A stretch of 64,000 bases of DNA from Burkholderia sp. BCC0322 (lineage in GTDB: Bacteria > Pseudomonadota > Gammaproteobacteria > Burkholderiales > Burkholderiaceae): the NCBI RefSeq assembly GCF_902833045.1, contig NZ_CADFDU010000011.1, positions 174,260 through 238,259 on the forward strand. The letters run 5' to 3'. Below are positions 1 through 64,000 of the stretch, one piece after another. Within the stretch, counting starts at the first letter, position 1; each line of letters opens with the position of its first letter. The notes under the pieces are model-generated. The model made no database searches and was not told where the DNA came from. It saw only the letters and a program-made list of their open reading frames with translations. The position numbers and the translations under genes are program-made.

Positions 1-800
1 CACCCGACGCACGCGGCGCGCTGGCAGGCGAAACGGCCGCCGACGTCGCGGGCCGCGCGCTTGCGGACGTGCGGCGACTGTTCGTCGAGCGCGGCGAGCG
101 GATCGCCGCACTGATCGTCGAGCCGCTCGTGCAGTGCGCGGCCGGCATGGCGATGCACGATCCGTCGTATGTACGCGGGCTGCGCGCGCTGTGCGACGAA
201 TTCGGCGTGCACCTGATCGCCGACGAGATCGCGGTCGGCTGCGGCCGCACCGGCACCTTCTTCGCGTGCGAGCAGGCCGGTGTCTGGCCCGATTTCCTGT
301 GCCTGTCGAAAGGCATCAGCGGCGGCTACCTGCCGCTGTCGCTCGTGCTCACGCGCGACGATGTGTTCGCCGCGTTCTACGACGACGACACGACGCGCGG
401 CTTCCTGCACTCGCATTCGTACACGGGCAACCCGCTTGCGTGCCGCGCGGCGGTCGCGACGCTCGACCTGTTCGCCCGCGACGACGTGCTCGCGGCCAAC
501 GCCCGCAAGTCGGCCACGATGCGCGCGGCGCTCGCGCCGCTCGATGCACACCCGCAGGTGCGCCACCTGCGCGAGCGCGGCACGCTGTTCGCATTCGACG
601 TCGCGCTCGACGGCGACGCGGCGCGCGGCTTCTCGCGGCGCTTTTTCGAACGCGCGCTGGAACGCGAGCTGCTGCTGCGCCCGATCGGCACGACCGTGTA
701 CCTGATGCCGCCGTACGTGATGAGCGACGACGACATTGCGTGGCTCGCGCAACGCACGCGCGACACGCTCGATGCAACGCTTGCGGAGATCATTGGATGA
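1..800 (+). CDS. bioA: Adenosylmethionine-8-amino-7-oxononanoate aminotransferase, 5' end missing
   Basis: C-terminal part (about 265 residues) of the PLP-dependent class III aminotransferase that converts 8-amino-7-oxononanoate to 7,8-diaminononanoate in biotin synthesis, using S-adenosylmethionine as amino donor. The frame is open to the left edge (first full codon at base 3), so the start lies outside the window. Visible class III hallmarks are the [14 protein letters not shown] segment with the PLP-ring aspartate, the Schiff-base lysine in LSKGISGG (codon 309-311), and the [13 protein letters not shown] segment. The TGA stop overlaps the next ATG (ATGA), so it is translationally coupled to bioF. 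The family assignment is firm; the biotin role is supported by bioF, bioD and bioB following directly. Confidence 0.96.
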
Positions 801-2023
801 CGAACCCTCTGCTCGATCACCTGCAGCGCGGCCTCGCCGATCTCGACGCGCAAGGGCTGCGCCGCGTGCGCCGCACCGCCGACACCGCGTGCGATACGCA
901 CATGACCGTCGACGGTCGCAAGATCATCGGCTTCGCGAGCAACGACTATCTCGGCCTCGCCGCGCACCCGGCACTCGTCGCCGCGTTCGCCGAAGGCGCG
1001 CAGCGCTACGGCGCCGGCAGCGGCGGCTCGCACCTGCTCGGCGGCCATTCGCGTGCGCACGCGACGCTCGAGGAAGAACTCGCAGCCTTCTCGGGCGGCT
1101 TCTCCGACGCGCCGCGCGCGCTGTACTTCAGCACCGGCTACATGGCGAACCTTGCCGCGATGACGGCGCTCGCCGGCAAGGGCGCGACGATCTTTTCCGA
1201 CGCGCTGAATCACGCGTCGCTGATCGACGGCATGCGGCTGTCGCGCGCGAACGTCCAGGTCTATCCGCATGCGGACACGGCTGCGCTCGCCGCGTTGCTC
1301 GATGCATCGGAGGCCGAAACGAAGCTGATCGTCAGCGACACCGTGTTCAGCATGGACGGCGATCTCGCGCCGCTCGCCGAACTCGTCGCGCTGGCCGAAC
1401 GCCATCGCGCATGGCTCGTCGTCGACGATGCGCACGGCTTCGGCGTGCTCGGCCCGCAGGGCCGCGGCGCGCTCGCGGCCGCCGCGCTGCGTTCCCCGCA
1501 TCTCGTGTACGTCGGCACGCTCGGCAAGGCCGCCGGCGTCGCGGGCGCATTCGTGATCGCGCACGAGACCGTGATCGAATGGATGATCCAGCGCGCGCGC
1601 AGCTACATCTTCACGACGGCCGCGCCGCCGGCCGTCGCGCACGCGGTATCGGCCAGCCTGAAAGTGATCGCGGGCGACGAAGGCGACGCGCGACGCGCGC
1701 ATCTCGCCGCGTTGATCGAACGCACGCGCGCGCTGCTGCGCAACACGCGCTGGCTGCCGGTCGATTCGCACACGGCCGTGCAACCGCTCGTGATCGGCAG
1801 CAACGACGCGACACTCGCGGCAATGCGCGCGCTCGACGCGCACGGCCTGTGGGTGCCCGCGATCCGACCGCCGACGGTGCCCGTCGGCACGTCGCGGCTG
1901 CGCGTATCACTGTCGGCCGCGCATTCGTTCGACGATCTCGCGCGGCTCGAAGCGGCGCTGATCGAAGCCGGCGAGGAGGCTGCCGCCTCCGTTGAGGTGG
2001 CCCTGCCGGAGGCCGCAGCATGA
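797..2023 (+). CDS. bioF: 8-amino-7-oxononanoate synthase
   Basis: A 408-residue PLP enzyme (alpha-oxoamine synthase family) that condenses pimeloyl-ACP/CoA with L-alanine to give 8-amino-7-oxononanoate. FASNDYLGL near the N-terminus, [22 protein letters not shown] and the PLP-lysine segment GTLGKAAG (Lys244) are all present. Length is slightly above the usual 385-400 residues. The ATG at 797 was chosen because it overlaps the bioA stop and gives the standard family start; a much longer open frame upstream (from 134) is a GC-rich shadow inside bioA. It ends in an ATGA overlap with bioD, which indicates one polycistronic, coupled unit. Confidence 0.97.
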
Positions 2024-2739
2024 CCGCCCCGCTCTCGCTGTTCGTCACCGGCACCGACACCGAAATCGGCAAGACCTTCGTGTCGGCCGCGATGTTGCAC
2101 GGCTTCGCGCGGCACGGCCTGCGCGCGGCCGCGCTGAAGCCCGTCGCGGCCGGCGCGTATGAGCGCGACGGCGTGTGGCGCAACGAGGACGCCGACCAGC
2201 TCGACGCGGCCGCGAACGTCGTGCTGCCGCCCGAGCTGCGCACGCCGTTCCTGCTGAAAGCACCGGCCGCCCCGCATATCGTCGCCGCGCAGGAAGGCGT
2301 GACGCTCGACATCGACACGATCGTCGCGTGCCATCGCGAAGCGCTGACGCGCGCGGATATCGTCGTCGTCGAAGGCGCCGGCGGCTTTCGCGTGCCGATG
2401 AACGACACGCAGGACATGGCCGATCTCGCGGTCTCGCTCGGCGTGCCGGTCGTGCTCGTGGTCGGCGTGCGGCTCGGCTGCATCAACCACGCGCTATTGA
2501 CCGCCGACGCGATTGCCGCGCGCGGCCTCAAGCTCGCCGGCTGGGTCGCGAACCACGTCGACCCGGCCATGTCGTTCCCCGACGAGAACATCGCGACGAT
2601 GCGCGACTGGCTCGCGCGCGAGCACGGCGCGCCGCTGCTCGGCCGCATTCCGCACATGCGTCCGGCCGCCCCCGAATCCGCCGCGGCGATGCTCGACATC
2701 GCCACGCTCGTCGAGACGCTGCGCGCCGCGCAGCCTTGA
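2020..2739 (+). CDS. bioD: Dethiobiotin synthetase
   Basis: A 239-residue P-loop enzyme that forms the ureido ring of dethiobiotin from 7,8-diaminononanoate, CO2 and ATP. The N-terminal Walker A is GTDTEIGKT (residues 11-19), followed by the substrate-binding LKPVAAGAY segment and [11 protein letters not shown], typical of BioD. Length matches the family (about 225-240). The start overlaps the bioF stop by 4 nt (ATGA). It is the third gene of the biotin operon; a 55-nt spacer separates it from bioB, which has its own ribosome binding site. Confidence 0.97.
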
Positions 2740-2794
2740 CCCAATCGAAAACAGATCCCCGATCCCTCATCCCCGACCAGGACAGGAAAACGAT

Positions 2795-3817
2795 ATGACC
2801 CAAGCCCAGACTGCCGCCACCGTGCAACCCGACGCGATTCCCGTGGCCGCTCCGGCCTCGCAGCGCTGGCGCGTCGCCGACGTCGTCGCGCTGTTCGAGC
2901 TGCCGTTCAACGACCTGATCTTCCGCGCGCAGCAGGTGCACCGCGAACACTTCGACGCGAACGCGGTGCAGCTGTCGACGCTGCTGTCGATCAAGACGGG
3001 CGGCTGCGAGGAAGATTGCGGCTACTGCTCGCAGTCGTCGCACCACGACACGGGCCTGAAGGCCGAGAAGCTGATGGACGTCGACGCGGTGCTCGACGCC
3101 GCACGCGCGGCGAAGGCGAACGGCGCGAGCCGCTTCTGCATGGGCGCCGCGTGGCGCAACCCGAAGGAGCGCCACATGCCGGCGCTGACCGAGATGGTGC
3201 GCGGCGTGAAGGAACTCGGCCTCGAGACCTGCATGACGCTCGGCATGCTGGAAGACGAGCAGGCGCAGGAACTCGCGAACGCGGGCCTCGACTACTACAA
3301 CCACAACCTCGACACGTCGCCGGAGTTCTACGGCCAGGTCATCTCGACACGCACCTACCAGGATCGCCTCGACACGCTCGATCGCGTGCGCGACGCGGGC
3401 ATCAACGTATGCTGCGGCGGCATCATCGGGATGGGCGAATCGCGCCGCGAGCGCGCGGGCCTGATCTCGCAGCTCGCGAACCTGAACCCGTATCCGGATT
3501 CGGTGCCGATCAACAATCTCGTCGCGATCGAAGGCACGCCGCTCGAAGGCACCGCACCGCTCGACCCGTTCGAATTCGTGCGCACGATCGCGGTCGCGCG
3601 GATCACGATGCCGAAGGCCGTCGTGCGTCTGTCGGCCGGCCGCGAGCAGCTCGACGACGGGCTGCAGGCGCTGTGCTTCCTCGCCGGCGCGAACTCGATG
3701 TTCTATGGCGACCAGCTGCTGACGACGAGCAATCCGCAGACGCAGAAGGACCGGGCGCTGTTCGAGCGCCTCGGCATCCGTTCGAGCGATGCAGACGCGA
3801 TGTCGGCGAACGCGTAA
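2795..3817 (+). CDS. bioB: Biotin synthase
   Basis: A 340-residue radical-SAM enzyme that inserts sulfur into dethiobiotin. The CxxxCxxC cluster motif is CEEDCGYC (Cys71, Cys75, Cys78), followed by SQSSHH as in other BioB proteins. [13 protein letters not shown] and the conserved region around the arginine ligand of the [2Fe-2S] cluster (RLSAGRE) are intact. The ATG at 2795 is preceded by a GACAGGAAAACGAT ribosome-binding region; the longer upstream frame overlaps bioD and was not used. It is the last gene of the biotin operon, with a strong intrinsic terminator 33 nt downstream. Confidence 0.97.
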
Positions 3818-3850
3818 GCGCAACGCGCGGCGGCTTCGTTCCGCCGCATG

Positions 3851-3878
3851 AAAAAGCCGGGATAGGTCCCGGCTTTTT
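3851..3878 (+). terminator. Rho-independent terminator of the biotin operon
   Basis: Perfect inverted repeat AAAAAGCCGGGA / TCCCGGCTTTTT with a 4-nt loop (TAGG). The A-run on one side and T-run on the other mean it could also stop the converging minus-strand gene that ends at 3918. Confidence 0.93.
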
Positions 3879-3917
3879 ACCTGGTTCGTACGCAATACGT
3901 GACGGGCCGCCCGCGCG

Positions 3918-5006
3918 TCATCCGATCGTCTGCACCGCGTTGCCCTGTGCATCGCGGATCACGGTCTTCTCCACGCGCCAGCGCACGCCGTCGAGACCGT
4001 CGAGCGCATACTCGCCGGCGCGCGGTTGCAGTGTGCGCGCCAGCGCCTGCACCGTCGCATCCGTGAGCCGCAGCGTCAGCGTGTCGTCCTCGTCGGTCAC
4101 GCCATTGGCATCGCCGTGCACGAACCGCACCGCGCCGTCATGACCGACCAGGCCGAACGGCCGGTCGAACGGCAACCGCAGCGGCAGCAGCGTGACGAGC
4201 TCGTCGACCTGTCGTGCGCCGACGGTAATCTCGATCACGGGCGCACGCAGCAGCCGCTTGCGCGTTTCCCATCGGAGCACGTCGGTGAACAGGTAGCCGC
4301 TCGACGAGCCGTCGCGCTGCGTACCGGCGTCGACCTCGGCGCGCACGTCCGCGCGCTCGAGCAGCGATGCGCGGCCGAGGTCGGTCACCCATAGCGGCAT
4401 ATGCGGCAGCAGTGTGTCGAGCAGCGCGCGCGTGCGCCAGCGCTTCGCGGCGCGCTCCTCGTCGAGCGTCAGCCCGACGATCTGCAGGAACGCCAGGCTG
4501 CCGTGCGGCGTATCGATCGCCGGCAGTTCCGGATCGAACGCGAAACCCATCGAGCAGAGCTGCGTACCGGTATCGAGCGCAATCGGGCCGTTGGCCGTCA
4601 TCCAGTGGCCGTCGTCGAACGCGTTGCCGCTCTGGAATACGTAGCGCGCGAGGTTCTGCAGGAAGCTGAACACCCAGTTCGGCGGCGCTTCGTCGGCGTC
4701 GCCGCAGGCGACGCGCATCGTCAGCTCGAATCCGAAGCCGCTGACGGCCGGATCATCCGATTCCTTCGCATACAGCTCCGAGAGCCCGTACGTGACGAAA
4801 TGCCAGTGCGGCACGGGAGCCGCGCGCTTCCACACGCTGATTCCGTCGAGCGGATCGCGGCCGCCGAGCCGCCACTTGAGCAGCGTGGCGTAGTGCTTCG
4901 GCTCCTGCCCCGGATAGACGCGCGCGAGCGCGCCGTCGATCGCGTCCCAGCCCGGCGCGCTGTCATCGGTTGCGCGGTCCTGCGGATCGTGCGTTGCGTC
5001 CGTCAT
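3918..5006 (-). CDS. Suppressor-of-fused (SUFU) domain protein
   Basis: A 362-residue protein resembling the bacterial SUFU-like family: WDAIDGALARVYPGQEPKHYAT near the N-terminus, GISVWKRAAPVPHWHFVTYGLSELY, then a FGFELTMRV segment and a long mixed alpha/beta C-terminal part. The eukaryotic SUFU domain is a Hedgehog-pathway regulator; in bacteria related proteins are of unknown function, or have been proposed as immunity proteins of polymorphic toxins. No toxin lies beside it here. The start at 5006 was chosen for the GGGAGAGAGG ribosome-binding site just upstream; a start at 5087 is possible but adds a low-complexity Pro/Thr leader. It converges on the biotin operon terminator. Confidence 0.8.
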   Translation of the reverse strand: MTDATHDPQDRATDDSAPGWDAIDGALARVYPGQEPKHYATLLKWRLGGRDPLDGISVWKRAAPVPHWHFVTYGLSELYAKESDDPAVSGFGFELTMRVACGDADEAPPNWVFSFLQNLARYVFQSGNAFDDGHWMTANGPIALDTGTQLCSMGFAFDPELPAIDTPHGSLAFLQIVGLTLDEERAAKRWRTRALLDTLLPHMPLWVTDLGRASLLERADVRAEVDAGTQRDGSSSGYLFTDVLRWETRKRLLRAPVIEITVGARQVDELVTLLPLRLPFDRPFGLVGHDGAVRFVHGDANGVTDEDDTLTLRLTDATVQALARTLQPRAGEYALDGLDGVRWRVEKTVIRDAQGNAVQTIG

Positions 5007-5083
5007 GTAGCCCTCTCTCCCGGGTGATGTCCCGGTGGGTGGAGTCGGTGCGTGCGGCGGCGGCCTGCAGGCTGCCGTGTGCG

Positions 5084-5809
5084 TCACACGTGTGCCGCCG
5101 CGCCGTCGATCGCCGCGCGCACGCGCTCGACGAGTTGCTGATCGACCGGCGCGAGCACCTCGCCGCGCGGCCGCACGCCCGAACCGAAATGCACCGCGCG
5201 CACGCCCGTGGCGCGGACAAAATCGCCGACCGCATCGATCGTGAGCCCCGAGCCGGCCAGCACCGTGCAGGTCGAGCCCGCCGCCTGCCGCACGAGCCGC
5301 GTGATCGTCGCGGCCGCGTCGAGCACCGACGGATGGCCGCCCGACGTCAGCACCGATGTGACGGCCGGCACGCGCAACAGCGCGTCGAATGCGGCGTTGA
5401 GGTCGCGCGACACGTCGAATGCGCGGTGGAACGTCAGCGCGCGGCCGTCCGCCGCGGCCGCGATGCGGGCCAGTGCGTCGAGATCGACGTCGCCGCGCGC
5501 GTCGAGCGCGCCGAACACGACGCCGTTCGCCCCGGCCGCGACGGCTGCGCGCACGTCGCGTTCGATCACGCGCAAGTCGTCGGCGTCGTACACGAACGAC
5601 CGGCTGTGCGGTCGCACGATCACGTTGACGGGAATCGGCACGGCGGCCACGACGGCTTCGATCAGGCCGACACTCGGCGTCAGCCCGCCTTCGGTGATGG
5701 CGGTCACGAGTTCGAGGCGGTCGGCGCCCGCCCGGGCGGCGGCCTTGGCATCGCCGACGGTCGTGGCGATCACTTCGAGGAGAATGGAAGAGGCGGCGTT
5801 TCGGTTCAT
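5084..5809 (-). CDS. cutC: CutC family copper homeostasis / TIM-barrel protein
   Basis: A 241-residue CutC family protein. The N-terminal ILLEVIATTVGDAKAAARAGADRLELV and GGLTPSVGLIEAVV segments, the central NVIVRPHSRSFVYD and the GANGVVFGALD segment are family signatures. CutC folds as a TIM barrel and has been linked to copper tolerance, although its enzymatic role is not settled. Its stop at 5084 overlaps the extended frame of the SUFU gene, and the same strand and short spacing suggest co-transcription with it. Confidence 0.9.
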   Translation of the reverse strand: MNRNAASSILLEVIATTVGDAKAAARAGADRLELVTAITEGGLTPSVGLIEAVVAAVPIPVNVIVRPHSRSFVYDADDLRVIERDVRAAVAAGANGVVFGALDARGDVDLDALARIAAAADGRALTFHRAFDVSRDLNAAFDALLRVPAVTSVLTSGGHPSVLDAAATITRLVRQAAGSTCTVLAGSGLTIDAVGDFVRATGVRAVHFGSGVRPRGEVLAPVDQQLVERVRAAIDGAAAHV

Positions 5810-5903
5810 GGGCGGCCCGCGAATCGTCAGGACAATTCGCGCATCCTAGCCGAGCCGCGTGATGGACGCCAGCGTGCCGGCCGCGGCGCCGTCAGTCGCA
5901 CCG

Positions 5904-6308
5904 TCAGTCGCGGCGCGCGAGCCACACGCCGACAAGCGCGGACAGGCCGGTCACCACGGCGCCGGGCACGACCCGGAACATCCGCACGTTGATGTCCACG
6001 CCTTGCTGCTGCAATACGTCGACGATCCCCGGCGCCATCAGCATCGTCGCCCAGCCGATCATCCCGAACGCGGTGGTCGCGGTCGCGACGAGGAGCGCGA
6101 TGCCCGCGCCGCGCGCGCGTGGCCGGAACGCGCCGGCGAACGCACCCACGGCCAGGAGCACGGCCGACAACACGCACAGCACGGTGACGAACACGAACAT
6201 CGCCCCCGTATGGCCGAGCTTCATGAACGCCATCATCTGCGCGGTGATCACGCACATGCCCGCGAGCGTGAACAGCGCGATTGCGATGGCATTGCGCGCG
6301 AAGCTCAT
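5904..6308 (-). CDS. Small integral membrane protein (about 4 TM), unknown function
   Basis: A 134-residue hydrophobic protein with four predicted membrane segments, roughly residues 7-28, 36-60, 68-94 and 112-130. I do not recognise a family. The start at 6308 overlaps the stop of the upstream minus-strand gene by 4 nt (ATGA), so the two are very probably translated together. Its size and layout mirror the upstream partner, so they may form a heteromeric membrane complex; that is inference. Confidence 0.75.
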   Translation of the reverse strand: MSFARNAIAIALFTLAGMCVITAQMMAFMKLGHTGAMFVFVTVLCVLSAVLLAVGAFAGAFRPRARGAGIALLVATATTAFGMIGWATMLMAPGIVDVLQQQGVDINVRMFRVVPGAVVTGLSALVGVWLARRD

Positions 6309-6688
6309 GCGTTCGCCTGGAAATACGCGGTCGCGGGGCGCCGGAACATCAGGTAGACGAACAGCGCGAACAGCAGGACGCCCGGAATCAGCACCGCATA
6401 CATCGACGCCGGCATGTTGACGAACGAGAACGCGAAGCTGAACACGGATATCGCGATGTAGGTCTTGCGCGACCATTCGCGGCCCTTGAGGATCGCGATG
6501 CCGACCACGACGTTCGCGACTTCGAGAATCACGCTGATGCCGAGCGTCGCCCAGACGGGCAGCACGTAGTGCGACAGCAGTGCCTGGGTGGTCGGCATGC
6601 CGATCGTGAATGGCGTATAGATGCACGTTATCGCGTTGGTCACGATGATGATCCACGCGAGAATGGTCAGCGAAATCGGTCTTTTCAT
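6305..6688 (-). CDS. Small integral membrane protein (about 4 TM), unknown function
   Basis: A 127-residue membrane protein starting MKRPISLTILAWIIIVTNA, with about four hydrophobic segments (near residues 7-28, 40-62, 72-95 and 98-120). The C-terminus ends in charged and polar residues. The ATG at 6688 is preceded by AAGGAAAAC, a good ribosome-binding site; an in-frame upstream ATG at 6715 lacks one. It overlaps the next gene by ATGA. No function can be named. It lies just downstream of the EAL gene on the same strand. Confidence 0.75.
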   Translation of the reverse strand: MKRPISLTILAWIIIVTNAITCIYTPFTIGMPTTQALLSHYVLPVWATLGISVILEVANVVVGIAILKGREWSRKTYIAISVFSFAFSFVNMPASMYAVLIPGVLLFALFVYLMFRRPATAYFQANA

Positions 6689-6830
6689 TGTGTTTTCCTT
6701 GTTATTCGCCGCCATGGTGGCCCCCGGGACGGCGCGCTCGCGGTCACGATGGCCGCGGTCGGGCCATTGTCGGGGAAGCTCGCGGCGAGCGCAACGGCCG
6801 GCCCGCTCCGCTCGCCGCTTGCGGTCGGCC

Positions 6831-8117
6831 CTAGCCGGCGTCCGCTTCGTCGTCGCTCCAGTCGATATCGCCGCACAGCACGCGCTGCGCATCGCCGACG
6901 CGCACGGCCACCGACAGCGTCACGCATGGCTGCGCCTCGTTGATCGACAGGTACGGGCGCGTGACCTGCACGCGCCCCGGCTCGACGATCGCCGAGCGGA
7001 AATACGGCCGGCGCAGCCAGTTCGCGCCCTGCGCGTCCGCCAGCGGCGAAAAGCGCGCCTCGGCGAGCGCACGGTCGGCGCGCAGCACGACGTTGCGGCC
7101 CGACTGGCGGCCGTGCGCGTCGAGCAGGAAGCAGCGCGCGGCCGCATCAAGCGCAAGGAAGTTCCAGCACACCTCGTCGAGCGGCTCGCCGGCGGCGAGA
7201 CGCTCGGCCGCACGTTCGAACGCGCGCAGGTAGGGCGCGAGCCGCTGTGCATCGCGCCGCTCGCGCGCCTCGGTCTGCTGCCGGAAACGCTCGGTCAGCT
7301 CGCCGATGCAGCCCGTCGCGGCCGCGCTGTCGGGCAGCCCCGGCGCCGGCCGGCCGAAGTAGTAGCCCTGCACGAAATCGGCCTCGCATGACAGCGCGAT
7401 CTGCGCCTCGTGTTCGGTCTCGATGCCCTCGACGAGCACCAGCTTGCCGGCCTCGTGCAGCAGCGTCACGAGCCCGTGCAGGATCGCGGTGAGCCCGGTG
7501 CGGTGCGCCGCGTGCGACAGCATGATCCGGTCGAGCTTCACGATGTCCGGGTTCAGTTGCCAGATCCGCTCGAGATTCGAATGGCCCGCGCCGAAATCGT
7601 CGAGCGCGATCAGGAAACCGTGCGTGCGGAATTCACGCACGGCCTCGGCGAGCCGCTCGACGTCTTCCGCGCGCTGTTCGAGCACTTCGAGCACGATGCG
7701 GCGTGGCGGCATGCCGAGCCGCTTCAGGTTCGCGAGCAGCGCGGCCGCCTGGAACGGGTCGGTGAGCACGCCCGGATGAACGTTGAGGAACAGCCACTCG
7801 CGCTCCGCGCCGAGCAGCATGAAGTTCTCGAGATGCAGCGCCTGCGCGAGCCGGTCGAGCTGCAGCAGCTCGCCCTGGCGCGCGGCTTCGCCGAACACGT
7901 CGAGCGGCGACACGGCGCGGTCGAGTGCATCGTGCGCGCGCAGCAGCGCCTCGTAGCCCACCGCGCGCTGGTGCGACAGGCTGAAAATCGGCTGGAACAC
8001 GGTCGTGAGCGTCAGGTCGCGGTGCTGCGTCGCCAGACGTTCGAGGCCGGAACTCACCTCCCGCTCGAAGCGGTACGGCGACGCGGCGGCCGGACGCTCC
8101 TGTTGCACGATCGTCAT
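6831..8117 (-). CDS. EAL-domain cyclic-di-GMP phosphodiesterase with C-terminal Cache-like domain
   Basis: A 428-residue protein. The EAL domain spans roughly residues 30-275 and keeps the catalytic signatures: YEALLR (EAL at 56-58), FLNVHPGVL, VLEVLEQ, ALDDFGAGHSNL and LVEGIET, so it should hydrolyse c-di-GMP. The C-terminal 130 residues (YFRSAIVEPGRVQVTRPYLS and the SVAVRVGD strand) look like a cytosolic Cache/PAS-like sensory module. There are no membrane segments or signal peptide. The start at 8117 is preceded by CAGGAGGAAGGC, a strong Shine-Dalgarno. It is divergent from the antiporter gene, with about 300 bp between the starts. Confidence 0.9.
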   Translation of the reverse strand: MTIVQQERPAAASPYRFEREVSSGLERLATQHRDLTLTTVFQPIFSLSHQRAVGYEALLRAHDALDRAVSPLDVFGEAARQGELLQLDRLAQALHLENFMLLGAEREWLFLNVHPGVLTDPFQAAALLANLKRLGMPPRRIVLEVLEQRAEDVERLAEAVREFRTHGFLIALDDFGAGHSNLERIWQLNPDIVKLDRIMLSHAAHRTGLTAILHGLVTLLHEAGKLVLVEGIETEHEAQIALSCEADFVQGYYFGRPAPGLPDSAAATGCIGELTERFRQQTEARERRDAQRLAPYLRAFERAAERLAAGEPLDEVCWNFLALDAAARCFLLDAHGRQSGRNVVLRADRALAEARFSPLADAQGANWLRRPYFRSAIVEPGRVQVTRPYLSINEAQPCVTLSVAVRVGDAQRVLCGDIDWSDDEADAG

Positions 8118-8414
8118 GCCTTCCTCCTGGTAGTGCCTTCGAACGCGGCGTCCGACGAAGCGAACGGCGCGTGCAATGTCATGGTTGGACCCTCGGTTGC
8201 CCGGTCGACGCCGGACGGCTGGCCAACATCAAGCAAGCTCCGTGCAAGGCGCCGACAACCCGTGCGCAGCACCGCTCGCGCCGTGCTGCCGCACCAACGC
8301 GGCGCATGTCTCGCGCACCATTTTCGTGCGCGCGCACCGGCCGCTCGAACGCACCCGTCACGCTGCCACGCTACACTCCGTACGATCGTTTCATTCCCCG
8401 TATTCGCCGTATCG
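8118..8414. other. Divergent intergenic region, EAL gene / antiporter
   Basis: Nearly 300 bp between two divergent start codons. It must hold both promoters, but I see no clear palindrome, riboswitch or additional gene in it. Confidence 0.5.
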
Positions 8415-10082
8415 ATGGAAATCGTCTTCACCGTCCTGATCCTGCTGCTGACCGTTGCGCTGTCCGGCGCCGTCACGCGCATCCTGCCGTTCCAGCTGCC
8501 GCTGCCGCTGATGCAGATCGCGTTCGGCGCGATGCTCGCGTGGCCGAAGCTGAACCTGCACGTCACGTTCGATCCCGAAATCTTCATGCTGCTGTTCATC
8601 CCGCCGCTGCTGTTCGCGGACGGCTGGCGGATTCCGAAGCGCGAGCTGTACCTGCAGCGCCGCGCGATCCTGATGCTCGCGTTCGGGCTCGTGTTCATGA
8701 CGGTACTCGCAGTGGGCTACTTCGCGCACTGGCTGATACCCGAGTTGCCGCTGCCGATCGCGTTCGCGCTCGCGGCCGTACTGTCGCCGACCGACGCGGT
8801 CGCGCTGTCGGGCATCGCCGGTAAGGGCCGGATCCCGCCGCAGCTGATGCACATCCTCGAAGGCGAGGCGCTGATGAACGACGCGTCGGGCCTCGTCGCA
8901 CTGAAATTCGCGATCGCGGCCGCGCTGACGGGCATGTTCTCGCTGCGCGACGCCTCGGTCACGTTCGTGATCGTCGCGGCCGGCGGGCTCGCGACGGGCG
9001 CGATCGTATCGTGGGCCTTCAGCGCGCTGTCGACGCGCTTCCTGAACGCCGAGCAGGAAGGCGATCCGGCCCCCGGCATCGTGATGACGCTGCTCGTGCC
9101 GTTCGCGGCCTACCTGTTCGCCGAGCACCTCGACCTGTCGGGCGTGCTGGCGGCCGTGTCGGCCGGGATGATGATGAATTACACGAGCTTCTCGCGCAAA
9201 AGCACTGTCGCGTCGCGCGTGCGCGCCGAAAGCACGTGGGCGATGATCGAGTTCGTGTTCAACGGCATGGTGTTCATCATGCTCGGGCTGCAGCTGCCGC
9301 ACATCATCGGCCGCACGCTCGTCGACGCGCACCACACGAGCGACGCACTCGTCGGCCGGATGATCTTCAACGTCTGCGCGATGATGCTCGCGCTGTATGC
9401 GATCCGCTTCCTGTGGGTCTGGCTGCTGCGCTGGTTCGCGAGCCGTCGCGCCGCGCGCCAGGGCCTCGCGGGCACGATGGCCGGCGTGCGCACGATCGCG
9501 GTGATGACGGTCGGCGGCGTGCGCGGCGCGGTCACGCTCGCCGGCGTGCTGTCGATTCCGGTCGCGCTGTCCGACGGCGTGCCGCTGCCGGGCCGCGACA
9601 CGGCGATCTTCGTGGCGTCGGCCGTGATCCTCGGCTCGCTCGTCGTCGCGGTGATCGGCCTGCCGCTGCTGCTGCGCGGCGTGCGTTCGTCGCGCAGCCC
9701 GCTCGGCGACGAGGAACGCGCCGCACGCGCGGCCGCCGCGCAGGCCGCGATCCGCGCGATCGACTCGTCGCACGACGCGATCTCGGTCGATCTCGACGAA
9801 TCGGGCGCCGCGCGCTGCGCGGATATCTCCGCACGCGTGATGGACCAGTACCGCCGCCGCCTCGCGACGCTCGCCGAGGACGGCCCCACGCCGCGCGCGG
9901 AAGCGAAGCAGGCCGAAACGATGGAACTGCAGATGCGGATCGCGGCCGTGCGCGCGGAACGCTCCGCGCTCTACCGGCTGCGTAGCGAAAGCAGGATTTC
10001 CGACGAGACGCTGACGAAGCTGCTCCGCGAGATCGACCTGTCGGAGACCGCGCTGTCGACGCGCAAGAAAGGCATTCTCTAA
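8415..10082 (+). CDS. CPA1-family Na+/H+ antiporter
   Basis: A 555-residue cation/proton antiporter of the NhaP/CPA1 type. About 12 membrane helices cover residues 1-420. The helix with LSPTDAVALSGI and the one with GEALMNDASGLVAL contain the paired Asn-Asp of the CPA1 transport site. The last 130 residues are hydrophilic, alpha-helical and rich in Arg, Glu and Ala, typical of the regulatory tail. The start at 8415 (MEIVFTVLILLL) gives the usual family N-terminus; the long open frame upstream is antisense to the EAL gene. Expected to export Na+ (or K+/Li+) for pH and salt homeostasis. Confidence 0.92.
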   Translation: MEIVFTVLILLLTVALSGAVTRILPFQLPLPLMQIAFGAMLAWPKLNLHVTFDPEIFMLLFIPPLLFADGWRIPKRELYLQRRAILMLAFGLVFMTVLAVGYFAHWLIPELPLPIAFALAAVLSPTDAVALSGIAGKGRIPPQLMHILEGEALMNDASGLVALKFAIAAALTGMFSLRDASVTFVIVAAGGLATGAIVSWAFSALSTRFLNAEQEGDPAPGIVMTLLVPFAAYLFAEHLDLSGVLAAVSAGMMMNYTSFSRKSTVASRVRAESTWAMIEFVFNGMVFIMLGLQLPHIIGRTLVDAHHTSDALVGRMIFNVCAMMLALYAIRFLWVWLLRWFASRRAARQGLAGTMAGVRTIAVMTVGGVRGAVTLAGVLSIPVALSDGVPLPGRDTAIFVASAVILGSLVVAVIGLPLLLRGVRSSRSPLGDEERAARAAAAQAAIRAIDSSHDAISVDLDESGAARCADISARVMDQYRRRLATLAEDGPTPRAEAKQAETMELQMRIAAVRAERSALYRLRSESRISDETLTKLLREIDLSETALSTRKKGIL

Positions 10083-10121
10083 ACGGCCGGCCGCTGCCTT
10101 TGCGCAGCCGCCGCCCCATCA

Positions 10122-10151
10122 AAAACGGCGACGCACTGGCGTCGCCGTTTT
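10122..10151 (+). terminator. Rho-independent terminator, probably bidirectional
   Basis: Thirteen-bp perfect arms AAAACGGCGACGC / GCGTCGCCGTTTT around a 4-nt loop. It lies between the converging antiporter and iorAB genes and has an A/T tract on each side, so it can serve both. Confidence 0.92.
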
Positions 10152-10171
10152 CACTCCCGCCCGCGTTCGCG

Positions 10172-13100
10172 TTACTTCGCGACGACGACCGGAATCCCCT
10201 TCAGCATCCCCGCGCCCTTCATCTCGTCGAGCGCGTGCTGCACGGCCGCGCTCGTCGCCGCTTCGATGCCGAGCTGCAACGCGAGCTTGCGCTCCGCGCG
10301 CTTCACGCCGGCCAGGTTGCGCACCTTCACGTGCCCGAAGCCGCGCACGCGGGCGTGCAGGTCGGCCAGTTGCGCGACCTGCGCCGCATTGCCGGCGGTC
10401 GTCGCGGCGAGCGCACGCGTGAGCGTCGTCTCGTAGTCGTCGGCGAGCGCGCGCTCCATCTTGCGCTCGACGGTGCGGCCGAACGGATCGAGCCACGTGC
10501 CGCGCAGGCTGCGCACGCGCGCCAGCATGCCGAACACCGGCCACATCCACTGGCCGAACTCGCGCTTCTTCGGCGCGCTGCCGTCGCGGCCGGCCTTCGC
10601 GACCGTCGGCGGCGCCAGGTTGAACTTCACGCGATAAGCCTGCCCCGGCACGCCTTCGAATTGCGCTTCGAGCGCCGTGCGGAACGCGTCGTCCGTGTAA
10701 AGCCGCGCGACTTCGTATTCGTCCTTCACCGCGAGCAGCCGGTAGAACGTCGTCGCGACCGCGCGCGTCAGCGCATCGTCGCCCTTCGCGCGCGCCGCGC
10801 TCACGAGGGCACGGTAGCGTTCGACATAGCGTGCGCCGCCGTATGCATCGAGACGCGCCTCGCGATCGGCGATCAGTTCGGCAAGCGTTTCCGGTGCGGC
10901 GTGCGTGGCCACCGCGTGACGCGCGTTCCACAACGCATCGAGGCCCGCCGCGTCGCCGGCCGCCATCCGGCCGATCGAGAACGCGAGCTTGTTCATCGGC
11001 ACCGCGACGTTGTTCAGCTCGATCGCGCGCATCATCGCGGCGAGCGACACCGGCACGAGGCCGAGCTGCCACGCATAGCCGAGCATCAGGATGTTCGCGC
11101 CGATCGAATCGCCGAGGAACTTCGCGGCGAGCGCTTGCGCGTCGCAGCTCGACAGGTAACCATCGCCGGCCGCGTGACGCATCTTCTCGAGCAGCGCATC
11201 CGCATGCAGATTCGCGTCGGGGTTCTGCACGAACGACGCGTTCGGGATCCGGTGCGTGTTGACGACGATCCGCGAACGCTCGTGACGCACCGTCTGCAGC
11301 GCCTCGGCGCTCGCGCCGACCACCATGTCGCACGCGAGCAGCACGTCGGCCTGCTGCGTGTCGATACGCACCTGGTTCAGCCACCGGTCGCTCGATGCGA
11401 TCCGCACGAACGACAGCACCGAGCCGCCCTTCTGCGCGAAGCCCATGAAGTCGAGCACCGACGCGCTCTTGCCTTCGAGGTGCGCGGCCATGCTGATCAG
11501 CGCGCCGACCGTCACGACGCCCGTGCCGCCGACGCCCGTCACGAGCATGTCGAACGGCGCCGCGTCGAGATGCGTGGCCGGCACCGGCAGCGCGTCGACG
11601 CGCGCGGCGAGCGCGGCTTCGTCGAACGCGGCACCGGCGGCCTTCTTCAGCGCCGCGCCTTCGACCGTCACGAAGCTCGGGCAGAAGCCGTTCACGCACG
11701 AATAATCCTTGTTGCACGACGACTGGTCGATGCGGCGCTTGCGGCCGAGCGGCGTCTCCAGCGGCTCGACCGACAGGCAGTTCGACTGCACGCCGCAATC
11801 GCCGCAGCCTTCGCACACCGCGTCGTTGATGAACAGGCGCTTGTCCGGGTCGGGGAATTCGCCCTTCTTGCGGCGGCGGCGCTTCTCGGCCGCGCAGGTC
11901 TGGTCGTAGATCAGCACGGTGACGCCCGGCGTCTCGCGCAGCTCGCGCTGCACCGTGTCGAGCTCGCTGCGGTGATGGAACGTCGTGCCCTTCGGGAACA
12001 GCCCGTGATGACCGTCGTACTTCTCCGGTTCGTCGGACACGACGACGAAGCGCGACACGCCTTCCGCCTCGACCTGCCGCGCGATCTGCGGCACCGAGAT
12101 GCTGCCGTCGACCGGCTGGCCGCCCGTCATCGCGACCGCATCGTTGTAGAGGATCTTGTACGTGATGTTCGCTTTCGCGGCCACGGCCTGGCGGATCGCG
12201 AGGATGCCGGAGTGGAAGTAGGTGCCGTCGCCGAGGTTCTGGAACACGTGCTTCGTGTTGGTGAACATCGCGTGCGCGGCCCAGTCGACGCCCTCGCCGC
12301 CCATCTGGATCAGCCCGGTCGTGTCGCGCTCCATCCACGACGCCATGAAGTGGCAGCCGATGCCGGCCTGCGCGATCGAGCCTTCCGGCACCTTCGTCGA
12401 CGTGTTGTGCGGGCAGCCCGAGCAGAAGTACGGCGTGCGCTTCACCGCGTCCGCCTCGTTCGACAGGATCTGCGGCGCGACGAGATCGACGACGCGTTCG
12501 CGGCGGTCGAGCGCCGGCTTGTGGCGCGCAAGCCAGTCGGCGAACACCGGCAGGATGCGCGACGGGCGCAGCTCGCCGAGCTCGGACAGCAGGCAGGCGC
12601 CGGCGGCGTCGTGCTTGCCGAGCACGCGCGGGCGCGCGCCTTCCGCGCGGTTGTACAGGTAGTCCTTGATCTGCTGCTCGATGACCGGGCCTTTCTCCTC
12701 GATCACGAGCACTTCGGCGAGCCCGTCGACGAACGTCTCGATGCGCGTCATCTCGAGCGGGTACGACAGGCCGACCTTGTAGATCCGCACGCCGGCCGCG
12801 TCGAGGTCGGCCACCGTCAGGTCGAGGCGACGCAGCGCCTCCATCAGGTCGAGGTGCGCCTTGCCGCAGGTCACGATGCCGACGTTCGCCTGCGCGCTCG
12901 GCGCGATCCACTTGTCGATGCTGTTGGTGCGCGCGAAATGACGCACCGCGTCGAGCTTCGCGGCGAGGCGCGCCTCGATCGTGAGGCTCGGCAGGTCGGG
13001 CCAGCGATTGTGCAGGCCGCCCGCCGGCGGCGTGTAGCCTTCCGGCGCCGGCCACCGCGTCTGCAATGCGTCGAGGTCGACGGTCGAGCCCGATTCGACC

Positions 13101-13744
13101 GTTTCGGAAATCGCCTTGAAACCGACCCACGCGCCCGAGTAGCGCGACAGCGCCCAGCCGTACAGCCCGAATTCGAGCATGTCGGCGATGTTCGCCGGGT
13201 TCACGACCGGCATGTGCCACGCGATCATCGCGAAGTCGCTCTGGTGCGGCATCGACGACGACACGCAGCCGTGGTCGTCGCCCGCGACGACGAGCACGCC
13301 GCCATGCGGCGACGAACCGTACGCGTTGCCGTGCTTCAGCGCGTCGCCCGCGCGATCGACACCGGGGCCCTTGCCGTACCACATCGCATACACGCCCTCG
13401 ACCGTGCGCTCGGGATCGGCCTCGACCCGCTGCGTGCCGAGCACGGCCGTGCCGCCGAGTTCCTCGTTGATCGCGGGCAGGAAGCGCACGCCGCCGGCGT
13501 CGAGCAGTTTCTTCGCCTTCCACAGCTGCTGGTCGACCATGCCGAGCGGCGAACCGCGATAGCCGCTGACGAAGCCGGCCGTGTCGAGCCCCTGTTCGGC
13601 GTCGACCGTGCGCTGCATCAGCAGCAGGCGGACCAGCGCCTGCGTGCCGGTCAGGAAGATCCGGCCGCGCGTCGCGGTCAGGTTGTCGGTCAGGCGGTAG
13701 TCGGACAGGGCAGGCGTGCCGTCGACGGGCAAGCGGGCAGTCAT
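10172..13744 (-). CDS. Indolepyruvate ferredoxin oxidoreductase, fused alpha-beta-type protein
   Basis: A 1190-residue three-part enzyme of the proteobacterial indolepyruvate (2-ketoacid) ferredoxin oxidoreductase family, which decarboxylates aryl pyruvates to acyl-CoA using thiamine diphosphate and Fe-S clusters. The N-terminal two thirds hold the pyruvate-binding and TPP-binding domains (for example FCSGCPHNTSTKVPEGS and GIGCHFMASWM). A cysteine-rich ferredoxin-like segment follows (CEGCGDCGVQSNCLS, then SSCNKDYSCVNGFCPSF). After it comes the gamma-type domain starting at MLVTGVGGTGVVTVGALI. The C-terminal 200 residues (FGQWMWPVFGML, VKFNLAPP) are specific to this fused form. The start at 13744 was chosen as the first in-frame ATG with family-like sequence. 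It is a single gene, convergent with the antiporter. A very long opposite-strand open frame is a GC-skew shadow. Confidence 0.93.
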   Translation of the reverse strand: MTARLPVDGTPALSDYRLTDNLTATRGRIFLTGTQALVRLLLMQRTVDAEQGLDTAGFVSGYRGSPLGMVDQQLWKAKKLLDAGGVRFLPAINEELGGTAVLGTQRVEADPERTVEGVYAMWYGKGPGVDRAGDALKHGNAYGSSPHGGVLVVAGDDHGCVSSSMPHQSDFAMIAWHMPVVNPANIADMLEFGLYGWALSRYSGAWVGFKAISETVESGSTVDLDALQTRWPAPEGYTPPAGGLHNRWPDLPSLTIEARLAAKLDAVRHFARTNSIDKWIAPSAQANVGIVTCGKAHLDLMEALRRLDLTVADLDAAGVRIYKVGLSYPLEMTRIETFVDGLAEVLVIEEKGPVIEQQIKDYLYNRAEGARPRVLGKHDAAGACLLSELGELRPSRILPVFADWLARHKPALDRRERVVDLVAPQILSNEADAVKRTPYFCSGCPHNTSTKVPEGSIAQAGIGCHFMASWMERDTTGLIQMGGEGVDWAAHAMFTNTKHVFQNLGDGTYFHSGILAIRQAVAAKANITYKILYNDAVAMTGGQPVDGSISVPQIARQVEAEGVSRFVVVSDEPEKYDGHHGLFPKGTTFHHRSELDTVQRELRETPGVTVLIYDQTCAAEKRRRRKKGEFPDPDKRLFINDAVCEGCGDCGVQSNCLSVEPLETPLGRKRRIDQSSCNKDYSCVNGFCPSFVTVEGAALKKAAGAAFDEAALAARVDALPVPATHLDAAPFDMLVTGVGGTGVVTVGALISMAAHLEGKSASVLDFMGFAQKGGSVLSFVRIASSDRWLNQVRIDTQQADVLLACDMVVGASAEALQTVRHERSRIVVNTHRIPNASFVQNPDANLHADALLEKMRHAAGDGYLSSCDAQALAAKFLGDSIGANILMLGYAWQLGLVPVSLAAMMRAIELNNVAVPMNKLAFSIGRMAAGDAAGLDALWNARHAVATHAAPETLAELIADREARLDAYGGARYVERYRALVSAARAKGDDALTRAVATTFYRLLAVKDEYEVARLYTDDAFRTALEAQFEGVPGQAYRVKFNLAPPTVAKAGRDGSAPKKREFGQWMWPVFGMLARVRSLRGTWLDPFGRTVERKMERALADDYETTLTRALAATTAGNAAQVAQLADLHARVRGFGHVKVRNLAGVKRAERKLALQLGIEAATSAAVQHALDEMKGAGMLKGIPVVVAK

Positions 13745-14078
13745 GGGGGATGTCTCCGGATTGTGCGGTTCTGGGCTGCTCGGTAGGGCGTCGGGCGACG
13801 CGTGACCGGCGGCAGCGAATGGCTCTATTTTTTCGCGCGCAGCCGAGAATGTTTTTCCTCATCTTGCTCGGGCAGGCTCTCAGTGAGAAAAACTGCGCAG
13901 CTTTTCGCCGGGATTTGAGAGAGTTTTCGCGCACGGTGGCCGGGCGGGATGGGCGACGTGTCGGGACCGGCGGGTCGCCTGCCGGGGAAACACGTGGCTG
14001 TCCGACGGTGGCCCGTGCAGGTGGCGGATGGCGCTCACGCCCCGTGTGACAAGGGTTTCAGCGGCTCGATGCGGTGAC
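13745..14078. other. Upstream region of iorAB, before the repeat array
   Basis: About 330 bp upstream of the iorAB start with no plausible gene. It includes AT-rich patches (CTATTTTTTCGC near 13830, GAGAAAAACTG near 13885) that could contain the iorAB promoter. I see no conserved operator. Confidence 0.45.
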
Positions 14079-15600
14079 CCTCACCGATGAAATGCACAGC
14101 ATTGCGATTGGTCGGTGGGGCGGGATGTCCACAATGCCGCGCCCCTCGGCCGACCGGGCTCGCGCGCTCACCGTTCGATTGCACAGCGTTTCGAGTGGCG
14201 TGGAGGCCGGGATGTCCACACCGTTGACGGAATGCATCCCGCGCTTGCCTCGACGCTCACCGTTGAAATGCACAGCGCGGCGAGTGGGTTTGAACCGCGG
14301 ATATCCACATCGATGGGGACGTATTGCATCGATCCACGGCTTGCCTTCGGTGCTCGAATACTCAGGGCCGCGAGCGGGTTTGTCGGCCGGAAAGGCGTGC
14401 CGGAACACGCATGCCGGGCAATCGCCGGATCGCACTCACCGTTGAAACACGCGAGGTTGATCGTCCGGACAGGCGCGCGGGTACACGCATGCGCCACGAT
14501 CGCGGGCCCGCACTCACCGAGGAAATACGCCGGGACGCGAGTGAGTTCATCGGCCGGGCATACACGCCGGAACGCGCTTGCGGCACAATCGCGGGCTCGC
14601 GCTCACCATTGAAATACACAGGGCTTCGAGTGTCTGCGATAGCGGTTATCCACGCCCGATCCGGCATTGCCGTCCGGCCACTCGGGCACCCTCACCGTTG
14701 GAAACCACAGCCCTTCGAGTGCTTCCGCGCGCAGGATATCCACATGGATGAGCATCCGCCGAAGCGATGACGGACGCGCGCCGCGGAAGGTGCGGCAGGC
14801 CGGCAATTCAAGCTGGAAGCGGCTCATCGGCCGATCGGGCACGGACACTCACCGTCGAAATGCACAGTGTCGAGAGTCGTTTCCGTGGCCGGATATCCAC
14901 ACGGGGCCCGTGTGTTCGTCGTTCGCATGCTCGCGTGCCAGCCCGAGATACACGATGCGCCGGACGGCGCCGGCGGCCGAATGATCGCATCTTGGTGCGC
15001 TGAGCGCCGATCCCGTGTTCACGCTCGCCCTTGCATCGCGCAGCGCTTCGAATCGCTTGCGAACGCGGCGATGCGCAGCGAAATCTGCGTATTGCCGACC
15101 ACGCGCCCGTGCTCGCCGTTAAAATGCACGGCCTTTCGAGCGACAGCCGGAACCGGATCTCCCCGTCGCGGCACCCGCACGGTTGCGCCGCGCACGCTCG
15201 CGTTCGGCTAGAATGCGCGGCGCTTCGAACCACGGCAACGATCGGAAATCCTCGTCAGGAAAGGCGCATGGCCCGATCGGGCGCCAACCCTCACCACTGA
15301 ATTCCACAGCATTTCGCGTCGTTTCGCAGGCGAGTTGTCCACACCCTGCTTCATGCATTCCGTATCATCCGGTGCCCCTCACCGGTGAAATGCACAGGGC
15401 GCCGAGTCGTTTCGGCGTGAGGATATCCACAACCGATCGCGCGGCGCGACTTTCGTCTGGCCATCGCCACGAGCGGCTCACGCATCTGCCGGCGGCTATC
15501 GGGCAGTCACCGGAAAGCCCCGTCCAGACGGCCTCGGCGGCACCCTCACCGTTCAAATGCACAGCATTTCGAGTCGCCTCGATCGTGGGTTATCCACATC
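14079..15600. repeat. Degenerate tandem array of about 88-bp units with paired CACA nonamers (DnaA-box-like)
   Basis: At least 16 units, nine of them clear. Each begins CTCACCGTTG, continues with nonamer 1 (AAATGCACA), a GCNTTTCGAGTCG-like core, and ends with nonamer 2 ([AT]T[AG]TCCACA). Nonamer-1/nonamer-2 starts: 14090/14125, 14177/14212, 14266/14301, 14612/14646, 14701/14736, 14858/14893, 15300/15335, 15388/15423, 15555/15590. In eight of nine the gap between nonamers is exactly 26 nt (25 in the fourth). Degenerate units keep the register near 14356, 14445, 14523, 14946, 15034, 15122 and 15211. Unit period is 87-90 bp except for one of 78 and intervals of 157 and 167. Nonamer 2 at 15590 is TTATCCACA, identical to a strong E. 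coli DnaA box. No coding capacity. Function unknown. Confidence 0.85.
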
Positions 15601-15645
15601 CGTCCCGACCGGCTGCATCGAGCGGGCACGCGCCCGCGGGTCGCG

Positions 15646-16203
15646 TTACGGGGCAATCGACCGCATGACCGCTGCCGGATTCCCGCCGACCAGCACGTTC
15701 GGCGGGACATCGCGCGTGACGACGGCCCCGGCCGCGACCACCGAGTTCTCGCCCACCGTCACACCGCCGACGATCGTCGCGCCGGCGCCGATCCACACGT
15801 TCCGTTCGATCACGATCGGCTTCGCGACGACGAAGTCGCGCCGCCGCGAAGGTTCGACGGGATGGCCGGACGTGATGAGGCTGACGTTCGGCCCGATCAT
15901 CGCGTCGTCGCCGATTTCGAGCCTGCCGAGATCGTAGAACGTGCAGTTCTGGTTGATGAACACATTGCGCCCGAGTTTCATGCCGGTGCCGCCCGTCGCA
16001 TGAAACGGCGGGATCAATACGAACGCGTCGTCCACCTGCGTGCCGATCAGTTCTCCGAACAATGCGCGAACCTCGGCGGCATCGTCGAACGTCAGGCGAT
16101 TGATCCGCGCGGCGATCGACATCGCCCGCTTGACCTCGGCCACCATCGCCGCAGATTCCGGCGTTCTTCTCGGAATGATCGTGGTGCGATCGTCGTTTGC
16201 CAT
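15646..16203 (-). CDS. Hexapeptide-repeat sugar O-acetyltransferase (maltose acetyltransferase-like)
   Basis: A 185-residue left-handed beta-helix acetyltransferase of the Maa/LacA/NodL type. The short N-terminal helical part (residues 15-60) is followed by hexapeptide repeats (MKLGRNVFINQNCTFYD, IGDDAMIGPNVSLITSGH, IVIERNVWIGAGATIVGG). His114 in TSGHPVEP is the expected catalytic residue, and DVPPNVLVGGNPA is the usual C-terminal CoA-binding turn. It transfers acetyl from acetyl-CoA to a sugar hydroxyl; the substrate cannot be told. Its stop lies 48 nt from the last repeat unit, and transcription runs into the array. A perfect 11-bp-arm palindrome lies 112 nt upstream of the start. Confidence 0.9.
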   Translation of the reverse strand: MANDDRTTIIPRRTPESAAMVAEVKRAMSIAARINRLTFDDAAEVRALFGELIGTQVDDAFVLIPPFHATGGTGMKLGRNVFINQNCTFYDLGRLEIGDDAMIGPNVSLITSGHPVEPSRRRDFVVAKPIVIERNVWIGAGATIVGGVTVGENSVVAAGAVVTRDVPPNVLVGGNPAAVMRSIAP

Positions 16204-16314
16204 GCGTGAGTCGTCTCCGGTGATTTCCCTGTTTCGTGATGCATCGGCGATTGCGGAAGGATGCCAGTGTTGCCATGTGCGGCATGCCGGTTCACGACAG
16301 GATTCTCATCCTGT

Positions 16315-16345
16315 TTATGACTAGTATTTACATCACTAGTCATAA
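16315..16345. promoter_or_regulatory. Perfect palindromic operator candidate
   Basis: Arms TTATGACTAGT and ACTAGTCATAA are exact reverse complements, separated by 9 nt (ATTTACATC). It sits between the divergent acetyltransferase and GST genes in an AT-rich patch. The form fits a dimeric repressor site (TetR, MarR or HxlR type). No such regulator is encoded nearby. Confidence 0.7.
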
Positions 16346-16522
16346 GCCTACACTCTTGTGCCACAAGACTTTTCCCGGCCTCGTACCTGATTCAAGCACG
16401 GCACACGACGCATCCGGCCATCATGCGCAGATAGCCCCCGGCGCCCCTGTCCGAACCTGCGGCGCTCGGGTACGCTTGAGCATCCACCGGGACCGACAGT
16501 CGCACCCAAACGCGGAGGCACG

Positions 16523-17137
16523 ATGAAGCTCTACTACTGGCCGAAGACCCGGGCATTCCGGGCGTTGTGGATGCTCGAGGAGCTCGGCGTGGTGTACGAA
16601 CTCGTGCCGATCGACTTGCGCTCGCACGAACAGGGCAGCGACGCGTTCGTGCAGGTCAACCCGATGGCCAAGCTACCCGCGCTCGACGACGGCAGCGTGC
16701 CGTTCGCCGAATCGGGCGCCGTGCTGCTCTATCTTGCCGACCGCTGCCCGGGCGCCGGGCTCGGCATCGCACCCGACGATCCGCTGCGCGGCCGCTTCCT
16801 CCAATGGATGTTCTTCACGCCGACCTGCCTCGAACCGGCGATGGCCGAAAAATTCACCGGCGCGTCGGGCAATCCGGTCGCGTTCGGCTGGGGCAACATC
16901 ACACGCGTGCAGCGCGCCCTTGCGCAAGCACTCGCCCATGATTCGTGGCTCGTCGGCGAGCGCTTCACCGCGGCCGACCTGCTGCTCGCCAGCACGCTGA
17001 AGATCGCGTTCGACGCGCATCTGCTGCCGCACGAAGGGGTGCTCGGCGACTACGTCGCGCGCGCCGAGGATCGCGACGCCTTCCGCCGCGCGGTCGCGAT
17101 CGAACGGCGCGAAGCGGCGCGCCTGCTGCATGTGTGA
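16523..17137 (+). CDS. Glutathione S-transferase family protein
   Basis: A 204-residue GST. The thioredoxin-like N-terminal domain (1-80) has MKLYYWPKTRAFRALWMLEEL, NPMAKLPALDDG with the cis-proline, and ESGAVLLYLADR, which binds the glutathione gamma-glutamyl group. The C-terminal all-helical domain follows, with the conserved helix LVGERFTAADLLLAS. Residues next to the usual active-site Ser are replaced by K8-T9-R10, so the chemistry is uncertain. The ATG at 16523 is preceded by CGGAGGCACG. It is a single gene, divergent from the acetyltransferase and converging on the potassium channel gene. Confidence 0.9.
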   Translation: MKLYYWPKTRAFRALWMLEELGVVYELVPIDLRSHEQGSDAFVQVNPMAKLPALDDGSVPFAESGAVLLYLADRCPGAGLGIAPDDPLRGRFLQWMFFTPTCLEPAMAEKFTGASGNPVAFGWGNITRVQRALAQALAHDSWLVGERFTAADLLLASTLKIAFDAHLLPHEGVLGDYVARAEDRDAFRRAVAIERREAARLLHV

Positions 17138-17188
17138 CGTGTAGACGCGTAGCGCGTGGGCGGCACGACCCGCCGCCCGCGAGCGCAC

Positions 17189-18151
17189 CTACGCGGCCGG
17201 GCCCGACGTCGCGGTGCCGGCATTGACCACCGCACCCGGCGAGCCGCGCTCGTCGGTATCGGCGTCGACCGGCACCACGTCGTGAAAATGCGTGTAGTCG
17301 ATGTGCGTGATGCCGTCTTCGTCGTGCATCAGGTCGACATAGCGGTGACGCCAGCGGATCTCGCCGTGCCCCCACGAATGACGCGCCTGCATCACCTGCG
17401 CGGTCGTCTCGTCCGAGCCTTCGATCGTGATCAGCAACGACGCGTCGCGCTCGGCAAGCGATTCGGGCGTCTCGCCGAACAGCGCGCTCGATTCGTCGAT
17501 CACGTGCATCAGGTTCCAGCCGAGCAGGAAAATCGGATGCTCGCTGCGCACGAGCGGCAGGTCGTGGATCTTGCGCAGCGTGTAGCCCTCGTGCGTCCCT
17601 TCGACGCGCATCAGCCGCAGCTTCGCCTGCGCCTCGGCAATCACGTTCTGGCGCGCATTCGCGGCGCGCACCATCAGCGTCATCCGGCCGTTCAACGGCC
17701 GGACGATCGCGTAGCGCGCGAACAGGATCTTCGCCTGCGGCCGCGAAAACCGCGCGAATACGAGCCCGGTGGCCAGCGCGATGCCCGACATCCCGATGAA
17801 GATCTCGAACGTCGCGACCAGGTGCGCGTAGACGGTCTGCGGATGCATGTCGCCATAGCCGACGGTCGCGAGTGTCTCGACGCTGAAGAAGAACGCGCCG
17901 CCAAATCCTGCGGGCGACTGGTTCGCGATCGACGCATGGCCAAGCAGGTAGAGGGTCGCAAAAGCGCCGTTGAGCAGCAGGAACAGCACGGCGAGCGACA
18001 GGAAGAATACGGGCCAGCTCACCGTCAGCGCGCGATGATAGAGGTCGCGCCAGCCGAGCGGCGGCATTCCGTACGCGATGACCGGGCGCGTGCCCGACCA
18101 GAGCTTGCGGCCACGGCCGCGGGAGGCTGGGGAGGACGAATCGACATTCAT
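17189..18151 (-). CDS. Inward-rectifier-type potassium channel (KirBac)
   Basis: A 320-residue prokaryotic Kir channel closely resembling KirBac1.1 of B. pseudomallei. It has an N-terminal slide helix (WRDLYHRALTVSW), outer helix (about 43-68), pore helix and selectivity filter TVGYGD (residues 96-101), and inner helix (about 110-135). A C-terminal cytoplasmic immunoglobulin-like domain follows with RPLNGRMTLMVRAANARQN and HPIFLLGWNLMHVIDESSPLF-type sequence. The tetramer conducts K+ across the inner membrane. The start MNVDSSSP at 18151 was chosen by similarity to KirBac1.1; the in-frame GTG at 18190 is possible. Confidence 0.95.
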   Translation of the reverse strand: MNVDSSSPASRGRGRKLWSGTRPVIAYGMPPLGWRDLYHRALTVSWPVFFLSLAVLFLLLNGAFATLYLLGHASIANQSPAGFGGAFFFSVETLATVGYGDMHPQTVYAHLVATFEIFIGMSGIALATGLVFARFSRPQAKILFARYAIVRPLNGRMTLMVRAANARQNVIAEAQAKLRLMRVEGTHEGYTLRKIHDLPLVRSEHPIFLLGWNLMHVIDESSALFGETPESLAERDASLLITIEGSDETTAQVMQARHSWGHGEIRWRHRYVDLMHDEDGITHIDYTHFHDVVPVDADTDERGSPGAVVNAGTATSGPAA

Positions 18152-18258
18152 CGCGCGGTGCCGGAAGCTGGGAGGCGATGAGCGTAGCACGCGCGGCGGC
18201 CGCCCGGTATGCGTGCCGGTTCGGAACGGGAATTCGCCGCGCCGCCGGCCGCGCGGCG

Positions 18259-18285
18259 CAAAAAAAACGGCCGCGGAAGCGGCCG
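18259..18285 (-). terminator. Rho-independent terminator of the sulfate-binding protein gene
   Basis: CGGCCGC / GCGGCCG stem (18268-18285) with a GGAA loop. On the minus strand it is followed by a T-run (A-run on the plus strand at about 18260-18267). It lies 24 nt after the stop at 18309. Confidence 0.88.
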
Positions 18286-18308
18286 GCTGTGTCGTCAGCG
18301 CGCGGCGC

Positions 18309-19328
18309 TCACTTGCGGTCGACGATCACCTGGTCGAACGTGCCGCCGTCCGCGAAATGCGTCTTCTGCGCGTTCGCCCAGCTGCCGAAAACCTGCTCGA
18401 CGCTGAACGTCTTCAGCGGCTTGAATTCGGCCGCGTGCTTCTTCAGCACGTTCGCGTCGCGCGGGCGCAGATGGTGCCGCGCGATGATCTCCTGCGCTTC
18501 CGGCGTGTACAGGTAGTCGAGATACGCCTGCGCGACCTTGCGCGTGCCCTTCTTGTCGACGACCTTGTCGACCACGGCGACGGGCGGCTCCGCGAGGATG
18601 CTCGCCGACGGATACACCGCGTCGAACTGCGCGCCGGATGCGCCGGTGTCCATCAGCGCGACTTCGTTCTCGAACGTGACCAGCACGTCGCCGATGCCGC
18701 GCTGCGTGAACGTCGTCGTCGCGCCGCGACCGCCCGAGTCGAGCACCGGCACGTTGCGGAAGATCGCCTTCTCGAAGTCGATCGCCTGCTGGTCGGTCGC
18801 GCCCTTCTGCTTCTGGAAGCCCCACGCGGCGAGATACGCATAGCGGCCGTTGCCTGAAGTCTTCGGGTTCGCGATGATCACCTGGACACCCGGCTTCGCG
18901 AGATCGCTCCAGTCCTTGATCGCCTTCGGGTTGCCCTTGCGGACCAGGAACACCATTGTGGTCGAGTACGGCGAGCTGTTGTCCGGGAAGCGCGCGCGCC
19001 AGTCCTTCGGCAGCAACTGGCCACGCTCGGCGAGCAGGTCGATGTCGTTCGGCTGGTTCATCGTCACGACATCGGCCTGCAGCCCTTGCAGCACCGACAG
19101 CGCCTGCGCGCTCGACGCGCCGTGCGACTGCTTGATCGCGATCGTCTCGCCGGTTTTCTGCTTGTAGGCCGCGGCAAAACCCGCGTTGATGTCCTTGTAC
19201 AGTTCGCGCGTCACGTCGTACGACACGTTCAGGATCGACGTATCCGCGTGCGCGGCCGTTGCCGCCACGACCAGCGCCGCCGCCGCGCCCGTGAGCAGCC
19301 AGCGGCCGATCCCCTTCATGCTTGCCAT
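18309..19328 (-). CDS. sbp: Periplasmic sulfate-binding protein of an ABC transporter
   Basis: A 339-residue solute-binding protein of the sulfate/thiosulfate type. The signal peptide (residues 1-28) ends AAHA before DTSILNVSYDVTRELYKDINAGF, the typical Sbp mature start. The anion-binding segments QSHGASSAQA, DVVTMNQPNDID and the GGRGATTTF loop match the family. It delivers sulfate to a CysTWA permease, but no permease or ATPase gene is next to it, so it must work with one encoded elsewhere. Start choice: ATG at 19328 or, four codons in, 19319; both leave an intact signal peptide. Confidence 0.94.
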   Translation of the reverse strand: MASMKGIGRWLLTGAAAALVVAATAAHADTSILNVSYDVTRELYKDINAGFAAAYKQKTGETIAIKQSHGASSAQALSVLQGLQADVVTMNQPNDIDLLAERGQLLPKDWRARFPDNSSPYSTTMVFLVRKGNPKAIKDWSDLAKPGVQVIIANPKTSGNGRYAYLAAWGFQKQKGATDQQAIDFEKAIFRNVPVLDSGGRGATTTFTQRGIGDVLVTFENEVALMDTGASGAQFDAVYPSASILAEPPVAVVDKVVDKKGTRKVAQAYLDYLYTPEAQEIIARHHLRPRDANVLKKHAAEFKPLKTFSVEQVFGSWANAQKTHFADGGTFDQVIVDRK

Positions 19329-19545
19329 CGTGATATGCCCCGTTTCCAGTGTGGGTGAATGTGCATGACGGCACGCGTCCGCCGCCGTCATCGAAACGTA
19401 AGCGGGCATTCTAGCGGCCGGACGGAGCGCGCTTTCCAATCAGTCGTGGAAAGCAAATCTCGAATCCTGCTAAACGGCGGCGCACACTCGCGCACGGATC
19501 GGATCCGGTGTTAAGATCGCCGCTCAGCCCAATCACGGTTCCTCC
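19329..19545. other. Intergenic region upstream of sbp and of the dapA-type leader
   Basis: Divergent region. A TTAAGAT motif at about 19511-19517 resembles a sigma-70 -10 box on the plus strand, about 28 nt before the mini-ORF at 19546. I see no other structure. Confidence 0.4.
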
Positions 19546-19641
19546 ATGTCCACTCCCGTGCGCTCGCTTCCGATCCTCGCCGCCGTCGCGGCAGGTGCGC
19601 GCGCGGCCGGGCTGAAACTGAAAAAACGACTCCTCGACTGA
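19546..19641 (+). CDS. Putative 31-codon leader peptide, Lys-rich C-terminus
   Basis: Short open frame ATG to TGA encoding 31 residues. Three of its last eight sense codons are Lys (codons 24, 26 and 27; GLKLKKRLLD is the C-terminus). It has no good Shine-Dalgarno (CGGTTCCTCC precedes the ATG). The stop codon is part of a hairpin whose 3' arm can pair alternatively with a downstream arm. Because the next gene is a DapA homologue, a lysine-sensing leader is conceivable. Alternatively it is a chance ORF or a gene remnant. Confidence 0.35.
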   Translation: MSTPVRSLPILAAVAAGARAAGLKLKKRLLD

Positions 19642-19680
19642 CGGGGATGTCGCGTCCCGTCAGGCGAATGCCGGACGGGA
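19639..19680 (+). promoter_or_regulatory. Mutually exclusive hairpins before the dapA-type gene (attenuator candidate)
   Basis: Arm A TGACGGG (19639-19645, overlapping the mini-ORF stop) is complementary to arm B CCCGTCA (19656-19662). Arm B, as TCCCGTC (19655-19661), is equally complementary to arm C GACGGGA (19674-19680). The two stems cannot coexist. A pyrimidine-rich stretch follows (TCGTTTCTTTCTCC, from 19691), but there is no clean U-run. Confidence 0.45.
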
Positions 19681-19780
19681 TGCCCGCAGGTCGTTTCTTT
19701 CTCCTTGCTCGCACGCCTCGCTCCGGCTCTCCGCCGGCGGAACGGTTCTTTCCCACTCCGTTTCCACCATGAGGCTTTGC

Positions 19781-20674
19781 ATGAACACACGTTTCGAAGG
19801 TATCTGGCTGCCGATCATCACGCCGTTCCACCACGGCGAAGTCGACCATGCCGCGCTCGCGCGGCTCGCGCGCCACTATGCGGCCGCGGGCATCGCAGGC
19901 TTCGTCGCGGGCGCGACGACCGGTGAAGGCGTGCTGCTCGACGCGCGCGAACTGGATGCGGTGTTCGCGACGCTGCGCGACGCGGCGCCCGGGCTGCCGA
20001 TCGTCGTCGGGCTGACCGCGAGCGCGACGCATGTCGCGGCCGCCCGCGCGCGCGAACTCGCGGCGCTGCGGCCCGACGGGCTGCTCGTCACGCCGCCCGT
20101 CTACGTGCGGCCGACGCAGGACGGCATCCGCCGCCACGTCGAGGCGATCGTCGACGCGGCCGACCTGCCGGTGCTCGTCTACAACATCCCGTACCGCACC
20201 GGCGTGAACGTCGAACTGGACACGCTGCAGGCGCTGGCCCGCGACCCGCGCGTCGCGGGCATCAAGGAATGCGGCGGTACGCTCGACCGGATGAGCCGGC
20301 TCGTGCACGACACGCCCCTCGCGATCCTGTCCGGCGACGACAACCAGAACTTCGCGGCGATGTGCGCCGGCGCGCACGGCGCGATCGCGAGCAGCGCGCA
20401 CGTGCTGCCCGAATGGCATGTGCGCATCCATGCGCTGCTGCGCGACGGCCGGCTCGCCGATGCGCGGCGCGTGTCGGTTGCGCTGCAGCCGCTCGTCGCG
20501 GCGCTGTTCGCGGAGCCGAACCCGGCGCCGGTGAAGGCCGTGCTGGCCGCGCAAGGATGGTGCGAGGACGGGTTGCGGCTGCCGTTCGTGCCGGCGAGTG
20601 AAGGGTTGAGGGCGCGGCTGGCAGTCATTTGTGCGGAACTGGATGAAATCGAGCCGGACTTCGCGGCGGCATGA
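19781..20674 (+). CDS. 4-hydroxy-tetrahydrodipicolinate synthase (DapA family)
   Basis: A 297-residue class I aldolase of the DapA/NAL family. Residues aligned to E. coli DHDPS are kept: Thr46-Thr47 in GATTGEG, Tyr134 in YNIPYRTG, the Arg139 that binds the carboxylate of aspartate semialdehyde, and the Schiff-base Lys162 in GIKECGG. This supports true dihydrodipicolinate synthase activity (pyruvate plus aspartate semialdehyde, diaminopimelate/lysine pathway), although related aldolases cannot be excluded. The ATG at 19781 has GAGG at a good distance; the in-frame ATG at 19769 does not. It is a stand-alone gene with no dapB nearby, so it may be a second copy. Confidence 0.85.
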   Translation: MNTRFEGIWLPIITPFHHGEVDHAALARLARHYAAAGIAGFVAGATTGEGVLLDARELDAVFATLRDAAPGLPIVVGLTASATHVAAARARELAALRPDGLLVTPPVYVRPTQDGIRRHVEAIVDAADLPVLVYNIPYRTGVNVELDTLQALARDPRVAGIKECGGTLDRMSRLVHDTPLAILSGDDNQNFAAMCAGAHGAIASSAHVLPEWHVRIHALLRDGRLADARRVSVALQPLVAALFAEPNPAPVKAVLAAQGWCEDGLRLPFVPASEGLRARLAVICAELDEIEPDFAAA

Positions 20675-20693
20675 CCCGCGACGCCTGGTGAGG

Positions 20694-20722
20694 TTCAACC
20701 GATCGATCCATTCAACCGATCG
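20694..20722. repeat. Direct repeat TTCAACCGATCG x2
   Basis: Two exact 12-bp copies at 20694-20705 and 20711-20722 in the spacer between the convergent dapA-type and LysR genes. No T-run, so not a terminator; meaning unknown. Confidence 0.6.
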
Positions 20723-20777
20723 GCAGAGGGATTGCCGAACCGCAGCCCGCGGCGGCGATCGAGCATTTCGTGTTTCG

Positions 20778-21818
20778 TCACGCCGCCAGCGCCGCCCCCG
20801 CCCCCTCCGTGGCATCCCGCACCGCCTGCGTCACGATCCGCGCCAGCCGATCGACGGTCGGCGTCGCCGACGACGTGCGTCGAAGCAAAATCAGCGGCAG
20901 GCTCGGCAGTGCCGGCAGCCCGCACGAAGCCGCGTCGAGCACGCGCACCGACGCGGGCAGCCCGTAGTGCGAGCGCACCGTCAGCCCGAGGCCGGCCGCC
21001 GCCGCGGCCCATAGCCCGGCGAGACTCGGCGTCGTGAATGCGACGCGCCACGGCACGCCCGCGCGGTCGAGCGCATCGGTCGCCGCACCGAAGAACCGGC
21101 ATGGCCGGTCGAACACGACGAGCGGCAGCGGCTCGCCCGGCGCACGTGCCGCACCGCCTCCTGCCCCCTCCTCCCCACCGCCGTCCGGCATACCAAACCC
21201 GCCCCGGCCCACCGCGCCGACCCATCGCATCGGCACCTGCGCGATCGCTTCGCCGTCGATCCCCGCCCGCGACACGAGCGCTGCCGACGCCGGGTCGCCC
21301 CACACGAGCGCGAGATCGAGCTGGTTTGCATCGAGCCGGTCGAGCAGCTCGGCATTGCGCGCCACGCGCGCCTCGATCCTCACCCTCGGATGCGCGCGCG
21401 CGAACCGCCCGAGCACGTCGGGCAGGATCGCCTCGCCGAAATCCTCCTGCAGGCCGACACGCACCCAGCCGTCGAGATTCACGCCGCGCACGGCCGCGAC
21501 CGCCTCGTCGTTCAGCTCGATCATCCGCCGCGCATAGCGCAGCATCGCGTCGCCGGCATCGGTCAGCGCGAGCCCGCGCCCGGCCTTCATGAACAGCGGC
21601 GTGCCGGCCTGCTCCTCGAGCTTGCGGATCTGCGCGCTCACCGCCGACGACGAGCGCGCGACGCGGTCGGCCGCCTTCGCGAAACTGCCGAGATCCACGC
21701 CCGCGACGAGGCTGCGCAGCGCCGCCACGTCGAAGTTGGGTCGTGCCTGCGCGACATCGGCCATTGCAAGCGGCTCGTCGTCGCCACGGGGAATATCGTG
21801 TTCGGACACGTCAACCAT
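20778..21818 (-). CDS. LysR-family transcriptional regulator
   Basis: A 346-residue LysR-type regulator. The winged HTH (about residues 28-88: FDVAALRSLVAGVDLGSFAKAADR, SSSAVSAQIRKLE) is followed by a periplasmic-binding-protein-like effector domain. That domain has a Gly/Glu-rich insertion (around residues 205-225, GMPDGGGEEGAGGG) not usual in the family. The long N-terminal extension before the HTH suggests that translation could start at Met19 (21764) instead. It is divergent from the MFS carrier starting at 21916, which it probably regulates; the effector is unknown. Confidence 0.88.
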   Translation of the reverse strand: MVDVSEHDIPRGDDEPLAMADVAQARPNFDVAALRSLVAGVDLGSFAKAADRVARSSSAVSAQIRKLEEQAGTPLFMKAGRGLALTDAGDAMLRYARRMIELNDEAVAAVRGVNLDGWVRVGLQEDFGEAILPDVLGRFARAHPRVRIEARVARNAELLDRLDANQLDLALVWGDPASAALVSRAGIDGEAIAQVPMRWVGAVGRGGFGMPDGGGEEGAGGGAARAPGEPLPLVVFDRPCRFFGAATDALDRAGVPWRVAFTTPSLAGLWAAAAAGLGLTVRSHYGLPASVRVLDAASCGLPALPSLPLILLRRTSSATPTVDRLARIVTQAVRDATEGAGAALAA

Positions 21819-21915
21819 CCTGTTTTATCGAACGATTCATCAAAAACTTTCCGATTTTCAGGATGAATGTAGGCGACCAGACTGTCGATGTCAATTTCCA
21901 CCCGGGCCTGCCGCC

Positions 21916-23187
21916 ATGGATACCACCTGCATCGCTTCCCCCACCTCGCCCGCCCGCGACGCGCGCGGCCCGGCCCATCGCTGGCGCGTGCTCGCGGCCG
22001 GCGTCGCCGCGAACATGAGCTTTTCGGCCGCCGCGGCCGGCATTCCGACCACGGCCGTGTGGATGCGTGCGGCCTATCACCTCGACAACGGCGCGCTCGG
22101 CCTCGTGCTCGGCGCGCTCGGCTTCGGCGTCGCGTTGTCCGAGCTGCCGTGGGGCATGGCCGCCGACCGCTTCGGCGATCGCCGCGTGCTGCTGACCGGG
22201 CTCGTCGCGACGGCCGCGATGCTGGCGCTGATGGTGTGCACGATCGTCCCGACCGCGCACGCGGTGCCGCCGCTGATGCGCGTCGTCGCGGCGATGAGCT
22301 GTGTCGGCCTGCTTGGCGGCAGCGTGAACGGGTCGAGCGGGCGCGCGGTGATGCGCTGGTTCGGCGAGCGCGAACGCGGGCTCGCGATGAGCATCCGCCA
22401 GACAGCCGTGCCGCTCGGCGGCGGCGTCGGTGCGGCGCTGCTGCCGTCGCTCGCGTCGCATCTCGGCTTCGCCGCGGTGTTCGGTGCGCTGATGCTGTTG
22501 TGCGCGGGATCGGCCGCGCTGACCTGGCGCTGGCTGCACGAGCCGCCCGCCGCGCCGGCCCCCGAGCACGGCACCGCGCATCGCTCCGTCGAGCGGCAGC
22601 AACCCGCCCGGCATGCGCGCAGCCCGCTCGCGAGCGGCCGCGTGTGGCGCATCGTGCTCGGCATGGGCCTGCTGTGCGCGCCGCAGTTCGCGGTGCTCAC
22701 GTTCGCGACGGTGTTCCTGCACGACTTCGGCCGGCTCGGCCTCGCCGGCATCAGCGCAGCGATGGTCGCGCTGCAGCTCGGCGCGATGGTGGTGCGCGTC
22801 TGGAGCGGCCGTCATACCGACCGGCACGGCAACCGGCGCGCGTACCTGCGCGGTTCGGTGCTCGTCGCCGCCGGGTCGTTCGCGCTGCTTGCAGCCGCGA
22901 CGGCAGGCAGTCCGCACGTGCCGCTCGCGGCGATCGTCGCGATTCTCGTGTTTGCGGGCGTCTGCGTATCGGCGTGGCACGGCGTCGCGTACACGGAGCT
23001 CGCGACGCTCGCGGGCGCGAACCACGCGGGCACCGCGCTCGGGATGGCGAACACGATCGTCTACCTCGGGCTGTTCGCGACGCCGCTCGCGATTCCGCCG
23101 CTGCTCGCCGTCAGTTCGTGGAGCGTGGTCTGGCTCGCGACTGCGCTGATCGCGGGTGCGACCTATCCGCTGTTCGCCGTGCGATAG
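21916..23187 (+). CDS. MFS transporter
   Basis: A 423-residue major facilitator with 12 predicted helices. The cytoplasmic loop 2-3 signature is LPWGMAADRFGDRRVLLTG (motif A), and the second half has RVWSGRHTDRHGNRRAY at the equivalent position. The CynX/NarK-like organisation suggests an organic anion or antibiotic exporter; the substrate cannot be named. The ATG at 21916 was chosen because upstream sequence is intergenic and antisense to the LysR gene. It is divergent from the LysR regulator, a common arrangement for an exporter and its activator. Confidence 0.88.
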   Translation: MDTTCIASPTSPARDARGPAHRWRVLAAGVAANMSFSAAAAGIPTTAVWMRAAYHLDNGALGLVLGALGFGVALSELPWGMAADRFGDRRVLLTGLVATAAMLALMVCTIVPTAHAVPPLMRVVAAMSCVGLLGGSVNGSSGRAVMRWFGERERGLAMSIRQTAVPLGGGVGAALLPSLASHLGFAAVFGALMLLCAGSAALTWRWLHEPPAAPAPEHGTAHRSVERQQPARHARSPLASGRVWRIVLGMGLLCAPQFAVLTFATVFLHDFGRLGLAGISAAMVALQLGAMVVRVWSGRHTDRHGNRRAYLRGSVLVAAGSFALLAAATAGSPHVPLAAIVAILVFAGVCVSAWHGVAYTELATLAGANHAGTALGMANTIVYLGLFATPLAIPPLLAVSSWSVVWLATALIAGATYPLFAVR

Positions 23188-23242
23188 CGGTCGCGCGCCG
23201 CGCGCGGGCGCCGTTGTCTGCGCGACAGCGCCCGCGCATCCG

Positions 23243-23881
23243 TCAGCCCGCCTCGCGCGCCAGCGCGCGCCGCGCAGCCGGTCGTTCGGCCTCGCGCTGC
23301 GCATGGGCCGTCCACGCAGGATGCCGCGTCATGTCGAGTCCGATCGCGACGCCCCAGCGATACAGCACGAACAGGAACGGATCGACGATCGAATGCGCGC
23401 CCGGCTCGGCCCACGGGCGGCCGTCGGCGAGCGCGGCTTCGATCGCCTCGTTCGCGGCTTCGATCGTGCTTCGCCCGTGCGCACCGACCGCGCCGTGCAA
23501 CGCCGGATCGCCGACGAAGCGGCCCGGCCGCCACAGCGCGCCGTAGCCGACGCCATGCACCCAGCCGACCAGCCAGGCGAGCCACTCGTGGCACCGCGCC
23601 TCGCGCAACGGATCGTCGAGCGGCAGCAATCGCGCATCCGGATAACGGCGCGCGAGATACGTGAGGATCGCCGGCGTTTCGGTCAGCACGCGCGGCTCGC
23701 CCGGAATCGCGAGCACCGGCACGCGCGCCTTCGCGTTGATCGCGAGATAGCGCGCTTCGAGGTTCTGCTGCTTCTGCACGGAGACGATCTCGACGTCGAA
23801 CGGCGCGCCGGTTTCCTCCAGCGCGATGTGGGCGGCAAGCGAGCAGGCGCCTGGCGAAAGATAGAGACGATAGGCGTTCAT
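23243..23881 (-). CDS. Glutathione S-transferase family protein
   Basis: A 212-residue GST of the beta/theta-like bacterial type. The N-terminal MNAYRLYLSPGACSLAAHIAL has the SPGACS motif (Ser/Cys near residues 9-14) typical of beta-class GSTs. The cis-proline segment AINAKARVPVLAI and the TETPAILTYLARRYP segment bind glutathione. The C-terminal helical domain contains GAHSIVDPFLFVLYRWG. Its start is 112 bp from the divergent LysR gene, and a LysR-type dyad lies between them, so it is the likely target. Confidence 0.9.
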   Translation of the reverse strand: MNAYRLYLSPGACSLAAHIALEETGAPFDVEIVSVQKQQNLEARYLAINAKARVPVLAIPGEPRVLTETPAILTYLARRYPDARLLPLDDPLREARCHEWLAWLVGWVHGVGYGALWRPGRFVGDPALHGAVGAHGRSTIEAANEAIEAALADGRPWAEPGAHSIVDPFLFVLYRWGVAIGLDMTRHPAWTAHAQREAERPAARRALAREAG

Positions 23882-23972
23882 GGTGGTGTGGCCCGGCGGG
23901 GCTGTGGAAGACGGAACCGAGTGTAGGAACGCGTGCCGGCCCGCCGCAAACGATGAATTGTCGTGCCTGGAC

Positions 23973-23987
23973 ATTAGTGTTACTAAT
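23973..23987. promoter_or_regulatory. LysR-type operator dyad
   Basis: ATTAGT-GTT-ACTAAT is a perfect 6-3-6 inverted repeat with the T-N11-A form bound by LysR proteins. It ends 6 bp before the LysR start codon, overlapping its ribosome-binding region, and lies about 90 bp upstream of the GST start. It is well placed for autorepression and activation of the GST gene. Confidence 0.7.
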
Positions 23988-23993
23988 ACCCGA

Positions 23994-24914
23994 ATGCGAC
24001 GCATCCACCTTCCTCCGCTGCAGACGCTGCGCGCGTTCGAGACCGCCGTGCGGCTGCAGAGCTTCACGCGTGCGGCCGACGAGCTCGCACTCACGCAAGG
24101 CGCGGTCAGCCAGCACATCCGCGCGCTCGAGGCGCAGCTCGGCTATCCGCTCTTCACGCGCGAGCGCAACGGCGCGACGCCGACGCACGCCGCGCACGCG
24201 CTCGCGCTGCAGGTACGCCAGGGTCTCAGCGTGCTCGAACGCGCGTTCGAGCCGGCGCTCGCCGGGCGCAGCCGCCCACGCACCTGCGACGTCACGCTGA
24301 ACGTCAGCGTGCTGCCGAGCGTCGCCGAGCGCTGGCTCGCACCGCGCCTGCCTCGCTTCACGGCCGCGCATCCGCACATCGCGATCGCGCTGCACCCGGA
24401 CGTGGCGCTCGCGCCGCTGCGCAAGCGCGACCGCATCGACGTCGCGCTGCGCTACGGGCCCGGCACGTGGCCGGGCGTCGTCGCCGAGAAGCTGATGAAC
24501 GAGACGATCTTTCCGGTCGCGAGCCCCGCGTACCGCAATCGCGACGGCGTCGCACCGCGTGCGCCGGCCGATCTCGTGCGCGCGACGCTGCTGCGCCATC
24601 CCGCGCAGCCGTGGGAACCGTGGTTCCAGGCAGCGCGGCTCGACCTCACCGAATCCGAGCGCGCGCCGCGCTTCACCGATGCGAATGCGCTGATCGACGC
24701 GACACTGAAGGGGCGCGGCGTCGCACTCGCGCGCCGCTCGCTGATCGAGCGAGAACTCGCGGACGGCACGCTCGTGCGCGTATCGACGGTGCGCGTGACC
24801 GACGTGTACGCGCACTACGTCGTGTGGCGCACGGGCCATCCGCACGAAGCGGCAATCCGCACCTGGCTCGACTGGCTGCGCAGCGAGGTCCGGCGACGCA
24901 CGCCGCGCCGCTGA
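23994..24914 (+). CDS. LysR-family transcriptional regulator (GcvA-like)
   Basis: A 306-residue LysR regulator. The N-terminal RIHLPPLQTLRAFETAVRLQ and LTQGAVSQHIRALEAQLGYPLF match the GcvA/AmpR branch. The effector domain starts at about residue 90 (VTLNVSVLPSVAERWLAPRL), and WLDWLRSEV near the C-terminus is typical. The ATG at 23994 gives the standard N-terminus. It is divergent from the GST gene and has the ATTAGT/ACTAAT dyad in its own leader, indicating autoregulation. Confidence 0.9.
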   Translation: MRRIHLPPLQTLRAFETAVRLQSFTRAADELALTQGAVSQHIRALEAQLGYPLFTRERNGATPTHAAHALALQVRQGLSVLERAFEPALAGRSRPRTCDVTLNVSVLPSVAERWLAPRLPRFTAAHPHIAIALHPDVALAPLRKRDRIDVALRYGPGTWPGVVAEKLMNETIFPVASPAYRNRDGVAPRAPADLVRATLLRHPAQPWEPWFQAARLDLTESERAPRFTDANALIDATLKGRGVALARRSLIERELADGTLVRVSTVRVTDVYAHYVVWRTGHPHEAAIRTWLDWLRSEVRRRTPRR

Positions 24915-25180
24915 AGCAACGCGATCGACCGCACGCGCCCATCATGAACGTTCAGGCTGCCATCGACGCGCTCGTGCATCGCGTCGCGTGCCCGGGTAAA
25001 AGTGCCCGGCCCGCATCACCCACCGGGAAATATTGCATCCCCTCCACCGCGCGAAAGACCTTGGTCAGGATATCGAAAGCATTTCGCGATCACGCGCCGG
25101 TCGCAAACGATTCACCGAAACGTCGCATCGTGTCGGCATACTCGAAAACGTTTCCCGATCAGCCAGCCAGGAGAGAAGTC

Positions 25181-25462
25181 ATGCGTCGCGTTTCCGTCGC
25201 CGTTCTTTGTGCCGCCGCTTTCGTCGCCGCCTGCAGTGACGACGCGCCGCACGACGCACACGCGACCGACGCTTCGCAGCAGGCCGGCGCATCGGCCGGC
25301 TCCGCGAGCGCATTCAACAACGATGCAGCCGCCAACACCGCCGCGTCCGATGCCGCGCCGCTCGCGCCGCCCGTCGTGCACTACCCGCCCGATGACGACG
25401 ACGATGCGAAGCCCACGGCAAATGCGGCCGCGTCGAGCGCGGCAGCGTCGTCACCCGGCTGA
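25181..25462 (+). CDS. Small putative lipoprotein
   Basis: A 93-residue protein with a lipoprotein signal (MRRVSVAVLCAAAFVAAC, Cys18 in the lipobox VAAC). The mature part is low-complexity: Ala, Ser, Asp and Asn-rich, with HYPPDDDDDAKP near residue 70, so probably unstructured. A strong AGGAGAG ribosome-binding site precedes the ATG. It lies 48 bp upstream of the phospholipase C gene on the same strand, so it may be co-transcribed with it. I recognise no function. Confidence 0.75.
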   Translation: MRRVSVAVLCAAAFVAACSDDAPHDAHATDASQQAGASAGSASAFNNDAAANTAASDAAPLAPPVVHYPPDDDDDAKPTANAAASSAAASSPG

Positions 25463-25510
25463 TCCCGCCGCTTCCGTCCCCCGACCGCAGCAGAACCGAG
25501 GTGAAATAAC

Positions 25511-27631
25511 ATGACGTCATCGAGCCGCCGCCGTTTCCTGCATACCGTCGCACAATCCGCGGGCGCCGCCGTCGCGCTCAACGCCTTCCCCGAATCGATC
25601 CGACGCGCGCTCGCGATTCCCGCCGCGCGCGGCAGCGGCACGATCCGCGATGTCGAGCACATCGTCGTGTTCATGCAGGAAAACCGCTCGTTCGATCATT
25701 ACTTCGGACACCTGCGCGGCGTGCGCGGCTACAACGACCGCTTCCCGATCCCGCTGCCGAACGGCAAGCCGGTGTGGTACCAGCCGTCGAAGGCCGATCC
25801 GACAAAGCCTGTATTGCCGTTCCGGCTGAACACGCTGACGACGAGCGCGCAGTGCGTCGGCGACCTCGACCACTCGTGGTACAAGACGCACGCGGCGATC
25901 GACGGCGGCCGCTACGACCAGTGGCCCGCGAACAAGACCGACATGACGATGGGCTATCACGTGCGCGAGGACATCCCGTTCCACTACGCGCTCGCCGATG
26001 CGTTCACCGTTTGCGACCACTACTTCTGCTCGCTGCCGGGGCCGACGCACCCGAACCGCTCGTACCTGATGACGGGCACCGTCGACCCGACCGGCAAGTT
26101 CGGCGGCCCGCTGCTCGACAACAGCGACTATGTCGACGGCGACGGGCCGCCCGCCTATCAGTTGCTGTCGTGGACGACCTTTCCCGAACGTCTCGAAGCG
26201 CACGGCGTGTCGTGGCAGATCTACCAGCAGGGCACGACGGGCAACGATCCGTACAACGGCAACTACGGCACGAACGTGCTGCAGAACTTCGCGAACTTCA
26301 TCAACGCGAAGCCCGGCTCGCCGCTGTACCAGCGCGCGCAGACGGTGCGCACTCTCGACAACCTGAAGGACGACGTGATCAACGACCGGCTGCCGCAGGT
26401 GTCGTGGCTGTGCCCGCCCGCGGCGTTCTCCGAGCATCCGAAGTACACGCCCGCGTACGGTGCGAACTACACGTCGCAGATCCTCGATGCGCTCACGTCG
26501 AACCCGGACGTATGGCGCAAGACCGTGCTGTTCATCATGTACGACGAGAACGACGGCTTCTTCGACCACATCGTGCCGCCGCAGCCGCCGACGTCGGCCG
26601 CGCAGGGCGCGTCGACCGTGACGACCGACGGCGAGCTGCACACGGTCGTGAACCCCGGCCGCGGCGGCAGCTACACGGCCGACGGCCTGCCGTACGGCCT
26701 CGGGCCGCGCGTGCCGATGACGGTCGTGTCGCCGTGGACGAAAGGCGGCTTCGTGTGCTCGCAGGTGTTCGACCACACGTCGGTGATCCGCTTCATCGGC
26801 GAGCGCTTCGGCATCGACGAACCGAACATCACGCCGTGGCGCCGCACGGTGTGTGGCGACCTCACCGCCGCATTCGACTTCCGCTCGTCCGACGCGTCGT
26901 TCCCGCCGCTGCCCGACACGAGCCAGTACCGCTCGATTGCCGACCAGCAATGCACGTCGCAGCCCGCGCCGACCGTGCCCGCGACGCCGTCGCCGGTCGA
27001 CCCGCAGGAGCCCGGCGTGCGGCCGGCACGTGCGCTGCCGTACGAACTGCACGTGAACGCGAGCATGGATGGCGGGACCAGGCTGCGCATCGAGTTCGCG
27101 AACCGCGGCAACCAGGGCGCGCACTTCCACGTGTACGCGACGAACCGCACCGATGGCCCGTGGCGCTATACGGTCGGCGCGCACCGCGCGCTGCATGCGG
27201 ATTTCGACCTGACGGTGACGAACGGGGCGTACACGTTCGCTGTGTACGGGCCGAACGGCTTCGTGCGCGTGTTCTCGGGCAACGTGTCGGCCGCGGCCAC
27301 GCCGCATCGCAACCCCGCGCGACCGGAAGTGAAGGCCGGCTACGACATCGCGAACGGGAACCTGTACCTGAACCTGCGCAACCATGGCGGGGCGCACGTC
27401 ACGCTGACGCTGACCGACAACGCATACGGCGCGCCGTCGCGACAGGTGACGCTGCACGGCGGTGACGAGCGCGTCGAGCAGTGGACGCTCGCGTCGAGCC
27501 ACCAATGGTATGACGTGACGGTGAGCGACGGCGCGGCCGGCACCTTCTCGCGCCGTTTCGCGGGCCACGTCGAGAACGGCCGGCCGAGCTATTCGGATCC
27601 GGCGGCGGTGCGGCCGGTCTCCGCGGCGTAA
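25511..27631 (+). CDS. Phosphocholine-specific phospholipase C, Tat-exported
   Basis: A 706-residue bacterial phospholipase C of the non-hemolytic PlcN/acid phosphatase AcpA superfamily. It starts with a twin-arginine signal (SSRRRFLHTVAQSAG), so it is exported folded. The catalytic domain (about 45-490) has the nucleophile segment MQENRSFDHYFG (56-66) and FIMYDENDGFFDHIVPP with metal-binding residues. Two C-terminal beta-sandwich DUF756 domains (about 520-600 and 610-690) are present, as in known enzymes. It releases phosphocholine from phosphatidylcholine and may help phosphate scavenging or host lipid attack. The ATG follows GAGGTGAAATAAC. Confidence 0.95.
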   Translation: MTSSSRRRFLHTVAQSAGAAVALNAFPESIRRALAIPAARGSGTIRDVEHIVVFMQENRSFDHYFGHLRGVRGYNDRFPIPLPNGKPVWYQPSKADPTKPVLPFRLNTLTTSAQCVGDLDHSWYKTHAAIDGGRYDQWPANKTDMTMGYHVREDIPFHYALADAFTVCDHYFCSLPGPTHPNRSYLMTGTVDPTGKFGGPLLDNSDYVDGDGPPAYQLLSWTTFPERLEAHGVSWQIYQQGTTGNDPYNGNYGTNVLQNFANFINAKPGSPLYQRAQTVRTLDNLKDDVINDRLPQVSWLCPPAAFSEHPKYTPAYGANYTSQILDALTSNPDVWRKTVLFIMYDENDGFFDHIVPPQPPTSAAQGASTVTTDGELHTVVNPGRGGSYTADGLPYGLGPRVPMTVVSPWTKGGFVCSQVFDHTSVIRFIGERFGIDEPNITPWRRTVCGDLTAAFDFRSSDASFPPLPDTSQYRSIADQQCTSQPAPTVPATPSPVDPQEPGVRPARALPYELHVNASMDGGTRLRIEFANRGNQGAHFHVYATNRTDGPWRYTVGAHRALHADFDLTVTNGAYTFAVYGPNGFVRVFSGNVSAAATPHRNPARPEVKAGYDIANGNLYLNLRNHGGAHVTLTLTDNAYGAPSRQVTLHGGDERVEQWTLASSHQWYDVTVSDGAAGTFSRRFAGHVENGRPSYSDPAAVRPVSAA

Positions 27632-27691
27632 GCGCGACGGCGCGGCGTGGCGCGGCACTCGCCGAGCCGCGCGCGCCGCCCGCCCGGCTCG

Positions 27692-28315
27692 TCAGATCGC
27701 GTGCGCGAGCGCGCGGTCGACGCGAGCGGCTTCGACGCCGTCGTCTGCGTCGCGAAAGCGCAGCGGTGCCGCGCAGTGGACGAGCGTGTCGACGAAGTAC
27801 TTCGCGCGCGGCCACGGCCCGTAGCCGGCGGCGGTGTTGATGTGCCCGGCGTCGCCGAGGTTCACGAACGCGCTGCCCAGGTGCTGCGCGAGCGTGCGTG
27901 CGTCGCCGAGCGGCATCCACGGATCGGTCTCGCTGCCGATCACGATCGACGGCACGGCGAGCCGTCGCGCGTCGAACGGCCCGGCAAACGTGAATTTCTT
28001 CGGACTGGCGGGCGCGACGAGCAACACGCCCGCGACATCGCCCGCATGCGGCCGCTGCGCGAGCGCATGCGCGGCCGCGAGGCAGCCGAAGCTGTGCGCG
28101 GCCAGCACGAACGGGCCGCGTTCGCGGTCGAGCACGGTGCGCACCGATTGCGCCCAGCGCGCGAGATCGGGCGCGTCCCAGTCGTCCTGCTCGACGCGCA
28201 GCGAGCGCGGGAACTGCCGTTCGAGCCAGGTCTGCCAGTGAGCGCCTTCGCTGCCGTGCAGGCCCGGAACGGTGACGAGCCGCGGCGGCCACGCCGATTT
28301 GCTGCATGCGCGCAT
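27692..28315 (-). CDS. RBBP9/YdeN-type alpha/beta hydrolase
   Basis: A 207-residue serine hydrolase of the RBBP9/YdeN family. LVTVPGLHGSEGAHWQTWLE and the nucleophile elbow AAHSFGCLAA (Ser in G/A-H-S-F-G) are family-specific. The acid/base segment IGSETDPWMPLGDA and the catalytic His in GDAGHINTAAGYGPW complete the triad. Function of the family in bacteria is poorly known. The start at 28315 is preceded by GAGGGCAATC. It is convergent with the phospholipase and divergent from the ghrA-type operon. Confidence 0.88.
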   Translation of the reverse strand: MRACSKSAWPPRLVTVPGLHGSEGAHWQTWLERQFPRSLRVEQDDWDAPDLARWAQSVRTVLDRERGPFVLAAHSFGCLAAAHALAQRPHAGDVAGVLLVAPASPKKFTFAGPFDARRLAVPSIVIGSETDPWMPLGDARTLAQHLGSAFVNLGDAGHINTAAGYGPWPRAKYFVDTLVHCAAPLRFRDADDGVEAARVDRALAHAI

Positions 28316-28575
28316 GATTGCCCTCGCTTGCCTGAAAACGGGATTCGATTGTGGCGCGGCGTCCCCGGCGGACGAACCAATATTTCGTGCTTTGCATTTG
28401 CGTCGGACGGCGCCGGGGGCCAACGCCCCGGAGCAGCCGCCCACGCCGGTCGCCCGCCCCGCGCACCGGCGCGCGATGCGCCGCGAGACCGTAGAATGTG
28501 GGCTTCCCGTCAGCTTCACACGGAACCGGGGCCAGGCGCCGACGCGCCGGGCGCCCGGTCGTCAGGAGACGCCCG
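28316..28575. other. Divergent region between the hydrolase and the ghrA-type operon
   Basis: Holds the two promoters. GTAGAAT at about 28491 looks like a -10 box for the plus-strand operon. No other gene is apparent. Confidence 0.4.
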
Positions 28576-28665
28576 ATGTCCGCTACGCCCGCCGGCGCGC
28601 TGCGCCCGGCCCTGCTCGCAGTGCCCGTGACGCGCCTCGCCGGCGCGCGCGCCGTCATCCAATGA
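28576..28665 (+). CDS. Putative 29-residue uORF coupled to the hydroxyacid dehydrogenase
   Basis: Short ORF beginning MSATPAGALRP, with a clear Shine-Dalgarno (CAGGAGAC) 6-12 nt upstream. Its TGA overlaps the ATG of the next gene (AATGA at 28661-28665). The next gene has no ribosome-binding site of its own. The peptide is Ala/Pro/Leu/Val-rich with no recognised motif. It is likely to serve translational coupling rather than make a functional protein. Confidence 0.5.
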   Translation: MSATPAGALRPALLAVPVTRLAGARAVIQ

Positions 28666-29603
28666 AGATCCTGTTCCATTCCCCGCACCAGGAAGCCGGC
28701 GCGTGGCGCGACGAGATCGCGCATGCGCTGCCGGAAGCCCAACTGCGCGCGTGGCAGCCGGGCGACACGGCCGCCGCCGACTACGCGCTCGTGTGGCGCG
28801 CGCCGCGCGAATTCTTCACCCCGCGCGACGGCCTGCGCGCGATCTTCAACCTCGGCGCCGGCGTCGACGCGCTGCTTGCGCTCGAGCGCGCGCATCCGGG
28901 CACGCTGCCGCGGCACGTGCCGCTCGTGCGGCTGGAGGATTCGGGCATGGCGCGGCAGATGGTCGAATACGTGACGCACGCGGTGCTGCGCTACCTGCGC
29001 CGCTTCGACGAATACGAAGCGTTGCAGCGCGAGCGCCGCTGGCGGCCGCTCGAACCGCATGCGCGCGCAAGCTTCACCGTCGCCGTGCTCGGCCTCGGCG
29101 TGCTCGGCGCGCAGGTCGCGCTCGCACTTGCCGCACTCGGCCTGCCCGTGCGCGGCTACAGCCGCAGCGCGAAGCAGCTCGACGGCATTGCGACCTTCGC
29201 CGGCGACGGCGCGTTCGATGCGTGCATCGACGGCGCGAAGGTGCTCGTCAACCTGCTGCCGAGCACGCCCGACACCGACGGCATCCTGTCGTCGCGCACC
29301 TTCGCGCGGCTCGCGCCCGGTGCGTATGTCGTCAACGTCGCGCGCGGCGCGCATCTCGTCGAAGCCGACCTGCTCGACGCGCTCGCGAGCGGCCAGGTGG
29401 CCGCCGCGACGCTCGACGTATTCCAGCGCGAGCCGCTGCCTGAAGACCATCCGTTCTGGCACGCGCCGCGCATCACGATCACGCCGCACAGCTCGGCCGA
29501 GACGCTGCGCGACGAAGCCGTCGCGCAGATCGCCGGCAAGATCCGCGCGCTCGAGCGCGGCGAGCGCGTCGGCGGCATCGTCGACTACGCACGCGGCTAC
29601 TGA
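28662..29603 (+). CDS. Glyoxylate/hydroxypyruvate reductase A-type 2-hydroxyacid dehydrogenase
   Basis: A 313-residue D-2-hydroxyacid dehydrogenase resembling GhrA. The N-terminal catalytic part (MKILFHSPHQEAGAWRDE) is followed by the NAD(P)-binding Rossmann core with GLGVLG (144-149) and SRSAKQ after beta-2. The catalytic Arg lies in VNVARGAHLV, the Glu in the PLPEDHPFWHAP segment, and the His in ITPHSSAE. It reduces glyoxylate or hydroxypyruvate to glycolate or glycerate. It is the first main gene of a four-gene operon and probably depends on the uORF for translation. Confidence 0.9.
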   Translation: MKILFHSPHQEAGAWRDEIAHALPEAQLRAWQPGDTAAADYALVWRAPREFFTPRDGLRAIFNLGAGVDALLALERAHPGTLPRHVPLVRLEDSGMARQMVEYVTHAVLRYLRRFDEYEALQRERRWRPLEPHARASFTVAVLGLGVLGAQVALALAALGLPVRGYSRSAKQLDGIATFAGDGAFDACIDGAKVLVNLLPSTPDTDGILSSRTFARLAPGAYVVNVARGAHLVEADLLDALASGQVAAATLDVFQREPLPEDHPFWHAPRITITPHSSAETLRDEAVAQIAGKIRALERGERVGGIVDYARGY

Positions 29604-29629
29604 ATCTACAAGCAAACCAGGAGACAACC

Positions 29630-30562
29630 ATGACGTTCCCCTCCGCCGTCAAGATCGTCGAAGTCGGCCCGCGCGACGGGCTGCAGAACGAAAAGACCTT
29701 CGTGCCGACCGACGTGAAGATCGCGCTCGTCGACCGGCTGTCGCGCGCCGGCTTCCGCAACGTCGAGGCCGCGTCGTTCGTGTCGCCGAAATGGGTGCCG
29801 CAGATGGCCGACGGCGCCGACGTGATGGCCGGCATCGAGCGCCGCGCGGGCACCGTGTACTCGGTGCTCACGCCGAACCTGAAGGGTTTCGAGAACGCGC
29901 TCGCCGCGCGCGCCGACGAAGTCGTGATCTTCGGCGCGGCGAGCGAGGCGTTCTCGCAGCGCAACATCAACTGCAGCATCGCCGAGAGCATCGCGCGCTT
30001 CGAGCCCGTCGCGAAGGCGGCGAAGGATGCGGGCCTGCGGCTGCGCGGCAGCGTGTCGTGCACGCTCGGCTGCCCGTACCAGGGCGAAGTGCCGGTCGCG
30101 TCGGTCGTCGACGTCGTCGAGCGCTTCGCCGCGCTCGGCTGCGACGAGATCGACATCGCCGACACGATCGGCGTCGGCACGCCGAAGCGCACCCGCGAAG
30201 TGCTCGCGGCCGTCACGCGCGTGTTCCCGCGCGAACGCCTGTCGGGCCACTTCCACGACACCTACGGCCAGGCGCTCGCGAACATCTACGCGGCGCTGTT
30301 CGAGGGGATCGAGATTTTCCACGCGTCGGTCGCGGGCCTCGGCGGCTGCCCGTACGCGAAGGGCGCGACCGGCAACGTCGCGACCGAGGACGTGCTGTAT
30401 CTAATGCAGGGCCTCGGCATCGACACCGGCATCGATCTCGCGCAAGTGGTCGCCGCCGGCGACTTCATCTCGAACGCGATCGGCCGCGCGAACGTATCGC
30501 GCGCCGGTCGCGCGCTGCTCGCCAAGGCGCAGAGCGCGGCCGACGCCGCGAACTGCGTGTGA
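29630..30562 (+). CDS. mvaB: Hydroxymethylglutaryl-CoA lyase
   Basis: A 310-residue HMG-CoA lyase that splits HMG-CoA to acetoacetate and acetyl-CoA in leucine catabolism. EVGPRDGLQNEK at the N-terminus includes the metal and substrate ligands. The SVSCTLGCPYQG, DIADTIGVGTP and FHDTYGQALANI segments follow. The active-site cysteine lies in the family signature SVAGLGGCPYAKGATGN. It has a GGAGACAACC ribosome-binding site and lies 26 nt after the dehydrogenase. The rest of the leucine pathway genes are not here. Confidence 0.95.
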   Translation: MTFPSAVKIVEVGPRDGLQNEKTFVPTDVKIALVDRLSRAGFRNVEAASFVSPKWVPQMADGADVMAGIERRAGTVYSVLTPNLKGFENALAARADEVVIFGAASEAFSQRNINCSIAESIARFEPVAKAAKDAGLRLRGSVSCTLGCPYQGEVPVASVVDVVERFAALGCDEIDIADTIGVGTPKRTREVLAAVTRVFPRERLSGHFHDTYGQALANIYAALFEGIEIFHASVAGLGGCPYAKGATGNVATEDVLYLMQGLGIDTGIDLAQVVAAGDFISNAIGRANVSRAGRALLAKAQSAADAANCV

Positions 30563-30588
30563 CCCCGGTATTCCATGGATTCCTCAAC

Positions 30589-31095
30589 ATGACGACACCT
30601 GCTTCATTCGATTCCCTCCCCGATTCCGCGCGACGCGTCGCGCTGCTGCTGCGCGAGCGCGGCCATGCGAAAGGCATCGTGATGCTCGCCGAAACCGGCA
30701 AGACTTCGGCCGAAGCCGCAGCCGGGCTCGGCTGCTCGGTCGCGCAGATCGCGAAGTCGATCCTGTTTCGCCGCCAGTCGGACGGCGCGCCGGTGCTCGT
30801 GATCGCGAGCGGCGTCAATCGCGTCGACGAGAAGAAGGTTGCCGCGCAAGTCGGCGCGGTCGGCCGCGCGGACGCGAAGTTCGTGCGCGACAACACCGGC
30901 TATGCGATCGGCGGCGTCTGCCCGATCGGCCATCTCGTCGAACCCGTCACGCTGATCGACGCCGACCTGCTCGAGCTCGACAGCCTGTGGGCGGCCGCCG
31001 GCCATCCGCACGCGGTGTTCAACCTGTCGCCGAACGAACTCGTATCGCTGACGGGCGCGCCGGTGGCGGACATCGCATTGCGGGAGCCCGCATGA
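30589..31095 (+). CDS. YbaK/ProX-type aminoacyl-tRNA deacylase
   Basis: A 168-residue protein of the YbaK/EbsC/ProX editing-domain family, which hydrolyses mischarged tRNA (for example Cys- or Ala-tRNA(Pro)). Family features are CSVAQIAKSILFR with the conserved catalytic Lys, VLVIASGVNRVDEKKVA and GYAIGGVCPIGH. It starts 26 nt after mvaB, and its TGA overlaps the ATG of the next gene. Its place in this operon has no obvious metabolic reason. Confidence 0.92.
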   Translation: MTTPASFDSLPDSARRVALLLRERGHAKGIVMLAETGKTSAEAAAGLGCSVAQIAKSILFRRQSDGAPVLVIASGVNRVDEKKVAAQVGAVGRADAKFVRDNTGYAIGGVCPIGHLVEPVTLIDADLLELDSLWAAAGHPHAVFNLSPNELVSLTGAPVADIALREPA

Positions 31096-31304
31096 GCGAC
31101 GTGCCGGTGACGGCGCCGGTCGCCACGGTCGCGTCGCCGTGCACCGACGTATGCCGGATCGATCCGCGCACCGACTGGTGCGCGGGTTGCCTGCGCACGC
31201 GCGACGAGATCAAAGGGTGGCGTGCGTCTGACGACGACGCGAGGCGCGCGTTGCTCGCGCGGCTCGACGCGCGGCGGCGTCTGCTGGCGAGAAGCGGCGC
31301 ATAA
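31092..31304 (+). CDS. DUF1289 small cysteine protein
   Basis: A 70-residue protein with the DUF1289 pattern of four cysteines (CTDVCRIDPRTDWCAGCLRT), followed by an EIKGW segment and a helical Arg-rich tail. It may bind a metal; the function is not known. It overlaps the deacylase gene by ATGA and is the last gene of this operon. Confidence 0.88.
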   Translation: MSDVPVTAPVATVASPCTDVCRIDPRTDWCAGCLRTRDEIKGWRASDDDARRALLARLDARRRLLARSGA

Positions 31305-31336
31305 AAAAAAGCCGTTCAGCCTGACCGGCGAACGGC
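31303..31336 (-). terminator. Rho-independent terminator of the EamA transporter gene
   Basis: Stem GCCGTTC / GAACGGC (31311-31317, 31330-31336). On the minus strand the stem is followed by eight T (A-run at 31303-31310). It starts right at the end of the convergent DUF1289 gene. Confidence 0.85.
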
Positions 31337-31567
31337 ATGAGATCGGAATCCTGTGAACGTGATCAACGTCACAGCCCGCATCATACGAGCGACGCGGCCG
31401 CATCGCATCGGGTGTTTCCCTACAACTTCTTACAGCGTCTTCCACGCATGCGCGCGCAGCGCTTTCGCTCGCCATGGACACGCCATCCGCGCGCCATGCT
31501 CGTTCCTGAAACGCACATTCGACGCGCCGCTGCGCTGCCCGCGGCGGCGCCGAATCGCACGACCGTT

Positions 31568-32470
31568 TCAGTTGCCGACGGCCGCGCGACGGGCGGGCAC
31601 GATGCGCCAGCCGAGATTCACGCCGGCCGCGGCGAGCAGGATCAGCAGCGCGCCGAGCACCTGCGTCCACGCGAGCGTCTGCCCGAACGCAACGTGATCG
31701 ACGACGATCGCGACGACCGGATAGACGAACGACAGCGCACCGGTCATCGCGGTCGGCAACTTCTGGATCGCGCCGTACAGCAGCACATACATCAGACCGG
31801 TGTTCACGACGCCGAGCACGACGAGGTCGAGCCACTGCCCGGCGGTCGCCGGCAACGTGCCGAAGTGCGCGAACGGCGCGAGCAGCAGGACCCCGAGGCC
31901 GGCCTGCAGCAGCGCGAGCAGATGCGGCGGCGTGCCCTTCAGGTGCTTCGTGACGATCGACGAGATCGCATACAGGAATGCCGCGCCGAGCGACAGCGCG
32001 ACGCCTTCCAGATACTCGCCCGGCACCGCGAGCACGGCCGGCTCGACGCGTACCACGGCGACGAGCCCGACGAATGCGAGCGCGAGCCACACGACCGTCG
32101 ACGCGGTGATCCGCTCGCGGAACACGATCGCGCCGAGCGCGACGAGCATGAACGGCTGCGTGTTGTAGACGGCGGTCGCCATCGAGATCGACGCACGCGA
32201 GTAGGCGGCGAACAGCAGCAGCCAGTTCGCGACGATCGCGACGCTGCCGAGCATCGCAAGCGCAAGCATCCGCGGCGAGAACAGCGCGCGGCGCAGGAAC
32301 CCGAACGCCGCGCAGACGATCGCGAGCGTCGCGGCGCCGAACAGGCAGCGAAAGAACACGACGTTCGTCAGCGGCTGCCGCGACGACATCACGAGCCAGC
32401 CGATCGTGCCGGACATCATCATTGCGACGACCATCTCGGCGGCGCCGCGGCGAATTTCATTCGAAGCCAT
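31568..32470 (-). CDS. EamA (DMT superfamily) transporter
   Basis: A 300-residue membrane protein with 10 predicted helices in two EamA repeats (residues about 8-140 and 155-285). Family-like segments are VVFFRCLFGAATLAIV in the first half and ALSFVYPVVAIVVDHVAFGQ in the second. Such proteins export amino acids or other metabolites. It is divergent from an Lrp/AsnC regulator, with 112 bp between them that contain a perfect dyad, so it is probably an Lrp-controlled amino acid exporter. Confidence 0.9.
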   Translation of the reverse strand: MASNEIRRGAAEMVVAMMMSGTIGWLVMSSRQPLTNVVFFRCLFGAATLAIVCAAFGFLRRALFSPRMLALAMLGSVAIVANWLLLFAAYSRASISMATAVYNTQPFMLVALGAIVFRERITASTVVWLALAFVGLVAVVRVEPAVLAVPGEYLEGVALSLGAAFLYAISSIVTKHLKGTPPHLLALLQAGLGVLLLAPFAHFGTLPATAGQWLDLVVLGVVNTGLMYVLLYGAIQKLPTAMTGALSFVYPVVAIVVDHVAFGQTLAWTQVLGALLILLAAAGVNLGWRIVPARRAAVGN

Positions 32471-32545
32471 CGTGAACTCCGTTCGGAAGCGTGGATGACT
32501 TCGATTCTAGAAACTTGCTTTCGCGGCGACCACGGCTAAACTGAA

Positions 32546-32563
32546 GTGAATCGACCGATTCAC
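32546..32563. promoter_or_regulatory. Lrp-type operator dyad
   Basis: GTGAATCG-AC-CGATTCAC is a perfect 8-2-8 inverted repeat in the 112-bp region between the divergent EamA and Lrp/AsnC genes. It lies 19 bp before the regulator start, so it is a good candidate for the regulator's own site. Confidence 0.65.
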
Positions 32564-32582
32564 CTTCGAAACCAAAGCGATC

Positions 32583-33074
32583 ATGCCGAAACGCCTTCCA
32601 CCGCCTGCCGTCGCGTCGCTCGACGCGACCGACCGCGCGATCCTCGCGGCGCTGGCCGACGACGCGCGCATCGCGACCAGCGAGCTCGCCCGGCAGATCG
32701 GCCTGTCGGCGCCCGCGACCGCAGACCGCGTGCGGCGGCTCGAAGCGCAAGGCGTGATTGCCGCGTTCACCGTCGAGCTCGACCCGCGCGCGCTCGGCTA
32801 CACGCTGCAGGCAATCGTCCGCGTGAAGCCGCTGCCCGGCCAGTTGCATCTCGTCGAAGAAATGCTGCGGCGGATTCCCGAATTCGTCGAGTGCGACAAG
32901 GTCACCGGCGACGACTGCTTCATCTGCCGGCTCTACCTGCGCACGATCGAGCACCTCGACGACATCCTGTCGAAAGTGACGGAGCGCGCCGAGACGAGCA
33001 CCGCGATCGTCAAATCGACGCCGGTGCCGCGCCGGCTGCCGCCGCTCATCGAGGACGACGGCGCGCACCGCTGA
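32583..33074 (+). CDS. Lrp/AsnC-family transcriptional regulator
   Basis: A 163-residue Lrp-type regulator. The N-terminal HTH (about 14-75) reads LDATDRAILAALADDARIATSELARQI and LSAPATADRVRRLEAQGVIAAF. The C-terminal RAM ligand-binding domain follows (YTLQAIVRVKPLPGQLHLVEE, VTGDDCFICRLYL). It is divergent from the EamA exporter and probably senses an amino acid. Confidence 0.92.
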   Translation: MPKRLPPPAVASLDATDRAILAALADDARIATSELARQIGLSAPATADRVRRLEAQGVIAAFTVELDPRALGYTLQAIVRVKPLPGQLHLVEEMLRRIPEFVECDKVTGDDCFICRLYLRTIEHLDDILSKVTERAETSTAIVKSTPVPRRLPPLIEDDGAHR

Positions 33075-33104
33075 GCAGCCGGGTCGCGCGCCGCCCGCGC
33101 ATCG

Positions 33105-34001
33105 TCAGGCAGCCGCCTCGCGCGCATCGAAGAACGCCAGCAGTTCGTCGATCAGCGCGACGGGCGCCTCTTCCGGAATGTAGTGCCCGCACTCGAGCGC
33201 GCGGCCGCTGACGTCGCGCGCCACGCGGCGCCATTCCTCGAGCGGATCGAAGCAGCGGCCGACGATCCCGTGCTCGCCCCACAGCACGCGCAGCGGACAC
33301 GCAAGCTTGTTGCCGCGCTCGAGATCCGCACGGTCGTGCTCGAGATCGATCGTCGCGGATGCACGGTAGTCCTCGCACATCGCATGCACGGCGCCCGGCT
33401 GCGCGAGCGCGGCCCGGTACGCGGCAAGCGCTTCGGGCGCGAACGGTGTGAGCCCGGCGGACCGGTTGCCCATCACGCGCTCGATGTACGCATCGGTATG
33501 CGCGCCGACCAGCGTCTCGGGCAGCGGCTCCGGCTGGATCAGGAAGAACCAGTGGAAATACGCGGTCGCGAACGCGCGATCGGTTTTCTCGTACATCGCG
33601 AGCGTCGGTGCGATGTCGAGCAGCATCATCCGCTCGACGGCGTCCGTGTGGTCGAGCGCAAGCCGGTGTGCGACCCGCGCGCCGCGATCGTGCGCGCACA
33701 CGTGGAAGTGCTCGAAGCCGAAATGCCGCATCACGGCGACCTGGTCGGCCGCCATCGCACGTTTCGAATACGGCGCATGCTGCGCGTCGCTCGGCGGCTT
33801 GCCCGACGCGCCGTAACCGCGCAGGTCGGTGGCGATCACCGTGAAATGATCCGCGAGCGTCGCGGCAACGCGATGCCAGATCATGTGGGTTTGCGGATGC
33901 CCGTGCAGCAACAGGAGCGGCGGACCCGCGCCGCCTTTGACACCGAAGATGTCGGTGTCCTGCACCGTCACGCGAAACGGTGCAAACGCCTCAAACGACA
34001 T
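33105..34001 (-). CDS. Haloacetate (fluoroacetate) dehalogenase-type alpha/beta hydrolase
   Basis: A 298-residue alpha/beta hydrolase. The nucleophile elbow reads CAHDRGARVAHRLALDH, so the nucleophile is Asp105 with Arg106 and Arg109, exactly the arrangement of fluoroacetate dehalogenases. LLLHGHPQTHMIWH supplies the oxyanion hole, and TDLRGYGASGKP and YFHWFFLIQPEPLPE (with the halide-binding Trp) also fit. The catalytic His is in ALECGHYIPEEAP. It should hydrolyse the C-F or C-Cl bond of 2-haloacids, although some homologues act on epoxides. It converges on the Lrp gene and is divergent from the nitronate monooxygenase gene. Confidence 0.88.
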   Translation of the reverse strand: MSFEAFAPFRVTVQDTDIFGVKGGAGPPLLLLHGHPQTHMIWHRVAATLADHFTVIATDLRGYGASGKPPSDAQHAPYSKRAMAADQVAVMRHFGFEHFHVCAHDRGARVAHRLALDHTDAVERMMLLDIAPTLAMYEKTDRAFATAYFHWFFLIQPEPLPETLVGAHTDAYIERVMGNRSAGLTPFAPEALAAYRAALAQPGAVHAMCEDYRASATIDLEHDRADLERGNKLACPLRVLWGEHGIVGRCFDPLEEWRRVARDVSGRALECGHYIPEEAPVALIDELLAFFDAREAAA

Positions 34002-34153
34002 GGTTTGTTTCTCGTTGGTTTGTTATGGCGGCTATTTTAGGAGCGCTTGCACCTCTACACAGCGGGGCAACAGCTCGAATCCGTAGAAAGAGAACACTCA
34101 CTCGATTGCCGGCACACCGCGCATTTTGTTAAGCTCGCGTAGAATCGCACGAT

Positions 34154-34173
34154 CGTTCGTATTAATATGAACG
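34154..34173. promoter_or_regulatory. Near-perfect 20-bp palindrome
   Basis: CGTTCGTATTAATATGAACG, symmetric around TATTAATA except for one mismatched pair. It lies 100 bp upstream of the nitronate monooxygenase and 152 bp upstream of the dehalogenase start. TetR/MarR-like operator candidate; no linked regulator. Confidence 0.5.
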
Positions 34174-34273
34174 ACCTCGTTTCGCAGCTACACTCGAATC
34201 ATCACCGTTCGACCGCAAAGCATGGCGGCGTCGGCGCAACCGCGCGGCCGCCCCTGGAGACTGGAGACATCAC

Positions 34274-35233
34274 ATGGCCTTGCCCACCGTCCTGCAGAAC
34301 CTGACGCTGCCCGTCATCGCGTCGCCGATGTTCATCGTCAGCTACCCCGAACTCGTGCTCGCGCAATGCAAGGCGGGCATCGTCGGTTCGTTCCCGGCGC
34401 TCAACGCCCGTCCGGCCGAGCTGCTCGACGAGTGGCTCACGCAGATCCAGTCCGAGCTCGCCGACCACCAGGCAAACAATCCCGACGCGGTGATCGGCCC
34501 GATCGCGGTCAACCAGATCGTCCACCAGTCGAATGCGCGGCTCGAACACGACGTGCGCGTGTGCGTCGAGCACAAGGTGCCGATCTTCATCACGAGCCTG
34601 CGCGCACCGGCGCGCGAGATCGTCGACGCGGTGCACAGCTACGGCGGCATCGTGCTGCACGACGTGATCAATCTGCGTCATGCGCAGAAGGCGCTCGAAG
34701 CCGGTGTCGACGGGCTGATCCTCGTCGCGGCCGGCGCAGGCGGCCATGCGGGCACGACGTCGCCGTTCGCGCTCGTCGGCGAAGTCCGCAAGATCTTCGA
34801 CGGCCCGATCGTGCTGTCCGGCTCGATCGCGAACGGCGGCTCGATCCTGGCGGCGCAGGCAATGGGCGCCGACTTCGCGTACATGGGCACGCGCTTCATC
34901 GCGACGCAGGAAGCGCACGCGGTCGAGGACTACAAGCGCGCGATCGTCAACGCGAAATCGTCGGACATCATCTACACGAACCTCTTCACGGGCGTGCACG
35001 GCAACTACATCCGCGAGAGCATCGAGAAGGCCGGCCTCGATCCGGAGGCGCTGCCGGAATCCGACAAGACCAAGATGAATTTCGGCAGCGACAAGACGAA
35101 GGCGTGGAAGGACATCTGGGGCGCCGGCCAGGGCGTCGGCCTGATGGACGACCTGCCGAGCGTGGGCGCGCTCGTCGAACGCCTGAAGCGCGAGTACGAC
35201 GACGCGAAGGCGCGGCTCGGCATCCCGCGCTGA
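34274..35233 (+). CDS. Nitronate monooxygenase (2-nitropropane dioxygenase type)
   Basis: A 319-residue FMN-dependent TIM-barrel enzyme. Family segments are LTLPVIASPMFIVSYPELVLAQ, the central DGLILVAAGAGGHAGTTSPFALV that binds the FMN phosphate, IVLSGSIANGGSILAAQAMGADFAYMGT and the C-terminal WGAGQGVGLMDDLPSV. It oxidises alkyl nitronates, probably propionate-3-nitronate, to carbonyl compounds and nitrite. GGAGACTGGAGACATCAC gives a good ribosome-binding site. It is a single gene with a strong terminator. Confidence 0.93.
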   Translation: MALPTVLQNLTLPVIASPMFIVSYPELVLAQCKAGIVGSFPALNARPAELLDEWLTQIQSELADHQANNPDAVIGPIAVNQIVHQSNARLEHDVRVCVEHKVPIFITSLRAPAREIVDAVHSYGGIVLHDVINLRHAQKALEAGVDGLILVAAGAGGHAGTTSPFALVGEVRKIFDGPIVLSGSIANGGSILAAQAMGADFAYMGTRFIATQEAHAVEDYKRAIVNAKSSDIIYTNLFTGVHGNYIRESIEKAGLDPEALPESDKTKMNFGSDKTKAWKDIWGAGQGVGLMDDLPSVGALVERLKREYDDAKARLGIPR

Positions 35234-35286
35234 CGGATGCGGCGGCCATCGCGGCCGCCGCCGGCGCGAGTTCCATCCGACAAAAC

Positions 35287-35319
35287 AAAAAGCGCGAACC
35301 GAAGCGGTTCGCGCTTTTT
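35287..35319 (+). terminator. Rho-independent terminator after nitronate monooxygenase
   Basis: AAAAAGCGCGAACCG / CGGTTCGCGCTTTTT, 15-bp perfect arms with a 3-nt loop (AAG), and T-run. It can work in both directions and also faces the convergent LysR gene. Confidence 0.94.
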
Positions 35320-35348
35320 TATTGCCCCGCTTCCGCGGGAAAGACGGC

Positions 35349-36311
35349 TCAGACCGCGCGCTTCATCCGCGTCATCGGCAGCACGCGCAGGCGCGATTCG
35401 ATCGACGGGCACAGCGACTGCCCTTCGAAACGCGCCGCCAGGAAGTCGACGAACGAACGCACCTTCGCGGACACGTGACGACGGCTCGCGTAGACCGCAT
35501 AGATCGGCGCCTCGTGCGGCGGCACCGCATCGAGCAGCACCGGCACGAGCCGGCCGGACTCGATGTCGTCGCCGACCACCTCGGTGCCGAGCAGCGCGAT
35601 GCCCGCGCCCGCGAGCACGGCCGCACGCAGCCCTTCGAGATGATTCACGATCAGGTTGCCGTTGAGGTTCACGCGCGACGCGGCGGCCGCATCGATCACC
35701 AGCGAGTCGAGCATCGTCGAATTCGAGTCGCGCCGCAGATAGTTGTGGTGCGCGAGATCGGCGATCGTCGCGGGCGTGCCGTGCTTTTCGAGATACTCGG
35801 GCGACGCGACCAGCAGGATGTGCGCGGTCGCGATCTGCCGCGCGACCAGCGACGACGATTTCAATCCGTTCGGCGCCGCACGTACCGCGACGTCGTAGCC
35901 TTCCTCGATCAGGTCGACCACGCGATCGGACAGCGTCATGTCGACGGTCACGTCCGGGAACCGGCCCGCATAATCGGTGACGGCCTGCATCACGTGCCGC
36001 AGCCCGAACGCCGATAGCGACGTCACGCGCAGCCTGCCTTGCGGCACCACGCTCGCGGCGCCGACGGCCTGCCCGGCTTCGTCGAGTTCGGACAGCGCCT
36101 GCACGAGGCGCTCATAGTATTCGCGTCCCGCCTCGGTAGGGGCGACGCGTCGTGTCGTGCGATGCAGCAGCCGCGCACCGAGCTGCTGCTCGAGATGCAT
36201 CACGTGCTTGCTCGCCATCGCAGCCGACATCTGCATGCGCTCGGCCGCGCCGACGAAGCTGCCCACTTCGACGACGTAGCGAAACACATTCATGCTGACG
36301 AGGGTATCCAT
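35349..36311 (-). CDS. LysR-family transcriptional regulator
   Basis: A 320-residue LysR regulator of the DmlR/aminopeptidase-linked branch: the HTH reads MNVFRYVVEVGSFVGAAERMQMSAAMASKHVMHLEQQLGARLLHRTTRR, typical of that branch. The effector domain starts at about residue 92 (QGRLRVTSLSAFGLRH). The start at 36311 includes five residues before the conserved MNVF. It follows the porin on the same strand, with a terminator between them. The target is not obvious. Confidence 0.9.
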   Translation of the reverse strand: MDTLVSMNVFRYVVEVGSFVGAAERMQMSAAMASKHVMHLEQQLGARLLHRTTRRVAPTEAGREYYERLVQALSELDEAGQAVGAASVVPQGRLRVTSLSAFGLRHVMQAVTDYAGRFPDVTVDMTLSDRVVDLIEEGYDVAVRAAPNGLKSSSLVARQIATAHILLVASPEYLEKHGTPATIADLAHHNYLRRDSNSTMLDSLVIDAAAASRVNLNGNLIVNHLEGLRAAVLAGAGIALLGTEVVGDDIESGRLVPVLLDAVPPHEAPIYAVYASRRHVSAKVRSFVDFLAARFEGQSLCPSIESRLRVLPMTRMKRAV

Positions 36312-36394
36312 CGAACTAGCTCGTAATGACGGGGGAATGGTCCAATTACGAGATAGGGTAACAAAGGCGGGGAAACAGAAAGGTCAAGAAAGGC

Positions 36395-36426
36395 AAAACG
36401 GCGCCGCGGGGTCGCGGCGCCGTTTT
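36395..36426 (-). terminator. Rho-independent terminator of the porin gene
   Basis: AAAACGGCGCCGCG / CGCGGCGCCGTTTT, 14-bp perfect arms around GGGT, 66 nt after the porin stop on the minus strand. Confidence 0.92.
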
Positions 36427-36492
36427 GGCGGGAAAACATGCAGCCCGGCCGCGCTTTTGGCGCGCAGCCGGCGCACCGGTCGCGCGTGCGCG

Positions 36493-37569
36493 TCAGAACT
36501 TCGCGCGGATGCCGGCGCCGAACGTGTTGCCGGTCGACAGGCCGCTGATGTGGTCGTTCATGTACGCAGCGTAGACGTCCGTGCGCTTGGAGAGCGGATA
36601 GTCGTAGCCGACGGCCCAGGTCTGGCGCGTCTGATCGAGACCGCCCGCATCGCGCGAGTACGCGTACGACGCCATCGCGCTGCCGACGCCGAGCGGCACC
36701 GACACGCCGCCCTGCGCGGTATTCACGTGCCAGCTGCCCGCGACCTGGTCGTTCTTCGTATACATGTACTGGCCGAACAGCTTCACGTACTTCAGGTCGT
36801 AGGTCGCGCCGACTTGCGCGATGCCCTGGCTCTTCATGCCGGCCACCAGCGCGCTCAGGTCACGCGGGCCGTTGTTGAAGTTCACGTACTGGTAGACCGC
36901 GGTCGCCGCGAACGGGCCGTTCGCATAGTTGAACTGCGCGCTCCACTTCTTCGAGCCGTTGTCGCCGGCCTGGTTGCCGAGCGCGTACATCGCGCCGAAA
37001 TTCAGGCCACCGAACGACGGCGACGTGTACGACAGCGCGTTGTTCCAGCCCGAATCGCCGACGGCACCCTGGTCGCTCGGGTAGGTCGGGAACGTGCCGA
37101 GGCCGAGGAACACGTGGTACACCATCGGCGAGAAGGTGTACGAGTCGTAGAACGGGTTGAACAGGATCGTCGAAAGGAACAGGTGCGTCGTCAGGCGGCC
37201 GGCCGTCACCGTGCCGTACGGCGAATCGATGCCGACATAGGCGTTGCGTGCGAAGAACGTGTCACCCTGGAAGCGGCCGAACTGGCCGTTCTGCGCGCGG
37301 AAGAAGCTTTCCAGCGTAAAGATCGCCTTGTAGCCGTTGCCGAGATCCTCGGCGCCGTGCAAGCCCCAGTACGACGTCGACATCCCGCCGCCGCTCACGT
37401 TCCACGCGCGGTCGCTGCCCGGGAACTTGGTTGCGCCGACCCATTCGTCGACCTGACCGTAGAGCGACACGCTCGACTGTGCATGGACGGGAGCGGTAGC
37501 CGCCACGCAGGCGGCCGCGGCGATCAGCTTGACGGACGTGCGCGACGCACGGCGAGCGAGTGCTTTCAT
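36493..37569 (-). CDS. Gram-negative outer-membrane porin
   Basis: A 358-residue porin of the OmpC-like Burkholderia family. The signal peptide (1-30) ends APVHA before QSSVSLYGQVDEWVG, the standard first strand. Repeated amphipathic beta strands follow, with RNAYVGIDSPYGTVTAGRLTTHLF (the family's glycine-rich loop-3 region) and the C-terminal GAGIRAKF ending in Phe for outer-membrane assembly. It forms a trimeric 16-strand pore for small solutes. The start at 37569 has GGAG at a good distance; the 42 upstream in-frame residues are not signal-like. Confidence 0.94.
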   Translation of the reverse strand: MKALARRASRTSVKLIAAAACVAATAPVHAQSSVSLYGQVDEWVGATKFPGSDRAWNVSGGGMSTSYWGLHGAEDLGNGYKAIFTLESFFRAQNGQFGRFQGDTFFARNAYVGIDSPYGTVTAGRLTTHLFLSTILFNPFYDSYTFSPMVYHVFLGLGTFPTYPSDQGAVGDSGWNNALSYTSPSFGGLNFGAMYALGNQAGDNGSKKWSAQFNYANGPFAATAVYQYVNFNNGPRDLSALVAGMKSQGIAQVGATYDLKYVKLFGQYMYTKNDQVAGSWHVNTAQGGVSVPLGVGSAMASYAYSRDAGGLDQTRQTWAVGYDYPLSKRTDVYAAYMNDHISGLSTGNTFGAGIRAKF

Positions 37570-37914
37570 GGGATCTCCAGGTTTTGTCGAATTGTCGATA
37601 AGTGGCGCGAGCGTTGTTTTTTGGAGCCGAGTGCTTGCGTCGTATGGGGCGCAGCCATCTTTACGGATCATTCGTCCGGTCAAAATTGCGCACACTTATT
37701 GCGGGTATAGCGGCGGCATTAACTTCGCGGAATGGATGCATGGCCGGGCACCCGCCGGCGGCCCGGCGTGAACGCGGTCGCACGGCGGGACGGCAGCGTG
37801 GCGCACGCGAGCCGGGCGCGAAAGATAGCGCAATGCGACGGGAAAATCAGCGGAAATCTATGCGCGACTGTGGCGAATTCGCATCAGCCGGCGGAGGGAC
37901 GAGCGCGCGTGCGC
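37570..37914. other. Upstream region of the porin
   Basis: 345 bp that hold the porin promoter on the minus strand and the 3' side of the next minus-strand gene. I see no gene, terminator or clear palindrome. Confidence 0.45.
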
Positions 37915-38397
37915 TCAGTTTCGGTAGAACGGGGAGAAAAACGGCGAGTGCGCAGGCTCTTCCTGCGAGCGGGGCGGCGGCATCGGACGTCCGCCGCGCT
38001 CCTCGTTATAACGCGCGACGTCGGCGCGGATCGACCCGGCGCGCAGCGGCACGTTGCCGCCGCCCGGCGGGCGCGGCATCTGGCGTACATCGGTGCTGAT
38101 CGGGCGATACGGGCTTTGCGCGGCGTAATGGCCATACGACGGCGACGGCCGCAGCCCCCAGCGGGAGCCGTAGCCGTTCACGCCGCCGGCGCGTGCACCG
38201 GCGGGTGGCGCAGCGCGGCGCCAGACCGGCAACCCGCCAGCCGGCTGACCGTACGCACGCATGTCGCCGCCGCCGAAGCCGTGGCCACCGAACGCATGAC
38301 CACCGTGGGGTGGTTGCGCGAGCGCGAGCGGCATCAGCAGCGCGCCGAGCACGCCTGCCACCCATCGTCCGATCTTCCGTTTCACCCGTTCCGTCAT
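37915..38397 (-). CDS. Exported Gly/Pro-rich protein, unknown function
   Basis: A 160-residue protein. The N-terminal MTERVKRKIGRWVAGVLGALLMPLALAQ is a signal peptide with cleavage after LALA. The mature part is rich in Gly, His, Pro and Arg (PPHGGHAFGGHGFGGGD and PMPPPRSQEEP) and has a more ordered segment around SIRADVARYNEERG. It may bind metals through its His/Gly segment; that is inference. It is found alone and divergent from the BASS symporter. Confidence 0.75.
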   Translation of the reverse strand: MTERVKRKIGRWVAGVLGALLMPLALAQPPHGGHAFGGHGFGGGDMRAYGQPAGGLPVWRRAAPPAGARAGGVNGYGSRWGLRPSPSYGHYAAQSPYRPISTDVRQMPRPPGGGNVPLRAGSIRADVARYNEERGGRPMPPPRSQEEPAHSPFFSPFYRN

Positions 38398-38743
38398 CGT
38401 TCAGTGCCTGTCCATGCCCGTTGCCGGCCGCTTCTGGCCGACGCAAGGCTTTCAGCAGTAATTTATGAGCGGGCCGAAAGCGTGTCGAGCCAAAAAGTGT
38501 TATGTCGCCGGCATCGGTGTAACACCATGTTACTGCTAGGTTTTTTCACTTCTGCAGGGGACCGGGACAGAACATTCTTCTGCCGTTTTGCGCATGGCCG
38601 GGCCGGTGCGGTGAGCACTATTACATGAGACTGGCTCATCAATCGATTCCCACAATGAATTTGTGTAGTGAATCGCCAACCGGGACAATGGCGCCATCCG
38701 CGCGCGCGACGCGCACCTCCGTCGTTTCCGAATCGAGTTCCCG
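38398..38743. other. Divergent region, Gly/Pro-rich protein / BASS symporter
   Basis: 346 bp with two small perfect dyads: GTAACA-CCA-TGTTAC at 38519-38533 and CACAA-TGAAT-TTGTG at 38651-38665. Both are candidate operators. No gene seen. Confidence 0.5.
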
Positions 38744-39775
38744 ATGGCCCGTCCCCGTTTTCTTCCCGACAACTTCACGCTCGCGCTCGTCGGCACAGTC
38801 GTGCTCGCGAGCCTCCTGCCGTGCCGCGGCCCGGCTGCCCACGCGTTCAACTGGGCGACCAACATCGCCGTCGGCCTGCTGTTCTTCCTGCACGGCGCGA
38901 AGCTGTCGCGTGAAGCCGTCGTCGCGGGCGCGACCCACTGGCGGCTGCACGCAGTCGTGCTGCTCAGCACGTTCGCGCTGTTCCCGCTGCTCGGTCTCGC
39001 GCTGAAACCCGTACTGCAGCCGCTCGTCACGCCGACGTTGTATGCGGGCGTGCTGTTCCTGTGCACGCTGCCGTCGACGGTCCAGTCGTCGATCGCGTTC
39101 ACGTCGATCGCGAAGGGCAACGTGCCTGCCGCCGTGTGCGCGGCATCCGCGTCGAGCCTGCTCGGAATCTTCGTCACGCCGGCGCTCGTCGGGCTGATGA
39201 TCACGTCGCAGTCGGCGGCCGCCGCGTCGCCGTGGAGCACCGTCGGCAGCATCGTGATGCAGCTGCTCGTGCCGTTCATCGCCGGCCAGTTGCTGCGGCC
39301 CGTGATCGGCGGCTGGATCGACCGCAACCGCGGCGTACTGCGCTTCGTCGACCAGGGTTCGATCCTGCTCGTGGTCTACGTCGCGTTCAGCGAGGCCGTC
39401 AACGAAGGCCTGTGGCACCAGATCCCGCCGCGTGCGCTCGGCGGCCTGCTGGTCGTCAACGTCGTGCTGCTCGCGATCGCGCTGCTGCTGACCGCGTTCG
39501 TCAGCAAACGGCTCGGCTTCAACCGCGCCGACCAGATCACGATCATCTTCTGCGGATCGAAGAAGAGCCTCGCGGCCGGCGTGCCGATGGCGAAGGTGAT
39601 CTTCTCGGCAAACGCGGTCGGCGCGATCGTGCTGCCGTTGATGCTGTTCCACCAGATTCAGCTGATGGCGTGCGCGGCACTCGCGCAGCGTTGGGGCGCG
39701 CGCGACTTGAGCGGCGAGCACGACGAGGGCGACGCGACATCGGCGCCGGGCGCGCTGAGCGCGGGCAAGCGCTGA
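38744..39775 (+). CDS. Bile acid:sodium symporter family protein (YfeH type)
   Basis: A 343-residue membrane protein with about ten helices. FNWATNIAVGLLFFLHGAKLSREAVVAG near the N-terminus and TLPSTVQSSIAFTSIAKGNVPAAVCAASASSLLGIFVTP in the middle carry the crossed-over helix residues of the BASS family. The second half has CGSKKSLAAGVPMAKVIF. The YfeH group transports organic anions with sodium; the natural substrate is unknown. The ATG at 38744 gives the usual start MARPRFLPDNFTLAL. Confidence 0.88.
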   Translation: MARPRFLPDNFTLALVGTVVLASLLPCRGPAAHAFNWATNIAVGLLFFLHGAKLSREAVVAGATHWRLHAVVLLSTFALFPLLGLALKPVLQPLVTPTLYAGVLFLCTLPSTVQSSIAFTSIAKGNVPAAVCAASASSLLGIFVTPALVGLMITSQSAAAASPWSTVGSIVMQLLVPFIAGQLLRPVIGGWIDRNRGVLRFVDQGSILLVVYVAFSEAVNEGLWHQIPPRALGGLLVVNVVLLAIALLLTAFVSKRLGFNRADQITIIFCGSKKSLAAGVPMAKVIFSANAVGAIVLPLMLFHQIQLMACAALAQRWGARDLSGEHDEGDATSAPGALSAGKR

Positions 39776-39788
39776 CGATCCGCGCGGC

Positions 39789-39815
39789 GGGACGGCCATC
39801 GAGTGGCGCCGTCCC
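39789..39815 (+). terminator. Hairpin after the BASS gene, possible terminator
   Basis: GGGACGGC / GCCGTCCC, 8-bp perfect arms with an 11-nt loop, 13 nt after the stop. It is followed by GACGTTCTCGCG rather than a T-run, so intrinsic termination is doubtful. Confidence 0.4.
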
Positions 39816-39818
39816 GAC

Positions 39819-39842
39819 GTTCTCGCGTTCTCGCGTTCTCGA
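39819..39842. repeat. Three tandem copies of an 8-bp repeat (GTTCTCGC)
   Basis: Two exact copies and one GTTCTCGA copy in the spacer before the EAL-GGDEF gene. A simple-sequence tract that could vary in number by slippage. Confidence 0.6.
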
Positions 39843-40020
39843 GCTCCGGGCCCCGGGTTCCGGGTTCCCGCCACACCACCACACCGCCCTTCCAAATGCG
39901 CACCGATGCGCCCCAGGCGCGATGCACCAGCAGCGCCCATCGTGTCACGAAATCTTCATTCAATTATCCGCGAGCGGTGCCGTTAAGTCGGTCGTCCCGT
40001 CGATCCGGCTGTCCTCGCCC

Positions 40021-41859
40021 ATGCCTGCGCCCCACTCCGACTCCGCTGCCGCCAGCATCACGCGCCTGATCGCGGATCGCGCGCTCGCCGCCGTGTTCCA
40101 GCCGATCGTCGATCTCGGGTCGGGAACGGTCGTCGGATACGAGGGCCTGATACGCGGCCCGAGCGGCACCGACCTCGAGCCGCCCGCCGCGCTGTTCGCG
40201 CAGGCCGCGCGCGAAGGCGAAACCATCGCGCTCGAACAGGCAGCCGCACTCACCTGCCTCGACGCGTTCGCGGCGCTCGGCTGCGACGGCAAGCTGTTCC
40301 TCAATTTCAGCGCGGGCACGATCCTGCAGCTCGCGCGCGAACGCGAGCGCGTACGCCAGCGCCTCGTCCGCGCGCGGATCGGCGCCGAGCGCATCGTGAT
40401 CGAGCTGACCGAACAGAACGCGACGACGGACATCGCCCAGATCGGGCCGGCCGTCGCGTCGCTGCGCGACGCCGGCATCCAGTTCGCGCTCGACGACTAC
40501 GGCACCGCGAACGCGAGCATGAACCTGTGGCTGCGCCTGCACCCGGACGTCGTGAAGATCGACCGCTTCTTCATCCACGACATCGCCCGCGACCCGCTCA
40601 AGTTCGAAGCCGTGAAGGCGATGCAGCACTTCGCGCAGGCGAGCGGCGCGCAACTGATCGCCGAAGGCATCGAGAACGAATGCGACCTGATCGTCGTGCG
40701 CGACATGGGCATCTGTTGCGTACAGGGCTTCCTGCTCGGCCGGCCGAACGCGCAGCCGTCGCGGGTCGTCGCGCCGGCCGCGCGCGATGCGATCCGCGCG
40801 CCGCACATCGCGGCGTTTCCCGGCGCGACGCGCTCGGTGCGGCCGGCCGGCACGATCGCCGGGAAGATGCTGGTGCCGGCGCCGGCGCTGCCGCGCGACG
40901 CGACCAGCAACGACGTGCTCGAGCTGTTCAACCGAATGCCCGACCTGCATGCGGTCGCGCTCGTCGAACGCGGGCGGCCCGTCGCGCTCGTGAATCGGCG
41001 CGGCTTCATCGACCGCTTCGCGCTGCCGTACCACCGCGAGGTGTTCGGGAAGAAGCCGTGCCTCCAGTTCGCGAACGACGCACCGCTGATGATCGACAAC
41101 GCGACGACGTTCGAGGAGCTCGCGACGCTGCTCGCGAGCCACGACCAGCGCTATCTCGCGGACGGCTTCGTGATCACCGAACACGGCCGTTACGTCGGGC
41201 TCGGCACCGGCGAGAGCCTCGTTCGCACGGTGACCGAGATGCGCATCGAGGCCGCGCGCTACGCGAATCCGCTGACGTTCCTGCCCGGCAACATCCCGAT
41301 CAGCGCGCACATCGACCGCCTGCTCCAGCGCGACGCGGGCTTTCATGCGTGCTACGTCGACCTGAACCAGTTCAAGCCGTTCAACGACCAGTACGGTTAC
41401 TGGCAGGGCGACGAGGTGCTGAAGTTCGCGGCGACGGTGCTGGCCGGCGTGTGCGACCCGCAGCGCGACTTTCTCGGGCACGTCGGCGGCGACGATTTCC
41501 TCGTGCTGTTCCAGCGCGCCGACTGGCGCGAGCGCGCCGCCGACGCGATCGCCCGCTTCAACGACGGCGCGCAGCTGTTCTACACGCAGGCCGACCGGCA
41601 GGCAGGCGGGCTGCACGGCGAGGACCGCCACGGCAATCCGGCGTTCTTCGGCTTCGTGACGATGGCGATCGGCGCGGTCGGCGTGCCGGCCGGCGCGCAC
41701 GGCGCGAAGCGCTACGGCAGCGACGAGATCGCGTCGGTCGCGGCGCTCGCGAAGCGGCGCGCGAAACAGCAGCCGGACGGGCTCGCGGTCGTCGACCTCG
41801 ATGCGGGGCGCGCCGCGCTGCGCCATCGCGGCGCGCCGCCGGCCGTGGCGATACGCTGA
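40021..41859 (+). CDS. EAL-CBS-GGDEF cyclic-di-GMP signalling protein
   Basis: A 612-residue protein with an N-terminal EAL domain (about 15-255; EGL at 41-43, IELTEQNA, ALDDYGTANASM, LIAEGIENE). A central CBS-pair-like region follows (about 290-425; DLHAVALVERGRPVALVNRRGF and DGFVITEHGRYVGLGT). The C-terminal GGDEF domain (about 430-590) has GGDDF at 489-493 and YVDLNQFKPFNDQYGY. EAL residues look intact, so phosphodiesterase activity is likely. The GGDDF has Asp for Glu at position four, so cyclase activity is uncertain. CBS domains may sense adenosine nucleotides. The ATG at 40021 is the first credible start after the BASS gene. Confidence 0.9.
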   Translation: MPAPHSDSAAASITRLIADRALAAVFQPIVDLGSGTVVGYEGLIRGPSGTDLEPPAALFAQAAREGETIALEQAAALTCLDAFAALGCDGKLFLNFSAGTILQLARERERVRQRLVRARIGAERIVIELTEQNATTDIAQIGPAVASLRDAGIQFALDDYGTANASMNLWLRLHPDVVKIDRFFIHDIARDPLKFEAVKAMQHFAQASGAQLIAEGIENECDLIVVRDMGICCVQGFLLGRPNAQPSRVVAPAARDAIRAPHIAAFPGATRSVRPAGTIAGKMLVPAPALPRDATSNDVLELFNRMPDLHAVALVERGRPVALVNRRGFIDRFALPYHREVFGKKPCLQFANDAPLMIDNATTFEELATLLASHDQRYLADGFVITEHGRYVGLGTGESLVRTVTEMRIEAARYANPLTFLPGNIPISAHIDRLLQRDAGFHACYVDLNQFKPFNDQYGYWQGDEVLKFAATVLAGVCDPQRDFLGHVGGDDFLVLFQRADWRERAADAIARFNDGAQLFYTQADRQAGGLHGEDRHGNPAFFGFVTMAIGAVGVPAGAHGAKRYGSDEIASVAALAKRRAKQQPDGLAVVDLDAGRAALRHRGAPPAVAIR

Positions 41860-42219
41860 ACGACGGACGGCCGGCGTTTGCACGCCCGGCGGCGCCCGGT
41901 GCAGCGGGGGCGCGCCTGCGCCGGTCAAGCAGCCAGACCGTTAGCTGCACGCCAACTTCCTGGTGGTCGGCGGAGGCAGTCGGGCACCGTTCGCGCGGAC
42001 GCGTGAAGCCAGTCCGTTTGCCCCCGTCCCGCTCGCCAGGCACCCGCACGCCCACCTTGCCTTTTTCGCGCTTTGTTTAGTATTTTTAGTAACGGCGTTT
42101 TCGCAGATTAGCGCTTAAAAACCGGGAATTCACGGGTATTCCCCGGTTATCCGGCCCGAATTCCGCGATACGTTTTACTATACAATCGCTTTTACCCTAA
42201 ACAAACCAGACCCCGAACG
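41860..42219. promoter_or_regulatory. Upstream region of the LacI-AGE-PfkB operon
   Basis: AT-rich at its right end. TATACAAT at 42179-42186 is a good -10 candidate, 33 nt before the LacI start. Around 42119-42148 an imperfect inverted repeat (AACCGGGAAT / ATTCCCCGGTT) could be an operator or hairpin. GTTTAGTATTTTTAGTAACG (about 42075-42094) is partly mirrored by CGTTTTACTATACA (about 42171-42184). Confidence 0.5.
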
Positions 42220-43242
42220 ATGGGTACGACCATTCGCGATGTGGCGCGGGCGGCAGAGGTTTCGATCGGCACCGTCTCCCGCGCGCTGAAAAACCAGCCG
42301 GGCCTGTCCGAAGCGACGCGTGCGCGCATCGTCGAGATCGCGCAGCGGCTCGGCTACGATCCCGCGCAGTTGCGGCCGCGCATCCGCCGGCTCACCTTCC
42401 TGCTGCACCGCCAGCACAACCGCTTTCCGGCCAGCCCGTTCTTCTCGCACGTGCTGCACGGCGTCGAGGACGCGTGCCGCGAGCGCGGCATCGTGCCGAC
42501 GCTGCTCACGGTCGGCCCGAACGACGACGTGCTGCGCCAGATGCGCCCGCACGCGCCCGACGCGATCGCGGTGGCCGGCTTCATCGAGCCGGAAACGATC
42601 GAGGCGCTCGCCGCGACCGGCCGGCCGCTCGTGCTGATCGACCTGTGGGCGCCCGGGCTGCGCTCGGTGAACATCGACAACGCGACGGGCGCGGCGCTCG
42701 CGATGCGCCACCTGCTCGCCACCGGCCGCACGCGGATCGCGTTCATCGGCGGCTCGCCCGCGCACTACAGCATCGCGCAGCGCGCGATCGGCTACCGGCG
42801 CGCGTTCTTCGAGGCCGGGCGGCTGTTCGATCCCGCTTACGAAGTGACGATCGATGCAGGGCTCGATCCCGACACCGGCGCCGCGCGTGCGATGGAGCAA
42901 CTGCTCGACGCGCCGGGCCCGCGCCCGGAAGCCGTCTTCGCGTACAACGACGCGGCCGCGCTCGCCGCGCAGCGCGTCTGCACCGCACGCGGGCTCAGCA
43001 TTCCCGACGACATCGCGATCGTCGGCTTCGACAACATCCCGGCCGCCGCGCACGCGAGCCCGCCGCTCACGACGCTCGCGGTCGACAAGGAAGCGCTCGG
43101 CCGCCGCGGCGTCGAGCTGCTGCTCGCGGAAGCGCCCGAGCGCACCGAGATTTCCCTGCCCGTCGAGCTGATCGTGCGGGCCAGCAGTCAGCCCGCCGGC
43201 TCCCCGGCACTCGATACCGCCACGGCCACCGAATCATCATGA
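42220..43242 (+). CDS. LacI-family transcriptional regulator
   Basis: A 340-residue LacI-type repressor. The N-terminal HTH (TTIRDVARAAEVSIGTVSRALKN) and hinge helix precede a sugar-binding periplasmic-like core (about 62-330), with FIEPETIEALAATGRPLVLID and DDIAIVGFDNIPAAAHASPPLTT typical. It heads an operon of sugar isomerase and kinase genes linked by ATGA overlaps, so it probably binds the sugar they use and represses its own operon. Confidence 0.93.
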   Translation: MGTTIRDVARAAEVSIGTVSRALKNQPGLSEATRARIVEIAQRLGYDPAQLRPRIRRLTFLLHRQHNRFPASPFFSHVLHGVEDACRERGIVPTLLTVGPNDDVLRQMRPHAPDAIAVAGFIEPETIEALAATGRPLVLIDLWAPGLRSVNIDNATGAALAMRHLLATGRTRIAFIGGSPAHYSIAQRAIGYRRAFFEAGRLFDPAYEVTIDAGLDPDTGAARAMEQLLDAPGPRPEAVFAYNDAAALAAQRVCTARGLSIPDDIAIVGFDNIPAAAHASPPLTTLAVDKEALGRRGVELLLAEAPERTEISLPVELIVRASSQPAGSPALDTATATESS

Positions 43243-44519
43243 ACATGCCCCCGGTCCAACCCTGCACGGCCGCGCCGGCCGCCCACACGCAAGCCGCGCC
43301 GTTCGTCGCGAGTTTCCGCGATCCGTCGTTCCTGCTGTCGCACATCGAGGACACGCTGCGCTTCTACGCTACGAACGCGTTCGACCCGACGGGCGGCTTC
43401 CATCACTACTTCCGCGACGACGGCAGCCTCTACAACCGCACGTCGCGCCACCTCGTCAGCAGTTGCCGGTTCGTCTTCAACTACGCGATGGCGTACCGGC
43501 ATTTCGGCGATCCGCGCCACCTGGAATATGCGCGCCACGGGCTGCGCTTCCTGCGCGACGCGCACTGGGACGACGAACTGCAGGGCTACGACTGGGAACT
43601 CGACTGGCGCGACGGCGCGAAGCGCGCGACGCTCGACGGCACGCGCCACTGCTACGGGCTCGCGTTCGTGCTGCTGGCGGCCGCGCACGCGACGATGGCC
43701 GGCATCGACGAGGCGCGCGCGCTGATCGCGGCGACCTACGAGCTGGCCGAGCACCGCTTCTGGGACGCGGCCGCGGGCCTGTATGCGGACGACGCGACGC
43801 CGAACTGGACCGTGTCGTCGTACCGCGGCCAGAACGCGAACATGCACATGACGGAGGCGCTGCTCGCGGCCTACGAGGCAACCGGCCACCTCACGTACCT
43901 CGATCGCGCGGAAAAGCTCGCAAGTCACGTCACACAGCGCCAGGCCGCGCTGTCGGGCGGGCTCGTATGGGAGCACTACCACGCGGACTGGTCGGTCGAC
44001 TGGGACTACAACAAGGAAGACAGCTCGAACATCTTCCGTCCGTGGGGCTTCCAACCCGGGCACCAGACCGAATGGGCGAAGCTGCTGCTGATCCTCGAGC
44101 GGCACCGCCCGCTCGACTGGCTCGTGCCGCGCGCGACCGAACTGTTCGACGCGGCGCTCGCGCACGCATGGGACGCCGATCACGGCGGCCTGTGCTACGG
44201 CTTCGGCCCCGACTTCACGATCTGCGACCACAACAAGTATTTCTGGGTGCAGGCGGAAACCTTCGCGGCGGCGGCAATGCTCGGCGCGCGCACCGGCAGC
44301 GAGCGCTTCTGGGACTGGTACGACGAGATCTGGCGCTACAGCTGGGCGCATTTCGTCGATCACCGCTACGGCGCGTGGTACCGGATCCTCACCTGCGACA
44401 ACCGCAAGTACAGCGACGAGAAGAGCCCGGCCGGCAAGACCGACTACCACACGATGGGCGCATGCTACGACGTGCTCGCGACCCTTGCGCGCGCACAGCG
44501 CAGCGAGCCGACGCAATGA
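43239..44519 (+). CDS. AGE-family sugar isomerase/epimerase (mannose isomerase-like)
   Basis: A 426-residue (alpha/alpha)6-barrel protein of the N-acylglucosamine 2-epimerase/mannose isomerase family. HHYFRDDGSLYNRTSRHLVSS, the RHCYGLAFVLLAAAHA helix, QNANMHMTEALLAAYEATG and FSICDHNKYFWVQAE-like sequence (FTICDHNKYFWVQAET here) carry the conserved active-site Arg, Glu and His residues. Given the adjoining PfkB kinase it probably converts mannose (or a related aldose) to a ketose. ATGA overlap with the LacI gene and with the kinase gene. Confidence 0.85.
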   Translation: MNMPPVQPCTAAPAAHTQAAPFVASFRDPSFLLSHIEDTLRFYATNAFDPTGGFHHYFRDDGSLYNRTSRHLVSSCRFVFNYAMAYRHFGDPRHLEYARHGLRFLRDAHWDDELQGYDWELDWRDGAKRATLDGTRHCYGLAFVLLAAAHATMAGIDEARALIAATYELAEHRFWDAAAGLYADDATPNWTVSSYRGQNANMHMTEALLAAYEATGHLTYLDRAEKLASHVTQRQAALSGGLVWEHYHADWSVDWDYNKEDSSNIFRPWGFQPGHQTEWAKLLLILERHRPLDWLVPRATELFDAALAHAWDADHGGLCYGFGPDFTICDHNKYFWVQAETFAAAAMLGARTGSERFWDWYDEIWRYSWAHFVDHRYGAWYRILTCDNRKYSDEKSPAGKTDYHTMGACYDVLATLARAQRSEPTQ

Positions 44520-45424
44520 GCGGCGGGACGTTTCCGGCTTTCGTGTCGGCGGGCGACATCCTGACCGACATGGTGCGTGCGGGCGACGCGCAATGGACCT
44601 CGGTGCCGGGCGGCGCCGGCTGGAACGTCGCGCGCGCGGTTGCGCGGCTCGGCGTGTCGAGCGCGCTCGCGGGCTCGATCGGCGAAGACTGCTTCTCCGA
44701 CGTGCTGTGGCGCGCAAGCGAAGCGGCCGGGCTCGACCTGCGCTTCCTGCAGCGCGTCGCACGGCCGCCGCTGCTCGCGATCGTCCACGAGACCCGTCCG
44801 CCCGCGTACTTCTTCATCGGCGAAGCGAGCGCCGATCTCGCGTTCGATCCGGCGCGGCTGCCGGCCGGTTGGACCGGCCACGTGAAATGGGCGCATTTCG
44901 GCTGCATCAGCCTCGTGCGCGAACCGCTCGCGGGCACGCTGGCCGCGCTCGCGGCCGACCTGCACGCGCGCGGCGTGAAGATCAGCTTCGACCCGAACGT
45001 CCGGAACCTGATGACGGCCGCGTACCGGCCGACGCTGGAAAAGATGGCCGCGCTCGCCGACCTGATCAAGGTGTCCGACGAAGACCTGCGGCACCTGTTC
45101 GGCGGCGACGGCCCCGACGCGATCGGCGCGGTGCGCGCGCTGAACCCGCACGCGGCGGTGCTCGTCACGCGCGGCGCGCAGGCGGCGACGCTCTACGCGG
45201 ACGGCGACGTGCACGAAGCCAGCCCGCCGCGCGTCGAGGTGGCCGACACGGTTGGCGCGGGCGACGCGTCGATCGGCGGCATGCTGTTCAGCCTGATGGC
45301 CGCGCCGCAGCGATCGTGGCGCGAGCATCTCGCGTTCGCGCTGGCGGCGGGCGCCGCGGCGTGCCGACATACGGGCGCGCACGCGCCGACGCTCGACGAG
45401 GTCGTCGCGCTGATCGAAGGCTGA
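44516..45424 (+). CDS. PfkB-family carbohydrate kinase (fructokinase-like)
   Basis: A 302-residue ribokinase-family kinase. GGAGWNVARAVARLG binds the sugar; KISFDPNVRNLMT lies in the middle; the C-terminal DTVGAGDASIGG carries the anion hole and catalytic Asp of PfkB signature 2. It phosphorylates a ketose such as fructose with ATP. Its ATG overlaps the isomerase stop, so isomerase and kinase form a two-step pathway under the LacI regulator. Confidence 0.88.
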   Translation: MSGGTFPAFVSAGDILTDMVRAGDAQWTSVPGGAGWNVARAVARLGVSSALAGSIGEDCFSDVLWRASEAAGLDLRFLQRVARPPLLAIVHETRPPAYFFIGEASADLAFDPARLPAGWTGHVKWAHFGCISLVREPLAGTLAALAADLHARGVKISFDPNVRNLMTAAYRPTLEKMAALADLIKVSDEDLRHLFGGDGPDAIGAVRALNPHAAVLVTRGAQAATLYADGDVHEASPPRVEVADTVGAGDASIGGMLFSLMAAPQRSWREHLAFALAAGAAACRHTGAHAPTLDEVVALIEG

Positions 45425-45543
45425 CCGAGGGTCGATCGAACGCGGCCGGGCGCGCGCCGGCCGCCGTTCGGTCACCGATAAGCCGCGCTGTACATGCTGC
45501 GCCGCAGTGCTACGATGAAGTGTCCTTTTGCGGGAGAGGCACG

Positions 45544-45765
45544 ATGGACACGAACACGTTCACGAAAGGCATCTACACGGCCAAGGCGCATACCCAGCAT
45601 TCGGCCAACGGTCAGTTCCAGGGTTACGTGATCCTCTCGCGGGACGACGGAGACGACACCGAGAACACACGCTACGACGTCCACTCGACGAGCCCCAGCG
45701 AGGAGGAAGCGTTCGACGAGGCGAAGGCGCTCGCGCACCGGATCCTCGGCGAAATCGAACTGTGA
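45544..45765 (+). CDS. Small conserved protein, unknown function
   Basis: A 73-residue acidic soluble protein with a strong GGGAGAGG ribosome-binding site. Predicted beta-strands (QGYVILSRDDGDD, TRYDVHSTS) are followed by a helix (SEEEAFDEAKALAHRILGEIEL). No known domain is recognised. In layout it resembles the 72-residue product at 53323, so the two may be distant relatives. Confidence 0.7.
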   Translation: MDTNTFTKGIYTAKAHTQHSANGQFQGYVILSRDDGDDTENTRYDVHSTSPSEEEAFDEAKALAHRILGEIEL

Positions 45766-45790
45766 CGCGCACCGCGCTGTCCGACGCGGC

Positions 45791-45985
45791 TCAGAGCAGC
45801 CGCGCCGCCATCGATACCAGCATCGTCAGCACCAGCGTCGACATGAACGGGAACGGGTAGCGCCGCCCGCCGAGCGTCAGCGTGACGTCGCCCGGCATCC
45901 GCCCGATGCCGAGCTTGCCGAGCCACGGCCAGCAGCGCGTCAGGATCATCACCGCGACGAACGACGCCATCAGCCAGCGCAGCAT
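45791..45985 (-). CDS. DUF2905 small membrane protein
   Basis: A 64-residue protein with two hydrophobic segments (about 1-22 and 45-63) around LGIGRMPGDVTLTLGGRRYPFPFMS, which matches the DUF2905 pattern (PGD...FPFxTS). The function is unknown; it is common across proteobacteria. It follows the MidA-like gene on the same strand with a 7-nt gap, so they are co-transcribed. Confidence 0.88.
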   Translation of the reverse strand: MLRWLMASFVAVMILTRCWPWLGKLGIGRMPGDVTLTLGGRRYPFPFMSTLVLTMLVSMAARLL

Positions 45986-45992
45986 GCCGGCC

Positions 45993-47189
45993 TCACAGGG
46001 CGTGCGAGCGGTCGCCGCGCGCGAACGCGTCGAGCGTGCCGTCGATGCCGCGCGAGAACGCGATCACCTTGAACAGCTCGCCCATCTCGGCTTCCGAGAT
46101 CAGCTTCTGCACCGCGTTCGCGGCCGGCAGGAACGCGTGGATATCGGACGGATCGATCGCGGCCAGCGCGTCGGTGATGCCCGCGTTCAGCAGGAAGCGC
46201 GCCTGCGACGTGTAGCCGAGCAGGTCGGCGCCGGCGGCAATGGCCGCGTCGTGGATGCCGGTGAATTCGACGTGCGCGGTGATGTCCTGCAGCCCCGGGT
46301 AGAGGAACGGATCGTCGTGCGCGTGATGGCGGTAGTGGCACATCAGCGTGCCGCGGTCGCGCTGCGGATGGTAGTACTCGTGCGCGGGAAAGCCGTAGTC
46401 GACCAGCAGCACCGCGCCGCGCCCGAGCATCGCGCAGACGGTGCGCGTGAACGCCAGCGCGGCCTCGTGCGTCTCGGTCACGTAGCCGTCGGCGACATCG
46501 GCGGTGAGCCCCGCGAGCACCGGCGGCTGGCTGGCCGGCGCGGCGGGCCGGTCCTCGAACACGAATGCCTGCCGCGCGTCGAGCGCGACGCCGCGCTCGT
46601 GCCACGCACCGCCCGCCTTCGCGAACAGCCGCACGGGCATCGCATCGAGCACCTCGTTGCCGACGACGACGCCGTCGAACCGCTCGGGCAGCGCGCCGAG
46701 CCAGCGCACCTTCGCGGCAAGCGCCGGTGCGGCGGCCGTGATCGTGTCGCGCTGCCGTTCGCGCAGCTCGCCGGACAGGTCGACGATCAGGTATTCGTCG
46801 AGCCCGGCGCCGAGCGCGTCGAGCGCCGCGAGCAGCCCGGCCGCGAGCTTGCCGGTGCCGGCGCCGAATTCCATCACGCGACGCGTGCCGCTCGCCGCGA
46901 GCGCTTGCGCGACCGGTTGCGCGAGCGTCTGCGCGAACAGCGGCGACAGCTCGGGCGCGGTGACGAAGTCGCTGCCGTCGTCGGCGCGACGCCCGAACTT
47001 GCGCGCGCCGCCGCTGTAATAGCCGAGGCCGGGCGCATACAGCGCGCGCTCCATGAAGCGGTCGAACGGCAGCCAGCCGCCGGCAGCCGCGATCTCGTCG
47101 CGCAGTTGCGCGGCAAGGGTTTCGGACTGCGCAAGCGCGTCAGGGCCGGGAGCGGGTAAACTAGCGGGTTCGTGAGCTTTCGGGTTCAT
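45993..47189 (-). CDS. MidA/NDUFAF7-like SAM-dependent methyltransferase
   Basis: A 398-residue protein of the DUF185 family (mitochondrial homologue NDUFAF7 methylates an arginine of complex I). GWLPFDRFMERALYAPGLGYYSGGARKFG and GSDFVTAPELSPLFAQTLA are the family N-terminal signatures, followed by the SAM-binding VMEFGAGTGKLAAGLL. VVGNEVLDAMPVRLF and LVDYGFPAHEYYHPQRDRGTL complete the core. The start at 47189 lies only 13 bp from the divergent SDR start, so promoter elements must sit inside coding sequence. In bacteria its substrate is unknown. Confidence 0.9.
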   Translation of the reverse strand: MNPKAHEPASLPAPGPDALAQSETLAAQLRDEIAAAGGWLPFDRFMERALYAPGLGYYSGGARKFGRRADDGSDFVTAPELSPLFAQTLAQPVAQALAASGTRRVMEFGAGTGKLAAGLLAALDALGAGLDEYLIVDLSGELRERQRDTITAAAPALAAKVRWLGALPERFDGVVVGNEVLDAMPVRLFAKAGGAWHERGVALDARQAFVFEDRPAAPASQPPVLAGLTADVADGYVTETHEAALAFTRTVCAMLGRGAVLLVDYGFPAHEYYHPQRDRGTLMCHYRHHAHDDPFLYPGLQDITAHVEFTGIHDAAIAAGADLLGYTSQARFLLNAGITDALAAIDPSDIHAFLPAANAVQKLISEAEMGELFKVIAFSRGIDGTLDAFARGDRSHAL

Positions 47190-47202
47190 CCCGGCATTGT
47201 AA

Positions 47203-47946
47203 ATGACCGTTTCAGCCGATACGTCGACCCAGCGCGTGGCGCTCGTCACAGGTGCCTTGGGCAGCGCGGCCGACGCCGCGTCGATCGGTCGCGCGCTCGC
47301 GACGGGATTCGCCCGGCGCGGCTGGGACGTCGCGCTGCAGTTCAGCCACGGCACGCCGCATGCGGCGGCCGACGCACTCGTCGCCGAAGTCGCGGCGCTC
47401 GGCCGCCGCGCGGTCGTGCTCGACGCCGATCTGGCCCTGGAAGCCGACGCCGCCGGACTCGTCGCCGCGTGCGGTGCGGCGCTCGGCCGGCCCGCGTGCG
47501 CGGTGTTCGTGAGCGCCAGCGCAGGCGCCGACGATGCCCATACGGTGGACGGCGCGGCGCTCGCCGGCGCACTCGCGCGCAACGTGACGGCCCCGCTCGC
47601 GCTGGCCCGCGCGCTTGCCGATGCGACGCCCGACGCCGCGCGCGAGCACGAAGCGCTGCGCGCCTGCGCGATCCACGTGCTGGATCAGGCACTGTTTCAC
47701 CCTGCGCCGGCGCAGATGTCGCACGCGCTGATGCAGGCCGCGCTGAACCGCGCGACGTCGGCGCTGGCGCTGGCGCTCGCGCCGAAGGTGCGGGTCGCGG
47801 CGCTCGTGCGCGGCCACGCGCCGCATGCGGACGACATCGCGGCGGCCGCCTGCTATCTCGCGAGCGCACCGGGCGTCACCGGCGCGACGCTGACCGTCGA
47901 CGGCGGCGAGCACCTCGTGCCGCCTGCCGCCGGCCCGAATGAATGA
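47203..47946 (+). CDS. SDR-family protein lacking the catalytic Tyr-Lys pair
   Basis: A 247-residue short-chain dehydrogenase-like protein. The nucleotide-binding start is VALVTGALGSAADAASIGRALA, a long version of TGxxxGIG, and the C-terminal CYLASAPGVTGATLTVDGGEHL is normal for the family. The YxxxK active site is missing: the matching segment QMSHALMQAALNRAT has His and Gln at these positions. It lies upstream of folB and ttcA, where a pteridine-reductase-like SDR (FolM) would make sense, but activity is doubtful. Divergent from the MidA-like gene. Confidence 0.82.
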   Translation: MTVSADTSTQRVALVTGALGSAADAASIGRALATGFARRGWDVALQFSHGTPHAAADALVAEVAALGRRAVVLDADLALEADAAGLVAACGAALGRPACAVFVSASAGADDAHTVDGAALAGALARNVTAPLALARALADATPDAAREHEALRACAIHVLDQALFHPAPAQMSHALMQAALNRATSALALALAPKVRVAALVRGHAPHADDIAAAACYLASAPGVTGATLTVDGGEHLVPPAAGPNE

Positions 47947-48024
47947 ACTGCGCGGATCGCGCGGCCTGACTGCCGCCGCCCGCGCCGCTTTGCGTGTGCG
48001 CACGCCAATTTGACTGGGACGACC

Positions 48025-48429
48025 ATGTTTTCCGCTCTCCTGCACCCCCGCCTCGCGGACTGCCGCAGGCTCTACCTGCGCGACTACGAAGTGCACATCA
48101 ACATCGGTGCCTTCGAACACGAGAAGCGCGGCGAGCAGCGCGTCGTCATCAATGTCGACCTGTTCGTGCCGCTCGCGCTGTCCACCCCCGTCGACGACCG
48201 GCTGCACGAAATCGTCGACTACGATCTGATGAAGCAGAGCGTCACGCAATGCCTGGCGCGCGGCCACATCCACCTGCAGGAAACGCTGTGCGACGCGATC
48301 GCCGCGCGCCTGCTGGCGCACGATGCCGTGCGCGCGGTACGCGTCTGTACCGAGAAACCGGACGCTTATCCGGACTGCGACGCCGTCGGCGTCGAAGTCT
48401 TTCGCATCAAGGACGAGGAGCGCGCATGA
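48025..48429 (+). CDS. folB: Dihydroneopterin aldolase
   Basis: A 134-residue FolB that converts 7,8-dihydroneopterin to 6-hydroxymethyl-dihydropterin in folate synthesis. [32 protein letters not shown], the [11 protein letters not shown] segment, [11 protein letters not shown] (with the pterin-binding Glu) and [20 protein letters not shown] (catalytic Lys) are typical. The ATG at 48025 was preferred over a TTG five codons upstream. ATGA overlap with ttcA. Confidence 0.93.
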
Positions 48430-49421
48430 ACGCCCCCCACACGAATGACACGGCGGCCGATGCCGCCACCCTCGACGCGACCGCCGCCCCGGCCGCCCGC
48501 CCGGTGCTGACGCGCCGCGAACAGAAGGACGCGTACGAGAACAACAAGCTGTTCAAGCGGATCGTGCGCCAGGTCGGCCAGGCGATCGGCGACTTCAACA
48601 TGATCGAGCAAGGCGACAAGGTGATGGTCTGCCTGTCGGGCGGCAAGGACAGCTATGCGATGCTCGACGTGCTGCTGCGCCTGCGCGAGCGCGCGCCGAT
48701 CGACTTCGACATCGTCGCGGTGAACCTCGACCAGAAGCAGCCGGGCTTCCCCGAGCACGTGCTGCCGGAATACCTGAAGCAGGTCGGCGTGCCGTTCCAC
48801 ATCGAGAACCAGGACACCTACAGCATCGTGAAGCGGCTCGTGCCCGAGGGCAAGACGACCTGCTCGCTGTGCTCGCGGCTGCGCCGCGGGATCCTGTACC
48901 GCGTGGCCGGCGAGCTCGGCGCGACCAAGATCGCGCTCGGCCACCACCGCGACGACATCGTGCAGACGCTGCTGCTCAACATGTTCTACGGCGGCAAGCT
49001 GAAGGGAATGCCGCCGAAGCTGCAGTCGGATGACGGCAAGAACATCGTGATCCGCCCGCTCGCGTACGTGAAGGAAACCGATCTGGAGAAATACGCGGAA
49101 CTGCGCGAATTCCCGATCATCCCGTGCAACCTGTGCGGCAGCCAGCCGAACCTGAAGCGCGCGGAAATGAAAGCGCTGATCCGCGAATGGGACAAGCGCT
49201 TCCCGGGCCGCGTCGACAACATGTTCAACGCGCTCGCGAAGGTCGTGCCGTCGCACCTGATGGACACGACGCTGTACCCGTTCCAGTCGCTGCGCGCGAC
49301 AGGCGTTGCCGACCCGCAGGGCGACATCGCGTTCGACGAGGAACCGTGCGCGTCGGGCGACGACAGCGCCGCACCGGGTGGCGCCCGGCCGATCTCGATC
49401 GTCCAGTTCGACGACCTGTAA
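48426..49421 (+). CDS. ttcA: tRNA 2-thiocytidine biosynthesis protein
   Basis: A 331-residue TtcA, which thiolates C32 of certain tRNAs with an Fe-S cluster. The PP-loop motif is SGGKDS (71-76). The cysteine pairs CSLC (146/149) and CNLC (234/237) bind the cluster or act in sulfur transfer; [26 protein letters not shown] is the family signature. Coupled to folB by ATGA. Confidence 0.95.
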
Positions 49422-49556
49422 GCAGGGCCCGAACACCTGCCGGAACGGGGCCGCAACGCCTCTTTCCGGCGCTGTCGCCCCGCCGCGACAGGCCCGGAAC
49501 GGCGGGGGCCGCATGCTAAAATGGACGGCTTCGAACTCCTCTGACAAGCTGGCGCC

Positions 49557-50918
49557 ATGAATATCGTGATTTTGGCGGCAGGCACCGGCAAGCGCATGCG
49601 TTCCGCGCTGCCGAAAGTGCTTCACCCCCTGGCCGGCAGGCCGCTCCTCTCCCACGTCATCGACACCGCGCGCACGCTGCAACCGTCCCGGCTCGTCGTC
49701 GTCGTCGGGCACGGCGGCGAGCAGGTCCAGGCCGCCGTCGCCGCACCCGACGTCCAGTTCGCGGTGCAGGCCGAGCAGCTCGGCACCGGCCACGCGGTGC
49801 GCCAGGCGCTACCGCTCCTCGATCCCGCGCAACCGACGCTCGTGCTGTACGGCGACGTGCCGCTCACCCGCGCATCGACGCTGCAACGCCTCGTCGACGC
49901 CGCGCGCGAAGGCCGCTACGGGATCCTGACGGTCACGCTCGACGATCCGACCGGCTACGGCCGCATCGTGCGCGACGCGGCCGGCTTCGTCACGCGCATC
50001 GTCGAACAGAAGGATGCGTCGCCCGAACAGCTGAAGATCGCCGAGATCAACACCGGCATCATCGTCACGCCCACGGCCCAGCTGTCGATGTGGCTCGGCG
50101 CGCTGAAGAACGAGAACGCGCAGGGCGAGTACTACCTGACCGACGTCGTCGAACTCGCGATCGAGGCCGGTTTCGAGGTCGTCACCGCGCAGCCCGACGA
50201 GGAATGGGAAACGCTCGGCGTGAACAGCAAGGCGCAGCTCGCCGAGCTCGAACGCATCCACCAGCGCAATATCGCCGACGCGCTGCTCGTCGACGGCGTC
50301 ACGCTCGCCGATCCGGCGCGCGTCGACGTGCGCGGCACGCTGCGCTGCGGCCGCGACGTGTCGATCGACGTGAACTGCGTGTTCGAAGGCAACGTGACGC
50401 TCGCCGACAACGTGACGATCGGCGCGAACTGCGTGATCCGCAACGCGTCGGTCGGCGCAGGCACGCGCATCGACGCATTCACGCACATCGACGGCGCCGA
50501 GCTCGGCGCGCACACCGTGATCGGCCCGTACGCACGGCTGCGCCCCGGCACGCAACTCGCGGACGAAGCGCACGTCGGCAACTTCGTCGAGGTGAAGAAC
50601 GCGGTGATCGGCCACGGCTCGAAGGCAAACCACCTCACGTACATCGGCGACGCCGACATCGGCGCGCGCGTGAACATCGGCGCGGGCACGATCACCTGCA
50701 ACTACGACGGCGCGAACAAGTTCCGCACCGTGATCGAGGACGACGTGTTCGTCGGCTCCGATACGCAGCTCGTCGCGCCCGTGCGGGTCGGCCGCGGCGT
50801 GACGATTGCCGCCGGCACGACGATCTGGAAGGACGTGGCCGACGGCCTGCTCGCGTTGAACGAGAAGACCCAGACCGCGAAGAGCGGCTATGTCCGCCCG
50901 GTCAAGAAGAAAACTTAA
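49557..50918 (+). CDS. glmU: Bifunctional UDP-N-acetylglucosamine pyrophosphorylase / glucosamine-1-P acetyltransferase
   Basis: A 453-residue GlmU that makes UDP-GlcNAc. The N-terminal uridyltransferase domain (1-230) has [21 protein letters not shown] with the nucleotide-binding Arg and Lys, and VLYGDVPLT. The C-terminal left-handed beta-helix (about 250-450) has [10 protein letters not shown], the catalytic His in [13 protein letters not shown], and [13 protein letters not shown]. It lies 50 nt upstream of glmS, so the two consecutive amino-sugar steps are co-encoded. Confidence 0.97.
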
Positions 50919-50968
50919 CATCACGCGGGTGCCATGAGGCGCCCGCTTCCATATAGAAGGTAGATTTC

Positions 50969-52786
50969 ATGTGCGGCATTGTCGGCGCAGTTGCGCAGCG
51001 TAATATCGTTCCGGTGCTGATCGAAGGATTGCGGCGCCTCGAATACCGTGGCTATGACTCGTGCGGCGTCGCCGTGCTCGAGCCGGACGCGCCGAAGCGC
51101 GCGCGCAGCGTCGCGCGCGTCGCCGATCTCGACGCGCAGGTGCGCGAATCGCACCTCGAAGGCACGACCGGCGTCGCGCATACCCGCTGGGCGACGCACG
51201 GGGCGCCCGTCACGCACAACGCGCACCCGATCTTCTCGTCGAACGCGCTCGCGCTCGTCCACAACGGCATCATCGAGAACTTCGAATCGCTGCGCGAAGC
51301 GCTGCGCGCGAAGGGCTACGAATTCGTGTCGCAGACCGACACCGAGGTGATCGCCCACCTCGTGCACAGCCTGTATCGCGGCAACCTGTTCGACGCGGTG
51401 CGCGAAGCGGTGGCACAGCTGCACGGCGCGTATGCGATCGCAGTGATCCACAAGGACCAGCCGCACACCGTCGTCGGCGCGCGCCAGGGTTCGCCGCTCG
51501 TGGTCGGCCACGGCGACGGCGAGAACTTCCTCGCCTCCGATGCGCTCGCGCTCGCGGGCAGCACCGACCGCTTCACGTTCCTCGAGGAAGGCGACGTGTG
51601 CGAGCTGTCGCTCGACGGCGTGAAGATCGTCGACCGGAACGGCGCGCTCGCGCAGCGCGAGATCCGCGTGGTGAGCGCCTACGGCGGCGCGGTCGAACTC
51701 GGGCCGTATCGCCACTTCATGCAGAAGGAAATCTTCGAGCAGCCGCGCGCGATCAGCGACACCGTGCCGCAGACGGACGCGTTCGACGCGACGCTGTTCG
51801 GCGACGCCGCGCCCGCCGCCTTCGCGGAAATCGACAGCCTGCTGATCCTCGCGTGCGGCACGAGCTACTACTCCGGCCTGACCGCGAAATACTGGCTCGA
51901 ATCGATCGCGAAGATCCCGACGCAGATCGAGATCGCGAGCGAATACCGCTACCGCGAATCGGTGCCGAACCCGCGCCAGCTCGTGCTGGTGATCTCGCAG
52001 TCGGGCGAGACGGCCGACACGCTCGCGGCGCTCAAGCACGCGCAGTCGCTCGGCCATACGCACACGCTGGCCGTCTGCAACGTCGCGACGAGCGCGATGG
52101 TGCGCCTCACCGAAATGCAGTTCCTGACGCACGCGGGCACCGAGATCGGCGTCGCGTCGACGAAGGCGTTCACGACGCAACTCGTCGCGCTGTTCGTACT
52201 CGCGGCCACGCTCGGCAAGCTGCGCGGGCACGTCGATGCCGCTCAGGAAGCCGAATTCCTGAAGCAGTTGCGCCACCTGCCGGCCGCGCTGAACAGCGTG
52301 CTCGCGCTGGAGCCGCAGATCATCGCGTGGTCGGAGGAATTCGCACGCAAGGAAAACGCGCTGTTCCTCGGCCGCGGGCTGCACTACCCGATCGCGCTCG
52401 AAGGCGCGCTGAAGCTGAAGGAAATCTCGTACATCCACGCCGAGGCCTATCCGGCCGGCGAACTGAAGCACGGGCCGCTCGCGCTCGTCACGGAAGCGAT
52501 GCCGGTCGTCACGGTCGCGCCGAACGACACGCTGCTCGAGAAGCTGAAGTCGAACATGCAGGAAGTGCGTGCGCGCGGCGGCGAACTGTACGTGTTCGCC
52601 GATGCGGACACGCAGATCGTCAACGACGATGGCCTGCACGTGATCCGGATGCCGGAACACTACGGGCAGTTGTCGCCGATCCTGCACGTCGTGCCGCTGC
52701 AGTTGCTCGCGTATCACACCGCATGCGCGCGCGGCACCGACGTCGACAAGCCGCGGAATCTCGCGAAATCGGTGACGGTGGAGTAA
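50969..52786 (+). CDS. glmS: Glutamine-fructose-6-phosphate aminotransferase
   Basis: A 605-residue GlmS that forms glucosamine-6-phosphate from fructose-6-P and glutamine. Cys2 (MCGIVGAV) is the glutaminase nucleophile; [19 protein letters not shown] binds glutamine. The C-terminal isomerase half has two SIS domains ([54 protein letters not shown]). The C-terminus [12 protein letters not shown] is diagnostic. I see no glmS ribozyme in the 50-nt glmU-glmS spacer. Confidence 0.97.
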
Positions 52787-52858
52787 CGCGGGACGCCAAT
52801 CGGTGCGGCCGGCGAGGTGGGGCGAGTCCCGCGCGCCAACGAGACAGACGGAGAGACA

Positions 52859-53323
52859 ATGGTAAGACTGTTTGGATGCGGTGTGCTGGCGCTGACGTTC
52901 GCGTCGACGGGCTGGGCCGCCGAGCATTACGTCGAGGTCTGGAACCCGCCCGAGGCGCGGCAGCCGGCGGCCCACGCGCCGGAAGCCCGTACCCCGGCCG
53001 CGCACGCGGGCGCCGACGCGCGCGCCGGCAAGAGCGCGGAGAAGCACGCGAGCGCAACGCCGAAGGCCGCCGCGAAACCGCACAAGCGTCGCGTCGCGCA
53101 AACCGTGAAAGCCGGCTCGCATCGTGCGCCCGCCGCGGCCGACGCACCGGCCGCTCCGCGCCCCGTCGCGCAGCCCGCGCCGGGACGCCTGACGGTGATG
53201 CAACCGGCTGCGCCCGATGCGCAGCACGCCCTGAATGACTCCAACATCCCGCGGCAATACACGCCGGACGGCAACGTGCTGCAGGTCGGCACGCACGGCC
53301 GCTCCGCGGAGGTGACTCGATAA
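52859..53323 (+). CDS. Exported Ala/Pro/Lys-rich protein, unknown function
   Basis: A 154-residue protein with a signal peptide (MVRLFGCGVLALTFASTGWA). A disordered Ala/Pro/Lys-rich middle follows, and a conserved-looking C-terminus (ALNDSNIPRQYTPDGNVLQVGTHG). The GACGGAGAGACA ribosome-binding site fixes the start. Its stop overlaps the start of the next gene by one base (TAATG), so they are coupled. No family recognised. Confidence 0.75.
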   Translation: MVRLFGCGVLALTFASTGWAAEHYVEVWNPPEARQPAAHAPEARTPAAHAGADARAGKSAEKHASATPKAAAKPHKRRVAQTVKAGSHRAPAAADAPAAPRPVAQPAPGRLTVMQPAAPDAQHALNDSNIPRQYTPDGNVLQVGTHGRSAEVTR

Positions 53324-53541
53324 TGGAAGCGCAAACCTACCACGGCTACCAGATATGGGGCCACGCGATCCTGCAGCAGGACGAAATCCTGCAGCCCGAG
53401 CGCTTCGCGGCGAGCGGCACGATCACGCAGAACAACAAGCTGGTCGAGGCATCCGGCGTCCTTGGCGTATTCGACACCGAGGACGACGCGCGCGAAGCGG
53501 GGCTCGAATGGGCTCGCGCCTGGATCGACAGCCACCGCTGA
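53323..53541 (+). CDS. Small conserved protein, unknown function
   Basis: A 72-residue soluble protein with a TYHGYQIWGHAIL strand, IT and VLGVFDTEDDAREAGLEWARAWIDSHR, where the DTEDDAREAGL helix recalls small nucleotide-binding or stress proteins. It starts on the last base of the previous stop (TAATG) with GAGGTGACTCGATA as ribosome-binding region. A terminator follows. Confidence 0.72.
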   Translation: MEAQTYHGYQIWGHAILQQDEILQPERFAASGTITQNNKLVEASGVLGVFDTEDDAREAGLEWARAWIDSHR

Positions 53542-53593
53542 CCGGCCGCGTGCATCCGGCGCGCCGCCGTACACGAGCCGGCCGCGAACGGTA

Positions 53594-53634
53594 AACGAAA
53601 GAAGGGGCGTCCATGACGCCCCTTCTTTCGTTTT
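53594..53634 (+). terminator. Rho-independent terminator, probably bidirectional
   Basis: AACGAAAGAAGGGGCGT / ACGCCCCTTCTTTCGTT, 17-bp perfect arms with a 5-nt loop, ending in TTTT. It lies between convergent genes. Confidence 0.93.
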
Positions 53635-53655
53635 CAACCCGGAAACCCGGAACAC

Positions 53656-54492
53656 TTACGCGACAGGCCGCGGCGGCCTCACCGCCGCGTGCGGACGGCC
53701 GACGAGCCGCGTCAGCACGACGATCGCCACCAGCGTCGAGACGTATGCGGCGATCTGGATGCCCGCCGGACGAGCCGTATAGCCGATCAGCGTATGCAGC
53801 GCCTTGCCGACGATGCTCGTCTCCTTCAGCAGCCACGACGTATCCCAGATCGTATCGCCCCACGACGGCACGAGGCCGGCCGCCAGCAGGAAGCCGACGC
53901 ACTGGCTCGCCATGCCGGCCGCCAGCAGCACGATCAGCCCGTTGGTGACGGAGAACAGGCGCTTCAGCGGAATCTGCAGCAGTCCCGCATACATCGCATA
54001 ACCGAGCCCGGCCCCGCCGAGCACGCCGAGCAGCCCGCCAGCGATCATCTGCGGCGTCTGCCCAGGATCGCCCGCGGCGATGCCGTACAGGAACAGCACG
54101 GCCTCGGAACCTTCGCGCAGCACCGCGACGCCGACCACGATCGCCAGGCCCGTCAGCGGCCGGCTGCCGGCCGCGACGGCCCGGCCGACTTCGCCCATGT
54201 GCAGCGCCATCTCGCGGCCGTGCCGGCTCATCCAGATGCAGTGCCAGGCCAGCATCAGCGTCGCGATGAACATCACGCCCGCGTTGAATACTTCCTGCCC
54301 CATGCCGGACGCCCACTGCGAGATCACGTCGGCAAACGCCGCGATCAGGCCCGCGCCGATCACGCCGCCGACGAGCCCGCCGCCGACCCACCAGCCGCGC
54401 CGCGGCACGCCCTTCGTGGCGGCCATCACGATCGAGACGACCAGCGCGGCCTCGAGCACTTCACGGAACACAATCAGCGCGGTAGACAGCAT
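53656..54492 (-). CDS. FTR1-family high-affinity iron permease
   Basis: A 278-residue membrane protein with seven predicted helices. Both REXXE iron-binding motifs are present: REVLE (residues 10-14) and REGSE in VLREGSEAVLFLYG (about 106-110). It imports iron across the inner membrane and in the EfeUOB/Ftr systems works with a cupredoxin-type partner. Its gene lies 12 nt after the cupredoxin gene on the same strand. A P19-type protein and the FtrD ferredoxin usually found in Burkholderia Ftr operons are not seen here. Confidence 0.92.
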   Translation of the reverse strand: MLSTALIVFREVLEAALVVSIVMAATKGVPRRGWWVGGGLVGGVIGAGLIAAFADVISQWASGMGQEVFNAGVMFIATLMLAWHCIWMSRHGREMALHMGEVGRAVAAGSRPLTGLAIVVGVAVLREGSEAVLFLYGIAAGDPGQTPQMIAGGLLGVLGGAGLGYAMYAGLLQIPLKRLFSVTNGLIVLLAAGMASQCVGFLLAAGLVPSWGDTIWDTSWLLKETSIVGKALHTLIGYTARPAGIQIAAYVSTLVAIVVLTRLVGRPHAAVRPPRPVA

Positions 54493-54504
54493 GGCGGGAT
54501 CCGC

Positions 54505-54837
54505 TTACTTGACGGTCAGGTGGGTCTTCGACTGCGCTTCGTGATATTCGTCGTGAAACTCGTAGGTGCCGGCCTTCAGCGGCCCGACCAGGATCTCGGC
54601 CGACTTGCCGGCAGGAATGACCTTCTCGGCCTTGAAGTCGTCGCTCTCGAATTCCGCCGGCGTCGCATCGAGGTTCTTCACGACGAACTTCACTTTCTTG
54701 CCGGCCGGAATCGTCACGCCGTCGGGCGAAAACTTGTGGTCCTTCAGCGTCAGGTTGACGGCGTCGTCGGCGGCGAATGCGGTGGCGGCCGACGCGCCCA
54801 GCAGGACAGCGGCGAAACCCAAGGCGAAACGGTTCAT
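54505..54837 (-). CDS. Periplasmic cupredoxin-like protein
   Basis: A 110-residue secreted protein. The signal peptide (about 1-22, TAFA/ADD) precedes a single EfeO-type cupredoxin domain (VNLTLKDHKFSPDGVTIPAGKKVKFVVKN, GTYEFHDEYH). A typical type-1 copper site is not obvious (no Cys-His-Met ligand set), which fits iron rather than copper binding. It is co-transcribed with the FTR1 permease and probably hands iron to it. The start at 54837 is the first ATG of the signal peptide. Confidence 0.87.
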   Translation of the reverse strand: MNRFALGFAAVLLGASAATAFAADDAVNLTLKDHKFSPDGVTIPAGKKVKFVVKNLDATPAEFESDDFKAEKVIPAGKSAEILVGPLKAGTYEFHDEYHEAQSKTHLTVK

Positions 54838-55185
54838 GTGCGTAACGAAATGAAATATCGAAGGGTATTGATAGTAAGATCGATTCGCATTTCCAAATCG
54901 CGTACCCTTACGTGCATTATGGAGATAGCGTTTCACACGTACGCACCGAGCCTTGCCAGGCAAGGCTCTCGGCACATGAAGCCGGCGGCGCATCGGCGTC
55001 AATCGGGAAAGATTCCGACTGACGCACGCGACTGCCTTCCGATTCGTCTGACTTCACGCCGGCGAGCGATCTCGGCGCGCCAACGCGGCAATGCATGTGT
55101 CACGCCGCATGAATGCGCTTGACCTTCCCACTATGGCAAGCTTCATGCTGTCGATGCTTGTCAATCGTCAACTCAGGAGAACACG
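54838..55185. promoter_or_regulatory. Divergent region with Fur-box candidate, hairpin and MerR-type promoter
   Basis: Contains a weak Fur-box candidate at 54870-54888 (11 of 19 consensus matches), a perfect 10-bp-arm dyad at 54948-54968 (GAGCCTTGCC / GGCAAGGCTC, one central A), and the copper promoter at 55119-55149 described separately. Confidence 0.55.
55119..55149 (+). promoter_or_regulatory. MerR/CueR-type promoter of the copper chaperone gene
   Basis: -35 TTGACC (55119-55124), 19-bp spacer (55125-55143) and -10 CATGCT (55144-55149). The spacer carries the imperfect dyad ACCTTCCC / GGCAAGCT. A -35 TTGACC inside a CCTT...AAGG-type dyad with a 19-bp spacer is characteristic of promoters activated by CueR-like metal sensors. 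Confidence 0.7.
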
Positions 55186-55386
55186 ATGGAATTCGAAGTC
55201 CAGGACATGACCTGCGGCGGCTGCGCCAATGCCATCACGCGCGCGGTGACGGCCGCCGATCCCGCCGCGAAGCTCGACATCGACGTCGCGGCGAAGATCG
55301 TCAAGGTCGAATCGGCACAAGGCGCGCAGCGCGTGCAGTCGATCATCGAAGCCGCCGGCTTCCACCCCGCGCTGCGCGCCGCATGA
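55186..55386 (+). CDS. Copper chaperone (CopZ-like HMA domain)
   Basis: A 66-residue heavy-metal-associated domain with the MTCGGC copper-binding motif (8-13) and the usual beta-alpha-beta-beta-alpha-beta length. It should shuttle Cu(I), probably to a CopA ATPase encoded elsewhere. It has a good AGGAG ribosome-binding site and the MerR-type promoter upstream. Confidence 0.92.
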   Translation: MEFEVQDMTCGGCANAITRAVTAADPAAKLDIDVAAKIVKVESAQGAQRVQSIIEAAGFHPALRAA

Positions 55387-55450
55387 CGCGCACGCACCGC
55401 GACCCGCGGGCACACCGCCGTACGGCGCCGCGCCCGCGGCCGATTTCGCG

Positions 55451-56941
55451 TCAGCGCAGCCTGATCAGCGTCGACTTCAGCTCGGTGTACTTCTCGAGCG
55501 CGTGCAACGACTTGTCGCGGCCGTTGCCCGACTGCTTGTAGCCGCCGAACGGGAAGTTCATGTCGCCGCCCTCGTCGTAGCAGTTCACCCAGACGGTGCC
55601 CGCACGCAGCCGGCGCGACACGTCGTGCGCGGTCGTCAGGTTCGACGTCCACACGGCCGCGGCCAGCCCGTATTCGGTGTCGTTCGCGATCCGCACGGCC
55701 TCGTCGACGTCGTCGAACACGATCACCGACAGCACGGGCCCGAAGATCTCCTCACGCGCGATCTTCGCATCGGGCTTCACCTCGAACACCGTCGGCTCCA
55801 CGTAGAAGCCGCCCGTTTCCTCCTTCACGCGCGCACCGCCCGTGACGAGCCGGCCTTCGCTGCGCCCGGCCTCGATATAGCCGAGCACGCGCTCGAGCTG
55901 GATGCCGTCGACGATCGCGCCCATCGACACCGACGGATCGAGCGGATTGCCGGGCACGTATGCGCGCGCGGCCGCGACGAGCTTCTCGATGAACGCGTCC
56001 TTGATGTCGCGATGCACGAGCAGCCGCGAACCCGCCGTGCACATCTCGCCCATGTTGTAGAAGATCGCGCCGGCGGCGGCCTGCGCCGCGCGGTCGAGAT
56101 CGGGACAATCGGGCAGCACGATGTTCGGCGACTTGCCGCCGAGTTCGAGCCACGCGCGCTTCAGGTTCGACTGCGCGGCGTATTGCATGATCAGCTTGCC
56201 GACCGCCGTCGAGCCCGTGAACGCGATGCAGTCGACGTCGCGATGCAGCGCGAGCAGCTTGCCCGGCTCGCCCGCGCCCGGCACGACGTTGAACACGCCG
56301 GCCGGAATGCCGGCCTCGTACGCGAGCTGCGCGACACGGATCGCGGTCAGCGGCGATTTCTCCGACGGCTTCAGCACCACGCTGTTGCCGGCCGCGAGCG
56401 CCGGCCCGAATTTCCACGCGGCCATCAGGATCGGGAAGTTCCATGGCACCACGGCGGCCACCACGCCGACCGGCTCGCGCGTGACGAGACCGACGAGATG
56501 ATGATCGGCCGGCGCGACCTCGCCGCCGACCTTGTCGATCGCTTCCGCGAACCATTCGACGCAGTACGCGGCGCCCGGCACGTCGACCGTCGTCGTGTCG
56601 CCGATCGGCTTGCCGGCGTCGAGCGTCTCGAGCAGCGACAGCTCGTCGAGATGCTCGCGCATCAGCGCGGCCCAGCGCAGCAGCACGGCCTTGCGCGCAC
56701 GCGGGTTCAGCCCCGCCCACACGCCCGCGTCGAACGCGCGGCGCGCGGCGGCGACGGCCGCGTTCACGTCGGCTTCGCCGCAATCGGCGACCTTCGCGAG
56801 CACGCGGCCGTCGATCGGGCTCACGCAGTCGAACGTCTTGCCGCCGTGCGCGTCGCGCGATGCGCCGTCGACGAATGCGCGCCCTTCGATCTCGAGCGAC
56901 GCCGCCTTGTCCTGCCAGTCAGCCAAAGTCAACTTTTTCAT
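55451..56941 (-). CDS. puuC: Aldehyde dehydrogenase, PuuC type
   Basis: A 496-residue NAD(P)+-dependent aldehyde dehydrogenase. The catalytic Cys301 lies in GEMCTAGSR and Glu267 in LELGGKSPN. VVPWNFPILMAAWKFGPALAAGN and FTGSTAVGK bind NAD. Next to PuuR and opposite puuD/puuA, it probably oxidises gamma-glutamyl-gamma-aminobutyraldehyde from putrescine; broad specificity toward other aminoaldehydes is usual. It follows the PuuR gene by 97 nt on the same strand. Confidence 0.88.
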   Translation of the reverse strand: MKKLTLADWQDKAASLEIEGRAFVDGASRDAHGGKTFDCVSPIDGRVLAKVADCGEADVNAAVAAARRAFDAGVWAGLNPRARKAVLLRWAALMREHLDELSLLETLDAGKPIGDTTTVDVPGAAYCVEWFAEAIDKVGGEVAPADHHLVGLVTREPVGVVAAVVPWNFPILMAAWKFGPALAAGNSVVLKPSEKSPLTAIRVAQLAYEAGIPAGVFNVVPGAGEPGKLLALHRDVDCIAFTGSTAVGKLIMQYAAQSNLKRAWLELGGKSPNIVLPDCPDLDRAAQAAAGAIFYNMGEMCTAGSRLLVHRDIKDAFIEKLVAAARAYVPGNPLDPSVSMGAIVDGIQLERVLGYIEAGRSEGRLVTGGARVKEETGGFYVEPTVFEVKPDAKIAREEIFGPVLSVIVFDDVDEAVRIANDTEYGLAAAVWTSNLTTAHDVSRRLRAGTVWVNCYDEGGDMNFPFGGYKQSGNGRDKSLHALEKYTELKSTLIRLR

Positions 56942-57038
56942 CAGGATGCCTCAGTTTTTTGGCACTCGCGATGCGGCACGCCGCTGCGCATGACGCGCAG
57001 CCGGCCGGCAGCGAATGCAGTGACGCGCGGTGCGAAGG

Positions 57039-57608
57039 TCAGAAGGTCGCCGGCGAATTGGCCGAGACGACCTCGCAGATCTGTTCCGCGCTGGGATTGC
57101 GAAAACGGTGCGGCAAACGGCTTTCGAAGTAGTAGCCGTCTCCGGGGTCGAGCAGCCACGTCGCGCCGTCGACCGTCAGCTCGAGCCGGCCCGACACGAC
57201 GACCCCGCCCTCGTGCCCCGCGTGCACGAGCATCTCGGGCCCCGTATCGGCCTGCGGCTGGTAGATCTCGCGCAGGATGCACATGTTGCGGTCCCTCATG
57301 CTCGCGCCGACCAGGTGAAACGCGAGCGTGTCGTTGCCGAGGTTCGGCATCTCGTCGCGACGCGACACGACCGAACGCGATTCGACGAGCTCGAACGTGA
57401 AGAACTCCGCGAGACTCATCGGGATGCATTCGAGCAGTTTCTTCAGCGAGCCGACCGACGGGCTCACGCGGCCCTGTTCGATCAGCGAGATCGTGCCGTT
57501 GGTCACGCCGGCCCGCTTCGCGAGTTCGCGCTGCGACAGGCCTTGCTTGTTGCGCACGAAACGCAGGCGCTCGGCGACTTCGGTGGACATCGATTCGGTT
57601 TCGGACAC
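57039..57608 (-). CDS. puuR: XRE-cupin transcriptional regulator (PuuR-like)
   Basis: A 189-residue regulator. The N-terminal HTH (about 8-65: AERLRFVRNKQGLSQRELAKRAGVTNGTISLIEQGRVSPSVGSLKKLLE) is followed by a C-terminal cupin ligand domain (about 110-185: HAGHEGGVVVSGRLELTVDG, DPGDGYYFESRLPHRFRN). This is PuuR, the putrescine-responsive repressor, by architecture and context. A PuuR-like site lies upstream at 57711-57735. Confidence 0.9.
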   Translation of the reverse strand: MSETESMSTEVAERLRFVRNKQGLSQRELAKRAGVTNGTISLIEQGRVSPSVGSLKKLLECIPMSLAEFFTFELVESRSVVSRRDEMPNLGNDTLAFHLVGASMRDRNMCILREIYQPQADTGPEMLVHAGHEGGVVVSGRLELTVDGATWLLDPGDGYYFESRLPHRFRNPSAEQICEVVSANSPATF

Positions 57609-58514
57609 GGTAAGTGCGATGGCAAAGTGAAACGACGCGGTGGACAGCCGTTGAATATTCTAATCACTTTATGCCGAGCATTAGCGGGGAAAACCCTGAA
57701 AGGCGTTCGAAATAATGAACGCCGTGCACATTATTCCGTTTGCGAATCTTTTGTTCGCACTGCTCGGGAAAGCCCTGATGCAGCACCGTTAAAAAACATT
57801 TGACGCCGTTTTTGGCTCGTATATGCTGGCTCTCAGGTTAGCGTCATCAAGCTTTCATGGGCAGCAAAAAGCGTTATTGCAACGCAAAAATTGATGCCCA
57901 TCAATGTAAATAACGTGTAACCGGCGCCTTGATTATTTTAAACGCCCAGCGCGTCGAAACGGTCAGGTGTTCAATACTTTCAACAACCCAGTCGAGTGTA
58001 ATCGTGAGAGTCCGTGGCCCTCTGGTGAGGTGGGATCGAGGCGATGTGCGAAGTTTGCGCAGCGCGTCGTCCGCTTCCGACGACGGCAGTTGCGGCTGGC
58101 ATAGTCCTCGCCTGCTTCATCTGTCGATCTACACCATCCTGTCTCGTCGTTCCGTTCGGCGTCACAACGCCGTTTCCGCACGCGCATTCGTCGCCGTCGA
58201 TACGGACGAAGTGGCGTCGCTGTTGCCGTAGCGCCTCTCCCTTCTTTACGTCGTTCGTTTCGTCTGCTGATTCGCCAACCGCATCGTCCGTGCGGTGACG
58301 GAACGCGTTCGCGCATTCGTTGCCGCGTCGCGTATCGCAATGAAACGAACGACGGCCTGATCGTCGCGCGCAGCGCGGATCGCCACGCCATCCCGTTGCG
58401 CCCATTCACCAGCGGCCCTGCGTCTCACGCAAGGCTGCGGGGCTGTTGCACGCCGGCGTTTCGCCCCATCCGGCAAGCAAGACGCAACAACCCTCCGGAT
58501 AACTGATTGACGTC
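57609..58514. promoter_or_regulatory. Divergent puu control region, 906 bp
   Basis: Unusually long and AT-rich at its left. It has AATAATG...CATTATT at 57711-57735 (11-nt spacer; includes ATAATGAACG, similar to the E. coli PuuR site). A sigma-70 promoter candidate, TTGACG (57800-57805), 16 bp, TATGCT (57822-57827), follows. There are also inverted repeats at 57871-57885 (GCGTT/AACGC) and 57890-57905 (ATTGATG-CC-CATCAAT). From about 57930 to 58514 I see no gene or obvious structure; if the promoter is right, this is a leader of about 680 nt before puuD. Confidence 0.6.
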
Positions 58515-59303
58515 ATGGATAGAAGGAAACCCCTCGTCGGCATCACAGCCGACCACACGCAAATCGGCGCACACGCATCGCACACGGTCGGCGACAAGTA
58601 CGTCGCCGCGATCGTCGACGGCGCGCAAGCGTTCGCCATGGTGCTGCCCGCGCTCGGCGAGCGCCAGTCGGTCGACGACGTACTCGACGCGGTCGACGGC
58701 CTGCTGTTTACCGGCAGCTACTCGAACGTCGAGCCGCACCTGTACGGCGGCGAACCGAGCGCACCGGGCACGAAGCACGACCCGGCCCGCGACGCGACCA
58801 CGCTGCCGCTGCTGCGCGCGGCGATTGCCGCGGGCGTGCCCGTGCTGGCCGTCTGCCGCGGCTTCCAGGAGCTGAACGTCGCCTGCGGCGGCACGCTGCA
58901 CCAGCGCGTGCATGAAGTGCCGGGCCTCGCCGATCACCGCGAGGACGACGATGCGCCGATGGACACGCAATACGGCCCCGCGCACGTCGTGCGCCTGACG
59001 CCCGGCGGCAAGCTGCACGCGCTCGCCGGCGGCCGCGACGACGTGCACGTGAATTCGCTGCACAAGCAGGGCATCGCCCAGCTCGGCGACGGCCTCGCCG
59101 TCGAGGCCGTCGCGCCGGACGGGCTGATCGAAGCCGTGAGCGTCGTCGATGCACCGGCTTTCGCCCTCGCCGTGCAATGGCATCCGGAATGGCGCCATGC
59201 GCAGGACCCGCTGTCGAGCGCGATCTTCCGCGCCTTCGGCGATGCCTGCCGCGCCCGCCGCGCTACCCGCACGCGTGCCATGGCCGCCGCCGCGCTCGCC
59301 TGA
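58515..59303 (+). CDS. puuD: Gamma-glutamyl-gamma-aminobutyrate hydrolase
   Basis: A 262-residue class I amidotransferase-fold hydrolase that frees GABA from gamma-glutamyl-GABA. The nucleophile is Cys114 in LAVCRGFQELNVACGGTLHQ; the catalytic His is in VQWHPEWR. GITADHTQIGAH at the start is family-like. It lies 28 nt upstream of puuA. Confidence 0.93.
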   Translation: MDRRKPLVGITADHTQIGAHASHTVGDKYVAAIVDGAQAFAMVLPALGERQSVDDVLDAVDGLLFTGSYSNVEPHLYGGEPSAPGTKHDPARDATTLPLLRAAIAAGVPVLAVCRGFQELNVACGGTLHQRVHEVPGLADHREDDDAPMDTQYGPAHVVRLTPGGKLHALAGGRDDVHVNSLHKQGIAQLGDGLAVEAVAPDGLIEAVSVVDAPAFALAVQWHPEWRHAQDPLSSAIFRAFGDACRARRATRTRAMAAAALA

Positions 59304-59331
59304 GCGCGCCGACCCACTTACGAGAACAGAC

Positions 59332-60669
59332 ATGCAAGACATCGAAAGTTTTCTGAAGCAACACCGGATCACCGAAGTCGAGGCGATCATTCCCGACATG
59401 GCCGGCATCGCGCGCGGCAAGATCACGCCGCGCAACAAGTTCACGTCCGGCGAATCGATGCGGCTGCCGCAGGCCGTGATGGTGCAGACCGTCACCGGCG
59501 AATATCCGGAAGACGGTTCGCTGACCGGCGTGACCGACCCGGACATGGTATGCGTGCCCGACGAGTCGACGATCCGCCTGATTCCGTGGGCCGTCGACCC
59601 GACCGCGCAGGTGATCCACGACTGCGTGCACTTCGACGGCTCGCCGGTCGAGATCTCGCCGCGCTACGTGCTGCGCCGCGTGCTCGACCTGTACAAGGCG
59701 AAGGGCTGGAAGCCCGTGGTCGCACCGGAGCTCGAGTTCTACCTGGTCGACATGAACAAGGATCCCGACCTGCCGCTGCGCCCGCCGGTCGGCCGCACGG
59801 GCCGCCCCGAAACGGGCCGTCAGTCGTATTCGATCGAGGCCGTCAACGAGTTCGATCCGCTGTTCGAGGACATCTACGAGTACTGCGAAGCACAGAACCT
59901 CGACATCGACACGCTGATCCACGAGGTCGGCGCCGCGCAGATGGAGATCAATTTCATGCACGGCGACGCGCTGTCGCTGGCCGACCAGGTGTTCCTGTTC
60001 AAGCGCACCGTGCGCGAGGCCGCGCTGCGCCACAACATGTACGCGACCTTCATGGCCAAGCCGATGGAAGACGAACCGGGTTCGGCGATGCACGTGCACC
60101 AGAGCATCGTCGACGAGGAAACGGGCCAGAACCTGTTCACGTCGCCGGAAACCGGCGGCGCGACGTCGATGTTCTACAACTACCTCGCGGGGCTGCAGAA
60201 GTACACGCCGGCACTGATGCCGATCTTCGCGCCGTACATCAACTCGTATCGCCGCCTGTCGCGCTTCATGGCCGCGCCGATCAACGTGCAGTGGGGCTAC
60301 GACAACCGCACGGTCGGCTTCCGTATCCCGCACTCGGGCCCGTCCGCGCGCCGGATCGAGAACCGCATTCCGGGCGTCGACTGCAACCCGTACCTCGCGC
60401 TCGCCGCGACGCTCGCGGCCGGCTATCTCGGCATGACGCAGCGCCTGGAGCCGACCGAGCCGCTCGTCAGCGACGGCTACGAACTGCCGTACCAGCTGCC
60501 GCGCAACCTCGAGGAAGGGCTGACGCTGATGGCCGCCTGCGAGCCGCTCGGCGAGATCCTCGGCCACAAGTTCCTGAAGGCGTATTTCGCGCTGAAGGAA
60601 ACCGAATACGAAGCGTTCTTCCGCGTGATCAGCTCCTGGGAACGCCGCCATCTGCTGCTGCACGTGTGA
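59332..60669 (+). CDS. puuA: Glutamine synthetase family gamma-glutamylpolyamine synthetase
   Basis: A 445-residue GS-fold ligase that gamma-glutamylates putrescine with ATP. EVEAIIPDMAGIARGKITPRNKF at the N-terminus separates the PuuA group from GlnA. VVAPELEFYLVDMNKDPDLP and GAAQMEINFMHGDAL supply metal and ATP ligands, with GSAMHVHQSI and GFRIPHSGPSARRIENRIPGVDCNPYLALAATLAAGY. The length fits PuuA. It is co-transcribed with puuD and the aminotransferase. Confidence 0.93.
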   Translation: MQDIESFLKQHRITEVEAIIPDMAGIARGKITPRNKFTSGESMRLPQAVMVQTVTGEYPEDGSLTGVTDPDMVCVPDESTIRLIPWAVDPTAQVIHDCVHFDGSPVEISPRYVLRRVLDLYKAKGWKPVVAPELEFYLVDMNKDPDLPLRPPVGRTGRPETGRQSYSIEAVNEFDPLFEDIYEYCEAQNLDIDTLIHEVGAAQMEINFMHGDALSLADQVFLFKRTVREAALRHNMYATFMAKPMEDEPGSAMHVHQSIVDEETGQNLFTSPETGGATSMFYNYLAGLQKYTPALMPIFAPYINSYRRLSRFMAAPINVQWGYDNRTVGFRIPHSGPSARRIENRIPGVDCNPYLALAATLAAGYLGMTQRLEPTEPLVSDGYELPYQLPRNLEEGLTLMAACEPLGEILGHKFLKAYFALKETEYEAFFRVISSWERRHLLLHV

Positions 60670-60706
60670 GCGTGCGCACAACCGAATACGGAATCACGGA
60701 GGAAAC

Positions 60707-62149
60707 ATGACTTACCGCAACGAATCTGCCTGGATCCAGCCGGCCGCGCCGGGCGCCACGGCCGCAACGCCCCGCGCGACGCAGGCGCGCACGACCGCCG
60801 AATACCGCGCGCTCGATGCCGCGCACCACATTCACCCGTTCTCCGACATGGGCGCGCTGAACCGCGCGGGCAGCCGCGTGATCGTGAAGGCCGATGGCGT
60901 CTACCTGTGGGACTCGGACGGCAACAAGGTGATCGACGGGATGGCCGGCCTCTGGTGCGTGAACGTCGGCTACGGCCGCAAGGAACTCGCCGACGCCGCG
61001 TATCGCCAGCTCCAGGAATTGCCGTTCTACAACACGTTCTTCAAGACCACGCACCCGCCGGTGATCGAGCTTTCCGCGATGCTCGCGGAAGTCACGCCGG
61101 CCGGCTTCAACCACTTCTTCTATTGCAACAGCGGCTCGGAAGGCAACGACACCGTGCTGCGCCTCGTGCACCAGTACTGGCGCGTGCAGGGCCGGCCGCA
61201 GAAGAAGTACGTGATCTCGCGCAAGAACGGCTATCACGGCTCGACGATCGCCGGCGGCACGCTCGGCGGGATGGGCTACATGCACGAGCAGATGCCGTCG
61301 AAGGTCGAGCACATCGTGCATATCGACCAGCCGTACTTCTTCGGCGAGGCAGCGGCCGGTGAAACGCCGGAAGCGTTCGGCCTGGCCCGCGCGCAGCAGC
61401 TCGAAGCGAAGATCCTCGAACTCGGCGCGGAGAACGTCGCGGCGTTCATCGGCGAGCCGTTCCAGGGCGCGGGCGGCGTGATCTTCCCGCCGTCGACGTA
61501 CTGGCCGGAAATCCAGCGGATCTGCCGCAAGTACGACGTCCTGCTGGTGGCCGACGAAGTGATCGGCGGCTTCGGCCGCACCGGCGAATGGTTCGCACAC
61601 CAGCATTTCGGTTTCGAGCCCGATCTGATCACGATGGCGAAGGGCCTCACGTCGGGCTACGTGCCGATGGGCGCCGTCGGCATTCACGAGCGCGTGGCGC
61701 GACCGATCATCGACAACGGCGAATTCAACCACGGCCTCACGTACTCGGGCCACCCGGTTGCCGCGGCCGTCGCGGTCGCGAACCTGAAGCTGCTGCGCGA
61801 CGAAGGGATCGTCGAGCGCGTGAAGAACGACACGGGCCCGTACTTCCAGTCGCTGATGCGCGAAACCTTCGCGCGTCACCCGATCGTCGGCGAAGTGCAC
61901 GGCCACGGCCTCGTCGCGAGCCTGCAGCTCGCCGAGGCGCCGGCCGAACGCCGCCGCTTCGCGAACGGCGGCGACGTCGGCACGATCTGCCGCGACTTCT
62001 GCTTCAACGGCAACCTGATCATGCGCGCGACCGGCGACCGGATGCTGCTGTCGCCGCCGCTCGTGATCTCGCGTCCGGAAATTGATGAACTCGTATCGAA
62101 GGCGAAAAAAGCAGTCGATGCAACCGCCCAGCAACTGGGTATTTCGTAA
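60707..62149 (+). CDS. Polyamine/omega-amino acid aminotransferase (SpuC-like)
   Basis: A 480-residue class III PLP aminotransferase. The Schiff-base lysine is in MAKGLTSGYVPMGAVG (Lys312), the PLP-ring Asp in LLVADEVIGGFGRTGEWF, with HPFSDMGALNRAG and YCNSGSEGNDTVLRL. It resembles SpuC (putrescine/spermidine:pyruvate aminotransferase); GABA or beta-alanine aminotransferase activity cannot be excluded. It lies 37 nt after puuA. Its presence gives a transamination route besides gamma-glutamylation. Confidence 0.88.
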   Translation: MTYRNESAWIQPAAPGATAATPRATQARTTAEYRALDAAHHIHPFSDMGALNRAGSRVIVKADGVYLWDSDGNKVIDGMAGLWCVNVGYGRKELADAAYRQLQELPFYNTFFKTTHPPVIELSAMLAEVTPAGFNHFFYCNSGSEGNDTVLRLVHQYWRVQGRPQKKYVISRKNGYHGSTIAGGTLGGMGYMHEQMPSKVEHIVHIDQPYFFGEAAAGETPEAFGLARAQQLEAKILELGAENVAAFIGEPFQGAGGVIFPPSTYWPEIQRICRKYDVLLVADEVIGGFGRTGEWFAHQHFGFEPDLITMAKGLTSGYVPMGAVGIHERVARPIIDNGEFNHGLTYSGHPVAAAVAVANLKLLRDEGIVERVKNDTGPYFQSLMRETFARHPIVGEVHGHGLVASLQLAEAPAERRRFANGGDVGTICRDFCFNGNLIMRATGDRMLLSPPLVISRPEIDELVSKAKKAVDATAQQLGIS

Positions 62150-62210
62150 CGGTTTTGCCTACAGGCGTGCGGCGGGCGCCGCACGTCGCCATAACCAGGG
62201 GAACTCCACC

Positions 62211-63326
62211 ATGCGTGCCTGCTTTCTTCGCCAAGCCTGCTCCGTTGCCGCCCTTGCCGCCGCGGCAGCATTCACGTCGGTCGCCAGCCCGTCGGCGCAT
62301 GCCGAAGAGCTGAATGTCTACAACTGGTCCGACTACATCGCACCGGACACGATCCCGAACTTCCAGAAGCAGACGGGCATCCACGTCAAGTACGACAACT
62401 ACGACAGCGACGACACGCTTCAGGCGAAGCTGCTTGCCGGCAGTTCGGGCTACGACATCGTCGTGCCGACGTCGAACTACATGGCCAAGCAGATCCAGGC
62501 CGGCGTGTACCAGAAGCTCGACAAGTCGAAGCTGCCGAACCTCGCGAACCTCGACCCGCTGCTGATGAAGATGATCTCGGATGCCGATCCGGGCAACCAG
62601 TACGGCGTACCCTGGGCCTACGGCACGGACGGCATCGGCTACAACGCGCAGGCGGTGAAGAAGGCGCTCGGCGACAAGGCGCCCGTCGACAGCTGGGCGC
62701 TGGTATTCGACCCGGCGAACATGGAGAAGCTGAAGAGCTGCGGCGTGTCGTTCCTCGACCAGGCCGTCGACGTGTTCGCCGCCACGCTGCAGTACATGGG
62801 CAAGGATCCGAACAGCAAGAACCCCGGCGACTACCAGGCTGCATTCGAAGTCCTGAAGAAAGTCCGCCCGTACATCACCCAGTTCAACTCGTCCGGCTAC
62901 ATCAACGATCTCGCGAACAACGACGTGTGCGTTGCGCTCGGCTGGTCGGGCGACGTCGGCATCGCGCATCGCCGCTCGGCCGAAGCGAAGCGTTCGTACG
63001 ACATCAAGTTCTCGAACCCGAAGGAAGGCGGCCTGCTGTGGTTCGACGTGATGGTGATCCCGAAGGATGCACCGCACCCCGAGGCCGCGCTGAAGTGGAT
63101 CAACTACGTGTCCGATCCGAAGGTCAACGCGGCGATCACCAATACGGTGTTCTACCCGACCGCGAACAAGGCCGCGCACCAGTTCGTCACGCCGTCCGTC
63201 GCGCAGGACCCGACCGTCTACCCGCCCGAAGACGTGCTGAAGAAGATGGTGCTGATGAAGCCGATGCCGGCCGACATCCTGCGCCTCCAGAACCGCCTGT
63301 GGGCCCAATTGAAGACCGGCCACTGA
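62211..63326 (+). CDS. Polyamine ABC transporter periplasmic binding protein
   Basis: A 371-residue PotF/SpuD-like binding protein. The signal peptide (1-31, ending PSAHA) precedes EELNVYNWSDYIAPDTIPNFQKQTGIHVKYDNYDS, the standard start of putrescine-binding proteins. Residues lining the amine pocket (NWSDY, YGVPWAYGTDGIGYN, GLLWFDVMVIP) are visible. It captures putrescine/spermidine for the ATPase encoded next. Confidence 0.93.
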   Translation: MRACFLRQACSVAALAAAAAFTSVASPSAHAEELNVYNWSDYIAPDTIPNFQKQTGIHVKYDNYDSDDTLQAKLLAGSSGYDIVVPTSNYMAKQIQAGVYQKLDKSKLPNLANLDPLLMKMISDADPGNQYGVPWAYGTDGIGYNAQAVKKALGDKAPVDSWALVFDPANMEKLKSCGVSFLDQAVDVFAATLQYMGKDPNSKNPGDYQAAFEVLKKVRPYITQFNSSGYINDLANNDVCVALGWSGDVGIAHRRSAEAKRSYDIKFSNPKEGGLLWFDVMVIPKDAPHPEAALKWINYVSDPKVNAAITNTVFYPTANKAAHQFVTPSVAQDPTVYPPEDVLKKMVLMKPMPADILRLQNRLWAQLKTGH

Positions 63327-63502
63327 TCGCCATGCATTCCGGCGGCGCAGGCATCGCTCGACGCCTGCCCGCCTGAGATCCGCGGACCTCCGTCCGCCCG
63401 TGCGCGTCGCGCGCACTGTTCCATCCGGCACGAGCCGTCGTCCGTGAGTCGCATCGCGCGCCTCGCGCGGGGACGCTCACGCCTGCAATCCGTGAAGAAC
63501 GA
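63327..63502. other. Spacer between the binding protein and ATPase genes
   Basis: 176 bp with no gene or obvious terminator, so readthrough into the ATPase gene is likely. Confidence 0.4.
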
Positions 63503-64000
63503 ATGGTGAATCCCATGCAATCGATACCCTCTTCCGCTGCTGCACGACAGACCCAACCGGCCCCCGCGGCCCGTACGCAAAACGACGCCTTCGTGCGCAT
63601 CGAAAACGTCGTGAAGAAATTCGGCGACAGCACGGCCGTCGACAACGTGAACCTGACGATCGCGAAGAACGAACTGTTCGCGCTGCTCGGCAGCTCGGGC
63701 TGCGGCAAGTCGACGCTGCTGCGCATGCTCGCCGGGCTCGAGACGGCCACCTCCGGCAGGATCTTCGTCGACGGCGAGGATCTCGCCGCGCTGCCGCCGT
63801 ACCGCCGCCCGGTGAACATGATGTTCCAGTCGTACGCGCTGTTCCCGCACATGACGGTCGAATCGAACGTCGCGTTCGGCCTGAAGCAGGAAGGCACGCC
63901 GAAAAACGAGATCAAGGAGCGCGTGGCCGATGCGCTCGCGCTCGTGCAGATGAGCAAGTACGCGAAGCGCAAGCCGCACCAGCTCTCCGGCGGCCAGCAG
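63503..64000 (+). CDS. Polyamine ABC transporter ATP-binding protein, 3' end missing
   Basis: N-terminal 166 residues of an ABC ATPase of the PotA/PotG type. Walker A is GSSGCGKST (63-71), Q-loop FQSYALFPHMTV, and the ABC signature LSGGQQ reaches the window edge. It powers uptake by the preceding binding protein; permease genes are expected to the right. The start is the ATG at 63503; the ATG four codons later is an alternative. Confidence 0.94.
   Translation, partial: MVNPMQSIPSSAAARQTQPAPAARTQNDAFVRIENVVKKFGDSTAVDNVNLTIAKNELFALLGSSGCGKSTLLRMLAGLETATSGRIFVDGEDLAALPPYRRPVNMMFQSYALFPHMTVESNVAFGLKQEGTPKNEIKERVADALALVQMSKYAKRKPHQLSGGQQ

Follow-up and report, generated by a model that had tools for sequence, protein, structure and literature searches.

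In Escherichia coli, datA forms an origin-distal, non-coding cluster of DnaA boxes on the primary chromosome at roughly 10% of the chromosome from oriC, and datA proper combines an IHF site between the boxes with DnaA-ATP hydrolysis. Bacillus subtilis has several DnaA-box clusters outside oriC, and we know of no fixed 57-bp unit or adjoining methylation sites in them. The array reported here resembles the clusters of B. subtilis in holding multiple DnaA boxes away from oriC, and resembles datA in being an origin-distal, non-coding cluster of such boxes on the primary chromosome. However, it differs from datA, to which it is likened by description and not by sequence, in consisting of tandem compound units with three further blocks.

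Like the array, crtS of Vibrio cholerae lies on chromosome 1 and comes with methylation sites and a putative DnaA site, but it is one short site (70 bp per Du 2016) and not an array, and binding of a chromosome-2 initiator by the array is itself only a suggestion. The RctB titration locus of V. cholerae has dispersed initiator sites and is compared to datA in a review. Within Burkholderia, oric1 of B. cenocepacia has TTATCCACA boxes and TGCACAG 7-mers carrying CACAG (Du 2016 and a methylation paper of 2020), as in the array, but it is an origin region and not an array 320 kb away, and its CACA-ending boxes are mostly followed by G whereas the array boxes are not. The sources used, Du 2016 and the 2020 methylation paper among them, are PMC4948915, PMC7364216, PMC13342612 and PMC6090056. 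Among the Burkholderia and datA papers listed we recognised none on this array, but the second array described below may be shown in S1 Fig of Du 2016. The cluster rule given by Du 2016, three boxes within 100 bp, would miss boxes at a spacing of 88 bp.

Identification of a tandem array of multi-block units

The window, that is the whole 64-kb stretch of DNA analysed, carries a non-coding tandem array of multi-block units at 14080-15598 on the plus strand. It lies between an indolepyruvate ferredoxin oxidoreductase family gene (iorAB fusion; 10172-13744, minus strand) and an acetyltransferase gene (15646-16203, minus strand; closest in NCBIfam to maltose O-acetyltransferase, with a score under the curated cut-off), which is where the initial annotation had placed it. 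The array is real and far above chance expectation. The motif WTRTCCACA occurs 8 times in the window, always inside the array, against 0.26 expected, which amounts to a DnaA-box cluster above chance outside oriC. The compound pattern CACAG-N22..26-WTRTCCACA was observed 8 times against 0.00 expected, with N=25 every time, so the gap between the two nonamers is 26. A 19-mer around box 1 and the pattern CTCACC-N9-CACAG-N5-CGAGT gave 10 and 12 matches, respectively, with at most 3 mismatches (0.01 and 0.75 expected), all of them in the array.

With CTC[AG]CC as the anchor we recognised 13 units, 10 with box 2 and 3 without it, along with a partial unit match at 14354-14391 in the region of a degenerate 78-bp repeat, which falls short of the 16 or more units initially counted. 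Anchor-to-anchor distances within the array are 78-89 or 157-179 bp and not uniform, and the unit itself spans about 57 bp. The proposed fixed gap of 26 nucleotides was borne out by all 8 exact pairs, and the box-2 offset is the same in 9 of the 10 window units with box 2, the remaining one (CTCACC at 14602) being one base shorter.

All units lie on the plus strand. The leading unit at 14080-14133 (CTCACC at 14080, CACAG at 14095) and that at 14167-14220 both have ATGTCCACA as box 2 (14125-14133 and 14212-14220), and the unit at 14256-14309 has ATATCCACA (14301-14309). These are followed by degenerate units without box 2 at 14354-14558, with anchors at 14435 and 14513 and the partial match mentioned above, which are overlapped by a 78-bp TRF repeat at 14383-14530. 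The shorter unit at 14602-14654 has TTATCCACG (14646-14654), and the units at 14691-14744 and 14848-14901 have ATATCCACA (14736-14744 and 14893-14901). A degenerate unit at 15024-15062 (CTCGCC) is without box 2, and another at 15112-15165, with CTCGCC and CACGG, has ATCTCCCCG in this position (15157-15165). The array ends with units at 15290-15343 (TTGTCCACA, 15335-15343), 15378-15431 (ATATCCACA, 15423-15431) and 15545-15598, the box 2 of which (15590-15598) reads TTATCCACA, the E. coli consensus DnaA box, just as had been noted. A further match, L004, corresponds to 15731-15800 of the window, inside the acetyltransferase gene and outside the array.

A coding repeat is disfavoured by the box offset that is off by one base in one unit and by spacings that are not multiples of three; the array is covered only by overlapping ORFs on both strands, which also counts against it. 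A mobile repeat was likewise set aside, since in 8 complete genomes all listed matches with E<0.001 fall at the two array loci. No ParB site was found in the window with a pattern allowing at most 2 mismatches.

Anatomy of the unit and variants of its boxes

A consensus derived from 468 nhmmer matches in the window and the collected loci, some of them overlapping (L002, L011 and L003 were dropped as overlaps), reads CTCACCgTTgAAATnCACAGcgTTtCGAGTsG...GG[AT]T[AG]TCCACA. The unit contains four constrained blocks, namely CTCACC, CACAG (in box 1), CGAGT and the DnaA-box-like WTRTCCACA (box 2). Both boxes of the two-box unit first described were confirmed, but the constrained blocks number four and not two. 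Among 305 main-array units from 34 arrays, defined by CACAG and box 2, 293 have CTCACC at 15 bp ahead of CACAG. This conservation shows that not all sequence outside the boxes and TTCGAG varies freely, as had been supposed. Of 309 pairs at main-array loci, 262 have a distance of 31 between CACAG and the T.TCCACA core, 42 have 30 and 5 have another value, and when both arrays are considered, CACAG precedes the box by N25 (273) or N24 (68) in 341 of 347 units.

In the same 347 units, box 2 is ATATCCACA in 209, TTGTCCACA in 53, ATGTCCACA in 41, TTATCCACA in 28 and some other sequence in 16 (L017, which overlaps L055, was dropped from the counts of box variants, CTCACC register and G after the box). 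Most array boxes are therefore one- or two-base variants of TTATCCACA, and the commonest, ATATCCACA, departs from the E. coli consensus at one base. In nonamer 1 the invariant stretch is CACA with a G after it; this nonamer matches a DnaA box less well than nonamer 2 does.

Distribution of the array

A sequence-only model matched 53 of 65 genomes of the genus at an E-value of 0.1, and 52 of the 65 contain 9-25 matches. The array is absent in 13, of which 12 have no match and one (G017) has a single weak match; dnaA was present in all six array-less genomes checked. With strict filters, 36 of 299 genomes sampled from the family matched at 1e-4, all from one of 25 genera, and no array was found in any of the 24 other sampled genera, so that it is known here from one genus only. 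Absence from close relatives had been named as a potential refutation, and the 52 genomes with multiple matches leave the idea standing.

Among the best 80 named iorAB loci of a longer list, the 10 with the array are all labelled Burkholderia. The 70 without it include Paraburkholderia, Caballeronia, Trinickia, Pandoraea, Mycetohabitans and some labelled Burkholderia; five of the 70 (L078, L101, L121, L132 and L141) have little or no upstream DNA. The iorAB gene adjoins the array in all 10 of these named array-bearing loci, and the acetyltransferase gene is present at 6 of them; of the remaining four, one is truncated by the end of its contig. A genus-wide search finds the array at the same locus across much of the genus, with units pointing both ways in several species.

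Conservation of the blocks

We compared the blocks and spacers of the window with those of six relatives. For 8 units picked for clean exact boxes in the window, a choice which favours conservation, block differences amount to 4/216 each in L062, L063 and L001, 13/216 in L068, 30/198 in L064 and 32/200 in L066. The corresponding spacer differences are 41/215, 59/214, 42/215, 73/215, 78/195 and 71/191. In other words, the blocks diverge about 10-fold more slowly than the unit spacers in three of the six relatives and 2- to 6-fold more slowly in the other three, of which L064 and L066 align poorly and have units in other orientations. Five of the 13 units, in which an exact box 2 preceded by GG was not found, stayed outside the block classes. 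When all 13 anchors are used the contrasts are weaker, with differences in CTCACC ranging from 2/66 to 13/66 across relatives. In L001 the counts for the 13 anchors are 6/78 for CTCACC, 6/65 for CACAG, 10/65 for CGAGT and 3/90 for the DnaA box, against 19/117, 10/65 and 34/167 for the spacers and 137/853 between units. CGAGT is in this case no slower than the adjoining spacer (10/65 in both), whereas it is slower in the other five relatives. The constraint falls on blocks that look like binding sites, in agreement with the original suggestion of selection on protein-binding geometry.

Decay of a neutral tandem repeat would account for the degenerate units and varying copy number, for the units in both orientations in several species and for the CGAGT block of L001. 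However, the blocks diverge less than the spacers in all six relatives, and the array keeps iorAB as its neighbour while the other neighbour changes; we regard this explanation as very unlikely. We consider it more improbable still that the array is a transcribed structured RNA or a member of an sRNA family. A search of Rfam returned no family at threshold, and the sole weak match, to BTH_s19, scored 15.9 bits against a gathering score of 153. RNAalifold predicted 0 pairs on 23 units and hence no conserved fold, and RNA folding of eight strands gave z-scores between -1.70 and +1.06. Conservation following base pairing, which had been raised as a possible objection to protein binding, is thus not seen in these units, and the idea stands.

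Position relative to dnaA and oriC1

The position could be measured in the 17 genomes in which a single contig of known length carries both the array and dnaA, and in all of them the main array is upstream of dnaA, by about 214-302 kb. The stretch just upstream of dnaA has a single TTATCCACA in each locus covering it. We therefore rejected it as the origin and sought oriC1 elsewhere, locating it near 82-85 kb in genome G001. In the 280 kb of this genome examined, the minimum of the cumulative GC skew lies 85 kb on the other side of dnaA, and there are two DnaA-box clusters, one at 82.1-82.5 kb that has an AT-rich block and one at 85.25-85.45 kb by a gene that looks to be of the MarR type. In six other species, the second box cluster and the local skew minimum of a 20-kb stretch are no more than about 400 bp apart. 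Du 2016 regards the exact chromosome-1 origin as uncertain and has as one candidate a cluster of DnaA boxes close to nucleotide 1 and the skew minimum. In the methylation paper BCAL0003 is given as a MarR regulator and BCAL0024 as gidA, and this listing fits our placement of oriC1 in G001, where gidA is at 109 kb.

The main array of G001 is about 320 kb of 3.69 Mb away from the skew minimum and oriC1, its place relative to the origin having been proposed for study. The array itself was discarded as a candidate for oriC1 because of this distance from the skew minimum (as seen in 280 kb of G001) and because the AT-rich pattern of oriC1 has no match in the 64-kb window. Of 63 sliding windows across it, 54 have a negative skew; the skew rises slightly and locally at 12-15 kb, and the array does not coincide with a minimum.

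Likeness to oriC1 and a second array

In seven species oriC1 contains TTATCCACA boxes and an AT-rich block of the form TTGTTAAC..GTATrTATAC. All seven also have a CACAG-N23-TTATCCAC pair in the orientation of the array; both CACAG and DnaA boxes are dense in oriC1, so this pairing could be partly due to chance. The oriC1 boxes are of the form TTATCCAC[AGT], often with G after CACA, whereas those of the array are mostly ATATCCACA without G. CTCACC is in register in oriC1 of G001 but not in the other six species. Weak R1 matches inside oriC1, with E-values of about 0.01-2, owe most of their score to the DnaA boxes. Tandem TCCACA pairs number 14 in G001, 5 in the two arrays and 9 scattered; a backward control pattern gave 10, indicating no excess in the total. 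Domain IV of DnaA from G001 aligns to that of E. coli DnaA (1j1v) with an E-value of 2.4e-30, and ARPRQ and GGRDHTTVLHA, which we take to be DNA-contact regions of this domain, are identical between the two.

A second, smaller group of units is present on the same chromosome in all 8 complete genomes searched. It lies about 12-47 kb from dnaA in 7 of them, and about 300 kb from it in G010, in which gidA and dnaA are also rearranged. Within about 5 kb of this second array, 6 of the 8 genomes have an origin-like element, consisting of TTATCCAC and a TTGTTAAC..ACTACGTATrTATAC block; the other two second-array stretches gave no match to this pattern. In each of the 7 species examined for it, oriC1 is marked by a close variant of the block. 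The elements, from six species, are at 6618 of L043, 6758 of L045, 18832 of L046, 7001 of L048 and 4899 of L051 on the minus strand and at 3206 of L049 on the plus strand. In G001 the element near the second array is about 50 kb from the skew minimum. Single weak matches to model positions 17-57 were also seen at G001:C2:979641-979681 (L057), G011:C2:973113, G040:C1:999314, G056:C1:976536 (L058) and G010:C1:2810862, in four of the five genomes about 960-980 kb from dnaA; these could be chance matches in a conserved gene.

The CACAG methylation site

CACAG has been published as methylated at its fourth base in B. cenocepacia. In the oriC1 regions of seven species, 28 of 31 T.TCCACA have a G after them that completes such a site (boxes ending in CACG or CACT were not counted). 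The same is true of 1 of 307 main-array units, with 33 of 34 main arrays having no such G at all, and of 0 of 40 pairs in second-array stretches; as units are related by descent, these counts are not independent. The background frequency of G after TCCACA is 29/81 in 280 kb of G001, origin and second array included, and 2/11 in the window outside the array. The CACAG methylation site is nearly absent at box 2 of the array. Five of the 40 second-array-stretch pairs are minus-strand pairs at the origin-like element itself, and as these are without G, the element does not follow the oriC1 rule. A PF01555 methyltransferase gene (open frame of 692-786 aa; G001:C2:45489-46508 and counterparts) is found 48-79 kb from gidA in 25 of 25 genomes, whether or not they have the array, and its place and family suggest that it is BCAL3494.

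Functional interpretation

The array is most likely a replication-control site. We give about an even chance to the more specific prediction, made from the sequence features described above, that box 2 binds DnaA and that the array is an origin-distal control site of the primary chromosome. Each unit would be a compound protein-binding module, with CTCACC, CACAG, CGAGT and WTRTCCACA at nearly fixed spacing and box 2 most likely as its DnaA-binding part. About ten such modules, roughly 320 kb from oriC1, would bind DnaA away from the origin; being doubled early in each replication round, the array would then titrate or inactivate DnaA after initiation in the manner of datA or the B. subtilis clusters, with the smaller array near the origin-like element acting closer in. 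Support for the DnaA titration or control site initially envisaged comes from the closeness of box 2 to the oriC1 boxes, the E. coli-like domain IV of DnaA and the second array near the origin-like element. Against it stand the preponderance of ATATCCACA, most boxes being off TTATCCACA by one or two bases, the lack of the array in 13 of 65 genomes of the genus and the block/spacer contrast of only 2- to 6-fold in three relatives. A plain DnaA titration site needs none of the three extra blocks, and as these are also constrained, DnaA alone does not explain the unit. CACAG, CGAGT and CTCACC would presumably have readers of their own, with methylation possibly playing a role. The G-less box 2 could mark a reader other than DnaA; to our knowledge, avoidance of G after the box is no part of DnaA specificity.

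The four blocks at nearly fixed spacing, the near-complete avoidance of G after box 2 and the restriction to one genus would also suit a binding array for another regulator, or a nucleoid or segregation protein, reading CTCACC, CACAG, CGAGT and TCCACA, with the likeness to DnaA boxes being partly coincidental. This is unlikely in our estimate: it leaves the second array beside the origin-like element and the CACAG-box pair in oriC1 in need of separate explanations. A doubtful alternative of similar weight is a crtS-like inter-chromosome timer, in which a RepA-type chromosome-2 initiator would read CTCACC and DnaA would read box 2; passage of the chromosome-1 fork would double the array and thereby license or adjust chromosome-2 initiation. 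CTCACC is the right half of the chromosome-2 iteron CCCGAAAAnnCTCACC (Du 2016), and an outlying chromosome-2 site, CTCCCG[AT]ATTTCCTCACC, partly extends the match to the CTCACCGTTGA of the array. Moreover, Du 2016 calls a crtS-like link between chromosomes 1 and 2 worth exploring, and published Hi-C data have the Chr2 origin of B. cepacia contacting a large part of Chr1. However, the iteron half CCCGAAAA is absent upstream of CTCACC in the array, CTCACC is in register in only 16 of 40 second-array-stretch pairs, and six array-less genomes of the genus carry the same iteron (8-17 exact matches each). The six-base match was also drawn after the fact, and Du 2016 saw chromosome-2 foci double before those of chromosome 1 in some cells. 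The link of CTCACC to the chromosome-2 initiator is accordingly no stronger than suggestive. An elaboration of this timer, which we think improbable, would be a methylation-exempt, two-initiator Burkholderia counterpart of crtS built as an array. Its box 2, unlike most CACA-ending oriC1 boxes, could not be CACAG-methylated, and each unit would add a methylatable CACAG 25 bp before the box and the core of the chromosome-2 initiator iteron. At the fork speed of 33 kb/min published for B. cenocepacia, 320 kb take about ten minutes; replicated that long after chromosome-1 initiation, such an array would lower free DnaA and set chromosome-2 initiation. This proposal is weakened because the box of the origin-like element by the second array is also without a following G.

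The chromosome-2 iteron CCCGAAAANNCTCACC has 20 exact matches in G001, 19 of them on C3, which is taken as chromosome 2. The outlying CTCCCG[AT]ATTTCCTCACC sites, at 1894 of L183, 1839 of L184, 2141 of L185, 1966 of L186 and 1645 of L187, stand beside a standard iteron in five species and continue with GTTG (3), ATTG (1) or GTCA (1). Near ori2 of G001, at 1258-1457 of L187 on the minus strand, five CTCACCG sites that lack the CCCGAAAA half fall within about 200 bp, four of them at intervals of 62-66 bp, with some parallels in L183, L184 and L185. A unit-like match near ori2 of G001 (E-values of 0.0016 and 0.001) gets little weight, since the corresponding stretches of four other species show no likeness. 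On chromosome 2 of two species, roughly 140-150 kb from ori2, we observed a tandem run of about a dozen repeats resembling the chromosome-2 iteron, mostly 23 bp apart (L188 4269-4545 and L189 4323-4577); Du 2016 reports a second cluster of the chromosome-2 iteron 140 kb from the origin.

Conclusion

The synchrony of replication in bacteria with multiple chromosomes has been worked out in few lineages, and a survey of 2026 asks for timers in further ones. The array described here provides a concrete candidate that can be removed from the main chromosome and that makes clear predictions about DnaA, the chromosome-2 initiator and CACAG methylation. Present on the main chromosome of many Burkholderia species, it may help time the replication of their DNA.
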